64,000 nucleotides of DNA from an uncultured Granulosicoccaceae bacterium (GTDB lineage: Bacteria; Pseudomonadota; Gammaproteobacteria; Granulosicoccales; Granulosicoccaceae): the NCBI GenBank assembly GCA_938006335.1, contig CALLMF010000031.1:1-64000 (forward strand). Direction: 5' to 3'. The position numbers and the translations under genes were made by a program. Shown here one piece after another: positions 1 to 64,000 of this stretch (within the stretch, counting starts at the first letter, position 1; each line of letters starts with the position of its first letter). The notes under the pieces are model-generated. The model saw only the letters and a program-made list of their open reading frames with translations, did not search any database and had not been told where the DNA came from.

Positions 1-1
1 G

Positions 2-370
2 CTGCGGCTCATTTTTCCTGACACGCGCCAGCCATTGGTGGAATGGAATCTCGGCAACGATCGACCGCGCGTGTCACATTTTGCTGATTGGCGTCGCGCG
101 GTGGGATGGGCGAGGCGTCGCCGCCACCTGCTCGGCAAACGGTCCCACGCTGCCTTCCTGTTGACTCTCGCAAGCGCTAGTGCGGCAGACAGCGGTGAGA
201 GGCAAGCATTCTGGGTATTGCTACGCGAAGCATTCAAGGAGGGGAGACCCAATGTCGCAGAGCTGCTTACGCATCTCGCGAATTTCGCTCTGTCGCGATC
301 GACCAAACACGCGCTGGCGAGGATGGCTAATCGCTTGTACCAAACAAGAATGCGTCGAACAAACACCTGA
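2..370 (+). CDS. C-terminal part of a truncated protein of unknown function (possibly glycosyltransferase-like); continues off the left edge
   Basis: Frame is open from base 2 (LRLIFPDTRQPLVEWNLGND...) through the listed ORF to a stop at 370; no clear family motif. Confidence 0.4.
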   Translation: MRLIFPDTRQPLVEWNLGNDRPRVSHFADWRRAVGWARRRRHLLGKRSHAAFLLTLASASAADSGERQAFWVLLREAFKEGRPNVAELLTHLANFALSRSTKHALARMANRLYQTRMRRTNT

Positions 371-487
371 GGGTATAGGTCAATCGTCCGATTCAACGAG
401 ACGGTGTCACGGCAGTCACCGAACGTGTCGAGCGCCTTTGATGGTCTGTCACCCTGGTACTCACAAACTCAGCGACGCGACAGACCA

Positions 488-1624
488 CTAGGCTCTGCCC
501 AACTCTCCAAGAGACTCCTCATCAGCCGTGGCTGGCCCTTGTTGATAACGTCCCGCGGAATCGGGTAGCGGTGTATCAAAGGCATAACCGGGTTCACGCT
601 TCTGTCGCTCCCAGGTGTCCAGCATTTCGCGCCAGGCAGAACGCAAGCTACGCGGCTCCGGCATGTCCGCCTTGATCTCCTCGGCGAGCAGCGGCAGGTT
701 GTAGCAGGGAATACCTGCGTACATATGATGCTCGGTGTGCCAGTTCATGTGCCAGTACAGGAACTCGACACATCGGGGCAACCGAATCGAGCGCGTGTTC
801 TTGCGGAAATCGTCCACGCCTGCTGTCAGTCCACAATGCTGAGTCAACCCGAGCAGGTAGCTCAACCAGTTACCGATATAACTCGGTATCACCACAATCA
901 GCGGTAACACCCAGAGACCGGTGACCACAGCAATCACGACAACGCTTGCGTGAAACGCCAGCTGCAGCCTGGACCAGATAACCGACCTTCTGTGCTGGTC
1001 CGGTTGATCGGCACGGAGCGCTGCCAGCCACTCATTGGCAGGGATATCGGTGGACGCCGTCTTGCCACAGGCATCCAGCAACGTTGACCACACCGTGGCC
1101 AACAGCCCTCCCTTGCCAAACGTTCTGCCGGGCTTGGTCAGCAGGTTGATCGTGAACAGTTGCAGCAGAAACGTCTTGCCGACATTAGGGTGCAACGGCA
1201 ACAGCACCTCCCGATCACCCTCAGGATGCAGACTGAACCGATGGTGATACGTGTGGCTTGCCGCGTAGTCGTAGGGGTTCCACCAGCTGATCAGACTGAA
1301 CAGATGCAGGAAAAAGCGATTGAGCCACTTGGTCTTGAACACGGTTCCGTGCCCCAGCTCATGCACCGCCGTGCCACGAAAAAATGAGGCAACTGTACCG
1401 TGAGCAAACAAGGCGATCAGAAAGAGCAGCCATTGCTGTTGCGACCAGCATAGCCAGGTGACAAGGCCGGTCAGACAAAAGAGACCGAAATGCCCGCCGG
1501 CCTGCATCCACGCCTTGGCGTCACTGCGACGGGCAAGCTCATGCAGTCTGGCAGGAGGTAGTTTACTGCGGTACCACCGCGGCTTCAGTGAACGTTTGGC
1601 TTGGGCAAGCGTTGGGTAGGACAT
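488..1624 (-). CDS. Fatty acid desaturase family protein
   Basis: Three histidine boxes: HELGHG, HTYHH, HTEHH; hydrophobic segments. Confidence 0.9.
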   Translation of the reverse strand: MSYPTLAQAKRSLKPRWYRSKLPPARLHELARRSDAKAWMQAGGHFGLFCLTGLVTWLCWSQQQWLLFLIALFAHGTVASFFRGTAVHELGHGTVFKTKWLNRFFLHLFSLISWWNPYDYAASHTYHHRFSLHPEGDREVLLPLHPNVGKTFLLQLFTINLLTKPGRTFGKGGLLATVWSTLLDACGKTASTDIPANEWLAALRADQPDQHRRSVIWSRLQLAFHASVVVIAVVTGLWVLPLIVVIPSYIGNWLSYLLGLTQHCGLTAGVDDFRKNTRSIRLPRCVEFLYWHMNWHTEHHMYAGIPCYNLPLLAEEIKADMPEPRSLRSAWREMLDTWERQKREPGYAFDTPLPDSAGRYQQGPATADEESLGELGRA

Positions 1625-1636
1625 GACGGTGCAGCT

Positions 1637-2506
1637 TCAGGCTGGGCCAAACGTGGATCGGAACAGATCAATGCACTGACGAAAGCCGTGTTCAAAATCA
1701 CCGTCGCCGGGATGGAACACACTCTCGAAGCTGATCACACCGGCGTAGTTGTCCCGTCGTAGTGCATCAGCCATGGGTGAGAACTGAGATGCCAGCTGCC
1801 CTTCCCCCATGCGACGCACCTCAAGCGTTGCCCGTGGCGTATCCACCTGCACATCCTTGATATGGACATGCCCGAGGTAGCCGTCCTTGACCTCGTTGTA
1901 ACCGTCGGGGTACGCCTGCTCATGGCACCAGCAGTTGTTGGCGGGGTCCCACAACACCTGCAGCACATCCTTGGCATCAAGGTCATCGATGAGTTTGCGG
2001 CCAGTGTAGTTGGAGTTGACCATGGTGCCGTTACCGGTTTCCACAACGAGCGTGACCTTGGCATCGCGCGCCACGTTACAGGCAGGTGCTATCAGCGGCA
2101 GGATCGCGTCCCAGGCACCCTTTGCAACGTTCCATCGCTCAGCGCCGTTGTGCCCCCACAGTATCTGCTCCTTCTTCGGCGTCATGATCCGCACCAGCGG
2201 GCAATCGAGCACGTGGGCCATATCGATGACAAGCTTGAGTGCATCCATGTGTCGGGTGTGTAGTGCATCACCTGGTGTGTTGGCCGACGTCATGCCCGCA
2301 AAGATGTGGCGACTGAGGCATGACACCGACTTGCCACGATTACGCAACAGCCTGTCGATATCCGCTATCTCTGCAGGAGAGTGGTCACCCACCTCGGTGT
2401 CACCCACAAACTGCAACTCGGCGTACTCAAGACCGTATTCGTCCATGACATCGACCGCGTGCGACAGGTCGCGGCTGATGCCGTCACAGATCACACCGAG
2501 CTTCAT
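1637..2506 (-). CDS. Sugar phosphate isomerase/epimerase (xylose isomerase-like TIM barrel)
   Basis: MKLGVICDGISRDL...YAELQFVG...VVETGNGTMVNS...LGHVHIKDVQ; start at internal ATG overlapping the upstream gene stop. Confidence 0.75.
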   Translation of the reverse strand: MKLGVICDGISRDLSHAVDVMDEYGLEYAELQFVGDTEVGDHSPAEIADIDRLLRNRGKSVSCLSRHIFAGMTSANTPGDALHTRHMDALKLVIDMAHVLDCPLVRIMTPKKEQILWGHNGAERWNVAKGAWDAILPLIAPACNVARDAKVTLVVETGNGTMVNSNYTGRKLIDDLDAKDVLQVLWDPANNCWCHEQAYPDGYNEVKDGYLGHVHIKDVQVDTPRATLEVRRMGEGQLASQFSPMADALRRDNYAGVISFESVFHPGDGDFEHGFRQCIDLFRSTFGPA

Positions 2507-3411
2507 CGCTGCACCGCCTCTCCACGATGAAGCTCCGCACCGACAATCTCTTCGATCACCCGCGTACACACCCAGTTGTCCCCATCGGGGTAACGCGTTT
2601 TACCCGCGTGGAAGATCTGCATCGCAGCCGCTGCCGTGTGCAAGGGAACACCAAGCGCCTCACCGAGACTCATGGAGATCGTTAGGTCCTTGTGCATCGT
2701 GGAAATGTGACTGCCCGTGCCTTCAAACTTCCGATCGATGATGTTCTCAAGTGCGGTCTTGGTGATGCCGCAGCCACCGCTACTGTTGGCCACGACGTTA
2801 AGGAAGGCTTCTCCGTTGATGCCCGCCTTGGCAGCCAGCACCGATGCCTCGAAGGTGGCGGAAAACATCGCACCCAGCAAGGATTGCAGACACGCCTTGA
2901 CGGTCTGCCCCTGACCGGGCGTCTCACCCACTGGCCAGATGGTTGACGACACCGCTTCCATCGCCGGTCGTGCAGTCTCGAGATCCGTCGGTGAGCCTGC
3001 CGCCATCATCGTCAACGTGCCACCTTGAGCGCCCGGGAATCCACCGGACACCGGTGAGTCGACCAGACCGATACCGGTGCCTTGCAGGGCTTGTCCAATC
3101 TCGGTGGCTTCCGCGGGTTTGATCGTGGCGGACAGCACGACCACTCCACCGGCTTGCATGCTGTTGACAAGGCCATCGTCACCGAGAATCACCGACTTGG
3201 CCTGGTCACCGTGCATGACCATCACGAACACCACATCCGAGCGTCGTCCAAGGTCGGCCACGTTTTCAGACGGTTCAACGCCGAGCTCCTTGAGCGCGTC
3301 CATACGCACCGGATCGATGTCGAACCCGGTGGTGGGGAAACCGTTGTGCAGCAGATTCTTCGCAAGCCCACTACCCATGTCGCCGACACCGACTACACCT
3401 GTACGCAGCAT
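2503..3411 (-). CDS. NAD(P)-dependent beta-hydroxyacid dehydrogenase (3-hydroxyisobutyrate dehydrogenase / GarR-like family)
   Basis: N-terminal Rossmann GVVGVGDMGSGLAKNLLHNGF, DSPVSGGFPGAQGGTLTMMAAG substrate motif. Confidence 0.88.
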   Translation of the reverse strand: MLRTGVVGVGDMGSGLAKNLLHNGFPTTGFDIDPVRMDALKELGVEPSENVADLGRRSDVVFVMVMHGDQAKSVILGDDGLVNSMQAGGVVVLSATIKPAEATEIGQALQGTGIGLVDSPVSGGFPGAQGGTLTMMAAGSPTDLETARPAMEAVSSTIWPVGETPGQGQTVKACLQSLLGAMFSATFEASVLAAKAGINGEAFLNVVANSSGGCGITKTALENIIDRKFEGTGSHISTMHKDLTISMSLGEALGVPLHTAAAAMQIFHAGKTRYPDGDNWVCTRVIEEIVGAELHRGEAVQR

Positions 3412-3492
3412 CACTATCTCCTCATGATTCCCGTGGGACCTGAGAACGGATAACACCGAGAGATCGAAAACACAAGCGGCACTTACCCTTGC

Positions 3493-4467
3493 TTATCCCA
3501 CTTGCTCATCCCACTCGATCATCCCCCCCATTCCCGGCGCCATCGCTTCGAGCTCGGGCAGCAGTTCATCCTGCGCACACCGCGTGAAGGTGTCGGCCAA
3601 TAGCTCCGGCAGGGAGCCGAGTTCCTGCGCACGGTTGATCAGGTACACGCTGCGTGACAAACGAGAGAACGGTAGCTCGAATACATCCACCGCGCTGCGG
3701 AACCGGCTGGCATCGATCACACTCAGGGGAGTGGCCAGAGTCCAACCGCCTGTCTTCGCGACGGTGGCAATGACCGAGCGCGTGGTTTCAAACGAGAACT
3801 GACGCGAGGCTTCAAAGCGGATCCGCTTCAGGTGGGTGATCACGAGCTGCCCGATAGGCATGGCCTCGGAGTATTGAATCAGCGGGAGTGGGCTCAGTTG
3901 CTCGCGCCAGGGTTGATCCGGTTGGTACAAACCCTTCGCGACCACCAGCACAAACTGCTCGCGAAACAACTCCTGGATACGGAACCTCCCGATATCACTC
4001 GGCAGACTGGCGGTCACCGCAATGTCCGCTTCGCGCGACATCATCCGCCCTGTCACTTCGTCCGAACGGCCCGAAAACGTGGAGATGAAACTGCGCGACA
4101 ACCTCTCGTGCAGACCGGTCGCGACGGTCGGCGTGAGCGAGGCATCCAGGTCATCGATGATCGCGAACTTCAGCACCGGCACACTGCCCGCATTGGCATC
4201 GGCAAGCTCTGCCTCAGCCTCGGACACCGCCGCGAGAATCCTGCGCGCATGCAGGCCGAGTACCTGCCCAGCGGGTGTCAAAGCCACCGGCTTCTGTTTC
4301 CTGTCAAAGAGCGCCACACCGACGTTCTGTTCGAGCGTGGTGATGTGCTGGGAGACGCTGGACTTGCTCAGCCCCAGGTTGGCGGCCGCACCGGCCACCG
4401 ATCGGGCCTCTTCCAGCGCCACGAATATGCGCAGGCCTCGCAGCGTCAGTCGGTCAGTCAGATCCAT
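3493..4467 (-). CDS. LysR-family transcriptional regulator
   Basis: N-terminal HTH LRIFVALEEARSVAGAAANLGLSKSSVSQHITTLEQNVGVALFDR; divergent from 4582. Confidence 0.92.
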   Translation of the reverse strand: MDLTDRLTLRGLRIFVALEEARSVAGAAANLGLSKSSVSQHITTLEQNVGVALFDRKQKPVALTPAGQVLGLHARRILAAVSEAEAELADANAGSVPVLKFAIIDDLDASLTPTVATGLHERLSRSFISTFSGRSDEVTGRMMSREADIAVTASLPSDIGRFRIQELFREQFVLVVAKGLYQPDQPWREQLSPLPLIQYSEAMPIGQLVITHLKRIRFEASRQFSFETTRSVIATVAKTGGWTLATPLSVIDASRFRSAVDVFELPFSRLSRSVYLINRAQELGSLPELLADTFTRCAQDELLPELEAMAPGMGGMIEWDEQVG

Positions 4468-4581
4468 GGGTTCGGATTTTACGACCGATGCGTTCGAAAT
4501 ACCTGAACCGCGTTCACCAAGCCGCTCGTCGTCGTCACCCCGGACTTATGATGCGGCCCACCACCCCACCGGACCACGCTC

Positions 4582-7023
4582 ATGGCGACTGCAAAAAAAA
4601 TGAAAACCCAGACGCGCGCCGTTGTCATTGGTGGGGGCATCGCTGGCTGCTCCACGCTGTATCACCTGACCCAGGAAGGATGGACCGATGTCGTGCTGGT
4701 CGAGCGTAACGAGCTCACCTCCGGTACCACCTGGCACTCGGCGGCGCAGGTCACCAACTTTGGTGCCACGCAAACGATGGTGGGGCTCAAGACCCACTCG
4801 ATCAATCTGTACAAGGAGCTTGCCGAAGACCCCGAGTACCCGATCAACTACCACCATGCCGATGGCGGTATTCGTCTGGCAAATACAGAAGCGCAGATGG
4901 ATGGCTACCGGCACTTCGTGAGCATGGCCAAGGGCATGGGCGTGGATTTCGAGGTAATCGATGCCGAGGAGTGCGCACGTCGTCACCCGCTGGTCTCGAC
5001 CGAAAACCTGCTGGGTGGATTGTGGGACCCGATGGACGGCGACATCGACCCGGCGCAGCTGTGTCAGGCCCTCGCCCGCCGCGCGCGCCTTGCGGGTGCC
5101 GAGGTCTATCGCAACACGCCGGTCATCGGCCTGACGCAGCACAAGGACAACAGCTGGACCGTGCATACCGAACACGGTGATATCCGCTGCGAGGTCGTTG
5201 TCAACGCCTGCGGTTACCGCGTGAACGAAGTGGGCGCGATGATGGGCGTGCACCACCCGGTAGCGTCGATGGAACACCAGTATTTCGTGACCGAAGCCAT
5301 CCCGGCCATCGAGGCAGCTGGCCACCGGATGCCTTTGCTGCGTTGCCCGATCAGCGACTACTACTGTCGCCAGGAAAAGAACGGTCTCCTGGTGGGCTTC
5401 TACGAACAGGATTGCAAGACCTGGGGCATGGACGGCATCGACCCTGACTTCGTGAACGCCTTGTGCCCGGACGACATGGACCGCGTGATGGACGTGCTCG
5501 AAGGTGCCTTCGAACGTATGCCTGCGCTGACAGAAGCGGGTATCCATTCCATCGTCAATGGCCCGATCACCTACACCATTGACGGCGCACCGCTGGTCGG
5601 CCCGATACCCGGCAAGCGCAATGCCTTCTGCATCATCGGCCTGCGCGCAGGTCTTGGCGAGGGCGGTGGCCACGGGTGGCTACTCGCACAACAGATCGTG
5701 CATGGAGAGGCGTGCTACGACACCTGGGTCATCGATCCGCGCCGATTTACCGGCCACGCCAACGTCGAACTCACTTCGCTCAAAGCCATCGAGGACTACC
5801 AGAACGAGTTCCGCTTTCACATGCCGCACGAGCATCGACCGGCCGGTCGTCCCGCCAAGACCACACCACTGACCCCGATACTCGCCGCCGAAGGCGCTGA
5901 CTTTGGTGTCGTCAACGGTTGGGAGCGTGTCGCGTACTTCAAACCCTCAGAGGACTTCAAGGAAACCCACAGCTTTCGCTTCAACGAACGCTTTGATGTG
6001 GTCGGCAAGGAAATCAGCGCCATACAATCCGGCGTTGGCATGACCGAAGTCAATGGCTTCAACCGTTTCGAGATTACAGGTACCGGTATCCGTGAGTGGT
6101 TGGACACCGTGGTGTGCAGCCGCGTGCCGCGCACGATGGGCAAGGTCGGCCTGACCTATCTCTTGAACCACGAAGGCAACATCAAGACTGAAGCCACGCT
6201 TGCCAACCTCGCCGAGGATCGCATCTGGTACGGCTCGGCCGCCGCGTCCGAGTATCACGACATGGACTGGCTGACCGGTCTGTTGCCCGATGACGGTTCG
6301 ATTCAACTGCGATCACTGACCAACGACTGGACCATCCTCGTGATAGCCGGTCCCAAATCCCGCGATGTGCTGTCTGCCGCATCGCGTGGCGACTGGTCCA
6401 GGGAGGCCTTTCCCTGGTTGTCGGTGCGCGAAGCCTTCATCGGTTTTGCGCCTGCGGTGGTCATGTCGGTGAGCTTCTCGGGTGAACTCGCCTACGAGAT
6501 CCACGTGCCCAACAGTCAACTCTACGCGGCGTATCTCGCCCTTCGTGCAGCAGGCGCAGCACACGGTCTCACGCTCTTTGGTAGCCACGCCGTGGAATCG
6601 ATGCGGCTCGAGAAAGGCTATCGCCACTGGAAGGCGGACCTCATCACCGAGTTCGATCCGATCGAAAGCGCGCTCGAACGATTCGTGCAACTCGACAAAC
6701 CCGCCTTTATTGGCAAGGATGTGCTGGTCGAACGGCACAAGAGCGGACCACGTCGTGCGTTCGTGACCCTCATTCTCGACTGCACCCATGCGCCAGCGCA
6801 CGGCGGCGACAGTATTGTTGACAAGGATGGCAACTGCATCGGCACGATCACATCGGGCGCCTGGGGTTACCGGACCGGTCAGAACATCGCCATGGGATTT
6901 ATCGACTGCGCGTTCGAAGCGATCGGTACCGCCGTGTCGGTCGAGGTGATCGGTGAGCCGGTCAAGGCACAGGTCGTTGCACCGGATCTGTATGACCCGA
7001 GCTACTCGCTGGTTCGTGCTTGA
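4582..7023 (+). CDS. FAD-dependent oxidoreductase with C-terminal GcvT/aminomethyltransferase domain (dimethylglycine/sarcosine dehydrogenase-like)
   Basis: RAVVIGGGIAGCSTLYHL FAD motif, ELTSGTTWHSAAQ, C-terminal GcvT-type ESMRLEKGYRHWKADL. Confidence 0.88.
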   Translation: MATAKKMKTQTRAVVIGGGIAGCSTLYHLTQEGWTDVVLVERNELTSGTTWHSAAQVTNFGATQTMVGLKTHSINLYKELAEDPEYPINYHHADGGIRLANTEAQMDGYRHFVSMAKGMGVDFEVIDAEECARRHPLVSTENLLGGLWDPMDGDIDPAQLCQALARRARLAGAEVYRNTPVIGLTQHKDNSWTVHTEHGDIRCEVVVNACGYRVNEVGAMMGVHHPVASMEHQYFVTEAIPAIEAAGHRMPLLRCPISDYYCRQEKNGLLVGFYEQDCKTWGMDGIDPDFVNALCPDDMDRVMDVLEGAFERMPALTEAGIHSIVNGPITYTIDGAPLVGPIPGKRNAFCIIGLRAGLGEGGGHGWLLAQQIVHGEACYDTWVIDPRRFTGHANVELTSLKAIEDYQNEFRFHMPHEHRPAGRPAKTTPLTPILAAEGADFGVVNGWERVAYFKPSEDFKETHSFRFNERFDVVGKEISAIQSGVGMTEVNGFNRFEITGTGIREWLDTVVCSRVPRTMGKVGLTYLLNHEGNIKTEATLANLAEDRIWYGSAAASEYHDMDWLTGLLPDDGSIQLRSLTNDWTILVIAGPKSRDVLSAASRGDWSREAFPWLSVREAFIGFAPAVVMSVSFSGELAYEIHVPNSQLYAAYLALRAAGAAHGLTLFGSHAVESMRLEKGYRHWKADLITEFDPIESALERFVQLDKPAFIGKDVLVERHKSGPRRAFVTLILDCTHAPAHGGDSIVDKDGNCIGTITSGAWGYRTGQNIAMGFIDCAFEAIGTAVSVEVIGEPVKAQVVAPDLYDPSYSLVRA

Positions 7024-7136
7024 GCAGCGAACGCTACGCGTGGCAATGAGCAGCAACATAATATTTCTATCGGGGATACCGTAGGTGGAGCGCTCGACGC
7101 TATGCTGCCTGCCATTGCCCTATCAACGGATCACCC

Positions 7137-7775
7137 ATGAGCGACGCCCCCGACATCACCGTCATCGATCATCCGCTGGTGCAGCACAAGCTGACCTTGC
7201 TTCGCGACAAGGACACCCCGGTTGCTCATTTCCGGCGTCTGATCCGGGAAATCTCGTTGCTGCTTTGCTACGAAGTCACGCGCGATCTACCGCTCACCAC
7301 GCGCGCCATAGAAACGCCGGTCGCCCCCATGGAAGCGCCGGTACTCGCGGGCAAGAAACTGTGCTTCGTGTCCGTACTTCGTGCCGGCAATGGCTTGCTC
7401 GACGGCATGATCGACCTGATGCCCTCGGCGCGTGTTGGCCACATCGGCCTGTACCGGGACGCAGAAACCCTCGATGCGGTGGAGTACTACTACAAGGTGC
7501 CGCAGGATTTGGGCGACCGCCTGACCATCGTTGTTGATCCCATGCTGGCGACTGCCAACTCGGCGATTGCCGCCGTTCAACGCCTCAAGGACGGTGGCGC
7601 ACGGCACATGAAATTCCTCAGCCTGGTCGCCTCCCCGGAAGGGGCTCGCGCCTTCAACGCGGCACATCCGGATGTCGGTTTGTACACCGGGGCGCTGGAC
7701 TCACACCTCAATGAACACGGCTACATCGTGCCGGGACTTGGCGACGCAGGCGATCGCATCTTCGGGACCAAATGA
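7137..7775 (+). CDS. upp: Uracil phosphoribosyltransferase
   Basis: [14 protein letters not shown]...[17 protein letters not shown]...[12 protein letters not shown]...[15 protein letters not shown]. Confidence 0.95.
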
Positions 7776-7782
7776 AGATGCG
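7755..7782 (+). terminator. Inverted repeat spanning the upp stop codon (cgcatcttc / gaagatgcg, 9 bp perfect, 10-nt loop)
   Basis: Perfect 9-bp arms 7755-7763 and 7774-7782; a shorter ttgtga/tcacaa repeat follows at 7790-7807; no clear U-tract. Confidence 0.3.
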
Positions 7783-7887
7783 CCACCGTTTGTGAGGTTC
7801 GTCACAACTTTGTGTAATCACGCCGTTGCTTCTTGTTGGCAGCCATCGCGATCTTCAGCACATCACATGCTGGCCGATAGTTGAGCA

Positions 7888-8682
7888 TTGAGGACACGCG
7901 CGGGTCACTGTGCATCGTCCATGTGCTGTTTGGGCAAGAGGGAGTATCTGCTGGTGTCGAGAATCGTGGCCGAATACCCAACGGATGGCGAAGATGAAAT
8001 TGTTATCGAGCGCCTGAACACACGCTCGGAGGTCTGCCCCGTGGACTCTGGCAGCCTGCCCACGATCGAGTTCAAGCCGGGTGTCTACCTGAACATCGTA
8101 AAACCGGTGTTTGACCGGACTGCCGCAGCACTCGGTCTTGTCGCGCTCGCCTTGCCGATGCTGGGTATCGCCCTGCTCGTCCGGCTGTCCATGGGCAACC
8201 CGGTGCTGTTTCGTCAACGACGCGTCGGCCGCGATGGACGCGAGTTCGATGTTCTCAAGTTCCGCACGATGAATGCGGACCGCCGGTCTGGAGACGAGCA
8301 GTCCGTCCCGGCGGATATGCGTCGCACACACAAGAGTGACGCAGACCCTCGCCACACGGCCGTTGGTCGTTGGCTGCGCCGACTGAGCCTGGATGAGTTA
8401 CCGCAGCTGATCAACGTACTGAAGGGCGAGATGAGCCTGATTGGTCCGCGACCCGAGCTCGTCGAAGTGGTGGCCAAGCATTACACCGACGAGCTGCACC
8501 AGCGGCACCTCGTGAAGCCCGGTCTGACAGGCCTGTGGCAGGTCTCCGCTCGTGGAGACGGCGCCATGCACGAGAACGGCGGCTGGGACATCGTGTACGT
8601 GCAGCGCGCCTCGGCGCTGACCGATCTGCGCATTCTGTTGCGCACACCGCTGGTCATCTTCGGCAGCCGCGCCGGACAGTAG
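7888..8682 (+). CDS. Bacterial sugar transferase (undecaprenyl-phosphate glycosyl-1-phosphate transferase type)
   Basis: KPVFDRTAAALGLVALALPML, VLKFRTMNAD, RRLSLDELPQLINVLKGEMSLIGPRPE, KPGLTGLWQVSARG; start uncertain. Confidence 0.9.
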   Translation: MRTRAGHCASSMCCLGKREYLLVSRIVAEYPTDGEDEIVIERLNTRSEVCPVDSGSLPTIEFKPGVYLNIVKPVFDRTAAALGLVALALPMLGIALLVRLSMGNPVLFRQRRVGRDGREFDVLKFRTMNADRRSGDEQSVPADMRRTHKSDADPRHTAVGRWLRRLSLDELPQLINVLKGEMSLIGPRPELVEVVAKHYTDELHQRHLVKPGLTGLWQVSARGDGAMHENGGWDIVYVQRASALTDLRILLRTPLVIFGSRAGQ

Positions 8683-8750
8683 GCTCACCATGAAGACCCC
8701 TGTTGTCGACGGACTCGAGATCGAAGCGAGCACCTTCAAGCAGGTCGACA

Positions 8751-8770
8751 GCCCCGGTCGCATCCGGGGC
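8751..8770. repeat. Inverted repeat gccccgg-N6-ccggggc at the 3' side of dctM
   Basis: Read directly: 8751-8757 and 8764-8770; no T-tract. Confidence 0.35.
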
Positions 8771-8777
8771 GGCTCGG

Positions 8778-10265
8778 TCACAGCGGGATCAATGCCAGTG
8801 TGATGAACGGGAAGGCAACCAGGAGTGCGACCCGGATCAGATCGCTTGCCACAAACCAGATGACCGCCTTGTAGGTCTGCACGATGGGTGTATCGCGTTG
8901 CATCGCATTGATGACAAAGAGATTCATGCCGACCGGCGGTGTGATCAATCCGACCTCCACCACGATCAGCACCAGGATGCCGAACCAGATGGCGGTACGC
9001 TCGTCGATAACGCGATTGAGCGCGCCGTTGCTGACACCGCGAAGCCCGAGCTCCCGCGTCATCTCGCGCGTGAGTTCCTGACCACTCGCCAATAGTGTCT
9101 GCGCTTCCTGCAACAGCGCCGCGGGGATGTCCGCGCCACTGGCAACGAGATCAGCCAAGCGTGCGCCTTGCAGCTCGACCATGGTAACGAAACCAAAATC
9201 AAGCTCCTGCACGATGGGCCAGAAGATCGGGATGGTCAGCAGGATCATCGACAGGCTGTCCATCACGCAGCCCAACAGCAGATAGAACAACAGGATCACC
9301 ACGAGGATCAGCCACGGACTGTACGCGCTGTCACCAATCCATACCGCAGCTTCCTGCGGTAGTTGGGTGAGTGCTAGAAAGCCGTTGTATATCGCCGCAC
9401 CCAACACGATGAAGAAGATCATGGCCGAGGTGCGGGCCGTACTCTCGAACGCTTCTGTCAAGGTTCGACGCGACAAGGCACCGGCCCCCCAGGCGATCAG
9501 CCCGGTGCAAAGTGCGCCGACAGCAGCACCTTCCGTAGGCGTGAACCACCCGAGATAGATCCCCCCGACCACCAGGAAAAACACCAGCAGAACAGGCCAG
9601 ATCGCGATGAAGGCCTGCAGACGTTCCCGGTAAGGTACGCGTGGCCGTGTGCCAGCCGCATCTGGATGGATGCGCGCGTATATCGACACCACGATCATGT
9701 AACCGATGGCAGCCAGCACACCGGGAACAAATGCCGCAAGAAACAGCTTGGCAATATTCTGCTCGGTGAGGATCGCGTAGATGACGAGCACTACCGATGG
9801 CGGAATCAATATACCCAGTGTGCCACCTGCTGCCAGCGTTGCTGTGGCAAAGCCGCCCGAGTAACCGTAACGTTTGAGCTCAGGCAACGCGACTCGTCCC
9901 ATCGTGGCAGCGGTCGCAAGTGAGGAACCGCAAATGGCGCCAAAGCCCGCGCAGGCACCGACCGCCGCCATGGCGACGCCACCCTTGCGATGTCCCAACC
10001 AGCTTTCAGCAGACTTGAACAGCGCATGGCTCATGCCCCCGAGCGTGCTGAAGTATCCCATCAGCAGAAACATTGGCACGATGGACAAGGAATAGTTGGA
10101 GAACGTGGTGAAGGTTTCACTGCGTAGGCGTCCGAACGGGACCTTGACATCCCCTGTGACGATGACAAGACCGACGAGCCCGGTCAGGAACATCGCAAGA
10201 CCGATCGGCACCCGCAAAAAAATCAACACCAGCAGTGCGGGAAACGACAGCACGCCGATGAGCAT
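8778..10265 (-). CDS. dctM: TRAP transporter large permease (DctM-like)
   Basis: MLIGVLSFPALLVLIFLRVPIGLAMFLTG... many TM segments, GILIPPSVVLVIYAILTEQ, ITPPVGMNLFVIN; listed ORF overextends at its N-terminus into the dctQ gene. Confidence 0.93.
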   Translation of the reverse strand: MLIGVLSFPALLVLIFLRVPIGLAMFLTGLVGLVIVTGDVKVPFGRLRSETFTTFSNYSLSIVPMFLLMGYFSTLGGMSHALFKSAESWLGHRKGGVAMAAVGACAGFGAICGSSLATAATMGRVALPELKRYGYSGGFATATLAAGGTLGILIPPSVVLVIYAILTEQNIAKLFLAAFVPGVLAAIGYMIVVSIYARIHPDAAGTRPRVPYRERLQAFIAIWPVLLVFFLVVGGIYLGWFTPTEGAAVGALCTGLIAWGAGALSRRTLTEAFESTARTSAMIFFIVLGAAIYNGFLALTQLPQEAAVWIGDSAYSPWLILVVILLFYLLLGCVMDSLSMILLTIPIFWPIVQELDFGFVTMVELQGARLADLVASGADIPAALLQEAQTLLASGQELTREMTRELGLRGVSNGALNRVIDERTAIWFGILVLIVVEVGLITPPVGMNLFVINAMQRDTPIVQTYKAVIWFVASDLIRVALLVAFPFITLALIPL

Positions 10266-10270
10266 GTCAC

Positions 10271-10852
10271 TCACGACGCCGCTCCATCGTCTGGCAGCAC
10301 GGTGCGCCCGGTCGCGACTTCGATCACGCGCGCAACAACCATGTAGACACTGACCAATGCTGTCGCGACGGCCCCGGTGAGTGCCGCAGCATAGCCCCAC
10401 CACACCGGGTACTGCAGCAGGAAGGAGGTTTGTCCGGAGTTCTTCTTGCTCAACATGCCTTGCATGAGATGCCAGGCAATCAGCACCATCACGATGGCAA
10501 AAACGAGCTCCGTGATCATGCGCAGCACACCGCTTGCAGACGCGGGGAAACGCGAGGTCAGGATATCGACCGAGGCATGCGATCCGCGCAGCTGACACAA
10601 CGGCAGAAACGCAAAGATGGCAAACGCCATGCCGACCTCAACGAGCTCGATGTCACCATCGACCGCGCCGACGCCAAGGTCGAGCAACCGCTCGGCCAAA
10701 GCGGGCATGAGTGACTGTGCAAGCTCACCGTACAGAAAGGAGTTGAGCACGCGGCCGACGATCGACAGGCAGGTCATGATGACCAGAGCACTGAGCATCA
10801 CGCCACCCAGCAGCGCGAACAACCGCGCCAGCCTGTCGAAAAACCGATACAT
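10271..10852 (-). CDS. dctQ: TRAP transporter small permease (DctQ-like)
   Basis: Four predicted TM segments, SHASVDIL motif, position between DctM and DctP. Confidence 0.85.
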   Translation of the reverse strand: MYRFFDRLARLFALLGGVMLSALVIMTCLSIVGRVLNSFLYGELAQSLMPALAERLLDLGVGAVDGDIELVEVGMAFAIFAFLPLCQLRGSHASVDILTSRFPASASGVLRMITELVFAIVMVLIAWHLMQGMLSKKNSGQTSFLLQYPVWWGYAAALTGAVATALVSVYMVVARVIEVATGRTVLPDDGAAS

Positions 10853-10951
10853 GCAGGAATCCGAGTCGGGGCAGCGACCACCGTAGCCGCTGCCCCGCGA
10901 TAGTACCGCGGCCAATCGGCAGCGGATCGTTCAGAGATCAGTCAGCGACAA

Positions 10952-11998
10952 TCACATCTCGGCGGTGGCACCCATGCACGTGCCGCTCATCAGCTCACGA
11001 GCCTGATCAATACGCGCTTGTCCATCGATACCCTTTTCGGCCATCTGGGCTACCCAGGTCTCGTAGATCGGGTTGACGGCTTCCTGCCACGCGGCGGTAT
11101 CGGACACGGTCAGGATCTCGTTGCCGTTGTCGATCGCAGCTTCGCGGGCCGGAGCGTCAGCGTCAGCCATCGTGCCACCAGCAAATACCGAGAAATTCAT
11201 GCCTGAGTTGTCATCGATGGCGGCCTTCATCTCATCGGACAAGCCTTCGTAGACGTCCTTGTTCATCGCGAGTACGAAGGTCAGTGTGTACAAGGCCGCG
11301 CCTTCGAACTCGGTGTGATACTCGACGAGCTCGGGAATCTTCAGAGCCGTCGTGACTTCCCACGGAATGGTCGTACCGTCGATCACACCTTTGGACAAGG
11401 CCTCCGGAATGGCAGGTACCGGCATACCGACAGGCTCCGCTCCAGACAGCGACAGCAGCTCGTTGACCATACGACCACCACCACGGATTTTCATGCCTTG
11501 CAGATCATCGGGTGTTTGCACCGGGTCGCTGGTGTGGAAAATTCCCGGGCCATGCACCCAGGTGCCGACGATTTTCACGTCCTTGAAGTCTTCGCTTTCC
11601 ATGTGTTCTTCAAACATGGTCCAGTACGCGCAGGATGCGGCGCGCGCGTCCTCCATCATGAACGGCAGCTCGAACACTTCCGTGCCCGGAAATCGGCCCG
11701 GCGTGTATCCCGACACGGTCCACACGATGTCCGCGACGCCGTCGATGACCTGATCCATCAGTTCCGGTGGTGCACCACCGAGCTGCATGGACGGGTAGCG
11801 GTCAATCTTGATCTCGCCGCCAGAGGCTTCCTCGACCTTGTCGGCCCAGACATCGAGGATGAGCTTTGGCACGTTGGCCTGCGCGGGCAGGAACTGGTGC
11901 AGGTTCAGCGTGACCTCCTGCGCGTGAGCCGCTGACACGCTGCCCGCGGTCAACAGCGCGCCAGTCAACAGCGCGCCAAGCGATGGCTTGATAAACAT
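10952..11998 (-). CDS. dctP: TRAP transporter substrate-binding protein (DctP-like)
   Basis: Signal peptide MFIKPSLGALLTGALLTAGSVSAAHAQ, LQGMKIRGGGRM, DGTTIPWEV; start at 11998. Confidence 0.92.
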   Translation of the reverse strand: MFIKPSLGALLTGALLTAGSVSAAHAQEVTLNLHQFLPAQANVPKLILDVWADKVEEASGGEIKIDRYPSMQLGGAPPELMDQVIDGVADIVWTVSGYTPGRFPGTEVFELPFMMEDARAASCAYWTMFEEHMESEDFKDVKIVGTWVHGPGIFHTSDPVQTPDDLQGMKIRGGGRMVNELLSLSGAEPVGMPVPAIPEALSKGVIDGTTIPWEVTTALKIPELVEYHTEFEGAALYTLTFVLAMNKDVYEGLSDEMKAAIDDNSGMNFSVFAGGTMADADAPAREAAIDNGNEILTVSDTAAWQEAVNPIYETWVAQMAEKGIDGQARIDQARELMSGTCMGATAEM

Positions 11999-12195
11999 TG
12001 TCCGATGTGTCTCCAGGTGATTGATGTCTTTTCGAGAGGTGATCCATCTTTGCAGATCTCTACACTTACTGTAACACCGCAATACTAGCCCAGATCCACG
12101 ACACACCGCCGCGCTGGGCGCCGGCACGTTACCGACCCTCGACATCACGCCACCGAACAAGCGATCATGGCGGCATCCCCCTGACTACCCGTGAG

Positions 12196-12879
12196 GTGTT
12201 ATCAGTGTCACACGTCGTCGTGCAGCACATCGAGCGCGCCGCACCGAGCACATGCAGGAAACTGGCTGAAGCTGGGGTCGCCACCGTGCACGAGTCGCAG
12301 GGCAGAACCGGGATGTTGGCAAGCTACATGCGCCCCATCTATCGCGGCCCGGCTATCGCGGGGCCGGCGATTACCATCCTGGCGCCACCGGCTGACAACT
12401 GGATGTTGCATGTCGCCATGGAGCAGGTACAACCCGGGGACATCCTGGTCGTCGCCGTAACCTCACCAAGTGACGCAGGTTACTTTGGCGACCTGCTGGC
12501 AACATCACTACAAGCCCGGGGCGGACTCGGGGTGGTCATTGATGCCGGCGTGCGCGATACCCGTGAGCTTCAGATCATGGGTCTGCCCGTCTGGTCGAAA
12601 TCGATCAGTGCGCAAGGCACGGTCAAGGAAACGTTGGGCTCGGTGAATGTGCCCATCGTGTGTGCCGGCGCAACGGTCAATCCCGGTGATGCGGTCGTCG
12701 CCGATGATGACGGTGTGTGCATCGTGCCGCGCGCGCACGCCAACGACGTACTGGAAAAAACCCGCACGCGCATTGCCAACGAGGATGCCAAGCGCGTTCG
12801 GTTTGCCGAGGGGGAACTGGGCCTTGATGTCTACGACATGCGCAAGCGACTTCAAGAGAAGGGTCTGCGCTATATCTGA
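12196..12879 (+). CDS. RraA-family 4-hydroxy-4-methyl-2-oxoglutarate / 4-carboxy-4-hydroxy-2-oxoadipate aldolase-like protein
   Basis: [10 protein letters not shown]...[38 protein letters not shown]...[18 protein letters not shown]. Confidence 0.88.
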
Positions 12880-13107
12880 CTCGCCTTGCTCAACGCGAAC
12901 GCAGGTCCGCCAATGCGGCACGTTGCGGCGCTGTTTCACGCAGGTCAAGGTATGCCCGACCACCGTCAGGATTCTCGACGGCTTTTGCTGCTGTGCCAAT
13001 CGACAGACCTGCAGCCTTGCCAACCGCCCGCATCACCGCAGCGGGCGTTGCAGCAAACGTCGGCCCTATCGCTGCGACGCCGTGGGTCAGCACTGACGTG
13101 ACAACGG

Positions 13108-15123
13108 CTACCCGGATGTCAGACCCATCACGGCCAACGCGAATACCAGACTGCGCGCCGTGTCAGCGAGTGAGGCATAGCGACCCGTACCACCAAAATG
13201 TCCCGACTCGAGATTGGTACGTAACAGCAGCGGCTGCTCGTTAGTGCGACATTCACGCAACAAGGCTACCCATCGGGCAGGCTCCCACCAGGTAACGCGC
13301 GGGTCACTGATGCCCGCAGTGACAAACAGTGCGGGATAATCATGGGCCCCCACCCGATCGACCGGCGAGTAACCGCGAATCCACTCCCGGGCCGCGGCGT
13401 CGTCGATGGGATTACCCCACTCACTCCACTCTCCCGGTGTGAGTGGCAGGCTGGCATCACTCATTGTCGCGAGCACATCGACAAACGGCACGTCGGCGAT
13501 GACACCGGCCACAAGCCCGGGGTCGCGGCGCACGACAAGGTCGGTGGTAGCGGCAACCAGAAGCCCCCCTGCAGATCCGCCCTGGATGACCAATCGCCCC
13601 CACTGCGCAAATTTTCGATCGACCATCGCGCGTAGCACGGCATACAGATCTTCAAACGAGGCGGCTTTGTGTTCCAGGCGCCCCGCTTCGTACCAGCGTC
13701 GTCCGAGCTCCTGCCCGCCTCGCACATGGGCGATCGCATAGACCACTCCGCGATCGACCAACGGCAACACGTCAGCCGAAAAGTCTGCAGGGACGCAGGA
13801 ACCATAAGCACCATAGCCGTACACCAGGCAGGGTGCGCTACCGTCCAGCGGCGTGTCTCGGTGATACAGGAGCGTGACCGGCACCTCGACACCATCGTAG
13901 GAGGCAACCTGCATGCGCTGCGTACGGTACAGCTGCGGATCATGCCCTGACGGAATGCGTCGCTGCTTCAGCAATCGACGTTCACCCGAGAGGATGTCTT
14001 CCTCGTATACCCGATCCGGTGTCGTTGGAGACGCGTAGGTCAGACGAAAACTCGATGCATCGAATTCCAATCCGGCGTCGATGCCGATGGCATACACCTC
14101 TTCATCGAAAGCAAGCTGACGCCGACGCCCATCCCGGTGCACAAGGGATACCTGCGCCAGCGCGTTCTCGCGCGCCAGAATGATCATCCAGTCTCCAAGC
14201 GCATCGACATCGAGCAAGGTACGACCTTCCCTATGGGCTTCCAACTCGCGCCAGTACGCTCGCGATGGAGACGCGACCGGCGCTTCCATCAGTTTGAAGT
14301 CGGGCGCATCGTCGACATTCGTCACGATCAGGAAGCGATCGTTCTGGTGCTCTAACGAGTACTCCACGCCGGGTGCGCGCGGCTCTATCAACGACGGATC
14401 TGCCGTAATGTCGTCAACAGCAATGAGTCGTATCTCGTTGCAGTCGGTCATGCTGGCTTCGATGACAACAAAGGCACCACTTCGGAACATGCCAAGGGAC
14501 AACGAGAAGCGCGTGTCCGACTCTTCGTACACCCGCTGTGGCTCCTGACCCAAGGTCAGCCGGTAGACGAGACTCGGTCTCAGTTCCTCATCGACCCGAG
14601 TGAAGAACACGGTGTCGGACGTGCCCCACACCACCTCGTAGACGTCCTCCAGCGTGAACGTGTCACGCCCGGTATCGAGATCCCGGATGTGCAGGGTATA
14701 ACGCTCATCTCCCGAGGTATCGACCGTCCATGCGAGCAGACGATGGTCCGGCGAATGCTCCACATCACCTTCTGCAAAATACTCGTGGTCGGACGCTTCC
14801 CGCTCCACATCGAGTATGACCTGCTCTTCACCACCATCTCGAGGGCAACGCAGGTACACACCGTATTCATCACCTTCGGAGTAGCGCGTACGGTATGCCC
14901 AGGGGCCGTCCTTGTCGGGGAGCGACACATCCACCGGCTCGATACGCCCACGAAGCTCGGATTCCAGCTCTTCAAACAACCCCTGGTGGGCAGAGAACCA
15001 CTGGTCCGCCCGTGCGTTCTCGGCAAGCAGATGATCACGAATACGTTCGGGCAACATCGCTGGATCCGCAACACATTCACGCCAATTGTCTGCACGCAGC
15101 CACGACCAATCCTGTTCGCTCAC
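13108..15123 (-). CDS. S9-family prolyl oligopeptidase / oligopeptidase B-like
   Basis: IQGGSAGGLLVAATTD (GGSAGG nucleophile elbow), VYGYGAYG, IAHVRGGQELGRRWYEAGRLEHK; catalytic His in NLESGHFGGTGRY. Confidence 0.93.
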   Translation of the reverse strand: MSEQDWSWLRADNWRECVADPAMLPERIRDHLLAENARADQWFSAHQGLFEELESELRGRIEPVDVSLPDKDGPWAYRTRYSEGDEYGVYLRCPRDGGEEQVILDVEREASDHEYFAEGDVEHSPDHRLLAWTVDTSGDERYTLHIRDLDTGRDTFTLEDVYEVVWGTSDTVFFTRVDEELRPSLVYRLTLGQEPQRVYEESDTRFSLSLGMFRSGAFVVIEASMTDCNEIRLIAVDDITADPSLIEPRAPGVEYSLEHQNDRFLIVTNVDDAPDFKLMEAPVASPSRAYWRELEAHREGRTLLDVDALGDWMIILARENALAQVSLVHRDGRRRQLAFDEEVYAIGIDAGLEFDASSFRLTYASPTTPDRVYEEDILSGERRLLKQRRIPSGHDPQLYRTQRMQVASYDGVEVPVTLLYHRDTPLDGSAPCLVYGYGAYGSCVPADFSADVLPLVDRGVVYAIAHVRGGQELGRRWYEAGRLEHKAASFEDLYAVLRAMVDRKFAQWGRLVIQGGSAGGLLVAATTDLVVRRDPGLVAGVIADVPFVDVLATMSDASLPLTPGEWSEWGNPIDDAAAREWIRGYSPVDRVGAHDYPALFVTAGISDPRVTWWEPARWVALLRECRTNEQPLLLRTNLESGHFGGTGRYASLADTARSLVFALAVMGLTSG

Positions 15124-16586
15124 TCTGTCGAGGCCATCGGCGGAAGCAAGGCATTGCCGATCAAGGTATGCAGACTGATGATTTCAATGTCCTCAAGAGA
15201 AGTATCTACCGCCGCCATCGGCAGTACGGTCGACAACTGGGTCTTGCAGATGGCGCAGATGGAAGCGAGGTGGGTCACCTGCTCTGTACTCACAACCGTG
15301 GCGAGTGCACGAGCACGCGGTAACACCCCTTGTACACGCACCTGCATCTGATCGTCTGACAACATGCCTCCGCCGCCACCACAGCAAAAGGTTTCGCGGT
15401 GCGTGCTACCGCGTGGCATCTCGACAAAGCGATCCACACTGGCGGTCAGGAGATCCCGTGGCAGCGTGAAGGCACCGTCCGCTGAACTCCCCATGCGCGC
15501 ACCCCGGGCTACATTGCACGAGTCGTGGTACGTCACCACCTTGCCGGCGTTGCGCGATGCATCCAGTCTGATGCGCCCGGCTTGCCAGAGCTCATGTGTC
15601 AGCTCGCACACATGTTCTGCACCTGCATTGGCCGTGACGCTTGCAAGCCTGTGCGCACCGACCAGGGCGGCAAGCCGAGTACCGGCGACCCGCCAGGCGT
15701 GCCCACACTCCCCGACAACCAGACGCGTCGTACCGAGGGCGCGCGCTGCATCCACCAGGCGTTGCGCCTGCCGTCTTTCGTGTTCAACATTGCCAGCGAA
15801 CAAGGCAAAGTTGGCGGCCTCCGAGGCCTCACTCGAGAGCGTCCACCGCACGCCCGCCACATGCAGCACCTTGGCAAGCCCGAGTAGCCCATCAACATGA
15901 GGCTCAGCAAAGAAATCCGCCGACGGCACCACCACGAGCACGTCGGCTGAGGCATCGTCCAATGGAAGTCGCACCGGCCCTCCCCACTCGGCCTCATCAA
16001 GCTCGTCAGCAAGATCCTCTTCCAAGCTGTCCAGCGTATTGGCGATGGCGGGGCGCTTCATGCCGAGGTTGTTGCCAAGGCGCGCGGCCTTCTCGACAAT
16101 GGTTTGCGAATAGTGCTGACCAAGCCCGACGCTCGCCAGCACCTCACGCCCTGCCATGGTGATCTCGCTGGTATCGATGCCCTTGGGGCAGAACACCGCA
16201 CAGCGACGACACTCACTGCACTGATGGAAGTAGCGATACCAGGTATCGAGCATGTCCCGATCGAGGTCGCGCGCGCCGACCAACCACGGCAGGTATCGCC
16301 CGAAGAACGTGAAGTGGCGACGCCACACCGAACGCAGCAGCTCCTGACGGGCCACGGGCATGTTGTTGGGGTCACCGGTGCCGATACCGTAGTGGCATTT
16401 GTCCGCGCAGGCCCCGCAGCGCGTACAGGTGTCCATGAACACGGCAAGCGCACGGTTGTTGCGCACCAGCTCGCCAAGACGCGCAATGGCCTTGGATTGC
16501 CAGTCATCAACGAGCTCGCCGGGGTATCCCAGGGACTCACTGGTCTGAGACTCGGCAATCAGTGGAATGATCGGATAGGACTTCAC
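15120..16586 (-). CDS. DsrK-like (Fe-S)-binding heterodisulfide-reductase-type subunit
   Basis: CTRCGACADKCHYG, CSECRRCAVFCPKG cluster motifs; FCCGGGGG...SICAICKTQL C-terminal CCG-type motif; GTG start 16586 overlaps the upstream stop. Confidence 0.88.
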   Translation of the reverse strand: MKSYPIIPLIAESQTSESLGYPGELVDDWQSKAIARLGELVRNNRALAVFMDTCTRCGACADKCHYGIGTGDPNNMPVARQELLRSVWRRHFTFFGRYLPWLVGARDLDRDMLDTWYRYFHQCSECRRCAVFCPKGIDTSEITMAGREVLASVGLGQHYSQTIVEKAARLGNNLGMKRPAIANTLDSLEEDLADELDEAEWGGPVRLPLDDASADVLVVVPSADFFAEPHVDGLLGLAKVLHVAGVRWTLSSEASEAANFALFAGNVEHERRQAQRLVDAARALGTTRLVVGECGHAWRVAGTRLAALVGAHRLASVTANAGAEHVCELTHELWQAGRIRLDASRNAGKVVTYHDSCNVARGARMGSSADGAFTLPRDLLTASVDRFVEMPRGSTHRETFCCGGGGGMLSDDQMQVRVQGVLPRARALATVVSTEQVTHLASICAICKTQLSTVLPMAAVDTSLEDIEIISLHTLIGNALLPPMASTE

Positions 16587-17272
16587 GGCGCGCGCGCATT
16601 CAATGTCGGCGCAAATAACACACCCGGGCCATGCAGCAACTTGCCAACCGGATACAAGGCAGCGAGCAACAGCACCGCGCCCAGGTGTAACCACAACGCC
16701 ATGCCACCGGGCAAGGCCACCGTATCGATGCGCAAGGCGGCACGCAGAAATCGCCCGACCTGGTAGGCATCCACCGGCCAGATGTGCTTCAACACCGCAC
16801 CCGACACGACAATACACAACAGCAGCAGCAACCAGAGGTAGTCACTCGGTACGGATATGTAGCGAACGCGTGCAACAAGGAGTCGCCGCGCCAGCAATAC
16901 GAGGAGCCCGCCGGTCAAGGCAAGGCTTGCGTAGGTCCCGTAGGGAATCAGCGGAACAATCCACAGCGGCGTACGCGGCCAGAGAAAACGCAGATGCAAC
17001 ACCAGCGTGAACAACAAGCCATAGTGCAGCAGCACGCAGCCACACCAGGTGGCCGGGCTCGCCCGCCACAGCGTACGAAAACCAACCAACTCGACGAACA
17101 ATCGCAGGCACACACCTGCACGCGTGCGCGGCGCGGGTGTCAACGGGATGGGAATGGCTTGCGGCGTATGCGCCCAACGCCACATGCGTAATGCAAGTCC
17201 GACTACACCACCGTAGATGGCAAGCGCGCAGGCAATGGACAAGGCCTGCACCGCCAGACCGGGATCAGACAC
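16583..17272 (-). CDS. DsrM/NarI-like membrane cytochrome b subunit
   Basis: Five hydrophobic segments with His (VLLHYGLLFTLVLHLRF, LWLHLGAVLLLAALYPVGKLLHGPG); GTG start 17272 overlaps the dsrC stop. Confidence 0.8.
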   Translation of the reverse strand: MSDPGLAVQALSIACALAIYGGVVGLALRMWRWAHTPQAIPIPLTPAPRTRAGVCLRLFVELVGFRTLWRASPATWCGCVLLHYGLLFTLVLHLRFLWPRTPLWIVPLIPYGTYASLALTGGLLVLLARRLLVARVRYISVPSDYLWLLLLLCIVVSGAVLKHIWPVDAYQVGRFLRAALRIDTVALPGGMALWLHLGAVLLLAALYPVGKLLHGPGVLFAPTLNARAP

Positions 17273-17570
17273 AGCCGGTCGGTTTGGGCAGACCGGCGTA
17301 GCGACAGGCCTGCTTGGCAGGCCCGCGCGGAAACAGCTCATAGAGATAGCGACTATTGCCCTTCTCCTTGCCGAAGCGCTTTCCGATCTGCTTGGTGAGG
17401 ATGCGAATGGCGGGGGCTATCTCGTACTGGGTGTAGTAGTCCTGCAGGAACTCGATGACTTCCCAATGGGCGTCGGTCAGAACGATATCGTCGGCAGCAG
17501 CCATCGTCTCTGCCAGCTCACGCGACCAGTCTTCACGCCGGCGGAGGTAGCCTTCGGCATCGGTCTCCGG
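17265..17570 (-). CDS. dsrC: DsrC/TusE-family sulfur carrier protein with both C-terminal cysteines
   Basis: DEGYLRRREDWSRELAETMAAADDIVLTDAHWEVIEFLQDYYTQYEIAPAIRILTKQIGKRFG...ACRYAGLPKPTGCV. Confidence 0.93.
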   Translation of the reverse strand, partial: PETDAEGYLRRREDWSRELAETMAAADDIVLTDAHWEVIEFLQDYYTQYEIAPAIRILTKQIGKRFGKEKGNSRYLYELFPRGPAKQACRYAGLPKPTGCV

Positions 17571-17577
17571 CATCACG

Positions 17578-19176
17578 CTAGTAACCTGCTGCACAACCGT
17601 CCTTGCGCGGATCGGATGCTCCCGTAAGCACACCACTCGCAGCGTCTATCGCAATGGCTTGAGAGCCACCTACCGGCGATACGCAGGGCGCGATAACGTG
17701 GCCGCGCGCGGCAAGGTCCTGGCGTGTCGCAGCGTCGATTCCACTCTCCACCTCGACCACGTCGGTATAGGGGTCCGGCATGAATCGCGCAACATCCATG
17801 GCTTCCTGAAGATCGAGACCATCACCGAAGTAGCGCGACAAAAACTGATATTGGCCCATCGCCTGATACTCGCCACCCATCACGCCGAAGACAAGCTCGA
17901 CCGCATGGTCATCGCCTTGTGTGGCAAGCGCCGGGATGATGGTATGCAGCGGACGCTTGTGCGGTGCGATGACATTCGGGCTGGCGGGATCCAGTGAGAA
18001 GCCCTGGGCACGGTTGGTCAAGGTGATGCCGCTGCGCGTGGTGATACCGCTTCCATGCGGAAAAAACAGGGTATTGATGAAACTGACGCACATGCGGTCC
18101 TTGTCGACCACACTGATGTACACCGTATCGCGGTGCTCGGGCAAGGTGACCTTAGGCAGTGGCGAACGAGCCTTGGCCTTGTCAATGACCGCAGCGACTC
18201 TCGCGGCATGTTCACGAGAGATGATCGCGTCCACCGGCACGTCGGCAAAGGCAGGATCTGCAAGCCTGTCACCCCGAATCCGGTACGCATGGCGGCACGC
18301 CTCGATCTCCATATGAATCCGATCGGCATTCAGCGTGTCACCGGAGGGAATATCCAGCTCGCCAGCAATACGCAACAGCAACAGCGCAATCAGGCCCTGA
18401 CCATTCGGCGGGCACTCCCAGATGGTTCTGCCCTGGTATGGAATCGCGATCGGCGACACGTACTCACCGGCCGCGCGCGCAAAGTCGTCCAAGGTATGAA
18501 AGCCACCGAGACTTGCGAGCTCGTCGACCATGTCCACGGCGAGTTCACCTTCGTAGAAAACCTGCCGTCCCTCACGTGCAATCGCTTCCAGTGCATCGGC
18601 GAGTTCGGGCAGCCGACGCACGCTGCCGACGGCTGGCGCCTTGCCGTTGTCGAGATACAAAGCGGCCGCCCGTTGATGCTGACTGAGAAACTCCACCTGA
18701 GACCCCGTATCCACCGCAACGCGTGACGACATCGGGAAGCCCTCACGTGCCGTGCGTATGGCCGGCGCCAGCAGTTCGGCAAACGGCATGCGACCGTGGT
18801 CACGGTGCAACTGCGTCCAGGCATCGACTGCGCCCGGCACCACGACCGAGTGGGCCGATCCTCGTTCGATACTGCCTGTGACTCCCTGGGCCGCAAGAGC
18901 CTCCGGAGTCGCACCACCCGGCGCCCTGCCCGACCCGTTGAACGCAATCGGCGTTCCCGCACCTGATGACAGCATGGCAAAACAATCACCCCCGATGCCG
19001 GTCATCGCAGGTTCGACCACGCATTGCATGGCGCACGCGGCGATCGCCGCGTCCAGCGCGTTGCCGCCTGCTTTCAGGATGTCCAGGCCGACATCGCTGG
19101 CGAGAGTCTGCGACGTGCAGACCATGCCGTGCATGGCATGTACCGGTGAGCGTCCGGGTTGATCGAGTGGTCTCAT
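17578..19176 (-). CDS. ggt: Gamma-glutamyltransferase family protein
   Basis: GGNALDAAIAACAMQCVVEPAMTGIGGDCFAML; autoprocessing-type threonine region HRDTVYISVVDKDRMCVSFINTLF; GVMGGEYQAMGQYQFLS; start 19176. Confidence 0.92.
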   Translation of the reverse strand: MRPLDQPGRSPVHAMHGMVCTSQTLASDVGLDILKAGGNALDAAIAACAMQCVVEPAMTGIGGDCFAMLSSGAGTPIAFNGSGRAPGGATPEALAAQGVTGSIERGSAHSVVVPGAVDAWTQLHRDHGRMPFAELLAPAIRTAREGFPMSSRVAVDTGSQVEFLSQHQRAAALYLDNGKAPAVGSVRRLPELADALEAIAREGRQVFYEGELAVDMVDELASLGGFHTLDDFARAAGEYVSPIAIPYQGRTIWECPPNGQGLIALLLLRIAGELDIPSGDTLNADRIHMEIEACRHAYRIRGDRLADPAFADVPVDAIISREHAARVAAVIDKAKARSPLPKVTLPEHRDTVYISVVDKDRMCVSFINTLFFPHGSGITTRSGITLTNRAQGFSLDPASPNVIAPHKRPLHTIIPALATQGDDHAVELVFGVMGGEYQAMGQYQFLSRYFGDGLDLQEAMDVARFMPDPYTDVVEVESGIDAATRQDLAARGHVIAPCVSPVGGSQAIAIDAASGVLTGASDPRKDGCAAGY

Positions 19177-19192
19177 TGCCGTGTTCCTTGAC

Positions 19193-20575
19193 CTAGTAGT
19201 CGTCAGGCCCGGGCGCCTCACTACGGTGCGCCTTGCTGCGCAGTGTGGACACCGCGTTGGCATGCCCGTCGAAGCCTTCGTAGCGCGCAAACCGATAGGT
19301 GTGCGGGGCCAAAGTTGCATAACCGGTTTCTGTGACGTGACCAATGGAACACGTCTTCATGAAGTCGGCAACACCGAGCGGTGAGTGCGTGCGCGCGCCA
19401 CCGGCGGTGGGCAGTACGCAGTTCGGCCCCATGAGGTAGTTGGCCAGAGAGCCTGCAGCGTGTTCTCCCAACAGGATCTCTGATGCGTTGCGAATATGAG
19501 CGAGATGCTCGAACGGCGTCTTTGACAACACCTGGCAGTGCTCCGGCGCGTAGTCGTTCACGAAGGCGTAGGCGCTTGCGGCATCTTCGGCGAGCACCAC
19601 TCCACCGTGCGATCCGGAAAGCACCGTCGATGAGTACCCCGCGAGCGTGTCGCCCATGCGCGCCCAGTAGGCCGGGACCAATGCGCGAACCTGTTCGGCA
19701 AGGTCACGATTCCAGGTCACAAGAAACGCCCCGGAATCCGGGCCATGTTCGGATTCGATACAGAGATCCAGCGCCGCGATGTGGGCGTTGGCGCCGGGAT
19801 CTGCCAAGAGGATGGTTTCGCTGGGGCCGGCCGGCAAGCCCGGATCGATGACGCCAGCGAGCACACGCTTGGCGGCGACCAACCAGGGTGAACCCGGCCC
19901 GACGATCTTGTGGCAACGCGGCACACTCGTCGTGCCGAAGGCCGCGGCAGCAACGGCCTGCGCACCGCCGGCCTTGCACACGGTCTCCACACCGGACAGT
20001 CGTGCGGCAACCAGAGTCGCAGGGTCCACGTTTGCGTCGGGGCCTGGCGGGGTCAGAATGACCGGATCCGGCACGCCGGCAACCGCTGCAGGAATCGCCG
20101 TCATCAGCGTCACGACCGGAAAGCTTCCCTTGCCGCGGGGCGAATAACACGCCACGGAGTCGATCGGTGTCGCCCGCTCACCGACCACCACGCCGGGGCA
20201 GATTTCGGTCATCCACATGTCCTTTGGCCGCTGAGCTTCATGGAAGCGCCTGATATGGTCGGCCGCCACTTCCATCGTGTTGATCACTTCCGCATCCACC
20301 GCGTCGAAGGCGGCATCGATCTCGGCGGTGGTCACGGCAATACCATCGGCCGTGAGCGAGGCCGCGCCATCATGCTCGCGCGCAAACCGCGCAAGCGCCG
20401 CGTCACCCTCACCACGCACCGCATCGATGATCGGAAGTACCCCCGCAAGGAAGCGATCAAGGTCGTCTTCCTCACGCACGATCAGCGCGTCTCGGCCAGC
20501 GGCACCGAGCGTCGACAGGTCGTGCAGCGCGACAGGCGGTAGTTCGGACTCGGTCATCGGTGGGTATTCAGGCAA
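19193..20575 (-). CDS. Histidinol dehydrogenase-family NAD-dependent dehydrogenase (probably not HisD sensu stricto)
   Basis: GPSETILLADP, ESEHGPDSG, NDYAPEHCQV, SLANYLMGPNCVLPT, FDGHANAV; substitutions at canonical Zn ligands. Confidence 0.9.
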   Translation of the reverse strand: MPEYPPMTESELPPVALHDLSTLGAAGRDALIVREEDDLDRFLAGVLPIIDAVRGEGDAALARFAREHDGAASLTADGIAVTTAEIDAAFDAVDAEVINTMEVAADHIRRFHEAQRPKDMWMTEICPGVVVGERATPIDSVACYSPRGKGSFPVVTLMTAIPAAVAGVPDPVILTPPGPDANVDPATLVAARLSGVETVCKAGGAQAVAAAAFGTTSVPRCHKIVGPGSPWLVAAKRVLAGVIDPGLPAGPSETILLADPGANAHIAALDLCIESEHGPDSGAFLVTWNRDLAEQVRALVPAYWARMGDTLAGYSSTVLSGSHGGVVLAEDAASAYAFVNDYAPEHCQVLSKTPFEHLAHIRNASEILLGEHAAGSLANYLMGPNCVLPTAGGARTHSPLGVADFMKTCSIGHVTETGYATLAPHTYRFARYEGFDGHANAVSTLRSKAHRSEAPGPDDY

Positions 20576-20627
20576 CAGGAATCGACCAGAAGGAAAACAG
20601 TGAACTCATGCAGGTCTGCAACGCAGA

Positions 20628-21461
20628 TCAATTGGCACACAGGTCCAGCACTTCAGGCTCGTCACGATCAACGGGCCCCAGCTCCGGAAAGGCATCCAGC
20701 ACCCCTTCTACGATACCGGCCGCATAAGGGGCCCGTGCAAGATACGGCTGATCCTCCTCGACAGGATGCGCCAGGACATGCCGCCGCGTGGAGACGTCGC
20801 CATTGGCCACCAGCACCGATGGCCATGGCCCCAGCAGCGCGTCAAGGTCGTTGCCACTGTCACCGATGAATATGGTGTGGGCGTCGTCCACGCCGAGGCG
20901 GCTCTGCAGATGCTCTACCGCGCCTCGTTTACCGCTACCCGCAGGCAGCGCATCCACCAGCAGCTCGTCGACATCGGGGTCATGACTGACGGCAAAGCAG
21001 ACACGGGACGCCATGTCTCCAACGAGCTTGCACAGCAGGACTGGCGTGACCACCGCGTCGCTGATACCGCTGTAGCTGCGCTTGTACGCGCCCTGGCGCG
21101 CTGCGGACTGAGGCGTCAGACCCGCCCCTTCCAACAGCAGACTGTCCAGCCTGCGCGTATCCACATGCTGCCAGCGTTCGGCCAGCTGCTCGGGCCATTG
21201 CTCATCGGCAATCCATTCTCCATCAACATCGACTTCCAGCACGTGGGTACCCACATCGGCCGCGATGAAGTCGGGCTCCGGCAGATCCCACTGCTCCATG
21301 GCTACACGCACCAGCGCCGGGTCCCGGCCGGAGACATAGGCCAGCAGCACACCCGGCCGGCCAACCAGTTGGTCAAACTGATCTCGCGCGCCTGCCGGTT
21401 CGGCGACTTCTCCGTTAGGCAGCAGGGTGCGATCGAGATCGGTGCAAATCAGTATGGTCAC
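20628..21461 (-). CDS. HAD-IIB sucrose-phosphate phosphatase-like
   Basis: ICTDLDRTLLPNG, VSGRDPALV, GSGKRGAVEHL, IFIGDSGNDLDALL. Confidence 0.85.
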   Translation of the reverse strand: MTILICTDLDRTLLPNGEVAEPAGARDQFDQLVGRPGVLLAYVSGRDPALVRVAMEQWDLPEPDFIAADVGTHVLEVDVDGEWIADEQWPEQLAERWQHVDTRRLDSLLLEGAGLTPQSAARQGAYKRSYSGISDAVVTPVLLCKLVGDMASRVCFAVSHDPDVDELLVDALPAGSGKRGAVEHLQSRLGVDDAHTIFIGDSGNDLDALLGPWPSVLVANGDVSTRRHVLAHPVEEDQPYLARAPYAAGIVEGVLDAFPELGPVDRDEPEVLDLCAN

Positions 21462-23635
21462 ACGTCAAGAAACCGGTAGCGATCTATCGCCTCCAGTATG
21501 CCGCCCGCAAAGGGTCTACTGGCAAAATAGATGTTTTGCCCGGGTTCGAGCCCTACCAGCTCCTCATGTGCGCGGTTCCCGACGACGGCAGCGAGCGTGT
21601 TGCCACGCATCATGTCCTCGTCGGCACCCGACCCGCCGATCGCCAGCACGCGCTCCAGTGGGAGACCAAAACGCCCGGCCACATATCGCAGCGCGTGTCC
21701 CTTGGAAGCTCGCACCGGCACCACATTGACCAGGCGTTGATGCGAAAACAGGACATTGACCGACTGTTCGGCCTGGCGCAGTCGCGCCTCGATATCCCCG
21801 ATGGAGGGGCCGCCCTGCTCCGCGAGCTTGTAGCTGATCTTGAAGGCGCTGTGGTACTTGCGCTCTCGCCGCACCAGCCCGGGTACATCGTCGAGTACGC
21901 GACGCACGATCTCCGGAGTCCACTGCCAGGCAATGTGGCCGCGCCAGTGCGGATCATCGGCTAGCTTCGGTGCATAGCAGATACGCGTACCCGCGCTGGT
22001 CACGAGAATGTCCGGCTCCGGAATCCCGTGCTTGTGCATCAACCTCAGCGCGGTACGACGCCTGAGCCCCGTCGATATCGCAAACAGTAGTCGTTCGCGG
22101 TTTGCGCGTACCACCTGCAGGAGTTCCTTGAGTGCCTCGTCGTCACCGATCAGGCTGAGATTGAGATCGGTGAACAGCGCACGGTCAAAGTAGACCGGCC
22201 GCCAGTCCTGCGAATGCGGCGCGACGCTCGATGCGGAGCCCGTCTCGACAGCGGGATCCGCCACACGCGCCGGGTCGGGCACCGAGGCTTCGTCAATGAC
22301 GTCCGCCATCATCGACACGACCGACTCGGCGTGTGCCTGCCATGAGTAATGTTTGCGCACGCCAGACAGGCCGCGCCGCGACCACGTCTGCCAGGTCTCC
22401 CAATCGTGGGTAACCCTGTCCAGCGCCGCGCCCAGTGCTTCGGTATCCAGCGGATCGACAAGTATGCCGTTACGGCAGTTGAGGTGGATGTCACGTGGAC
22501 CACCGTTTTCGGTCGCAACAACCGGCAGGCCGCTGGCGGCCGCTTCAAGCAGCGTCAATCCGAAAGGCTCGGTCAGTGCAGCATTGACGAAGACGCCTCC
22601 GGTGAGTGCAGCCAGCCGATACAACACCGGGACATCGTCCTGTTCATGATGCTTTGGACAGGCCACCTTGCCGTACAGATCGTAGCTGTCGATCAGTTGC
22701 AGAACGTCTGTCAGGACACGACGAGCCCCACCTTGCAAGTCCTCGATGTTGTCCCGGTTGCCGAGCACCAGTATCAGATTGACGCGAGAGGACAATGTCG
22801 GGTGTTCGCCATAGGCACGCACCAGTGTGGCGATATTCTTGCGCGGATCAGCACGCGCGATCGCAAGGATCATCGGACGCTCCGGGTACTCCAGAAAGCG
22901 ACGCACCGCGACCGCTATGCTGCTGTTGCGCTCGTTGCCACCAGGGGGATGAAACCGCTCGAGATCCGTACCCGGCGGTATCACGGTCATGGCATCAGGG
23001 CGATAGAAGTCGTAGAGCTCGTACTGTTCCTCGATCTCCTGATGGGTACTGGCGATGACGCGCGAGGCGACCGCGAGCGTCTGCTCCTCTGCATGCACCC
23101 GTCGCGTCATCGCGTAGCGGCTCTCGATTTCGCCCGCGTCGACACCACTGGCAAGCAGACGTCTTCGCTTGACCCGTCCCAGGGAATGGCCGGTATGCAC
23201 CAGTGGCACTTCCAGCATGTTGGCCACGCGCGAACCCACGTAACCGCCATCCGCGTAGTGCGAGTGGATAGCGTCAGGGCGTAGTCCCTCAGCACGATAG
23301 AGGGACAACAGGTTATCGGTGAAGGTATCGAGGTGATCCCAGAGCTGCTCCTTCGGCAAATAGCCCGCCGGGCCACAATCAATGCGCAATATCTTCACGC
23401 CGGATGCGAGTGTCTCCACGGGCTCGCGGTAGCAGGGATCAACCGCGTCGTCCTCGACGCACCGGGTGACAAGATCAACCCGCGCAACGCCGCGGTGAGC
23501 TGCCAGGGCATTGGCCAGCTCCAGCACGTACAGCAGTTGCCCACCGCAGTCTGCATCCCGCCCCAACTCCAGAGCGCCACCACGCAACAGCCCGTGGACG
23601 CTGATCAAACACACATGCAAGCCTTGTTCGGCCAT
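21458..23635 (-). CDS. Sucrose-phosphate synthase (GT4 domain plus C-terminal HAD-like domain)
   Basis: ISVHGLLRGGALELGRDADCGGQLLYVLELANAL, SHYADGGYVG, HTGHSLGRVKRRRLL; overlaps the phosphatase start; ATG 23635 chosen by homology. Confidence 0.9.
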   Translation of the reverse strand: MAEQGLHVCLISVHGLLRGGALELGRDADCGGQLLYVLELANALAAHRGVARVDLVTRCVEDDAVDPCYREPVETLASGVKILRIDCGPAGYLPKEQLWDHLDTFTDNLLSLYRAEGLRPDAIHSHYADGGYVGSRVANMLEVPLVHTGHSLGRVKRRRLLASGVDAGEIESRYAMTRRVHAEEQTLAVASRVIASTHQEIEEQYELYDFYRPDAMTVIPPGTDLERFHPPGGNERNSSIAVAVRRFLEYPERPMILAIARADPRKNIATLVRAYGEHPTLSSRVNLILVLGNRDNIEDLQGGARRVLTDVLQLIDSYDLYGKVACPKHHEQDDVPVLYRLAALTGGVFVNAALTEPFGLTLLEAAASGLPVVATENGGPRDIHLNCRNGILVDPLDTEALGAALDRVTHDWETWQTWSRRGLSGVRKHYSWQAHAESVVSMMADVIDEASVPDPARVADPAVETGSASSVAPHSQDWRPVYFDRALFTDLNLSLIGDDEALKELLQVVRANRERLLFAISTGLRRRTALRLMHKHGIPEPDILVTSAGTRICYAPKLADDPHWRGHIAWQWTPEIVRRVLDDVPGLVRRERKYHSAFKISYKLAEQGGPSIGDIEARLRQAEQSVNVLFSHQRLVNVVPVRASKGHALRYVAGRFGLPLERVLAIGGSGADEDMMRGNTLAAVVGNRAHEELVGLEPGQNIYFASRPFAGGILEAIDRYRFLDV

Positions 23636-23764
23636 GGGAGAACGTGAAATTGCCAGTCGATTTCGGTAGCGTGCAAGCTGCTTGCGCGGCTCGTTCGACC
23701 ATGACAGTACCGCAACTGTCACGGGACTGGCCATGCGCACCGACTTACGAGGCACCGCTCGACC

Positions 23765-24484
23765 ATGACCGACAACAAGCCATTGCTTGGCATCCTGCAA
23801 TGCGGCGAAGCGCCGGAAAGCATGGAGCACCTGGGTGACTACGATGTGCTGTTCCACCGTCTGATGGGCCAGGACAATTTCGACTTCAGGACCTGGCGGG
23901 CCCTCGACGGCACGCTGCCGGATTCTCCTGAGGCGGCCAATGCGTGGCTACTGACCGGGTCACGCCACGGCGCCTACGAAGCACACGACTGGATTCCCCC
24001 CCTGGAGTCTTTTGTAAGGGAGGTACAGGCGCGTGGCGTGCCGATGCTTGGGATCTGTTTCGGTCACCAGCTGATCGCTCAAGCCCTCGGCGGGCGCGTG
24101 GAAAAATTCTCCGAGGGGTGGAGCGTTGGACGCACCTCGTACCGCTGGCTGGGTGATGACGCGGTGAATCTGGCGGCGGATATGGACCTGCCGCTGATGG
24201 CCTGGCATCAGGATCAGGTGGTCGAGGCGCCCCCATCGGCGCGCACCGTCGGCGAGAGCGACTTCTGTAAAAACGCCGCATTCGTCTACGGCGACTCCAC
24301 GTTTACCGTGCAACCACACCCCGAGTTCGACTCGAAATTCGTCGAGGGGCTGATCCGCACCCGTGGCGCACTGATCCCTCCGGATCGCCTTGCGGCAGCC
24401 ACCGAAAGCCTTGAGGCACCGTTGAAAAACGACGCCATCGCAGAGACCATGCGCCGCTTCGTGCTGGACAGAATTGCACGTTAG
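23765..24484 (+). CDS. Class I glutamine amidotransferase (GMP synthase glutaminase-like)
   Basis: GVPMLGICFGHQLIAQALGG, WLLTGSRHGAYE, VQPHPEFDSKF. Confidence 0.9.
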   Translation: MTDNKPLLGILQCGEAPESMEHLGDYDVLFHRLMGQDNFDFRTWRALDGTLPDSPEAANAWLLTGSRHGAYEAHDWIPPLESFVREVQARGVPMLGICFGHQLIAQALGGRVEKFSEGWSVGRTSYRWLGDDAVNLAADMDLPLMAWHQDQVVEAPPSARTVGESDFCKNAAFVYGDSTFTVQPHPEFDSKFVEGLIRTRGALIPPDRLAAATESLEAPLKNDAIAETMRRFVLDRIAR

Positions 24485-24685
24485 CGCCAACAAAGTGTCA
24501 TCGCGGCGAACTGACTGTTATTATTTATGAGAACTGGGTAAGCGCGGCTTCACGCTTTGCCACTAGCGTGTCGGCACGGATCGATAGCGGTCACATTCCG
24601 CAACCCCCGGGCACCGGCGCATGCCTCACAGGGGTGCCCGAGTCGTTATAGTGGCGCCTCTTCACAGCGATCTGGACTGCTCACG

Positions 24686-25138
24686 GTGATTGCCAAATCC
24701 GACCTGATCATTCTGGTGTTGTCTGCCAGCGCCCTCGCCGTCGGCGTATACCGCTGGCAGCTAAACACGCAGGCGGCGGGCATCGCCGCACTACCGGCGC
24801 CCGCGTCAGTGGCCAGCAGCACCCATCGTCCGGCGACGACCGTACTCGGCTCGACCGACAATACCAACGGTACTGCCGCAAGCGGCTTCAACCAACCGGA
24901 CGTGATCGAAGTCCAGGCCAGCGCCGTTGGCGAGCCGATCGTGGTCGAGGACACGGGCCCGATCGATGAAGCGCCACAGAGCCTCTACGGCACCTACCGC
25001 GTGCGCAGCGGAGACTACCTCGGACTCATCGCACAGCGCTTCGGCACCGACGTCGCCACGCTACGCGAGCTCAACGGCATCAACGGCAGCATCATTCAGG
25101 TCGGCCAGCAGATTCGCTACCCGCAGGTAGCCAACTAG
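24686..25138 (+). CDS. Membrane-anchored LysM-domain protein
   Basis: N-terminal TM LIILVLSASALAVGVYRW; C-terminal LysM YRVRSGDYLGLIAQRFGTDVATLRELNGINGSIIQVGQQIRYP; GTG start uncertain. Confidence 0.78.
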   Translation: MIAKSDLIILVLSASALAVGVYRWQLNTQAAGIAALPAPASVASSTHRPATTVLGSTDNTNGTAASGFNQPDVIEVQASAVGEPIVVEDTGPIDEAPQSLYGTYRVRSGDYLGLIAQRFGTDVATLRELNGINGSIIQVGQQIRYPQVAN

Positions 25139-26364
25139 TGTTCTGTCCAGTTGATCTTCAGACGGATCAGTAGCCACGCGCCGACGGCGGCCAGCGCAAT
25201 ACAGGCGGTGACCACCACAAACAGCCACTGATCCCCGAACGGCACCAGAAACCCGACCAGTATCGTCAGCAGCACACCCATGCCCATCTGAACGGTGCCG
25301 GCCAGCCCGGAGGCCGTCCCCGCCAGGGACGGGTTCACGCTCATGATGGATGACATCAGATTGGGCAGAGACATGCCGTTGCTGAAGGCCACGAACTGCA
25401 TCGGCAGGAACAGCGCCACCGGGTGCGTAGAACCTGACAAGCCCCAGAACAGCAACAGGCCGACCATCAGGGGCAGCAGGCCCAGCTTGACCATCTTCAG
25501 CGCACCAAACATCGACGAGCAGCGTCCTGCCACCAGGTTACCGAGCAGGTAACCGACCCCCACGATCGCAAACCATAACCCGTAGTCTGACGGGGCCATG
25601 CCACGGCTGCGCATGGCAACACCCGGCGCACCCGCAAGAAAGCTGTAGTACACCCCGACCGATCCCGACAAGACAACGACCAGCGCCAGGAACACGGGCT
25701 GACTCATCAATCCGCGCATGGCTCCGACTGCAGGCCCACGTGTCGTTGCGCCACCGTCGCCAACGGGACTTACCAGGGTTTCGCGCTGCAGGACAAACGC
25801 GGCGACGAGGATCACCAGGCCTGCGATGGCGAGCCCCACGTACATGAGCCGCCAATGGTGGTGTGTGGTAATCCATCCGCCGATGGCCGGCCCGAACAAC
25901 GGCGCCACCATCATGGCAACAGTCATGTAGCCGATGACACTGGCCGCCTTGTCGCGGTCGTACAGATCGCGCACGATGGTGCGGGGCAGCACCATGCAGG
26001 CAGCCGCCCCGGCCCCTTGTACAAGCCGCGCAAGCAGTAGCATCTCCATGGAAGGCGCGACAGCGCACAAGGTACTGCCGGCACTGAACAGCGCGAGGCA
26101 GGTAATCATGACCGGCCGTCGCCCGAATCGATCAGCGGCCTGCCCCACCACGATCTGCGCAATCAATACCGCCACCATGAATGCGGTGAGTACCAGCTGC
26201 GCTCTGCCGTAGCTCGCGACAAAGTCGTCCATGATGGCCGTGGTAGCGGGCAGCACGCCGTTCATCGCGAGCGGCCCAAGGGCCGAGATCACAACGAGCA
26301 GAAACATCAAGGTCGGGCCGAGCGTCAGGCGAGGCGCGGCGACCGAGGAAGGAGTCGAGTTCAC
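25135..26364 (-). CDS. Bcr/CflA-type multidrug efflux MFS transporter
   Basis: 12-TM pattern; GQAADRFGRRPVMITCLALFSAGS; RLVQGAGAAACMVLPRTIVRDLYDRDKAAS. Confidence 0.88.
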   Translation of the reverse strand: MNSTPSSVAAPRLTLGPTLMFLLVVISALGPLAMNGVLPATTAIMDDFVASYGRAQLVLTAFMVAVLIAQIVVGQAADRFGRRPVMITCLALFSAGSTLCAVAPSMEMLLLARLVQGAGAAACMVLPRTIVRDLYDRDKAASVIGYMTVAMMVAPLFGPAIGGWITTHHHWRLMYVGLAIAGLVILVAAFVLQRETLVSPVGDGGATTRGPAVGAMRGLMSQPVFLALVVVLSGSVGVYYSFLAGAPGVAMRSRGMAPSDYGLWFAIVGVGYLLGNLVAGRCSSMFGALKMVKLGLLPLMVGLLLFWGLSGSTHPVALFLPMQFVAFSNGMSLPNLMSSIMSVNPSLAGTASGLAGTVQMGMGVLLTILVGFLVPFGDQWLFVVVTACIALAAVGAWLLIRLKINWTEH

Positions 26365-27245
26365 ACGAGCTTGAACCGTTGGGCGCGCGCGAGTGTGCGT
26401 TGCGCCAGATCGTGATGCAAGCGTTCGTACATCCGGCCATTGATTGCAACGACACCACTGCCGGCATTCGCAGGATCAGCGAAGGTCGCAACGATATCCC
26501 GCGCCTCGGCAATCGATGCCTCGTCGGGAGAAAATGCAGCGTGAGCCGCGTCAATCTGAACCGGATGGATCACCGTGCGGCCATCCATTCCCAGAGCGCG
26601 TGAGGCGCGGCAGTCCTCGGCGTAACCCTCGGCATCCTTGAAGTCGTTGTACACACCGTCAAGGATCGAAAGGCCGCCTGCACGTGCGGCGGCTACAAAG
26701 GTCTGGAGCCAGGCTTGCAACAACGAGCGTGGGGCTGGAACCGCCATGCCAGCAGCTAGCGACAGGTCATTGTTGCCTATGCATACCGTGGTAAAGCGTG
26801 CGCGAGCAGCACCGGCGGCGGCAAGCGAAGGGGCCGCGACCACGGCCGCAGGCGACTCGAGCATGGCCCACACCGCAACGGTGTCAGAGAGTCCCGCGGC
26901 CTCAAGTCGATCGATGAACTGCTGCACCTGCTCGCCAGACTCCGCCTTGGGTAGCATCACCGCATCCGGCGCAGCGGTTACCGCCGCATCAATGTCGTCG
27001 GCGTGCCACTCCGACTCAGCGGCATTGACCCGCAACACGCGCACGCGCTGCCCGTAGTCAAGTGACCGCAGGGAGTGAACCGCCGCTGTACGCGCCTCTG
27101 TCTTGGCATCCGGTGCCACGGCGTCTTCAAGGTCCACGATGATCGCATCAGCGGCGACCTCCGGCCCCTTGGCCATGAGCCGGGGCGACGAGGCTGGCAT
27201 GTAGAGCGCACTGCGTGGTGCCGGCGCATCGAAAACTGCACTCAT
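26361..27245 (-). CDS. HpcH/HpaI aldolase / citrate lyase beta-like (CoA ester lyase)
   Basis: RSALYMPASSPRLMAKGPEVAADAIIVDLEDAVAPDAK...VMLPKAES...DGRTVIHPVQ; start at 27245. Confidence 0.88.
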   Translation of the reverse strand: MSAVFDAPAPRSALYMPASSPRLMAKGPEVAADAIIVDLEDAVAPDAKTEARTAAVHSLRSLDYGQRVRVLRVNAAESEWHADDIDAAVTAAPDAVMLPKAESGEQVQQFIDRLEAAGLSDTVAVWAMLESPAAVVAAPSLAAAGAARARFTTVCIGNNDLSLAAGMAVPAPRSLLQAWLQTFVAAARAGGLSILDGVYNDFKDAEGYAEDCRASRALGMDGRTVIHPVQIDAAHAAFSPDEASIAEARDIVATFADPANAGSGVVAINGRMYERLHHDLAQRTLARAQRFKLV

Positions 27246-27294
27246 GATCGGTAGGACGGGAAGCAAGCGTTGGCTGTCGCCGTACAATACGCTC

Positions 27295-28575
27295 ATGCAC
27301 ATACTATTGATCGGCAACGGCGGTCGCGAACACGCCATCGCCTGGAAACTCGCCCGCTCACCGAGGCTCAGCCGCCTGTCTGTCGCACCGGGCAATCCTG
27401 GTACGGCCAGCGAGGCAAAGACCACCAATATCGCGCTCGATGTCCAGGATATCGACGCCGTGGTTACCTACGCGCTGGAGTCCGTGGTCGAGCTTGCCGT
27501 CATCGGGCCTGAGGCACCCCTGGTCGCCGGACTTGCCACCGCCTTGCGTGCGGCCGGCATCCCGACGGTTGGCCCCGGTACCGATGGCGCACAGCTCGAA
27601 GGCAGCAAGGCGCACGCAAAGGACTTCATGGCGAGGCACAGGATTCCGACAGCCGCCTACGGCAGCTTCACCTCCGAGGAGGAAGCGCTCGCGATGATTG
27701 AAGCTCGCGGTGTACCCATCGTGATCAAGGCGGATGGGCTGGCTGCCGGCAAGGGCGTGGTTGTCGCCCATCAGATCGACGAGGCACGCGCCGCCGTCAG
27801 CGACATGCTGAGTGGCACTCGCCATGGCGAGGCCGGCCATCGCGTCGTGATCGAGTCGTTTCTGGAGGGCGAGGAAGCCAGTTTCATCGCGCTGATCGAC
27901 GGCAACACGGCGCTGCCCTTCGCTACCAGCCAGGACCACAAGGCACGCGATGAAGGCGACAAGGGTCCGAACACCGGTGGCATGGGCGCGTACTCACCGG
28001 CGCCCGTTGTCACGGACGCCGTGCACCAGCGAGTGCTGGATGAAATCCTGCAGCCGAGTCTCGACGGACTCAAGGCTGATGGTGTCGACTTCAGGGGCTT
28101 TCTTTACGTCGGGCTGATGATCGACGATACGGGCGCCCCTTCTGTCGTCGAATACAACGTACGCCTCGGCGACCCGGAGACCCAGCCATTACTCATGCGA
28201 CTGGACAGCGATCTGGTCGATCTCCTGGAGGCGACGGCCAATGGACGCTTGAGTGAAGTGACGGCCGAATGGTCGAGCGAGGTAGCCATCGGAATCGTGG
28301 TCGCGGCAGCCGACTACCCCGCAGGCTCAAGCAAGGGGGCCCCGATCAGCGGGATCGAAAGCGATGCCGACTGCACGGTCTTCCATGCCGGGACAGTCTT
28401 GCAAAATGACACCTTGGTGACCAATGGTGGACGCATCGTCTGCGTCACGGCCAAGGGGGACACGCTTGCCTTGGCCAAGGCCAGTGCCGACAAGGGCGCT
28501 GCCAAGGTCACATTCGATGGCGCGCGTTACCGTCGGGATATCGGGCACCGCGCGCTGCAAGTCGAGCGCGCCTAG
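27295..28575 (+). CDS. purD: Phosphoribosylamine-glycine ligase
   Basis: [23 protein letters not shown]...[23 protein letters not shown]. Confidence 0.96.
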
Positions 28576-29828
28576 CGCTTCATCGAGTCGAAGAAGTCCA
28601 TGTTGGTCTTGGTCTGCTGGAGACGACCAATGAGGAATTCGATCGCCTCGATCTCATCCATGGAGTGTACGAATTTGCGGATGATCCAGGTCTTCTGAAG
28701 CTCGTCCTCGCTCATCATCAGCTCTTCGCGGCGCGTGCCGGAGCGGCTGATGTTGATCGCGGGGAATACGCGCTTCTCGGAAATGCGTCGCTCAAGATGC
28801 AGTTCCATGTTTCCCGTGCCCTTGAATTCCTCGTAGATGACTTCGTCCATCTTGGAGCCGGTCTCGACCAGCGCCGTGGCGATGATGGTGAGGCTGCCGC
28901 CCTCCTCGATGTTGCGCGCGGCGCCAAAAAAGCGCTTCGGGCGGTGCAAGGCATTGGCATCCACACCGCCGGTGAGAACCTTGCCGGAGCTCGGCACTAC
29001 CGTGTTGTAGGCACGCGCCAGTCGTGTGATCGAGTCGAGCAGGATGATCACATCCTTCTTGTGCTCTACCAGACGCTTGGCTTTTTCGATGACCATTTCT
29101 GCCACCTGAACGTGTCGGCTGGCAGGCTCATCGAAGGTGCTTGACACGACCTCGCCCTGCACCATGCGTTGCATCTCGGTGACTTCCTCCGGGCGCTCGT
29201 CGATGAGTAGCACCAGAAGGTGTGCATCCGGATTGTTGGCAGCGATGCTTTGCGCGATGTTCTGCAGGATCATCGTCTTGCCCGCTTTTGGTGGCGAGAC
29301 GATAAGACCACGCTGACCCTTGCCGATGGGTGCAGCAAAATCAATGATCCGTGCGGTGATGTCCTCGGTACTGCCATTGCCTCGTTCCATATCGAGGCGA
29401 TCCTTGGGGTGCAAGGGGGTGAGGTTCTCGAACAGGACCTTGTTGCGTCCGGTCTGAGGCTTGCTGAAATTGATCTCGTCGACCTTGACCAGCGCAAAGT
29501 AGCGCTCACCTTCGCGCGGTGGACGAATGCGGCCGAACACGGTGTCGCCGGTTCGCAGCGCAAAGCGCCGCACCTGACTGGGCGAGACGTAGATATCGTC
29601 CGGCCCTGCCAGAAAAGAGCTGTCTGCCGAACGCAAGAAACCGTAGCCGTCCTGCAGCAGTTCCAGCACACCGCCGCCGAATATGTTTTCTCCTTGCTTG
29701 GAGTGCGCTTTCAGGATCGAGAAGATCATGTCCTGTTTGCGCTGGCGAGCGACATTCTCGATTCCGATGGACTGCGCCACCTCGACAAGTTCGGTCGCGT
29801 TCTTTTTCTTGAGATCGGTCAGATTCAT
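28572..29828 (-). CDS. rho: Transcription termination factor Rho
   Basis: [25 protein letters not shown]...[20 protein letters not shown]...[13 protein letters not shown]...MDFFDSMKR. Confidence 0.97.
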
Positions 29829-30197
29829 GCGCGTCACGATAGTGGCCTTGAAAGGCCCAGTGGTCAGCAGGCCAGTGGTCAGCTGGATTGGGAGGCCGTC
29901 GCGCAGATGCGCGTTACCGGCGTTACACAAGATCGGTAGCGGGGCCGCGCCGAGGCGGGCACCAGAGGGGAAGCTGGGAGCAAGACACGCGAAGAACCCG
30001 CGGTGGGTTCGGCTTGGGCGTAAGTCCCGGAACTGTCCAGGGAGGGGGATGCAGGGGACGTCGTATTGACGGCCGACACACAGGCGATGGCGATATCCTG
30101 TGCCCGCGAAGGTAACCGTAGCATGTGGAGCCCAGCACGTCTACCCGGCGATATCAGCGCCTGCGTAACCGTATGGCTCGATACCGGGGTCTAGCAA

Positions 30198-30223
30198 GCG
30201 GCGCGCCAACGCGGGCGCGCCGC
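30198..30223. terminator. 10-bp perfect hairpin (gcggcgcgcc-aacgcg-ggcgcgccgc) between trxA and rho, no U-tract
   Basis: Read directly from sequence; lies 22 nt past the trxA stop on the minus strand. Confidence 0.45.
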
Positions 30224-30245
30224 CTGGAATCGTGGACTGCGTGGC

Positions 30246-30572
30246 TCAGACGTTCTGATCGAGGAAGTCGCTGAGCTGGGCCTTGGACAAGGCGCCGATC
30301 TGGGTCGATTCCACTGCCCCGTTCTTGAACAGCATCAATGTCGGGATGCTGCGGATACCGTATTTGGGCGGAGTGTTGGGGTTTTCATCGATGTTGAGCT
30401 TGACGATCTTGACCTTGCCGTCGTACTCCGGCGCGAGGTCCTCGAGCACCGGACCGACGGCCTTGCAGGGCCCGCACCACTCGGCCCAGTAGTCAACGAG
30501 CACGGGCGTATCAGATTTCAGCACCTCCTGCTCGAAGGTGTCATCAGTAATCGCGGTAACATGGTCAGTCAT
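30246..30572 (-). CDS. trxA: Thioredoxin
   Basis: [22 protein letters not shown]; start at MTDHVTAI. Confidence 0.97.
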
Positions 30573-30896
30573 GGTGATTCTCGCGTGGGTGTTCAGTTCG
30601 TCGGCGCAAGCCGCTGCTGTCAAGGATTATGGGGGCAAGCCGGGTCTTCGCAATGCTGCAGGTGAGTCAGAGAACCGCAGCCAAGCGGCATGGGCTCATA
30701 AACCGATGGGTGAGGCTTCGACTACCGGACCGATTGATCTCCGGGACATTCCTGTACCGGCACATCACAATCGCCCCATCAGTTTCAGGCACCACAACCC
30801 GAGCCCGGTCTGGTTCGGTGATCTTCCACAGTTGGCCCCTGCTAGGGCCTCCGCATTTGCGTCGCTCGGACCGCGGCGCCACTCTACCAGACCTCA

Positions 30897-32420
30897 ATGA
30901 CTAGCTCAGACAACCCGGCCACACCGGCGTTCCGTGACTTCGGACTGCCCGCTCCGCTCTTGCAAGCCACCGAAGAACTCGGTTTTACCCACAGTACGGA
31001 GATACAGGCGCTCACGCTGCCGGTGATATCCGCCGGTCGGGATGTCGCGGCCCAGGCGCAGACCGGCACCGGCAAGACCGCGGCTTTTCTGCTCGGCAGT
31101 TTCTCCCGCCTGCTGACCACCGAGCCGGCCGAACGCCGCGCCGATCAACCGCGCATGCTGGTCATCGCGCCAACGCGAGAGCTCGCCATCCAGATCGGCA
31201 AGGATGCCCTTTCGCTCGGCAAGCACACATCGCTGAAGACCGCCGTGGTCTATGGCGGCATCGACTACGAGAAACAACGGGACCAGGTAGCTGACGGCAT
31301 CGATGTACTCATCGGTACACCCGGGCGACTGATCGACTACTTCAAACAGAAGGTGTTCGACCTGAAAGCGCTCGAGATCGTCGTACTCGACGAAGCCGAT
31401 CGCATGTTCGACCTCGGCTTCATTGCCGACATCCGGTTCCTGCTGCGGCGCATGCCACCTCCGGGCGAGCGCACCAGCATGCTGTTCTCGGCAACCTTGT
31501 CACACCGTGTCATGGAGCTTGCCTACGAGCACATGGACAAACCCGAGGAGCTGAAGACCGAAACCACCCAGGTCACGGCCGACGGCGTGCGCCAGTCCTT
31601 GTATCAACCCGCATCCGACGAAAAGATTCCGCTGCTGCTCGGGCTGATTCGAGATCTCGAACCTCAGCGTTCGATGATCTTCGTCAACACCAAACGCACC
31701 GCAGAACGCATTGAAAGTTACTTGGTGGGCAACGACATCACCTGCGGCCTGCTGTCCGGCGATGTGAGGCAGAACAAGCGCCAGAAGATTCTGGCGGAGT
31801 TCACCGGCGGAAAGATACCGGTGCTGATCGCAACCGACGTCGCAGCACGCGGACTGCATATCGACGATGTCAGCCACGTGTTCAATTACGACCTGCCGCA
31901 AAACGCCGAAGACTATGTCCATCGTATCGGTCGGACAGCACGTGCCGGCACGCAAGGGGTCGCCGTCAGCTTTGCGTGCGAGAACTACTCGTTCTCCCTA
32001 CCCGAGATCCAGGAATACATCGGCCAGAGCATTCCGTTGGCGCACATTACTGATGAGCTGCTCGTCGAGCCACGTCGCCCCGCTCGCATCGAGCGCGACC
32101 GCGTTGAGCGTCACGGCGAAAAGAAGGGTGGCAAGCGCGGGGGGCCACGCGACAAGCCTTCCGGAGATCGATCCGGGCGCGGACCTCGCTCGGCAGGGCC
32201 ACGCCCGCAGAAGACCGAGAAGGCAGCCGCCGCTGTCGAACCGGCGACAGAAGCAGGTGGAGAAGACGCGCCAAAGAAGAAGCGCCGACGTCGTCGCCGA
32301 CGCAAACCGGGTACTGGCGGTGCCGAGGCATCGGCCAAAACGGGTCACACGGCCTCGGACGCACACGGCAAGAGCAGCGGCAAGAGCAGCGGCAAGAGCA
32401 GCAACGACAGCGCCGATTGA
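30897..32420 (+). CDS. rhlB: DEAD-box ATP-dependent RNA helicase RhlB-like with basic C-terminal tail
   Basis: AQTGTGKTAAFLLGSF, VLDEADRMFDLGF, SATL, HRIGRTARAG; adjacent to trxA/rho. Confidence 0.92.
   Translation: MTSSDNPATPAFRDFGLPAPLLQATEELGFTHSTEIQALTLPVISAGRDVAAQAQTGTGKTAAFLLGSFSRLLTTEPAERRADQPRMLVIAPTRELAIQIGKDALSLGKHTSLKTAVVYGGIDYEKQRDQVADGIDVLIGTPGRLIDYFKQKVFDLKALEIVVLDEADRMFDLGFIADIRFLLRRMPPPGERTSMLFSATLSHRVMELAYEHMDKPEELKTETTQVTADGVRQSLYQPASDEKIPLLLGLIRDLEPQRSMIFVNTKRTAERIESYLVGNDITCGLLSGDVRQNKRQKILAEFTGGKIPVLIATDVAARGLHIDDVSHVFNYDLPQNAEDYVHRIGRTARAGTQGVAVSFACENYSFSLPEIQEYIGQSIPLAHITDELLVEPRRPARIERDRVERHGEKKGGKRGGPRDKPSGDRSGRGPRSAGPRPQKTEKAAAAVEPATEAGGEDAPKKKRRRRRRRKPGTGGAEASAKTGHTASDAHGKSSGKSSGKSSNDSAD
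32367..32402 (+). repeat. Tandem repeat ggcaagagcagc x3 encoding GKSS units in the RhlB tail
   Basis: Three exact 12-bp copies read directly. Confidence 0.9.
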
Positions 32421-32431
32421 CCACGCTGTAT

Positions 32432-32457
32432 CGCCCGTGCATCGCTGTGCGCGGGCG
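32432..32457. terminator. 10-bp hairpin (one G-U pair, 6-nt loop) between convergent rhlB and GNAT genes, no U-tract
   Basis: cgcccgtgca-tcgctg-tgcgcgggcg. Confidence 0.45.
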
Positions 32458-32459
32458 TA

Positions 32460-33098
32460 TCAGATAGCGCTATGCAACCGAACGCGATGCCCTTGCTCAC
32501 CATCGATCTCACTCTCGATGACATCGAATGGCGGTGAAATGAAAAACAGGTGCTTGCCGGCAACGATCAGCTCGGACGCCATTCCACGGGCGCTGAACCC
32601 CTGGCGATAGACGCTTGCAAGATAGGCCTTGTTTCGCCAATGAGTGGTCGTGACGATCGCGCGCAGATTGCCGACATCGATATTGGCGATCGCAAATGCG
32701 GTCATGGCCGCGTGAACGCGCCTGCCGCGAAAGTCAGGCAGTACCTCCACCTTGAACAGATACTGCGTATGGGGCGGTAAGGAAATGCCGATACCCTTGA
32801 ACTGCTCGCCGCCGCGATTGTGACGAGCTGCGACGCTATTACGGACGAAAAAACAGACGCCGACCACCCTGCCGTCAACATGGGCCGCAACTCCGGTGAA
32901 CCTCTGCGTGACGAAATCATCCACGAAGGCCTCGGTGACACTGAAGGCCTGCGAGGATCGGAGTTGCTGGAGTCCATCGACGTCCAGCAGGCGGCACTGC
33001 AGGTCTGCCATGGTGTTTTCAGCCGGTGCCTTGGAGACATCGAGGGTGAGTACCCGAGTGATATCCGACTGGACGAAAAATCGACCCAGGCGGGTCAT
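32460..33098 (-). CDS. GNAT-type acyltransferase
   Basis: YLFKVEVLPDFRGRRVHAAMTAFAIANIDVGNLRAIVTTTHWRNKAYLASVYRQGF (GNAT motif A-like). Confidence 0.6.
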   Translation of the reverse strand: MTRLGRFFVQSDITRVLTLDVSKAPAENTMADLQCRLLDVDGLQQLRSSQAFSVTEAFVDDFVTQRFTGVAAHVDGRVVGVCFFVRNSVAARHNRGGEQFKGIGISLPPHTQYLFKVEVLPDFRGRRVHAAMTAFAIANIDVGNLRAIVTTTHWRNKAYLASVYRQGFSARGMASELIVAGKHLFFISPPFDVIESEIDGEQGHRVRLHSAI

Positions 33099-33249
33099 CG
33101 CGTTGCCTGATGTCATCCGACACAATTCCGAGGCCATTCGCCCGCATGCACTTTATATCGGAACGCAAACATGTGACTCGCCCGAGGCGCTGGCGCGCGC
33201 GGGATTGCTACTATTGGGGCTAGCATAGTCCGGGGCAGGTACCGATGTC

Positions 33250-34257
33250 ATGAACGCCAACTTTCCCATAGCCTGGAGTCCTGAGGAATACGCCAGATTC
33301 GGTACCGTACCGATGGTGAGCCGCCACGACTATCACCAGCGCGAACTGTTCGACAAAACCCAGTTGATTGCACTACTGGACAGCTTCCCGCGCAAGTGGC
33401 TGCAGGCGTTCACGATGGGTCAGGACCCGTGCAAGGCTTCCGAATGGTCGTGCGTCGATATTGCACCCGAGACCGACGGAGCATCACTGTGGAGAGCGGT
33501 CGAAAATGGCCGAATCTGGCTCAACATCACTCACATTGAAGAATACAGCGATGACTACGCATCGCTGGTCAAGGGGATGTACGAGCATTTGGGCCAGCAC
33601 TGCCCACACCTGCAGAACCCGCGCGCAAACTACAGCACACTGTTGATCAGCTCTCCCGGCGCACAGGTCTACTACCACCTGGACGCCGAGCCCAACATGC
33701 TCTGGCACATGCGCGGGCAAAAGAAGGTCTGGATCTATCCTGCCATGGATACCCGACTGGTGCCGCAGGAGTACATCGAAGATATCTATGCGGGAGAGAT
33801 TGACGAGAACCTCCCCTATCGATCCGAATTCGACCAGTTTGCAGAAGAATTTCTGCTCTCGCCCGGTGATGTCGCCTCCTGGCCTCACAACGGTCCCCAT
33901 CGGATAGTCAACCAGGACATGAACGTATCGCTGGCCACCAGCTACTACACACCCAGCATCTACAAGCGTCAGTACGTGCAGCTGGCCAACCGGTTTGTAC
34001 TGCGCGGCCTGGGTATTACTTCACGCAGCATGGCGGAAGATGGCGCATTGCCCGCGTTCAAACGCTTTACCTATCGCGCGGTCAACAAGATTCGACCCTT
34101 TGAACGGCGCGATCGATCAGCAAGCTATATCACTGACTTGCAGGTAGATCCGGATGAGCCGTTGGGGTTGCGCAAGCTTGAAAGCGCTCGACACGCATCA
34201 TTTTCCGCCAAAGGCAGCATCAGCGCAGACAACAACAACCCGTCGTCTGCCGCCTAA
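33250..34257 (+). CDS. Cupin-like / JmjC-type 2OG-Fe(II) oxygenase-like protein
   Basis: HxD...H candidate facial triad: YYHLDAEPN and PHNGPHRIVNQD in a cupin_8-like context. Confidence 0.7.
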   Translation: MNANFPIAWSPEEYARFGTVPMVSRHDYHQRELFDKTQLIALLDSFPRKWLQAFTMGQDPCKASEWSCVDIAPETDGASLWRAVENGRIWLNITHIEEYSDDYASLVKGMYEHLGQHCPHLQNPRANYSTLLISSPGAQVYYHLDAEPNMLWHMRGQKKVWIYPAMDTRLVPQEYIEDIYAGEIDENLPYRSEFDQFAEEFLLSPGDVASWPHNGPHRIVNQDMNVSLATSYYTPSIYKRQYVQLANRFVLRGLGITSRSMAEDGALPAFKRFTYRAVNKIRPFERRDRSASYITDLQVDPDEPLGLRKLESARHASFSAKGSISADNNNPSSAA

Positions 34258-35015
34258 GTGATGTACCCACGCACGCGGTACAGGGCAATGGCCAGCCCTT
34301 CCCGCCACGCCTGGGTACTCTTGAACAGCGCATCGATATGCGGCAGAAAGCCGATCCATCCGGCTGATACGGAGTACAGCGGGTCAACGGTAATCGGACA
34401 CACGGTGAAGCCCAATCCACTGAACGTCGCCGTCGCTCGGTTGGCATGCAGCGACGAGGTGACAAGGGCGATGGGCGGCGTCTGTGCCGGCTCCAGCAAT
34501 GCAGCGAGTTGCTGCGCGTTTTCAATCGTGGACCGACTGATGGATTCGAGCACGATACGGTCCCTGGCAATGCCCTGCTCTGTCAACACGGCAGCCATTA
34601 GGTCGCTGAGCTTGCGCGATGTCTGACCACCGCCCAGCACGTAGAACATCTGCTTCCCACTGTCGAGAGCTGCAGCCCGCAAGGTCCTTGTCAAACTATC
34701 CCTACCGAGAATCTCGTACGGGCTGTCACTGTCCACGTAGGCATCGATACTGGCGCCTGGGACCACAACAGAGGACCGATCCGATATCAGCTCACAGTTC
34801 GCTGAATAGTGCTGGTGCGTGGTTTCCAGTCGACCCACCAAGGCATTCGCGGTTATCGGTGCACTGGCCATCCATAGCGTGCCAGACGCAGCAAGCAGCC
34901 ACCAGGCGGCTGCCTGCGGGAATGGCCGCAGCCGCCAGACTCGGATCAGAGCGATCAACAGCAGACCGAAGACCAGCGTCAACGGCTGCACGATCCAATC
35001 AAGCAGCAACGACAT
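34254..35015 (-). CDS. YdcF/ElyC/SanA-like DUF218 membrane protein
   Basis: MFYVLGGGQTSRKLSDLMAAVLTEQGIARDRIVLESISRSTIENAQQLAALL...ALVTSSLHANRATATF. Confidence 0.85.
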   Translation of the reverse strand: MSLLLDWIVQPLTLVFGLLLIALIRVWRLRPFPQAAAWWLLAASGTLWMASAPITANALVGRLETTHQHYSANCELISDRSSVVVPGASIDAYVDSDSPYEILGRDSLTRTLRAAALDSGKQMFYVLGGGQTSRKLSDLMAAVLTEQGIARDRIVLESISRSTIENAQQLAALLEPAQTPPIALVTSSLHANRATATFSGLGFTVCPITVDPLYSVSAGWIGFLPHIDALFKSTQAWREGLAIALYRVRGYIT

Positions 35016-36186
35016 GGCAGAGATAGCACACCTTGGCAGTCAGAACGGGAACGTCACGGTGGAACATATCACCACCGATGCCGGCTTTGATGCATTGCAG
35101 GATGATTGGCAGCATCTGGCATCGCGTTCTCGTGCAGCCAGCGTGTTCAACGGCTGGCATTGGAACCGTTTGTGGTGGCAACACTATGGTGATCTTGGTG
35201 AACTGTGCATCGTCGTGGTTCGGATCAACAACACGGTACGGATGATCGCGCCGTTCTACGTGTGCAGGACACGCATGTTCAGAATCTGGCCTGTCAAGAC
35301 GTTGAAATTCATCGGTACGGGTGGGGATACATCACCGGACGATCTGGACGTGCTGTACGACCAACCGTTTCAAGCCGTCACACTGAGTGCAGTAGCGCAA
35401 TCCATACTGCGATCGCTACCGGAATTGGCCAGAATCTCACTCGCTGATGTACCTGCTCAGTCGCCACTGCTTGACGAGCTCACAACGTCTGATGCCGCCA
35501 ATGGCTGGTCGTCCCCCCGCCTCTGGAAAACACAGCGGCGCGTTCAACAGTTGCCCGACTCACTCGAAACTTACCTTGCGGGTCTTAGCCGCAATGCACG
35601 AAAACACTGGCGACGTCGGACCAAGGCTCTGTCAGCGACTGAAGGCTTCCACTTTTCCCGGTGTACATCTGCACAGGAGGTTGACGATACGTTTGACGAA
35701 CTGGTGAGTCTGCATCGATCTCGTCACGCCACCAAGGGCAAGACTGACAGCTTCAATAGCCATCGCTATCTGCAGTTTCATCGAACACTGATGCACCGAT
35801 TACTGCAATCAGACGAACTCTGGCTCGTGAAACTGCAATTGAATCAGCGCACAGTGGGCGTCGAATACGCGTATCTATGCAACGGTGAGTTAGCCTTTTT
35901 TCAGGCGGGGTTCGATCCTGAGTATCAATCCGTCAGCCCAGGCCACCAATTGATGATGCACATGATCGAGCACGCTATTGCTACAGGTGTAACGTCCATC
36001 GATCTGCTCAAAGGCGACTACGATTACAAGAATTCCTACACCCGGCAATGGCGAACAACCGTCAGTATCGATTGGTGGCGCAGTTCCGTTGTTACCATGC
36101 TCTACCGGCATGCCCGAACGCTGAAGCGTTGGTGGACACGCGCTGCGACGGCGATGACTCGCTGGCGTCGACGTCGCGAGCAATAG
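35014..36186 (+). CDS. CelD/BcsL-type GNAT (Acetyltransf_6-like)
   Basis: FNGWHWNRLWWQHYGDLGELCIVVV...LSRNARKHWRRRTKAL...GHQLMMHMIEHAIATGVTSIDLLKGDYDYKNSYT. Confidence 0.85.
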   Translation: MAEIAHLGSQNGNVTVEHITTDAGFDALQDDWQHLASRSRAASVFNGWHWNRLWWQHYGDLGELCIVVVRINNTVRMIAPFYVCRTRMFRIWPVKTLKFIGTGGDTSPDDLDVLYDQPFQAVTLSAVAQSILRSLPELARISLADVPAQSPLLDELTTSDAANGWSSPRLWKTQRRVQQLPDSLETYLAGLSRNARKHWRRRTKALSATEGFHFSRCTSAQEVDDTFDELVSLHRSRHATKGKTDSFNSHRYLQFHRTLMHRLLQSDELWLVKLQLNQRTVGVEYAYLCNGELAFFQAGFDPEYQSVSPGHQLMMHMIEHAIATGVTSIDLLKGDYDYKNSYTRQWRTTVSIDWWRSSVVTMLYRHARTLKRWWTRAATAMTRWRRRREQ

Positions 36187-36401
36187 CGTGATCAGGCGAT
36201 AGCCAGACAAACGTGCAAACGCCCCACGGCAACCCGACGACCACCAAGCACCGCCGTGGCGAGTCTTGTCCGCTCGCTCATCACAGCATATCGAGCGCCG
36301 CCAGCTACCCTCTAGGCGGTAAACTGAGTGCTCGGACGACTCATCACGGGCACCGACGGGTCAAGTGGCGAGACCCGATGATCCGAAAGCAAAAAACCGA
36401 T

Positions 36402-37085
36402 ATGAATTCAATGAATTACGACTCATCGCGAGCCAGGCACAACATGATCGAGCAGCAGGTGCGTCCGTGGGACGTGCTGGACCAGCGCGTGCTCGACGTC
36501 CTCGCCGAGGTCATCCGTGACGAGTTCGTAGCAGAGGAACAGAAGCAGCTCGCCTACTCGGACTACGAGTTGCCCATCGGCCATGGTCAGCACATGATGA
36601 AGCCGGTTCTCGAAGGCCGTCTGCTGCAGTCACTCGAACTCGCCACCACCGATACCGTGCTCGAAATCGGTGCCGGCACGGGCTACCTGACCGCCTGCCT
36701 TGCACGACTTGCCAAGCAAGTGGACGCCCTCGAGGTCCACCCCGCACTGGCATCGGCCGCCAATGCACGCTTGCAAGCTATCGGCGTGGCCAATGCCACG
36801 GTGCTCGAGCAGGACGCCAACGACATCTGGGATGCACGTGACAGCTACGACGCTATTCTTTTCGGCGGTTCGGTGACCTCCGTGCCCGACTGGTACCGGA
36901 ACAAGATGGCCATTGGCGGGCGTTTGGTGGCCGTCGTGGGCAGCCTGTCCCAGCCCACGATGGAAGCGATTCGCATCGTGCGTGTAAGCGACACCGAGTG
37001 GCTCACTGAAAGCCTGTTCGAAACCTATCTCGCACCCCTTTCCTCATCGACTGACCACGCCGAATCAGCGCCGTTCGTGTTCTGA
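36402..37085 (+). CDS. pcm: Protein-L-isoaspartate O-methyltransferase-like
   Basis: RHNMIEQQVRPWDVLDQRVLDVL...VLEIGAGTGYLTACLARLA; start chosen at MNSMNYDS. Confidence 0.88.
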   Translation: MNSMNYDSSRARHNMIEQQVRPWDVLDQRVLDVLAEVIRDEFVAEEQKQLAYSDYELPIGHGQHMMKPVLEGRLLQSLELATTDTVLEIGAGTGYLTACLARLAKQVDALEVHPALASAANARLQAIGVANATVLEQDANDIWDARDSYDAILFGGSVTSVPDWYRNKMAIGGRLVAVVGSLSQPTMEAIRIVRVSDTEWLTESLFETYLAPLSSSTDHAESAPFVF

Positions 37086-37139
37086 CACAGCTTGGCCCGT
37101 GCCCAACGTTCTGGAACCGATGGTTTGTTGAAAACTGCA

Positions 37140-38477
37140 ATGACTCACTCAACCGATGGCCGTGGCGCGAGCTCCTGCCGCGTGCAATGCAGACGAATCC
37201 TCGCAGCGGCTTGTCTGACGCTGTTCGGGCAAGCGGCGCACGCCGTGGACTTGATGGAGGTCTACGAACTTGCGCAAGACTACGACGCGACCATCCAGTC
37301 CGCCTTTCATGACTTCCAGTCCGCGCAGTACAACGTGCCGGCCGTGCGTTCTGTTTTCCTGCCGCAACTCACCTTCAACGCCCTGGCGGGGCTGACGGAC
37401 TTCAACTCCGACCAGAGCAGTACCTATCTCGACAACACGCTGCAATTGAGCCTGAGCCAAACGCTGTACGACAGGCAAAGTGGCGCCTTGCTCGAGCAGG
37501 CCAAGATCGGTGTCAGTCAGGCCGAGGCCCAGTACGCTGCAGCGGTACAGGACCTGATCCTGCGCGTAGCTACCGCCTATCTGGACATACTACGCGCCGA
37601 AGCCAATGTGGAATTCAGCCAATCGGAACTGCAGGCCATCGCGCGCCAGCGCGAACAAGCCGAACGACGATTCGACGTCGGCCTGGTCGCCGTCACCGAT
37701 GTGCGCACGGCTCAAGCGCAATACGATCTGGCAGTTGCTCAGGAAATCGTGGCATCGAATTCGTTGGAAACCGCGCGAGAAGCGCTACGGGTCATATCCG
37801 GTGTCAACGCCGAGCAGGTCTCGCAACTCGCAAGCGACTACCCGCTTGTGCGTCCGATTCCCGACAACGTCGAGAACTGGGTGGAGCTGGCACAAGCCAC
37901 CAATCTGCCATTGGTTATCGTCCGATTGTCTACCGACAGTGCACGCGCCGCTATCAAGGCGGAACGCGCCCAGCGCTACCCGACCATCAGGTTGACCGCC
38001 AGCGCCAGCGCCCTCAATACGGAGCAGGACCTGCGCGACCGCAGTGCCGAAGCGGGCGAGATTGGCGTACAGGCCACGCTTCCGATCTACAGTGGTGGAC
38101 GAATCAACGCCGAGGTCGCCCAGGCACAAGCCAATTGGCGTTCGGCAACCGCGGACCTTGAAGCGCAAGAACGCGCCGCCGTTCAGCAAGCTCGGGACGG
38201 GTTTCGTGGCGTTGTCGCCTCGATCGCTCAAGTGCGTGCACTGAATCAGGCACTCGTATCGACGCAACAATCGGCCGACGCTGTAGAAGCAGGCTTCCGA
38301 GCCGGAACCCGAACCTCCGTGGAAGTACTCAACGCACTGCGTGATGTATTTCAGGCGCGTGCCGATTACGCCAATGCGCGTTACGACTACATCCTCAGCT
38401 CCTTCAGACTCAAGTCTGCTGCCGGCACCTTGGGCGAGGCGGACCTGCGCGCCGTCAATCGTTTTCTGGTCGACTGA
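37140..38477 (+). CDS. tolC: TolC-family outer membrane efflux protein
   Basis: Signal peptide then DLMEVYELAQDYDATIQSA; two outer-membrane efflux repeats; YNDARYDYILSSFRLKSAAG-like end. Confidence 0.92.
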   Translation: MTHSTDGRGASSCRVQCRRILAAACLTLFGQAAHAVDLMEVYELAQDYDATIQSAFHDFQSAQYNVPAVRSVFLPQLTFNALAGLTDFNSDQSSTYLDNTLQLSLSQTLYDRQSGALLEQAKIGVSQAEAQYAAAVQDLILRVATAYLDILRAEANVEFSQSELQAIARQREQAERRFDVGLVAVTDVRTAQAQYDLAVAQEIVASNSLETAREALRVISGVNAEQVSQLASDYPLVRPIPDNVENWVELAQATNLPLVIVRLSTDSARAAIKAERAQRYPTIRLTASASALNTEQDLRDRSAEAGEIGVQATLPIYSGGRINAEVAQAQANWRSATADLEAQERAAVQQARDGFRGVVASIAQVRALNQALVSTQQSADAVEAGFRAGTRTSVEVLNALRDVFQARADYANARYDYILSSFRLKSAAGTLGEADLRAVNRFLVD

Positions 38478-38525
38478 AGCTCTGTCGCACGTCTCATCGC
38501 GAAACCGCCAGTCAGTGACCTCGAC

Positions 38526-39455
38526 GTGACCACGCCAGCGGGAGAGCCCTTCAACTGGCGCGACTGGACAGCTCCCAGGTACTGGCACACCTGGATGGGT
38601 ATCGGGTGTCTCTGGCTACTGACACGCCTGCCTCTCGACACGGTCCTCGCCTGCGGGCGCTCGCTGGGGCCCTTGGCCATCAGACTGATTCCCGGCAGAC
38701 AACGCATTGTCGCGCGCAATCTGCGCCTGGCCGTACCACAGCTTGATCACGCGGCAGTGGCTGCGCAGTCAAGTCGACATACGGGAATGTCCGCGGCGGA
38801 AATGAGCTGGCTCTGGTTTCGGGGTGCCGATGCGCTGGAGAGACGATTCACCGTGGAAGGTGCAGAGCACGTCGAACGCGCGCTCGCGACCGGGCGAGGC
38901 GTGATTCTGTTGCAGGCTCACTTCACCTGCATCGACGTGTGCGCGAGTGCAATCTGCACGCGCTGGCCGGCGTCGGCCGTCTATGACCCGCCAAAGAACC
39001 CCTTGTTCGGCGCGATACAAGCGAGCGCTCGTCGTCGATACGTGACCGGGATCATTCCGAATCACGACATCCGTAACATGGTGCGACGTTTGAAGCGTGG
39101 GGAGATGGTCTGGTTCTCGCCGGACCAGGCGGTAAGTGCGCGCCGAGGCGGTATCGCGACAAGATTCTTCGATCAACCCGTACTGACATCAAGCGGTACG
39201 GCACGCATTCTGGCGATGACCGGCGCGGTGCTGATTCCATTGACACCCTCACGTTGCGACGATGGCTCGGGCTACCGTCTTCGGTTCGACGAAGCCGTGG
39301 ACATCGATAGCAGTGATGTAACCGCTGCCACTCAAGCGGTCAACGACCTGCTCGAATCGCAAGTGCATCTGCAACCGGGGCAATACCTCTGGTCGCACAA
39401 ACGGTTCAAACCTCCGAGCAAGGACTACCCGGACCCGTACGCTGATATCCCTTGA
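38526..39455 (+). CDS. LpxL/HtrB-type lipid A acyltransferase
   Basis: LATGRGVILLQAHFTCIDVC, VWFSPDQAVS, LESQVHLQPGQYLWSHKRFK; GTG start. Confidence 0.92.
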   Translation: MTTPAGEPFNWRDWTAPRYWHTWMGIGCLWLLTRLPLDTVLACGRSLGPLAIRLIPGRQRIVARNLRLAVPQLDHAAVAAQSSRHTGMSAAEMSWLWFRGADALERRFTVEGAEHVERALATGRGVILLQAHFTCIDVCASAICTRWPASAVYDPPKNPLFGAIQASARRRYVTGIIPNHDIRNMVRRLKRGEMVWFSPDQAVSARRGGIATRFFDQPVLTSSGTARILAMTGAVLIPLTPSRCDDGSGYRLRFDEAVDIDSSDVTAATQAVNDLLESQVHLQPGQYLWSHKRFKPPSKDYPDPYADIP

Positions 39456-40720
39456 GCATTCCCCACGACGTCAATCACCCGACTGCACCACCCTGTCGTT
39501 ATCGCGTGGCGGTGCGCATGCTGTCACCGGTCTTGCTGCTATGGGTCCTGGTCGTCGCGTGGAAGCAGGCTCGCCCGCGAGGGCAGCTATGGCGATTCCT
39601 GCGTGAGCGACTCGGCATATATCCGCACGAACACGCTCTGCACGCGCCTAAACGCTGGATCCACGCAGCCTCTGTCGGAGAAGTGCTGACGGCAATTCCG
39701 CTGCTGGATGCGCTGATCGAAGCGGAGGGTGCGCAAGCACTGCTGGTCACAACCACCACGGTCACCGGAGCCGAGGTTCTCTCTCAACGCGTACCGGCCG
39801 TGTCGCATCGCTACGCACCGATCGACCTGCCGGGTGCGGTCAAGCGCTTCATCAGGCACCAGCCGATACGGTCGCTCTGGATCATGGAAACCGAACTCTG
39901 GCCATGGCTCATTGCCAAGACCAAGCGTAACGGCACTCCGTTGAGCATTGTCAACGCGCGCCTCTCATCGCGAACGATTGCCGGCGCTGCGCGAGTGATG
40001 GCACCGGTGTACGCCGACGCCTTGCTCGGTGTCGATGTCCTTGCCCGCAGCGCAGAAGATGCTGCGCGCTATCGAGCACTTGGGGGCACCCGTGTCACCG
40101 AAGTCGGAGACCTGAAGCTCGTTGCTCCTCTTCAGCAAGAAAGACAGCCTTCGCTAGTGTCGAGGCCCTATCACCTGTGCGCGTCGACCCACAACGACGA
40201 GGAGGCGTCTCTTGCCAGCGCGTGGTGTGCAACAGACAAGCAAGCGCTATTGGTCATCGCTCCACGTCACCCCGATCGTGGCGACTCACTCGCAACTCAA
40301 CTGTCGAGTATCGCAGGACACAACGTAGGTCAACGCTCCATGGGGCAGCTACCCGAGGCACATCACCGTGTGTATCTCGCAGATACGCTCGGTGAGCTTG
40401 ACCGCTGGTACACACACGCGACGACCGTGTTCGTTGGAGGCTCGCTGGTTGAACGTGGCGGGCACAATCTGATGGAAGCGGCCCGGCGCGCGCGACCCAT
40501 TAGCACCGGACCTCATACCAGCAACTTCGCTGAAGCCTGCCAGTCCCTGCTCGCAGCCGATGCGCTGTATCGAGCATCGGATGCAGACGCGGTGGTGAAG
40601 TGGATGCGGTCACTGGATGCCACGGAGTGCCGAGCCATGGGCGAGCGAGCCCGACGCGTCGCACTGGAAGATCAGGCGGTGCTGCCGCGCTATCTCTCAG
40701 CGCTGTCAATCGCTGCCTGA
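39452..40720 (+). CDS. waaA: 3-deoxy-D-manno-octulosonic acid transferase
   Basis: WIHAASVGEVLTAIPLL, LWIMETELWPWLI, NARLSSRTIAG, VFVGGSLVERGGHNLMEA. Confidence 0.95.
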   Translation: MSIPHDVNHPTAPPCRYRVAVRMLSPVLLLWVLVVAWKQARPRGQLWRFLRERLGIYPHEHALHAPKRWIHAASVGEVLTAIPLLDALIEAEGAQALLVTTTTVTGAEVLSQRVPAVSHRYAPIDLPGAVKRFIRHQPIRSLWIMETELWPWLIAKTKRNGTPLSIVNARLSSRTIAGAARVMAPVYADALLGVDVLARSAEDAARYRALGGTRVTEVGDLKLVAPLQQERQPSLVSRPYHLCASTHNDEEASLASAWCATDKQALLVIAPRHPDRGDSLATQLSSIAGHNVGQRSMGQLPEAHHRVYLADTLGELDRWYTHATTVFVGGSLVERGGHNLMEAARRARPISTGPHTSNFAEACQSLLAADALYRASDADAVVKWMRSLDATECRAMGERARRVALEDQAVLPRYLSALSIAA

Positions 40721-41458
40721 AATGCTTTCAAGCAGACGAGCTCGCCACGCCGCCTCGATCTTGACAGCTGCCTGATCAACACCAAGACGCTGCAGGGATC
40801 GCGACAGTCTCGACAGATTGGCCATGGCCCAGGGCGTGTCCGGAGACACGCGGGCGCCCTCGTGCAAGCGGCCTCGGTCAAAATCAATCACATGCACCTG
40901 GCCGGACTCATCAAGCAGGATATTGTGTGCGTTCAGATCGGCGTGCTCGACCCCACAAGCGTGAAACTTCGCGATGCACTCACCGATCGCAGGCCACGCA
41001 GCAGCATCCGTCGTGCCATTCGCCGCGCCTTCGGCCAGGGAATGCCCCGCCAGGCGATGCATGACCAGCTCACCGGTCTCGAACAGCAGGAAACGCGTCC
41101 GTTGCGCGGCAAATACGCGCGGCACCGGCAAGCCCATGGCCTCCATGCGCAGCAGCAGCGCAAACTCTCGCATGGATCGGCTACGCTCAATCCCAACCTG
41201 CATATAGTGACGCGTACTGACGTGCCGAACGAGGCCACCGCGGCGATATTCGCGAAGCACCAGAGGCGTCGAATTCATTTCAAAGAAGACGGTACCCCCC
41301 CGTCCCGCAGCGGGAATATCGGTCACCCACCCCTGCTGCCGTAGCATCGCGGCATCAAACACGATGGGATCGAAGGCCGGCTCACTATCGGACCGGTAGC
41401 GCCAGGTGCGCGTGGGGTTCTGCGGATCCTGGCGGGTGACAATGCCTGCAGGATGCAA
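40706..41458 (-). CDS. kdkA: Kdo kinase
   Basis: LREYRRGGLVRHVSTRHY, FHACGVEHADLNAHNILLDESGQVHVIDFDRGRL; neighbour of waaA. Confidence 0.9.
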   Translation of the reverse strand: MHPAGIVTRQDPQNPTRTWRYRSDSEPAFDPIVFDAAMLRQQGWVTDIPAAGRGGTVFFEMNSTPLVLREYRRGGLVRHVSTRHYMQVGIERSRSMREFALLLRMEAMGLPVPRVFAAQRTRFLLFETGELVMHRLAGHSLAEGAANGTTDAAAWPAIGECIAKFHACGVEHADLNAHNILLDESGQVHVIDFDRGRLHEGARVSPDTPWAMANLSRLSRSLQRLGVDQAAVKIEAAWRARLLESISGSD

Positions 41459-41465
41459 GCTTGTG

Positions 41466-41669
41466 TCAATCCGCAGGGGCGGACTGCTTGTCAGTCAACT
41501 TGAAACTCGTGCCGCAGTAGCTGCAGCTTGCGACACCGTCCGGCGCATCTTCCAGCGGAATGTACACCCGCGGATGGCTATTCCACAGCGGCGCATCCGG
41601 TGTCGGACAATGCATCGGAAGCTGATCTGCAGTGACCTCGACGTGGGTCGTTTCCGGATCTGTGGTCAT
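41466..41669 (-). CDS. Small zinc-finger (zf-CHCC / NDUFS6-like) protein
   Basis: MHCPTPDAPLWNSHPRVYIPLEDAPDGVASCSYCGTSFKL; start 41669. Confidence 0.85.
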   Translation of the reverse strand: MTTDPETTHVEVTADQLPMHCPTPDAPLWNSHPRVYIPLEDAPDGVASCSYCGTSFKLTDKQSAPAD

Positions 41670-41854
41670 GGTGTCTGGGTGTTGATGGGTACCAGGAAGC
41701 GACCTTGCAGGCTGGCAGAACACCGCGCGGCTCGCCTGCCGCGTATTGGACCACAAACTTGTGCTCGGTGACCCGACCGGAGACGAGATTCGGCGCGCGT
41801 TATAGTAACGCCGATTCCCCATCCCACCAGGCGTATGCGCCTCAGGACAGAGCT

Positions 41855-42742
41855 GTGCCGGGCCGTCGCACATTGAAACTTCTGGCAGGCAGCCCGCTAC
41901 CGGCGCGCTGGCTGTACCCATCACCACCCACAACAGATGCACGCACGCCCCGCCACGGCACGCTATCCATCGAGATTGTCTCCCATTGCTGGGGATATTC
42001 GCGCTTGCTTGCGTATCAGCTCACCTCGCTGATCGATCATCCGGTCATTGAAGCGCGGATCCGCATGACCGTCTTCTACAGCGACGAAGACAGTGCGACA
42101 TCTCGCTTGCTCGAGTTCGTGGCGACCCATTCGATAGAAAACGTCGTCTGGAACTGGCAGGTGCTCCCGAAAGAGCAGCTGTTTCGCCGCAGCATCGGTA
42201 GAAACCTGGCTGCCAAGGCCTCAACGGCCGACTGGGTGTGGTTCACCGACTGTGACCTGACCTTCCAGGCACACTGTCTTGACAGTCTCAATCGTGCGCT
42301 GCAAGGACGCACCGATGCCCTCGTGTACCCACGCATCGAATCGAAAACGGATGCGTACTCGGATACGAACACATCAGGAGATGTGTCCAATTCATTGCAA
42401 CGGCCTCGATTGCTGCGGGTAGACCCGGACAATTTCGTACCGCACACGGTGACGCGCGCCACCGGTCCCTTGCAGATCACTCACGGTGATGTCGCAAGAG
42501 CGGTCGGCTATTGCGACGCGGTGCCCTGCTTTCAGCAACCGCAACCCCGCTGGCAAAAGGCGGAGGAAGACCGCGTGTTTCGCTGGCTACTCGGCACGCA
42601 GGGTGTCGCGATAGATGTCGACGGTGTGTGCCGCGTACAGCATGTCAGCAAAGGGCGCTACGGCGAACCTGGCGTATCCGCTGCAGCGCGGCAAGGCGTA
42701 CGTCGCCTGCAGGACAAGCGCCGGCGCGCACATATGGATTAA
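41855..42742 (+). CDS. Glycosyltransferase-like protein (GT-A/family 2 type)
   Basis: STADWVWFTDCDLTFQ DXD-like motif, CWGYSRLLAYQLTSL; GTG start inferred. Confidence 0.7.
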   Translation: MPGRRTLKLLAGSPLPARWLYPSPPTTDARTPRHGTLSIEIVSHCWGYSRLLAYQLTSLIDHPVIEARIRMTVFYSDEDSATSRLLEFVATHSIENVVWNWQVLPKEQLFRRSIGRNLAAKASTADWVWFTDCDLTFQAHCLDSLNRALQGRTDALVYPRIESKTDAYSDTNTSGDVSNSLQRPRLLRVDPDNFVPHTVTRATGPLQITHGDVARAVGYCDAVPCFQQPQPRWQKAEEDRVFRWLLGTQGVAIDVDGVCRVQHVSKGRYGEPGVSAAARQGVRRLQDKRRRAHMD

Positions 42743-43557
42743 CTACCAATGCCGTGCTCCGTACGGCGGATCTTCTGTCGTGCCACGTTGACGCGCAAGG
42801 CCTTGTTGGCCTTCACCATCTCCGGGTCCTTGTAACCTCGAGCGTGATCCAGGTGCACGCAAATCGCGTCGTAGCGCACGTGGCGCGCCTTGATACCCGC
42901 GTTTTGCAGACGCACGCCCAGCTCGCGATCCAGACCGCCCCAGCGCATGCGTTCGTCAAAGCCGCCAGCGACGATGAGGTCGTCACGCCAGACGGACGCA
43001 TTCGAACCCTTCAAATTACAGGCGGTCGGCGTTATGCGGTTCATGAGACGCGCCATGGTCGGACCACACTCGATCTTGCTGCGCTTGGCACTCGCGGGCA
43101 ACCCGTTCTCGCGCAACCAATCCCAATCGAAACAGCGCTGCGCAACGACGTCATCGCGAGAAATCGCAAGGCTCGTTGACATCGGTAACTTGAAGTAGCT
43201 GCCCGACAGATACGACCCTCGCTGTGCACGTGCGGCATGTGTCGCGAGGAAATCTCGCCGGCAGATGCAGTCCCCGTCGGTAAACACGATGTAGTCGTGG
43301 CGTGCTGCAAGAATGGCGCGGTTGAGGATTCGACACTTTCGAAACCCCTCATCTTTCTGCCACTCGTGCCGCAAATCGACACCCCGTTCGGCGAAGGCCT
43401 CACGGTATCGATCTACCAGTGCTCGTGTGCCAGGCCCGGATCCATCATCGGCCACGATGACTTCAAAGTTCCGGTGTGATTGCTCGAGAAATCCCCAGAA
43501 GGTTTTCTCCAGCCAGTCCTCGGACTCGTAGGTCGAAAAGATGACCGACACATTCAT
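42739..43557 (-). CDS. Family 2 glycosyltransferase
   Basis: SVIFSTYESEDWLEKTFWGFLEQSHRNFEVIVADDGSG...YIVFTDGDCICRRDF...GGFDERMRWGGLDRELG. Confidence 0.93.
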   Translation of the reverse strand: MNVSVIFSTYESEDWLEKTFWGFLEQSHRNFEVIVADDGSGPGTRALVDRYREAFAERGVDLRHEWQKDEGFRKCRILNRAILAARHDYIVFTDGDCICRRDFLATHAARAQRGSYLSGSYFKLPMSTSLAISRDDVVAQRCFDWDWLRENGLPASAKRSKIECGPTMARLMNRITPTACNLKGSNASVWRDDLIVAGGFDERMRWGGLDRELGVRLQNAGIKARHVRYDAICVHLDHARGYKDPEMVKANKALRVNVARQKIRRTEHGIGS

Positions 43558-43901
43558 GGCTTGGCATCACCATCGAGCGACTTGATCGCACGGCGCCGGA
43601 ACACCTCGATCTCCTTGACGCTTTGCTTGTCTCCGTTTGCTTGCCCCACCTGCAAGCCTTGATCAAAGGCTTCAATGGCCTCAGGCACCCTGCCTGCAGC
43701 CACCAGCGCGCGCCCCAGTAGCTTCCAGGCAGCGGTGTAATCCTGCTTGAGGCTCACCGCTTCGGTCAGGTGCGTGATGGCCTCGGATGGCTTGCCCTGA
43801 TCGAGATAGGCGCCACCGAGGGTAAAGCGCAGCATCTCGCTATCCTGACCGCGGGCCAGCATGGCTTCAAAGCTGCTGATGAGCTGACTCTGATCCGTCA
43901 T
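43554..43901 (-). CDS. Small TPR-repeat protein
   Basis: FTLGGAYLDQGKPSEAITHLTEAVSLKQDYTAAWKLLGRALVAAGRVPEAIEAFDQGLQ. Confidence 0.88.
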   Translation of the reverse strand: MTDQSQLISSFEAMLARGQDSEMLRFTLGGAYLDQGKPSEAITHLTEAVSLKQDYTAAWKLLGRALVAAGRVPEAIEAFDQGLQVGQANGDKQSVKEIEVFRRRAIKSLDGDAKP

Positions 43902-43910
43902 GCGCTCAGT

Positions 43911-44486
43911 CTAGGCGTGTCGCGCTGCACGCGCTACGAGCATCGCCTCTGCGGGGGACGAATCGGGCACTGTTGCCGCGTGTGTGGCGTCGCTGGCCGG
44001 CTCATCGTGGTGTAGCACGGTGAGTGTCGGAAACAAGCGCGGAAGCTCTCCAGGGCTCAGCAGGTAGTCCGGGTTGCGCAAGCCCCGTGTAAACGTCTGG
44101 TAGAACAAAACGCCGCCGGGCCGCAGCGCCGCAGCGATTGCAGGACAGACCGACCGGTCCAGGAATCGGCTCACCACGATGACATCAAAACTCGCCGGCT
44201 GCGGAGGCTGCGCCACAAGGTCCCGAACCGCCGAGATGCTGATACCACTGCCACGGCGAGCCTCAAGCTTGGCCACGACCTCCGGTGAAATATCCCAGGC
44301 CGTGACTGTCAGTCCGCGGTCAGCCAGCCACTCGCCATTACCCGCGAGCCCACAGGCAAAATCCAATGCCATCCCCACCGTTGGCAGCAGGCGCGAATGA
44401 CGCGATAGCACCGCCGCCGGCGGCGGTACCGTGTCACCGGCATACGCGTAACGTGCGTCCCACTTTGCCCGAACCATGTCGCTCAT
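43911..44486 (-). CDS. Class I SAM-dependent methyltransferase (TehB-like)
   Basis: KWDARYAYAGD...GMALDFACGLAGNGEWLADRGLTVTAWDISPEVVAKLEA. Confidence 0.85.
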   Translation of the reverse strand: MSDMVRAKWDARYAYAGDTVPPPAAVLSRHSRLLPTVGMALDFACGLAGNGEWLADRGLTVTAWDISPEVVAKLEARRGSGISISAVRDLVAQPPQPASFDVIVVSRFLDRSVCPAIAAALRPGGVLFYQTFTRGLRNPDYLLSPGELPRLFPTLTVLHHDEPASDATHAATVPDSSPAEAMLVARAARHA

Positions 44487-44546
44487 GAGTACATGATGCC
44501 TGCATCGACGACTTATAGTCTGTCGTAGAACAAGAAGGAGTCCTAC

Positions 44547-46103
44547 ATGTCGGAAACCAAGCTTCGCCGCCGTCGTCGCGGTGCACGCGCGGCCATGCAC
44601 GCCGAGCGCGCGGCCCCCTTGTCTGACACGGACCGACCTATCCGACCCGGGATGTCAGGCGGGCGATACCAACCGCTGTCCGACAGCGACATTGCCCGTA
44701 TCCACGAAGCGGTGCTCGACACACTGGAGACCATTGGTCTCGGCCAGGCAATACCCAGTTGCATGGACGCGGTGGTTGCAGCGGGTGGCCACTACAAGGA
44801 TGGACGCTTGTTCTTTCCTCGTGCGCTCGTCGAAGACACCATCGCCAATGCCAACCGCGACGTGGTGCTCTACGGACGCGACCCCGTTCACGACATGACC
44901 CTCTCGGGCTCACAGCTGTATTTCGGGACAGCGGGCGCGGCAGTCCATGTCGTGGATGTGGACACACACGATTACCGCGAATCACAGCTGGCTGACGTCT
45001 ACGATTTCGCGCGGTTGGTCGACCAGCTGGACAACATTCACTACTTTCAGCGATGTGTCGTGGCACGAGATGTCGACGAACCTGCCGACATGGATTTCAA
45101 CACCTGCTATGCCGCGGTACGCGGCACGACCAAGCATGTGGGCTCCAGCTGGGTAGAGCCCGAGCACGTCACCGAGTCGCTGAAAATGTTGCACACCATA
45201 GCGGGCTCGGAAGCCAAGTGGCGCGAGCGCCCGTTTGTGAGCATGTCAAATTGCTTTGTGGTTCCACCCTTGCGTTTTGCAGAAGATGCCTGCCGATGCC
45301 TGGAAGTTGCGGTAAGGGGTGGCATGCCGGTATTGCTGTTGTCCGCCGGACAGGCGGGTGCAACCAGTCCGGCTTCGCTTGCAGGCTCCGTCGTGCAAGC
45401 CGTTGCTGAAGTGCTTGCAGGGCTTGTGTACGTCAACCTGCTGGTGCCAAAACACCCGGCGATCTTCGGGACATGGCCGTTTGTCTCGGACTTGCGTACC
45501 GGATCGATGAGCGGTGGCAGTGGTGAGCAAGCGGTACTCGCCGCTGCCTGTGGGCAAATGGGCCGTCACTACGGCCTTCCCACCGGTATTCCGGCCGGCA
45601 TGGCAGACGCAAAGCTCCCCGATGCACAGTCCGGTTACGAAAAAGCGTACACGCTGACTCTGGCCGCGCATTCCGGGACCAATCTGGTGTACGAGTCCGC
45701 TGGCATGCACGCGTCCTTGTTGGGGTGTTGCTACGAATCGATGGTGATCGACAACGACATGCTTGGGGCTATCAACAGAACGGTACGCGGCATCGAAGTC
45801 AACGATCAGACCCTCTCGCTCGATGTCATGCGTGACACCTGTATCGACGGCCCCTCTCACTATCTTGGCCACTCGCAGACGCTTGAGCGTATGCAGAAGG
45901 ACTACGTCTATCCCGAGATTGGCGACCGCAACAGCCCAAAGGAATGGCTGGAGAAAAATCGTCCGGAGTTGATGACGACAGCAAAACAACGTCTTGCCAC
46001 ATTAATGAAAAACCACCCAGGCTCGTTTGCGGACGACGTTGATGACGTGATACGTGCGGAGCACAAGGTGCTTCTGCCCAAGGACGCGATTGGCCGTCTC
46101 TGA
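44547..46103 (+). CDS. Trimethylamine methyltransferase (MttB) family protein, non-pyrrolysine
   Basis: GGRYQPLSDSDIARIHEAVLDTLETIGLGQ...GTAGAAVHVVDVDTHDYRESQLADVYDFARLVDQLDNIHYFQR...LPDAQSGYEKAYTLTLAAHSGTNLVYESAGMHASLLG. Confidence 0.92.
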   Translation: MSETKLRRRRRGARAAMHAERAAPLSDTDRPIRPGMSGGRYQPLSDSDIARIHEAVLDTLETIGLGQAIPSCMDAVVAAGGHYKDGRLFFPRALVEDTIANANRDVVLYGRDPVHDMTLSGSQLYFGTAGAAVHVVDVDTHDYRESQLADVYDFARLVDQLDNIHYFQRCVVARDVDEPADMDFNTCYAAVRGTTKHVGSSWVEPEHVTESLKMLHTIAGSEAKWRERPFVSMSNCFVVPPLRFAEDACRCLEVAVRGGMPVLLLSAGQAGATSPASLAGSVVQAVAEVLAGLVYVNLLVPKHPAIFGTWPFVSDLRTGSMSGGSGEQAVLAAACGQMGRHYGLPTGIPAGMADAKLPDAQSGYEKAYTLTLAAHSGTNLVYESAGMHASLLGCCYESMVIDNDMLGAINRTVRGIEVNDQTLSLDVMRDTCIDGPSHYLGHSQTLERMQKDYVYPEIGDRNSPKEWLEKNRPELMTTAKQRLATLMKNHPGSFADDVDDVIRAEHKVLLPKDAIGRL

Positions 46104-46274
46104 CGAGTCCACCTGCTTGGCGCGGCCTTGGCGACAACACCGGGAGTACCATGCGCCCTGCTCTTCGGCAGGAAGGCGCACCGCCCAATCCGGTGGTACT
46201 GTTTTCAGCGTGTCCGAGGTACCCTCGGCGCTGTGGAGCGTGATGTGCGCTTGCCAAGGGCCATTTGCGCACGC

Positions 46275-47171
46275 ATGCCATTTCGGGATCATCTTCTCGC
46301 CCTGCTGGCAGTGGCCATCTGGGGTACCAATTTCGTGCTCATTCGTATCGGGCTCGATGAGCTATCGCCGATGCTGTTCGTCGGTCTGCGCTTTTTCTTC
46401 TGCGCCATCCCGCTCGTGTTCTTCCTGCCAAGGCCAGCGGTAGCCTACAGGCTCGTGGCGGCCTACGGCCTGCTGATTGGCTGTGGCCAGTTCGGTCTGT
46501 TGTTCTGGGCGATGCAATCGGACATCTCGCCGGGGCTTGCGTCGCTGGTCGTACAGCTACAGGTGTTCTTCACGATCCTGCTTGCGGCGTTCCTTTTTGG
46601 CGAGCCTGTACGATGGCTTCAGCGTGCCGCCTTGCTACTGTGCTTTGCCGGCCTGTTTGCCATCATCGTGTTCACCGACGGCTCTGCCACCCACCGTGGT
46701 GTGATGCTGGTACTGGCTGCCGCACTCTTCTGGGCGCTAGGCAATGTACTGATCAAACGCATAGGCGCGCTCGACATCGTTGCCTTCCTGGCATGGTCTT
46801 CCCTGGCAGCGGCACCTCCTTTGTTGGTCGCTGCACTGTGGCTCGATGGCTGGACTCCGACTATCGCCGCACTGTCGTCCATATCATGGACCACGGCGAG
46901 CATTGTTGCGTGGCAAGCCATCGGCAATACGCTGATTGGCTACGGCATCTGGAACCGCTTGCTCGAACGCCACCCAGCAGCAGCCGTCACCCCTTGGGCT
47001 CTCATGGTTCCGGTGTTCGGCATGAGCGCATCGTGGTTGATACTTGACGAGTCCCTCCTGTGGTGGAAGCTCTTGGCAGCGGCGTTGGTGACAAGCGGTC
47101 TGGCAGTCAACTTCGTGGCGCTGGATCAGCCACGCAAACTCAAGTCAAGTCCATCGTATAGAAGCGACTGA
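46275..47171 (+). CDS. EamA/DMT-family transporter
   Basis: ~10 TM segments; MPFRDHLLALLAVAIWGTNFVLIRIGLDELSPM. Confidence 0.9.
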   Translation: MPFRDHLLALLAVAIWGTNFVLIRIGLDELSPMLFVGLRFFFCAIPLVFFLPRPAVAYRLVAAYGLLIGCGQFGLLFWAMQSDISPGLASLVVQLQVFFTILLAAFLFGEPVRWLQRAALLLCFAGLFAIIVFTDGSATHRGVMLVLAAALFWALGNVLIKRIGALDIVAFLAWSSLAAAPPLLVAALWLDGWTPTIAALSSISWTTASIVAWQAIGNTLIGYGIWNRLLERHPAAAVTPWALMVPVFGMSASWLILDESLLWWKLLAAALVTSGLAVNFVALDQPRKLKSSPSYRSD

Positions 47172-47598
47172 AGTCGTTCTCCGGGTAGTCAGCAAAAGGC
47201 CCGCATCGTTTGAACCCTGAGCCTTCGTACAAGCAGATGGCGGCCGCAAACAGGCGGGTGGTGCCCGTCTCGAGACTCAGACGCTCGTAACCGCGGTCCT
47301 TGGCGACGGCAATGATGTGCTCCAACATCTTGCGCCCTACCCCTTTGCCAAGAAAAGTCTTGCTGGTGCGCATGGATTTCACTTCCCCGTGAACCCGATC
47401 AAGCTCGCGCAGCGCTCCACAACCGGCGAGCAAACCGCCATCCCACATGGACCACACGGTGATCTCCGGCACAGCAAGCGCCGACACGTCGAGGTAGTGA
47501 CATGCGCCTTTGGGTGAATTCTCTTGCATTCCCTTGGCATGCAAGGCAAGCAAGTCCTGGATTTCAGGTCCGGTCAGATCGTCTTCAATGATATTCAT
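47140..47598 (-). CDS. GNAT N-acetyltransferase
   Basis: GEVKSMRTSKTFLGKGVGRKMLEHIIAVAKDRGYERLSLETGTTRLFAAAICLYEGSGFKRCGPFADY. Confidence 0.92.
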   Translation of the reverse strand: MNIIEDDLTGPEIQDLLALHAKGMQENSPKGACHYLDVSALAVPEITVWSMWDGGLLAGCGALRELDRVHGEVKSMRTSKTFLGKGVGRKMLEHIIAVAKDRGYERLSLETGTTRLFAAAICLYEGSGFKRCGPFADYPENDFSRFYTMDLT

Positions 47599-47895
47599 GA
47601 ATGCGGCACTGTGTTGGACAGTCGGCGACAGCAAACACTGGCACACCGACAATAACCCAGGGAAAGTGCTGCCGTACAGTGGCGACATATCACCACATTG
47701 CCCATCGCTGCACACCTGTATCGACAAGACGCACCGGACACTCGCTCTTGCCGCGCGTCCAGCGCTCGATCATTTTGATGAAAAGCGCGCAGATTCAATT
47801 CTGCGCAGCGCCTGCATCACGGATAAGCGCCCTGATCGAAACGCCGTCCGGGGTCCGAAGATTGGCTTGACACCCAATGGCTTGGCAGCAAACGG

Positions 47896-49752
47896 TCAGG
47901 CCAGCGACAAACGCTCACGCATGATGCCGTCCAGCTGCTCTGATGTGAGCGGTTTTCTGAACACATCAATCCCCATCTCGGTGATGTCGCGCATTCGTTC
48001 CGGGGATTCGCTTCCGGTGACGACAATCACGCTCTCATTACCTCGCTGATCGGCCACCTGAACCGCAATGTCCAGACCGCGCTCATCGGCACCGAGCATG
48101 TCGTCGATAATCGCAAAGTCGATATTGATGCCAATGTTCTCGAGCACCCCGATGGCATCCTGCTTGTTGTCGCTGAGAAGTGGCTCACCTCCCCGGCTGA
48201 CCACATGACGACTCAGGGCGTCGAGCACTCCGGGTTCGTCATCAACGATGAGGATCTTATGGCCTTTGAGGTCAACGGGCTGGACTGCCGGCGCCCCTTG
48301 TTTACCGATCGGCCTGTGGTCTTCGACCCTGGGTACAGATCTCGAATCGGACAGAGGCAATATCAGTCGAAAACACGAGCCTTCACCCGGTGTGGACTCA
48401 AGCTCTACCCTGGCGCCGAGTATTTCTGCAAGTCGTCGAACGATCGCAAGTCCAAGTCCGGTGCCTTCACCGGTTCTGCGGGCCGGATTGTTGAGCTGCG
48501 CAAAGTCATCGAAGATCAGCTTCTGGTTGGCCTCGTCGATACCGATGCCCGTATCAACCACCTCGATGATGGCGTTGTTTCCGGTGGCGTCCGGACGGAC
48601 ATGGACCTGGACAGAACCTGCTTCTGTAAACCGCACGGCGTTGCTGAGTAGATTACCAATCAGCCGTTCAAGCAGCATCGTGTCGACCTGAGCGTGGAGT
48701 GTTTCGGCATGACACGCCAGTACAAGCCCCTTGGCATCGGCTTGCGGGCGCACGGTTTCGATGGACGATTTCAGATAGTCACCAAGCTCCACCAATACGG
48801 GTTTGGGCTGGAAACCACCAGCATCCATGCTGGACAGATCAAGTATGGCGTCGAACTGGGCACGAAGCCTCGCTGCTGCCATCGCCGCCTTGTCCACAAG
48901 ATCAACGGTGTCGGGTGACGTTACCGAGAGCTGCAAGGCGTCTATATACAAGGACAGTGCATGAAGCGGCTGGCGCAGATCGTGGCTGGCTGCCGCAAGA
49001 AACTCGCTCTTGGAATGACTGGCTGCACGCGCGCTGTTCAGAGACGACTCCACCAACTGCTGACTACTTTGAAGTTGCTGATTCTGCTCGGCGTTCTCCA
49101 GACGCATGCGTATGGAATCGCGAAAAAATGCGCTGTTGCGCCTGGCAAAGCCAAGCTCCAGCAACAAGATGGCAAGGAGTAACAGGGCAATGGCAGGTTC
49201 ATCCCGATTACCGAGTCCAGCAAAAAACACCATGCCTTGCCCGAGGTTTACAAACAGCAGAATGGGCAACAGCCGGATCTGGGTCATCGAGTTGATCGTG
49301 CTACCAATCGAGTACATCGCACTCAGCAAGGTAATCGCAAACACGATTCTTTCATCACCTGGAATACACACCAGCCAGTACCCGGTCCCGATGATCAGGG
49401 GCATTGCAACACCGGTCAGAAAGAGTATCCCCTCGTTATGCATCAATTCAGACGCATCCGCGGCCTTGAGCCGGCGTTCTACACGTACACAGACCCACGC
49501 TCTGACAATCGTTGCTGCCACGATAGCAGCCAACCAAGCAGCGAATATCGCGGTGTCAGTGCGTGTCTTGAACGATATGAAGTAGACAGTCGCAACAATC
49601 ACGACAAGCACGAGCGACTGTCGGCTCTGGAATGTGCGCACTTCCTGGGAGCAGCGCATCACCTCCCGCTCGAGGGAGTCACTCGTGAGACGATCCACCG
49701 TCAGTCCGGTAAGCCGCTCGTTGAGTGCGTTCCAACGTTCAACGAGATTCAT
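47896..49752 (-). CDS. Membrane hybrid histidine kinase with C-terminal receiver domain
   Basis: ~6 TM segments; AASHDLRQPLHALSLYIDAL H-box; GTGLGLAIVRRLAEILGA; C-terminal KILIVDDEPGVLDAL receiver. Confidence 0.93.
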   Translation of the reverse strand: MNLVERWNALNERLTGLTVDRLTSDSLEREVMRCSQEVRTFQSRQSLVLVVIVATVYFISFKTRTDTAIFAAWLAAIVAATIVRAWVCVRVERRLKAADASELMHNEGILFLTGVAMPLIIGTGYWLVCIPGDERIVFAITLLSAMYSIGSTINSMTQIRLLPILLFVNLGQGMVFFAGLGNRDEPAIALLLLAILLLELGFARRNSAFFRDSIRMRLENAEQNQQLQSSQQLVESSLNSARAASHSKSEFLAAASHDLRQPLHALSLYIDALQLSVTSPDTVDLVDKAAMAAARLRAQFDAILDLSSMDAGGFQPKPVLVELGDYLKSSIETVRPQADAKGLVLACHAETLHAQVDTMLLERLIGNLLSNAVRFTEAGSVQVHVRPDATGNNAIIEVVDTGIGIDEANQKLIFDDFAQLNNPARRTGEGTGLGLAIVRRLAEILGARVELESTPGEGSCFRLILPLSDSRSVPRVEDHRPIGKQGAPAVQPVDLKGHKILIVDDEPGVLDALSRHVVSRGGEPLLSDNKQDAIGVLENIGINIDFAIIDDMLGADERGLDIAVQVADQRGNESVIVVTGSESPERMRDITEMGIDVFRKPLTSEQLDGIMRERLSLA

Positions 49753-52700
49753 GCCGGGAGAACCCCCAGCAAGTCGACAGTGGCGCCAGACCGGTGCAGC
49801 AATGCTCCGCTGGCGTCATAGCTACCGAGGGTCATTCGGGCATTCATGGAATCAAGATCGAGCCGTGTGAACTGCTGATTGGCATCGGAGAGTAAATGTT
49901 GTTGCAGGGTCAAGGTCACATCCGAGCCGCGTATCGGCACCGTGACGGTTCGTCCCCAATCGATGCTTTGAGCGGCGACATTCGCAAACGGCAGCGGTGC
50001 GAACAAGCCGGAGGCCACCACTTGATGCATCTGCACCGAACGCCCCGACCTTTCCAGTTCGATGTGAGCATGACACGAGAGATGCGGATCACCCGACAGC
50101 CAGACCACCCGAGTGACTGCCGGCAGCTGGACAATGGCATCAAACAGCGTCTCGAGAAATCCGGAATACGCGAGCAATCCATCGACATGCTGCTGCAAGG
50201 ATGGATGTGCCACAAGGTCTCGCGACACGGGCATGAATGCTGAGCCACTCGCAACGAACAACACCGTTTCATCGTCTTTCGTTGCCTGCAGCCAGTCGCA
50301 GAACGCGTCCAGCTGTGAGCCACCAAGCAAAGCCGTCGCCTGAGCCCGGTCAATGTCCTGGCGTTCAAAACGCGTATCGAGACAGAACAAGCGATGCCCG
50401 CGACACCGCACTTCTCCCCACAGGCGCGGCGTTTCATCAATCCTTGCGCCCATGCCGACATGCCGATGAGACTGAAAATTGGCCGCCTCCCTGCGAGCCA
50501 CCTCGAAGAGCTCGCGTGCCGAGCAATCCGCGTTGACGGCAAGTCCGGCATAGTCATCGTAGAGAGCATGATCATCGGCAACGAAGCGTGTCGGCACTCG
50601 TGACATCACGCGGCGCATGGCTGATCCCCGAAAGGCCGTGCGGTAGCGTCCGCGGAACCTTTCGTAGAGGGCTATCGGATCCGCAAGATCCGCGGTCGCG
50701 TCTGCATAGATCTGATCACCGAGCAGTAGCAACATGTCAATCCCGGCGTCTTCGCCACTGTGCGCGTTGGCGAAGATATGGCGATCGATACCTTCAAATA
50801 TGGTGTCGCTGAGCTCTCGCTCGAAGGTGGAACCCGGGTGCAGACACGACCCGAGCCCAAGACAGAGATCAGGCTCGCCGTCATGCGGACCTTCACCGAA
50901 GCGGCGTCGCCACCACGGGAGATCGCCGGTCGGCGTGAGCGAGCTATTGGCAGCCGTCGACAGATCGGGTTGTGCGGCGTGTACGACCCGTGCTTGCGGC
51001 AGGCAAGGCAACAACGTGGGGTGTGTGATGCGATTCAGCCAGAATCGACCTCCACGGGGAGACACTGGATACGGACGAGTAAGCGACTCGGAAGGTACGA
51101 CACGCAGTGCACCGTCCTGCGTTCCAGCATTCAGTTCGATCGCTTCCGGAAGATGCGTGCTGTAGTCGTCCGTTTCGTTCCAGACCAACAGATCGGTGTC
51201 GTTGTCGAGCGAAAGCACCGGGCCACATAGCGGGGTAAGACTCGGATCGAGACGCGTATGGGGCCTGTCTTCCGGCTTGATCCGCCGATCAGCGTAGCGC
51301 GTGGCAAACGTGGTGAAGCGATCATGCTCACGACCGGCTGACGCCTCGGCCTCGGCTGCCTTGAAAAAGTGCAGCAAGGCCGGACCCGCGGAGCGAGTCG
51401 CATGCTTGCCGAAAATCATGTCCATGTGACCGTAGTCAGCAAAGGTCTCAAGCCACACGCCATGCCGTGCGTGCTCTGGTGTGTCGTCTCCAGGCAGCGC
51501 GTCCCCCGAATCTGCTCGCCGAAAACGCATCAACAGCTCGGCAGACAGCCTCGACGATTCAATATCAAACACCCTGTTGACATCGCCGTGAAGAAACAAG
51601 GTAGGAAACGTGAAGTACTTTGCGAGCGCTTGTTCGTTCACGTATTCACTGCTTCCCTCGTGCGCCACCAGGCGGTTGCGCGTGACACTGAAGTAGACCT
51701 GTTGAAGCACGGCAATCGGCACAGGGCCGATCATACCGGCAAAGGCCCGCTTCAGCCTCCGCGACACATTCCGGTGGTTCCACTGCTGACCCCAGAAAAT
51801 CGTGTAGCGAACGTATACGGAGCGGGCAAAGCCTCCGCCACGGCTATCACGCCAATGCTTGCTCCAGGGCCATTCAACGCGCTCCTTTCGGTCGATCGTT
51901 GAGGTCGCCAGGCGATCGAAAATGATTTCGGTCCAATGAGGTCGTGAATGCAGGCGTGGCTCTACGGTATCGATCAGCTCCAGGTCCTTGACCAGTGCCC
52001 AACCATTCTCGCGCGCTCGATTGTCCGCCGATGCGTACAACCACGGCGTCACCGCATGCGGCACGAGAGACGCCAACATGGATCGTTGTGGCGCATCCGG
52101 CTGCTGCAACTTGCCGGCTAGTGCGGCGATGGACACCGCGCCCGCACCGATGCAGTGTGAAAACACATGCACCTGCCGCGCGAGACCAGTAGATGCTCCG
52201 CTATTGATGACGTCAAACACCTTGCGCACGGCCCAGGGCAGATCGATCAAGGCGATATCGTCCCAGGTGTGTGCCGGGTCAACGGACAGGCGTGAGTTGG
52301 CACTGGTGCGATGGTCGACAATCCACACCTGAAAACCGTTGGCAAGAAAGTACTGCGCGTAGTTTTCACTCAGAAGATCAGTCCAGAAGATCTCACTGCT
52401 GTGTGCGAGTCCGTGCACCAGTAGCAGAGCTGGCACTTCGGTGTTGACCAACCCGGCAGGTCGGTACTGAATCAGCCGAGTGAGTTCATCCGGGCTGGTG
52501 TAGGTCGTGACCGGCTCGCTACTGTGTTCGACACCTTCCCTGATGTAGCAAAGCCTGTCAGGCGGCAGGTTCATTCTCTCCCGATCAAAGCCGTCGAGAT
52601 CCTGCATGCGCTCGTAGTCGTGCGCACCAAAGCTCCAGAAATGCGTCTGCAGCAGCATGCGCGCCATCAGTGACATCGAACGCACGATAGCCACGAGCGC

Positions 52701-55301
52701 GTGCGGTGTGTCCTCTGCCTGCCGGATCTGTAGCGGTGCCGGCCCCTTCGTGATCCCGATCAGATCGATCGAGAATTCCGTGTGCATTGAAACGACACCT
52801 GATCGGCGCCAGTGCATCGGCAGCTGGAACAAGGTGTTCCAGACGGTCTCGCCGCGTGCCCGGAATTCAAGAGACTTCCGCCCTTCCAGCAACAAGTCTT
52901 CATGTTCCAGTCGATACACGAGATGGCGGTAGTCGCTATGCAATCGCGCCACACGCACGTAGCCTGCCGCGCGTTTGAGGAAGCCTCCTGAACTCGACGA
53001 TGTCGTGCTTTCCGACGGACGCCTGCGTAGCAATCCGAGGAGTGCAGCCCCCACCGCAAAGGGTCGATACCGGACATACCGGACACCCGCACTAAGCATA
53101 CGGGCCCAGCTCCTGAGTCCGCTCGCCCGATCTTCCTTGCCGAGCGTCACACCGCCCTGTAGATGCATCAGAGCCTCGTTCGGGAACTCGACATCGGCAC
53201 TGGTGTGCAACAAGGGATCCGTGAGTTCGTACAGCTCGGCCCGCGCAGGCAATTCGCGCCCGGGGTCGTTCTTCCAGCGATCCAGCGACGTGGTCCCGGA
53301 AAATTCAAAACAGATGTCGAGCGCGAGGGCTTGCACATCCTTGTTCACGGGTTTACCGATGAGCCGCTGAAGCGCGAGACGCTGCTGTTCGCGGGTGGCG
53401 GCATCGGTGTCCAGCTTCCAGAACAAGCGCTCGCTGAAGTCCGCCACGACGGGCGAGGCGGTGATCGCCGGCGGCTCGGGTATGTCCGGGAGCTTCTTGA
53501 ACCGTGGTTCGAGCAACGCGAAGGGGGCCGACGTCGGCATGTCGCGACCCGCCATGCGACTGCCCAGGCAGTAGGCAAGACTCGAGATGGTCAACATGGG
53601 ATTCGTGCCGACTGCCCCGGGGACCGCAGCCCCATCAAGCACGTACAGATTCTCGTAGACGTCGGTGCTGTCGAGCTGCGCGGGCGCAGAATGGAACACC
53701 TGCCCGTAGGTGTTCACAACTCCGGTCGCGGCACTGCTCCCCATGTTGCATCCGCCCAGTGGATGTACGGTGGTGACGCTACCTTCAAGGGCATCTGCTC
53801 CCTCGAAGATGTCGACAAAATCATCCGGCAAGGGTTTTCGAACCGGATTCGCCTGATAGCGCCCTCCATCCAGACCATCGAACGCACGTTGCTTGAGCGA
53901 CGTGAACGCAGCGTGCAAGCGGGAGTAGAAGCCGTGCTTGCCACTGTCATGCGGCCAGTAGGGTAAGACCTGACCGCCGGCGCCGTCGGCACGAAGCGTG
54001 CCCTGATTGCCATCAAAGCCCATGCTCAACAGCACTTGCGTGTGTTCGGCGAGCGCGTCGTCGCTGACCAGTTGATCGTTGTCGGGGTTGTCCTTCTGCC
54101 AGGCCGTCGGCTCGCTGGCCACAAAGCGTCTCAGGAACTCCAGTGAGGTTGTCAGTTCGCTGAACAATCCAACGATAGGGTGCGGTATGGCACCGTCCTC
54201 AAGGGTCAGACGTCCCGCACCTTCCGCACCATCGGTAACGGCTCGACCCACGATGGTCGGCCCGGGTCGGCTGGTGGCGCCGATGTCAGGAGTGCCAGCC
54301 ATCGCGTTCACAGGACTGCGCTGCCCGATGGACAGATGCAAGCCATCGCCGTTGGTCGAGAAGCTCTTGCCGAGGCGTGGAGACAACTGCAACGATCGAG
54401 AGCGCATCAGAATCTCGGTGCTGCCGATGGCGCCTGCGCATAACACGACTCGCCGCGCGGCGATGACAAAGGTCGTGCTCGCGTCCCGAGAAAGAGTTCC
54501 GTGAACCTGCCAACCCTCTTCGGATTCTTGCAGCGACAGTACGCGCGCACCGGTGTGCAGCGAGACGCCACGTTGATGCGCCAGTGGCCAGGCGTTCAGG
54601 TTAAGTGATTGCTTCGCACCCGAATGGCAACCGATCACACAGTTGCCACACGCATTGCAGGGACCGTGATCGACGCTATGCGGGCCTGGACCGTCCACGT
54701 TGATGGACAAGGGTGGCCGCTCGGTACGTGCACCAAACGCGCTGGCCGTTCGCGCCAGGGCATCAAACTTCCGTATGGGAATATCAGCCGGATACGGAAC
54801 TGCCCCCAACAAGGCCTCGATCTTGGTCTGGCATGCGGCAAAGCGCTTGGCCCAGGGCGCGCCGTCCGGCTGTGGCCACGTGTCCAGCACGCCGTCCAGC
54901 GGAGGTACCACCACCGACGCATTGACCAGCGAGGTTCCGCCCAGGCCGTTGCCAGAAATACTGACGATGCCGTCACCGCTACGGACATCCCACAGGGCGG
55001 TATCGTCACTAACAGCCGCTGGTGCAACCGCGCCATTGCTGGCATTTGTAAATCGTACATTGGACGCAACGTCACCCAGGCTGCGCGGCATGTCCTGAGG
55101 CAGAAATTCGTCGCCACGCTCCAGGACCGCGATCTCACCGGGCTGGGCAATGTTGTCTTCGGTCAGTGCGAGCGCTGCCATCGCAGCACCGTAGCCAGAA
55201 CCGATGATCAGCGTGTCGAAAGCCGGCGGATTGACCGCGTCGTCGCCGCCCGCGAGCAACGCCTCAAAGGGACGTGAGAGCCAAAACGTCACGAGCGACA
55301 A
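49749..55301 (-). CDS. Giant 1850-aa fusion: GMC oxidoreductase (cholesterol oxidase-like) + alpha/beta hydrolase + PhoD-like metallophosphatase
   Basis: FDTLIIGSGYGAAMAALAL and GLGGTSLVNASV (GMC); VHGLAHSSEIFW...SHCIGAGA...DYGHMDM (hydrolase); GLGSCLHPG...LLGDQIYAD...DDHALYDDY...LSGDPHLS (PhoD-like). Confidence 0.88.
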   Translation of the reverse strand: MSLVTFWLSRPFEALLAGGDDAVNPPAFDTLIIGSGYGAAMAALALTEDNIAQPGEIAVLERGDEFLPQDMPRSLGDVASNVRFTNASNGAVAPAAVSDDTALWDVRSGDGIVSISGNGLGGTSLVNASVVVPPLDGVLDTWPQPDGAPWAKRFAACQTKIEALLGAVPYPADIPIRKFDALARTASAFGARTERPPLSINVDGPGPHSVDHGPCNACGNCVIGCHSGAKQSLNLNAWPLAHQRGVSLHTGARVLSLQESEEGWQVHGTLSRDASTTFVIAARRVVLCAGAIGSTEILMRSRSLQLSPRLGKSFSTNGDGLHLSIGQRSPVNAMAGTPDIGATSRPGPTIVGRAVTDGAEGAGRLTLEDGAIPHPIVGLFSELTTSLEFLRRFVASEPTAWQKDNPDNDQLVSDDALAEHTQVLLSMGFDGNQGTLRADGAGGQVLPYWPHDSGKHGFYSRLHAAFTSLKQRAFDGLDGGRYQANPVRKPLPDDFVDIFEGADALEGSVTTVHPLGGCNMGSSAATGVVNTYGQVFHSAPAQLDSTDVYENLYVLDGAAVPGAVGTNPMLTISSLAYCLGSRMAGRDMPTSAPFALLEPRFKKLPDIPEPPAITASPVVADFSERLFWKLDTDAATREQQRLALQRLIGKPVNKDVQALALDICFEFSGTTSLDRWKNDPGRELPARAELYELTDPLLHTSADVEFPNEALMHLQGGVTLGKEDRASGLRSWARMLSAGVRYVRYRPFAVGAALLGLLRRRPSESTTSSSSGGFLKRAAGYVRVARLHSDYRHLVYRLEHEDLLLEGRKSLEFRARGETVWNTLFQLPMHWRRSGVVSMHTEFSIDLIGITKGPAPLQIRQAEDTPHALVAIVRSMSLMARMLLQTHFWSFGAHDYERMQDLDGFDRERMNLPPDRLCYIREGVEHSSEPVTTYTSPDELTRLIQYRPAGLVNTEVPALLLVHGLAHSSEIFWTDLLSENYAQYFLANGFQVWIVDHRTSANSRLSVDPAHTWDDIALIDLPWAVRKVFDVINSGASTGLARQVHVFSHCIGAGAVSIAALAGKLQQPDAPQRSMLASLVPHAVTPWLYASADNRARENGWALVKDLELIDTVEPRLHSRPHWTEIIFDRLATSTIDRKERVEWPWSKHWRDSRGGGFARSVYVRYTIFWGQQWNHRNVSRRLKRAFAGMIGPVPIAVLQQVYFSVTRNRLVAHEGSSEYVNEQALAKYFTFPTLFLHGDVNRVFDIESSRLSAELLMRFRRADSGDALPGDDTPEHARHGVWLETFADYGHMDMIFGKHATRSAGPALLHFFKAAEAEASAGREHDRFTTFATRYADRRIKPEDRPHTRLDPSLTPLCGPVLSLDNDTDLLVWNETDDYSTHLPEAIELNAGTQDGALRVVPSESLTRPYPVSPRGGRFWLNRITHPTLLPCLPQARVVHAAQPDLSTAANSSLTPTGDLPWWRRRFGEGPHDGEPDLCLGLGSCLHPGSTFERELSDTIFEGIDRHIFANAHSGEDAGIDMLLLLGDQIYADATADLADPIALYERFRGRYRTAFRGSAMRRVMSRVPTRFVADDHALYDDYAGLAVNADCSARELFEVARREAANFQSHRHVGMGARIDETPRLWGEVRCRGHRLFCLDTRFERQDIDRAQATALLGGSQLDAFCDWLQATKDDETVLFVASGSAFMPVSRDLVAHPSLQQHVDGLLAYSGFLETLFDAIVQLPAVTRVVWLSGDPHLSCHAHIELERSGRSVQMHQVVASGLFAPLPFANVAAQSIDWGRTVTVPIRGSDVTLTLQQHLLSDANQQFTRLDLDSMNARMTLGSYDASGALLHRSGATVDLLGVLPA

Positions 55302-55516
55302 GCCAATGGCAACGCGCCACCGAAACTACCTGAACATCCCAACATCGGCTGCCGCCCCATCCGAGCTACTACTGATATCCAGACTCTCGCTCCAGACCTG
55401 ATGCGTGGCGCCTGCACGGTGGTGATCTCAGGCCAATGTATCCACTGACCAAACCCAATATCTCACGCACCCTGCTTTCCCGCAAGAGGCGCACATCCGG
55501 GTCACCGTTTTTCGCT

Positions 55517-55663
55517 TCATGCACTCAGCTGCGCCTTCAGTCCTCCATCTATCAGGAAGTTGGAGCCGGTCACAAACGCTGCAGCGTCCGTGCACAGGTA
55601 GGCTATCAGGACCCTGGGCTGATCGAAACGTGATGCTTCTCCACTTATACGTGAGTTGAGCCA
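55517..55663 (-). pseudogene. C-terminal remnant of a short-chain dehydrogenase/reductase
   Basis: Hand translation immediately after the uxuA stop: WLNSRISGEASRFDQPRVLIAYLCTDAAAFVTGSNFLIDGGLKAQLSA*; SDR-type C-terminus without N-terminal domain. Confidence 0.7.
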
Positions 55664-56845
55664 TCAGGCCGCGGTCAAGGATGCAACGGCCCGTTCCACA
55701 CCACGCAGCTCTGCAAGGCCCTTGAGTCTTCCGATGGCGGAGTAGCCAGGATTGGTTTTCTTGTGGACATCGTCAAGCAACAGATGACCGTGATCCGGGC
55801 GCATGGGTATGAACGGGTCGGCACGGCCTGCTTGCTGTCGGCGTGCCTCTTCTTCAAGCAACACTGCAATCAACTGGACCATATCAACCCCACCTTCAAG
55901 ATGATCGTCTTCAAAGAAGACACCATCCGCCTGGATCGTCACGTTCCTCAAATGAGCAAAGTGAACGCGCGAGGCAAACGCTCGAGCAATCTCGATCACA
56001 TCGTTGTCGGCACGCGAACCGAGCGAACCCGCGCACAGGGTAATGCCGTTGGCTAGCGTCGGCACAGCGGCAAACAGTGCCGCATAGTCGGATTGTGTGG
56101 ACACCACCCGCGGCAAACCGAACAAGGGCAATGGCGGATCGTCGGGATGCAGGCACACACGCACACCGCAGGCTTCTGCAGCGGGAGCAACCTGCTCGAG
56201 GAAGCTCACCAGATTGGCACGAAGTGCGTCGGCGTCGACACCCGCAAACTCTTCGATAGAGCGGCGAATACCTTCTCGGCCATGAGACAGCTCAGAGCCT
56301 GGGAGTCCGGCAATGATGGTGGCTTCAAGCGTCTCGATCGCACCCTCATCCATGCGAGAGAAGCGTGCTTGTGCCTCGGTGATAAAGGTAGCGGCATAGT
56401 CTTGCTCCGCACGTTCTCGACGCAGGATGAACAGGTCATAAGCGGCAAAATCCATAAGATCAAAGCGCAACGCAAGACCACCACGATCGGTCGGATAACG
56501 AAGGTCTGTTCGTGTCCAGTCGACAATGGGCATGAAGTTGTAACAGATGGTGTCGAGCCCCTGCGACGACAGGTTCTGCAAGGTCTGTATCCATTGATCG
56601 ATGTACTCTGCTGCACGCGCATCGCCCAACTTGATTGCAGGGTGTACCGGAATGCTCTCTACAACCGACCACTGCAGCCCAGCGGCCTCGATGGCGGACT
56701 TCCTCGCCGCGATGTCTTCCACCTGCCACACCTCGCCGGGAGCTGCCGTGTGCAGGGCGGTGACGATACCTGTAGCGCCAGCCTGGCGAACGTCAGCGAG
56801 AGTGACCGGATCGTCGGGCCCAAACCATCGCCATGTTTGAAGCAT
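55664..56845 (-). CDS. uxuA: Mannonate dehydratase
   Basis: MLQTWRWFGPDDPVTLADVRQAGATGIVTALH...VCLHPDDPPLPLFGLPRVVS...PFIPMRPDHGHLLLDD...NPGYSAIGRLKGLAELRGVE. Confidence 0.95.
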   Translation of the reverse strand: MLQTWRWFGPDDPVTLADVRQAGATGIVTALHTAAPGEVWQVEDIAARKSAIEAAGLQWSVVESIPVHPAIKLGDARAAEYIDQWIQTLQNLSSQGLDTICYNFMPIVDWTRTDLRYPTDRGGLALRFDLMDFAAYDLFILRRERAEQDYAATFITEAQARFSRMDEGAIETLEATIIAGLPGSELSHGREGIRRSIEEFAGVDADALRANLVSFLEQVAPAAEACGVRVCLHPDDPPLPLFGLPRVVSTQSDYAALFAAVPTLANGITLCAGSLGSRADNDVIEIARAFASRVHFAHLRNVTIQADGVFFEDDHLEGGVDMVQLIAVLLEEEARRQQAGRADPFIPMRPDHGHLLLDDVHKKTNPGYSAIGRLKGLAELRGVERAVASLTAA

Positions 56846-56998
56846 TCGATTCTTTCGTGCCTGGGAGGCGATCGATCATAAGGGATGCGTCGACTGCTCG
56901 CTGCGAAACCCATCGTCAAGCTGTACGCTCAAGGATCCTGACCAACGAAGCTATCGCCAACAGGCGAGCCCGGGTCGCCACAGCAATTTCAATTCATC

Positions 56999-57532
56999 AT
57001 GCGCTGGATACTCTCAGTAGTCCTCGTCCTGATCCATCTGACAGGTACCGCATCATCGGCCGAGTCGGAAATCGATGCGTCGCTTGAGCCGGTCCCCTGC
57101 ATGAGCCTTGATGATGAGCGAGTGGTCGAGCTGCACCAGAACATGAAGGACACCGTGCTGAGTATTCAGGTGTGCATACAGGAGGAAAACTACAGCGATG
57201 CCGCAGGCTTGTACTTCATCACCTGGCCTTTCCTGATGTTCAACGAAGAAGCCACTCGAAACGATCGTGTGACGCAGGCTTACGTCACGGCGTTGGAGGC
57301 GTCCCTACAGCACTATTTCACCGGCATGACAGAACAACAGCAGGACGCTCTGTTCAACGAGCTCGACACCATCGTGGAGGAACCAGCAGAGCGCACACGC
57401 CTGTGCGAGCGCCTCGCCACTAGCCCACCGCCAGTTGTGGAGATTCGCCAGGATGCGTCCTCGGCTCCCCCGGTCGAGAATACCGACGAGCTCTGGTCCG
57501 CGACGCTTACACGCTACGGTTGCGACCGTTGA
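56999..57532 (+). CDS. Small predicted secreted protein of unknown function
   Basis: Signal peptide MRWILSVVLVLIHLTGTASSAE, then ~155 residues with four Cys; no recognised family. Confidence 0.6.
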   Translation: MRWILSVVLVLIHLTGTASSAESEIDASLEPVPCMSLDDERVVELHQNMKDTVLSIQVCIQEENYSDAAGLYFITWPFLMFNEEATRNDRVTQAYVTALEASLQHYFTGMTEQQQDALFNELDTIVEEPAERTRLCERLATSPPPVVEIRQDASSAPPVENTDELWSATLTRYGCDR

Positions 57533-58892
57533 TCGATCTTTCGCTCAACAGGAACTTGAGCCTGATGCCCTGCAACAAGGCAGACACTGTCAAGCCGGCG
57601 ATCAGACCTCCCCATAACCCTGCAGGCCCAAAACCAGCGACGTGCGCGGCAAACCATCCCACCCCGAATCCGATGCCCCAGTAGCTGAGGAGATTGATCA
57701 CCATCGGCACGCGTGTGTCCTGGATGCCGCGTAGCAGACCGATGAATACCGCCTGCATGGCATCGGAAATCTGAAACACCGCCGCGAGCAGCAGAAGCTT
57801 GATCGCAAAAGAGCGGACAGCGATGTCATCAGTAAACAGACCCGCGATCGATTCACGAAACAACACCAGTATCAACGCCGTGGTCATCGCGAGTGGCAAA
57901 GCAAGCAGTACACCTGCGATGACGCGCAAGCGCACGCCAGGCCACCAGCCCCTGCCGTAGGCAGATCCCGCGCGTGCGGTAAGTCCGAACGACAAACCAA
58001 GAGGCAACATGTAGAACGCCGCGGTCAAGGTAATCGCGATGTTATGCGCGCCGACCTCCACTACACCGAATTGCGCCATCTGAACCGCTGTTGCCATGAA
58101 CAGGCCGGCCTCCGCCACCAGCATAAGAGATATCGGCGCCGACATGGTCATCAATTGCTTCAGGCGCCTTGAATCCGGGCGCTCCAACGGTGCATACAAG
58201 TCAAAACGCCGAAAGGTTGGACGCGTCAGCAGGAGAAAGATCACGGCACAGGTCAGCGTTTGTACCGCAACCGTCGCCCAGGCAATACCTGCTATTCCAA
58301 GGGGTTCGATACCGAGCGGCGCAAGCCCCACACCAAGCCCCAATGTCACGTCAACACAGGCGTTGATCACGACACCGATGATCTGAACCAGCATGACCTG
58401 TTGAGTGCGCGCAGTCGCTTCACACACATTGCGTGCCGCAAGTAACAGTATCGCCGGCGGCAGACTCCACTTGGCTATGCCCAGATAGGCATGCACCGAC
58501 GGCAACAGATTCGCGTCCAGATCCCAGGCATCGACGCCGATGGTCGGGTGCTGATCGAACAGCGCCATGAGCAGTAATCCAAGGCTGCCGAACAACAGCG
58601 CCATCCACAGCCCCTGACGAAACACCACGCCGACTTCACGTCGCCGACCCTGCCCGCGCAAGGCCGCCATGGTGGGCGACAAGGACGCCATGAGTCCCGT
58701 ACCCGCGACCACGATGAAAAACAGCATGCCGGCACCGATCGCCACCGCACCCAGCGCTTCTGGTGTGATGCGGCCCGCGACCAGGGTGTCGACCACGCCG
58801 TTGGCGATCGCGAGCACCTGGGCCGCCATGAGCGGCAGGCCGATCCGCAATGCTCGTCGCATCTCGGCAACAAGCGCTGTCTTGTGGCGCAT
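57507..58892 (-). CDS. MATE-family multidrug/Na+ antiporter
   Basis: 12-TM; EMRRALRIGLPLMAAQVLAIANGVVDTLVAGRITPEALGAVAIG. Confidence 0.92.
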   Translation of the reverse strand: MRHKTALVAEMRRALRIGLPLMAAQVLAIANGVVDTLVAGRITPEALGAVAIGAGMLFFIVVAGTGLMASLSPTMAALRGQGRRREVGVVFRQGLWMALLFGSLGLLLMALFDQHPTIGVDAWDLDANLLPSVHAYLGIAKWSLPPAILLLAARNVCEATARTQQVMLVQIIGVVINACVDVTLGLGVGLAPLGIEPLGIAGIAWATVAVQTLTCAVIFLLLTRPTFRRFDLYAPLERPDSRRLKQLMTMSAPISLMLVAEAGLFMATAVQMAQFGVVEVGAHNIAITLTAAFYMLPLGLSFGLTARAGSAYGRGWWPGVRLRVIAGVLLALPLAMTTALILVLFRESIAGLFTDDIAVRSFAIKLLLLAAVFQISDAMQAVFIGLLRGIQDTRVPMVINLLSYWGIGFGVGWFAAHVAGFGPAGLWGGLIAGLTVSALLQGIRLKFLLSERSINGRNRSV

Positions 58893-58893
58893 T

Positions 58894-60345
58894 TCAGACG
58901 CGCCAGAACGCCGGCGTAAACAGAACGAGTAGCGTAAAAATCTCGAGACGACCGAACAGCATCGCGATGCTCAGCACGACGTAGGAAAAATCACCGAGTG
59001 AGGAATAGTTGGCCGCGACGATGCCAAGCCCTGGTCCCAGATTGTTGAGGCAGGCAACCACGGCAGAAAATGCGCTCTCCTGATCCAGTCCGGCAGCCAT
59101 CAGCAACAACAACATCAGGATCAGCAACACGACGTAGGCTGAAAAGAAGCCCCAGACGACATCGATCATGCTGTTGTCCAGCGCCTGGCCACCGATCTTG
59201 ACAACGATCTTGGCGTTGGGGTGCAACAAGCGCTTGAGCTCACGCAACCCCTGCTTGTAGAGCAGCACGACGCGAATCACCTTCATGCCGCCACCGGTGG
59301 AGCCGGTACAGCCGCCAGCAAAAGAAGCAAAGAGCAGAAAGATCGGCAGAAATCCTGGCCACTCGAAGTAGGCCTCGGACGTAAACCCCGTGGTCGTACC
59401 GATTGATACCACGTGAAACAAGGCATCGACAAAGGCGTGGTGCCCGGAAAGCGTTTCAGTGAACAACAAGTAAAGGCCACTGATGATCGTCATCCCGAGC
59501 ATCAGGAAGATGAATACCCGGAACTCCTCGTCACGAACGTAGTGTCTCAAGCTGCGGGTCCGGGCAGCAGTAAAATGCAATGCAAAGTTGACCGCCGAGA
59601 TCAACATGAAAATGATGGCGATCGACTCGATGAGATTGGATTCGAAGTAACCGATTGAATTGTCGTGAGTGGAGAAACCACCGATAGCCACCGTCGAAAA
59701 ACTATGCGCGATGGCATCAAAACCCGACATGCCGGCAAGCCAGTAGGCAAGCGCACACGTCACGGTCAGGCCGAGATAGATGTACCAGAGTGCCTTGGCG
59801 GTGCCGGCAATACGCGGCGTCAGTTTTTCCTTGTTGAGCCCGGGTGTCTCGGCGCGAAACAGCTGCTGCCCACCAATACCCAACATCGGTAACACCGCAA
59901 TGGCAAGCACGATGATCCCCATACCGCCCAGCCACTGCATCTGCTGACGATAAAACAGGATGGAGTGCGGCAGTCTGTCCAGGCCAACGATAAGCGTCGC
60001 ACCCGTGGTCGTGAGTCCACTCATGGACTCGAATACGGCAGCGGGAATCGACAGATCCAACGGACTGTACAACCAGAACGGCAGTCCCCCGAAGATGCCG
60101 AGTACCGTCCAGAACGCCACCACGACGACAAAGCCGTCGCGCAACTTGAGCGCCGCACGCACATGCCTGACAGGAAAGTACAGCAGAACACCGGTAACCA
60201 GGGTCGTCAGGAATGCACCGAGAAACGGCACGATGGCCCCGTCCTGATAAATCAGCCCCACCAGCACCGGAGTCAGCATGGTGATGCTGAACAGGGCAAG
60301 CAGAATTCCAACAACGCGCTGAACGACACGCAACTGTACTGGCAC
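58894..60345 (-). CDS. trkH: Trk potassium uptake protein TrkH
   Basis: FESMSGLTTTGATLI, GGFSTHDNSIGYF, TTGFTSEAYFEWPGF, GGCTGSTGGGMKVIRV. Confidence 0.96.
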   Translation of the reverse strand: MPVQLRVVQRVVGILLALFSITMLTPVLVGLIYQDGAIVPFLGAFLTTLVTGVLLYFPVRHVRAALKLRDGFVVVVAFWTVLGIFGGLPFWLYSPLDLSIPAAVFESMSGLTTTGATLIVGLDRLPHSILFYRQQMQWLGGMGIIVLAIAVLPMLGIGGQQLFRAETPGLNKEKLTPRIAGTAKALWYIYLGLTVTCALAYWLAGMSGFDAIAHSFSTVAIGGFSTHDNSIGYFESNLIESIAIIFMLISAVNFALHFTAARTRSLRHYVRDEEFRVFIFLMLGMTIISGLYLLFTETLSGHHAFVDALFHVVSIGTTTGFTSEAYFEWPGFLPIFLLFASFAGGCTGSTGGGMKVIRVVLLYKQGLRELKRLLHPNAKIVVKIGGQALDNSMIDVVWGFFSAYVVLLILMLLLLMAAGLDQESAFSAVVACLNNLGPGLGIVAANYSSLGDFSYVVLSIAMLFGRLEIFTLLVLFTPAFWRV

Positions 60346-60368
60346 GGGATGCAGACTCGGCTTGTGGG

Positions 60369-61742
60369 TCAGACGAAGGTCACACTGACCTGAAACAGCT
60401 TTTCCACATCACCAATCTGTTGCTTGTCAGTGATCAACACGATGAGGTGGTCCTCGGGTTCGATCACAAGATCATGGTGACCGATCAGTACATCCTTGCC
60501 ACGAACAACGACACCGATATTGGCGCTCTTGGGCAGCTTGATCTCGCCAATGGTACGCCCCACCAGCATCGATGTCTCCTTGTCTCCGTGAGCAACGCCC
60601 TCCAGCGCTTCGGCCGCACCCCGGCGCAGCGAATGCACCGCCACAACATCCCCGCGCCGAATCAGGGTCAGCAACGCGCCGATGGTAATTTGCTGTGGGG
60701 AGATTGCAACGTCGATGATGTTGCGCTCTACCAACTCGACATAGGCCGGGCGATTGATCAACGACATGATCTTGCGGGCGCCCATGCGCTTGGCAAGCAT
60801 CGCCGAGAGGATGTTGGCTTCGTCGTCGTTGGTCAAGGCACAGAACACATCCATCTGCTGAATGCCTTCCTCGATGAGCATCTCCTGATCGGCGACGTCA
60901 CCATTGAGCACCATTGAACTGGTCAATTGTGACGCAAGCTCGATCGCCCGATCTTCCCGCGCTTCAATGATCTTTACCCGGTAGTGACGCTCGAGCTTGC
61001 GGGCAAGCAACTGCCCGATGTTACCGCCGCCAGCGATCATGACGCGCTTGTTCGGCACGTTGTCGTGATGAAACTGTGACATCACCACGGCCGTATGCTT
61101 GCGCTCGCCAAGGAAGAAGACATTATCCTCTTCCAGTATCACGGTAGAGCCCGTCGGAATGATGACCTCGTCGCCTCGGTACACCGCCATCACACGAGTT
61201 TCCATATCACCCAGCAAATCCGGCAAGCGCGATAGCGCAAGCCCCGCCATCGGTGCGCCGGGCTGTACTTCCACGCCGACCATGCGCACGGCACCGCGTG
61301 CAAAGTCGAGAACCTGGATCGCGCCCGGGTGCTCGATGATGCGGCGTATGTGATCGGTAATCAGCTGTTCCGGGCTGATGATCACATCGATTGGTATGTG
61401 TTCGTTGTTGAACAGATTCTTCTCGCTGGTGTACTCGTGCGAGCGTATACGTGCAATCTTGGCTGGCGTGCGATACAGGGTGTACGCAATCTGGATCGCA
61501 ACGATGTTGGTCTCGTCCGAGTTCGTTGCCGCGATGATCATGTCGCAGTCTTCAGCGCCGGCTGCACGCAACACCTCTGGGTAGGACGCGGGGCCCGTGA
61601 TCGTCCTCAGGTCGGTACTGTCCTCAAGCGCCTGCAAGCGCGCCGGGTTGGTATCAACCACGGTAACGTCGTTGTCTTCGCTAGCGAGACTCTGGGCGAC
61701 GGTAGACCCCACCTGACCTGCACCGAGCACGATGATCTTCAT
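60369..61742 (-). CDS. trkA: Trk potassium uptake protein TrkA
   Basis: MKIIVLGAGQVGSTVAQSLASEDNDVTVVD; second Rossmann RVMIAGGGNIGQLLARKLE. Confidence 0.96.
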   Translation of the reverse strand: MKIIVLGAGQVGSTVAQSLASEDNDVTVVDTNPARLQALEDSTDLRTITGPASYPEVLRAAGAEDCDMIIAATNSDETNIVAIQIAYTLYRTPAKIARIRSHEYTSEKNLFNNEHIPIDVIISPEQLITDHIRRIIEHPGAIQVLDFARGAVRMVGVEVQPGAPMAGLALSRLPDLLGDMETRVMAVYRGDEVIIPTGSTVILEEDNVFFLGERKHTAVVMSQFHHDNVPNKRVMIAGGGNIGQLLARKLERHYRVKIIEAREDRAIELASQLTSSMVLNGDVADQEMLIEEGIQQMDVFCALTNDDEANILSAMLAKRMGARKIMSLINRPAYVELVERNIIDVAISPQQITIGALLTLIRRGDVVAVHSLRRGAAEALEGVAHGDKETSMLVGRTIGEIKLPKSANIGVVVRGKDVLIGHHDLVIEPEDHLIVLITDKQQIGDVEKLFQVSVTFV

Positions 61743-63118
61743 GCGTCGCGCACCTTGTCAAGATCGATATCCAGGCTCCTGAGCTTACGGTAGAGATGCG
61801 TACGCTCCATGCCTACATGCTTGGCAAGATCGCCGATATTGCCTTGGGAATCGATCAGACAACGTATCAGGTAGCGGCGCTCGAAATCGGCCCTGGCTTC
61901 CCTGAGTGGCAAGTCATGACGCAGCACGATACTCGTGTCCTCTGCCTGCTCACCCGGCTCGCGCACACCAAGGGCCCTGTCGATTTCGGCAACCTCGATT
62001 TCACTGCTGCCACCGAGTAACAACAAGCGTTGCACCAGATTCTTGAGTTCGAGCAGATTGCAGGGCCAATCGAAGTTGCGCAAGCGATTTTGCGCAGACA
62101 GCGTGAAATGCCGATACGGGAGGCCCTCCTGCTCGACATGCCAGTTGACGAAGCCTTCAAGCAGCGCAGGAATGTCCTCGCGCCTGGAGCGCAAGGACTC
62201 GATGGTGATCTCTTCGGTGTTCAGGATACGCGCGAGCGTGGTATCAAAGGCATTGCGTTTGAGCAGCTCTGCCATGGGCTCGCGCGAGGTCGCCACAAAG
62301 CGACACTGCAAGGGCACTCGGGTGTTACCGCCCACGCGCATGAAACCTTGTTGTTGAATGGCTTGACGCAAGCAGGTCTGTGCACTGGCGGGCAATAGCT
62401 CGACATCGGTCAGGCACAGGGTGCCAGCGCCAGCGGTTTCCAGATACCCGGGGCGAACCGCGTCCCCGGTTTCTTCCCCGTAGAGTTCAAGGTGTGCGTT
62501 GGCCGACGACAAGGCATCACATCGCAAGTGCGTGAACGGCCCCGTCGGAGACAGCCCACGATCGTGCAGATTCTGTGCAAACACGAGTCGGCCGCTTCCC
62601 AACTCGCCAACCAGCATGACGGGTGTGCTGCGGGTAGCCACGTCATCAAGTACCGCACGAAGATTCTCGACCACGGGGCTGTCACCCAGCAACTGCGGCA
62701 GCCGTGCGATCGGCAACGTTTCGTTGGAATCGTTTGCCGCGACGTGTCCCGCATCAGCAAAGGCCCGCTCCACCGTCAGTAGTAGCTTGGCGAGCGAGAC
62801 CGGCTTTTCGATGAAGTCCACTGCACCGTGGCGCGTGGCTTCAACCGCCGTCTCCACGGTGCCATGCCCGGAGATCATGATGACCGGAAACGCCAACGTG
62901 CCACCGAGCTTCCAGCTCTTGAGCAGGGTCACCCCATCCATATCCGGCATCCAGATATCGAGCAGGACCAGATCCGGCCTCTGCTCCTCGACTGCCAGCT
63001 GCGCTGCGGTCGCGGTATCTGCCACCGATACTGCATAACCCTCGTCTTCCAGTATTTCCTGGAGAAGGCTGCGTATGTCTGGCTCGTCGTCAACGACGAG
63101 CACGGATCGCATGTTCAT
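61739..63118 (-). CDS. ntrX: NtrX-like response regulator with degenerate AAA+ domain
   Basis: RSVLVVDDEPDIRSLLQEILEDEGYAV receiver; GELGSGRLVFA at Walker A position; Fis-type HTH IGDLAKHVGMERTHLYRKLRSL. Confidence 0.88.
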   Translation of the reverse strand: MNMRSVLVVDDEPDIRSLLQEILEDEGYAVSVADTATAAQLAVEEQRPDLVLLDIWMPDMDGVTLLKSWKLGGTLAFPVIMISGHGTVETAVEATRHGAVDFIEKPVSLAKLLLTVERAFADAGHVAANDSNETLPIARLPQLLGDSPVVENLRAVLDDVATRSTPVMLVGELGSGRLVFAQNLHDRGLSPTGPFTHLRCDALSSANAHLELYGEETGDAVRPGYLETAGAGTLCLTDVELLPASAQTCLRQAIQQQGFMRVGGNTRVPLQCRFVATSREPMAELLKRNAFDTTLARILNTEEITIESLRSRREDIPALLEGFVNWHVEQEGLPYRHFTLSAQNRLRNFDWPCNLLELKNLVQRLLLLGGSSEIEVAEIDRALGVREPGEQAEDTSIVLRHDLPLREARADFERRYLIRCLIDSQGNIGDLAKHVGMERTHLYRKLRSLDIDLDKVRDA

Positions 63119-63978
63119 GCCCGTTTCCTATCTGATGCGGTAGTGGAATTCACGTGGGTAGGCTGCTCGTCAGCCGGTGCTTGCCCACCGTAAGCCGCGC
63201 TTGTTCGCCCCGTGTTTCGGGTGGGAGAGCTCGAGGGATACGGTAGCGCAACGGTGACTCGTGCTCCCTGCACCAGACCATCATCGTGTCGGTTGTCGAG
63301 TCGAATGGTACCGCCATGCTCCTCCACGATCTTCTTGACAATGGCAAGCCCCAGACCGGTGCCCTTGGGCTTCGAGCTGACGTAGGGTTCGAACAAACGA
63401 TTCACCCGCTCGGCCTCGAAACCCGGGCCGGCATCCTCACACACGATCTCGGCAGCGTCGCGCTCACCACTGCCAGTCTGCGCGCTACGCGTCACGAGAT
63501 GTACGCGTCGCTCGGTCTGATCCGACTGAGCTTCGAGCGCGTTCTTGACGAGGTTGTGCACCAGCTGTCGCAGCCGCGCAAGATCCACGGGCAGAGGCGG
63601 CAGGTTTTCCTGCAGGGTCGTGTCAATCGTGACACCGCCGTCCTCGGCCGAGCGGTAGAGTTCAGCAACCTCGGCCACCAGAGTGTTGATATCGGTGTTC
63701 TGCAGCGCGAGCGAGGGTGCTGCCGCATACTCCGCGAAGGCGTTGACCATGGACTTCATCGAATCCACCTGATGTTCGATGGTGCGCGTGAGCCGCCCCA
63801 GAAGCTCGCGATCAGACTCGTCGACCCGCGTCGAGAACTTGTGACGCAAGCGCTCTGCCGAGAGCTGAATGGGCGTGAGCGGGTTCTTGATTTCGTGAGC
63901 GAGACGCCGCGCAACCTCACTCCATGCAGCGTCACGCTGCGCACTGACTACCGCCGTCATGTCGTCGATGACGATCAC
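63115..63978 (-). CDS. ntrY: NtrY-like sensor histidine kinase, C-terminal part (truncated by window edge)
   Basis: ARRLAHEIKNPLTPIQLSAERLRHKF H-box; VNRLFEPYVSSKPKGTGLGLAIVKKIVEEHGG. Confidence 0.92.
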   Translation of the reverse strand: MIVIDDMTAVVSAQRDAAWSEVARRLAHEIKNPLTPIQLSAERLRHKFSTRVDESDRELLGRLTRTIEHQVDSMKSMVNAFAEYAAAPSLALQNTDINTLVAEVAELYRSAEDGGVTIDTTLQENLPPLPVDLARLRQLVHNLVKNALEAQSDQTERRVHLVTRSAQTGSGERDAAEIVCEDAGPGFEAERVNRLFEPYVSSKPKGTGLGLAIVKKIVEEHGGTIRLDNRHDDGLVQGARVTVALPYPSSSPTRNTGRTSAAYGGQAPADEQPTHVNSTTASDRKRA

Positions 63979-64000
63979 TCGCCCGGTCGTGACATCCGCT

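Follow-up and report, generated by a model that had tools for sequence, protein, structure and literature searches.

What process would call for a flavin oxidase, a hydrolase and a phosphatase on one and the same polypeptide? The question is raised by a gene in the window, i.e., the whole stretch of 64,000 nucleotides analysed here, from an uncultured Granulosicoccaceae bacterium. Read from the sequence, the open reading frame spans positions 49749-55301 on the minus strand, starts with TTG and contains 1850 codons with zero internal stops. This confirms the single uninterrupted frame of ~5.55 kb described in the earlier note, which gave no strand. Translation most likely begins at the GTG at 55292, resulting in a gene at 49749-55292 and a protein of 1847 aa, because the homologues begin with VTNWLSEPVETLL or MTYWLSKPIEVLL, matching the corresponding stretch of the window, VTFWLSRPFEALL. 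Residue numbers are counted from this GTG, except for the GDQIYAD motif at aa 1528 (TTG numbering). All features of the chain given below are on the minus strand.

Three enzyme modules on one chain, as proposed in that note, are borne out by the Pfam matches GMC_oxred_N (residues 112-301), GMC_oxred_C (507-576), Abhydrolase_1 (957-1060) and PhoD (1520-1750), which all exceed the curated cut-offs. The motifs GDQIYAD, DDHALYDDY and LSGDPHLS were all found in the chain. The gene is present in one copy in its genome, and a promoter scan gave no signal exceeding that of shuffled sequences. Neither a signal peptide nor a hydrophobic segment is visible at the N-terminus of the chain, by inspection of the sequence and hydrophobic-segment prediction, which agrees with the earlier observation; the enzyme is presumably cytosolic.

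The first module is a GMC FAD oxidoreductase domain (aa 1-606, positions 53475-55292), scoring 63.3 bits with GMC_oxred_N and 42.2 bits with GMC_oxred_C (cut-offs of 23 and 24.6 bits). The FAD motif G31-S-G-Y-G, H510 and N564 are invariant: the His of the catalytic motif HPLGG (His510; motif at 53748-53765) and the second catalytic residue, Asn564 of the NP motif (53601-53603), are each present in 33/33 homologues. The class I cholesterol oxidase (Streptomyces type, 4u2l/1b4v) shares the FAD fold, the GxGYGxxxA motif, the HPLGG His and the NP Asn, and the family profile matches 4u2l with E=4.9e-36. However, the match is confined to the FAD half and to a catalytic stretch at the C-terminus; the alignment skips profile positions 336-520, and the substrate-binding part, the place of the catalytic Glu in cholesterol oxidase, does not align. 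The window enzyme, moreover, carries an extra CxxCxxCxxxC loop and two further fused enzymes. An identity as cholesterol oxidase (NF058674) was rejected at 94.6 bits against a cut-off of 850, in two stretches, the best of which covers residues 28-320 only. The sterol substrate suggested previously gains no support from this score or from the unaligned substrate-binding part.

The extra loop, CNACGNCVIGC (54627-54659), contains Cys212, 215, 218 and 222. Its ferredoxin-like CxxCxxCxxxC spacing is found in 31/31 homologues having that region, and no cysteines occupy this position of cholesterol oxidase in the profile alignment. A four-cysteine loop is also known in another GMC enzyme, the FAD glucose dehydrogenase of Burkholderia cepacia, where three of the cysteines bind a 3Fe-4S cluster (PMC6719666). 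The spacing there is C-C-x4-C-x3-C, versus C-x2-C-x2-C-x3-C in the window family, and no gene for a partner subunit of the glucose dehydrogenase type was seen beside the window gene. From its motif, the loop could possibly bind an Fe-S cluster.

The segment behind the oxidase (aa ~609-930, positions 52503-53468) belongs to no known family. The AlphaFold2 (AF2) model shows beta-strands and long helices, but a fold search, in which the hydrolase dominated the matches, recognised no known domain there. For this segment and for the linker ahead of the PhoD domain, no Pfam family was found even at E up to 1, and the earlier description of a poorly recognised middle part is thus upheld.

The alpha/beta hydrolase domain that follows (aa ~931-1317, positions 51342-52502) is assigned to its superfamily by Abhydrolase_1 (27.7 bits; cut-off, 25.8 bits) and by the match of its AF2 model to alpha/beta hydrolase structures. 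The residue at the nucleophile elbow (FSHCIGAG) is Cys1047 (52152-52154), a Cys in 33/33 homologues, all of which follow the pattern x-H-C-x-G. The catalytic His1289 (GHMD, 51426-51428) is equally conserved (33/33), and Asn1239 (HGDVN, 51576-51578), again 33/33, is found where a catalytic Asp is usual. Judged by the position of its motif, Asn1239 would be the third member of the triad. Cysteine triads with Asn as the third residue are known generally, and some alpha/beta hydrolases use Cys nucleophiles (PMC9825947).

By sequence profile and fold search, the nearest solved relatives are the acid lipases, gastric (1hlg/1k8q) and lysosomal (acid lipase/cholesteryl ester hydrolase, 6v7n). The aligned residue of these lipases is Ser, in contrast to the Cys nucleophile and the Asn at the Asp position in 33/33 members of the window family. 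An ordinary Ser lipase or esterase (GxSxG, Ser-Asp-His) is therefore ruled out by HCxG and the Asn at the acid position. A Cys nucleophile in the same fold is shared with dienelactone hydrolase and with PHA synthase, of which 9knj came up as a weak match. However, the window hydrolase matches neither the PhaC nor the DLH family and has Asn for the acid Asp, and PHA synthase was rejected on these grounds despite the Cys.

The C-terminal module is a PhoD-like metallophosphatase domain (aa ~1475-1847, positions 49752-50870), with a Pfam PhoD score of 57.1 bits (cut-off, 27 bits) and the metal ligands present. The ligand motifs SC, GDxxYxD (GDQIYAD here, at 50700-50720), DDH and GDxH show no variation, whether the PhoD copy is fused or stands alone. 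By profile, the domain matches the PhoD alkaline phosphatase/phosphodiesterase 2yeq with E=9.9e-16; the two share the metal-ligand motifs, the fold and a beta domain ahead. In the window, this is a small beta domain (aa ~1354-1469, positions 50886-51233), modelled by AF2 as low-confidence strands. It is probably PhoD_N-like, as Foldseek aligns a model of the linker and the PhoD domain with 2yeq over most of the model (575 alignment columns). Unlike 2yeq, the window PhoD is without a visible signal peptide and forms the C-terminal part of a presumably cytosolic fusion. A secreted PhoD phosphatase is not supported, as no export signal or hydrophobic segment is visible at the N-terminus. All catalytic positions checked along the chain are retained; its three modules are apparently intact.

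Full-length orthologues of the fusion (1874-1926 aa, 37-44% identity) were recovered from isolate genomes and MAGs by a contig scan. About a dozen loci besides the window carry the fusion; the scan found it, with 37-41% identity, in Pseudohongiella (isolates as well as MAGs), in uncultured Granulosicoccaceae and elsewhere among the gammaproteobacteria. A missed stop, which the earlier note had seen as a possible source of the fusion, or a sequencing or assembly artefact is ruled out by these orthologues. In a sample of the class, relatives of the part made up of middle region and hydrolase were found in 11/369 genomes, the window's own counted; in a sample of the phylum, 9/399 genomes gave a match. 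The class sample also yielded very long frames (1972, 2012 and 2096 codons) from three additional families, and in two of these (L063 and L064), PhoD is fused in one frame. In the third (L062:3-6762), the fused PhoD is split over two frames overlapping by 5 nt, probably because of a frameshift or an assembly error.

The same module also exists in a split form. Several genomes from this genus or family encode a GMC-hydrolase protein of 1383-1624 aa and, after it, PhoD as a gene of its own (~380-407 aa), with a small ORF of 148-165 aa between the two at L035 and L039. At three further loci (L068, L070 and L083), the GMC-hydrolase gene adjoins a calcineurin-like phosphoesterase, not PhoD. In the genomes of L068 and L070, both from another family, a second phosphoesterase type occupies the same position. 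At these two loci (L068:4718-6280 and L070:12122-13624), the phosphoesterase of 500-521 aa (SDLHLGARYS) overlaps the GMC-hydrolase gene. At L082 (2312-7598), a 577-aa GMC gene lies directly before an 1167-aa GMC-hydrolase gene, so that the oxidase part is apparently present there in tandem.

A maximum-likelihood tree built from 29 rows of the GMC-hydrolase core requires four changes between the fused and split labels, and its starred branches force at least two. The module was hence, as far as this tree goes, fused or split more than once. As the modules occur fused, as neighbours, and beside metallophosphoesterases other than PhoD, there is strong evidence, of the Rosetta-stone type, that the oxidase, the hydrolase and the phosphoesterase would share one process.

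Downstream, the fusion gene is linked to a signalling gene. A hybrid sensor histidine kinase of 618 aa (47896-49752, minus strand; HisKA, HATPase and receiver, preceded by ~5 hydrophobic segments) starts within its stop, the two genes overlapping by 4 nt (ATGA). Pfam detects HisKA and HATPase_c, with the receiver slightly under its cut-off; the motifs SHDLRQP, NLLSNA, DTGIGI, GLGLAI and IIDDML, representing the H-box, the N/G boxes and the receiver Asp, are intact. The catalytic part is nearest to the NahK/ErcS group, although the score of 241 bits with NF041832 (NahK/ErcS family) stays under the cut-off of 400, and the window kinase is the fourth best of 40 kinase-profile matches in its own genome. 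In the kinases of these loci, the kinase core is preceded by 3-6 predicted hydrophobic segments, leaving no space for a large periplasmic domain.

The same kinase type is found beside all 13 window-type (clade-I) fusion loci with flanking sequence, a count that includes the incomplete or split frames L021 and L030. It also accompanies most clade-II loci (L035-L039, L063, L064) and three clade-III loci (L068, L070, L084), and overlaps between the kinase and enzyme genes, from 1 to 70 nt, are frequent. The long-form loci L040 and L081 are without a kinase, as are the majority of the GMC-hydrolase genes with only two domains (1135-1173 aa). From the 40 kinase-profile matches in the 3.8-Mb window genome, we estimate that a kinase would lie within 4.5 kb by chance at roughly 1/10 loci. 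In the kinase tree, those from clade-I loci group in one clade (100/100). That dedicated kinases make up a single clade was not upheld, as two other kinases of the window genome fall in the wider group, together with L084.

LuxR/NarL-type response regulators recur beside the relatives, and the genes of the Pseudohongiella loci are arranged as regulator, enzyme, kinase. Beside the window gene, no LuxR-type response regulator is present. The best matches to a response regulator profile in its 94%-complete genome reach 145 and 136 bits, versus 184-398 bits for the regulators beside relatives, the latter scored with a locally built profile that closely resembles the first and has some of them among its members. 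The window copy has lost its adjacent response regulator. Between the mannonate dehydratase gene and the fusion (55519-55666, minus strand) lies an apparent C-terminal remnant of a short-chain dehydrogenase, ending in LCTDAAAFVTGSNFLIDGGLKAQLSA and a stop; this remnant suggests a deletion or insertion boundary where relatives have the regulator.

Clustering of the neighbours at 26 loci showed broad recurrence, besides the enzyme and PhoD, for kinases and regulators only. The neighbours that recur widely are limited to a hybrid sensor kinase of the multi-TM kind, a response regulator of the LuxR type and a phosphoesterase; no metabolic, lipid or sterol genes recur widely beside the enzyme in this clustering across genomes. 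A lipid or sterol operon was likewise rejected for the window, where the near neighbours are mannonate dehydratase, MATE, TrkH/TrkA, EamA, MTTB and GNAT genes. The enzymes of the fusion had been correctly described in the earlier note, which missed the overlap with the kinase and the association with kinase and regulator.

The closest parallel in layout is known from Pseudomonas, where an oxidoreductase gene (yiaY/ercA) is co-cistronic with a hybrid kinase gene (PP_2683/ercS), plus a LuxR-type regulator (agmR/erbR). Inactivating the enzyme or the kinase gene represses an alcohol-oxidation cluster (PMC12997753). Unlike the three-enzyme fusion, ErcA/YiaY is a single Fe-dependent alcohol dehydrogenase.

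The reading that we favour, with a probability of about 0.5, is that of a conserved module with an enzyme under two-component control, cytosolic and possibly membrane-associated, which oxidises, deacylates or transacylates, and dephosphorylates a lipid-like substrate. The lipid-like nature is proposed because, among solved relatives, cholesterol oxidase and the acid lipases come closest. The multi-TM hybrid kinase would sense a hydrophobic or alcohol-type compound, whereupon the LuxR-type regulator would induce the operon, and the fused enzyme would process the compound sensed. The GMC domain is expected to oxidise a hydroxyl group via His510/Asn564 and FAD, and electrons may exit through the Cys4 Fe-S site. 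The Cys-His-Asn hydrolase would then act via a thioester, cleaving or transferring an acyl group; removal of a phosphate or opening of a phosphodiester would fall to the PhoD domain. Points against this reading are that lipid or sterol genes do not recur beside the enzyme, that the substrate-binding part of the GMC domain does not align with cholesterol oxidase, and that the window gene has no regulator next to it. The kinase is not required for the core chemistry, since most two-domain GMC-hydrolase genes are without one. Three sequential chemistries on a lipid, sterol or phospholipid-like substrate had been put forward before. The functional linkage stands, with the modules adjacent in relatives and other metallophosphoesterases elsewhere; the sterol or phospholipid substrate and the sequence of steps are hypothetical.

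Other readings give the kinase a larger part. It is rather improbable, though conceivable, that the Fe-S-linked flavin oxidase, the Cys-His-Asn acyl-hydrolase/acyltransferase and the phosphodiesterase form a self-contained lipid-signal module, in which the remodelling of a phospholipid-derived molecule would yield or remove a signal for their own multi-TM hybrid kinase and LuxR regulator. About as doubtful is a model resembling CqsA/CqsS or LqsA/LqsS, in which the fused enzyme would make or destroy a hydrophobic diffusible signal, with the adjacent multi-TM hybrid kinase and LuxR regulator as receptor. The strict co-location of the kinase with the enzyme and a LuxR-type regulator is consistent with such a receptor, as are its hydrophobic segments without room for a large periplasmic domain, and a Cys acyl-enzyme suits acyl transfer. 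However, it is the NahK/ErcS group to which the catalytic part of the kinase comes closest, no result marking it as CqsS-like, and, to our knowledge, a PhoD phosphatase is part of no autoinducer pathway.

Somewhat less likely still, the kinase would read the occupancy or redox state of the enzyme, metabolic flux being secondary. The 4-nt overlap and the clade-wise co-inheritance of kinase and enzyme fit this, and there is an explicit dehydrogenase precedent, as a role of the enzyme as part of the sensor has been proposed for YiaY and PP_2683 in Pseudomonas (PMC12997753). A chain of three enzymes with all active sites intact, however, goes beyond the needs of a sensor, and the kinase is missing at L040 and L081. 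The least probable reading is mere convenience of co-expression, the three enzymes serving one stress or detoxification regulon with different substrates: these enzyme families are broad in substrate, but the same trio is fused and split over a deep divergence, having switched at least twice between the two, and the same GMC-hydrolase also has partners from a second phosphoesterase family.

The favoured reading, a two-component-controlled enzyme for a lipid-like substrate, combines enzyme families that are each known; new is the multifunctional enzyme in an enzyme-kinase-regulator module. Literature searches, with most subscription journals outside their coverage, gave no description of the fused architecture, with or without the kinase, a point that the earlier note had left to be checked. 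A conserved but uncharacterised gene set is defined here, consisting of oxidase, Cys-hydrolase, phosphatase, sensor kinase and LuxR regulator, with the cultured Pseudohongiella among its hosts. The linked kinase offers a route to the inducer and hence to the substrate, and two chemical novelties, the Cys-His-Asn hydrolase and the four-Cys loop of the GMC domain, can be put to the test.

Elsewhere in the window, three further genes were observed. An MttB-type trimethylamine methyltransferase homologue (44547-46103, plus strand) is probably a non-Pyl member, as its score of 345 bits is under the pyrrolysine MttB cut-off of 525. At 4582-7023 (plus strand), an 813-aa DAO and GCV_T fusion is of the dimethylglycine/sarcosine dehydrogenase type. 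A 799-aa fusion of glycosyltransferase and S6PP, of the sucrose-phosphate synthase/phosphatase type, is encoded at 21458-23857 on the minus strand.
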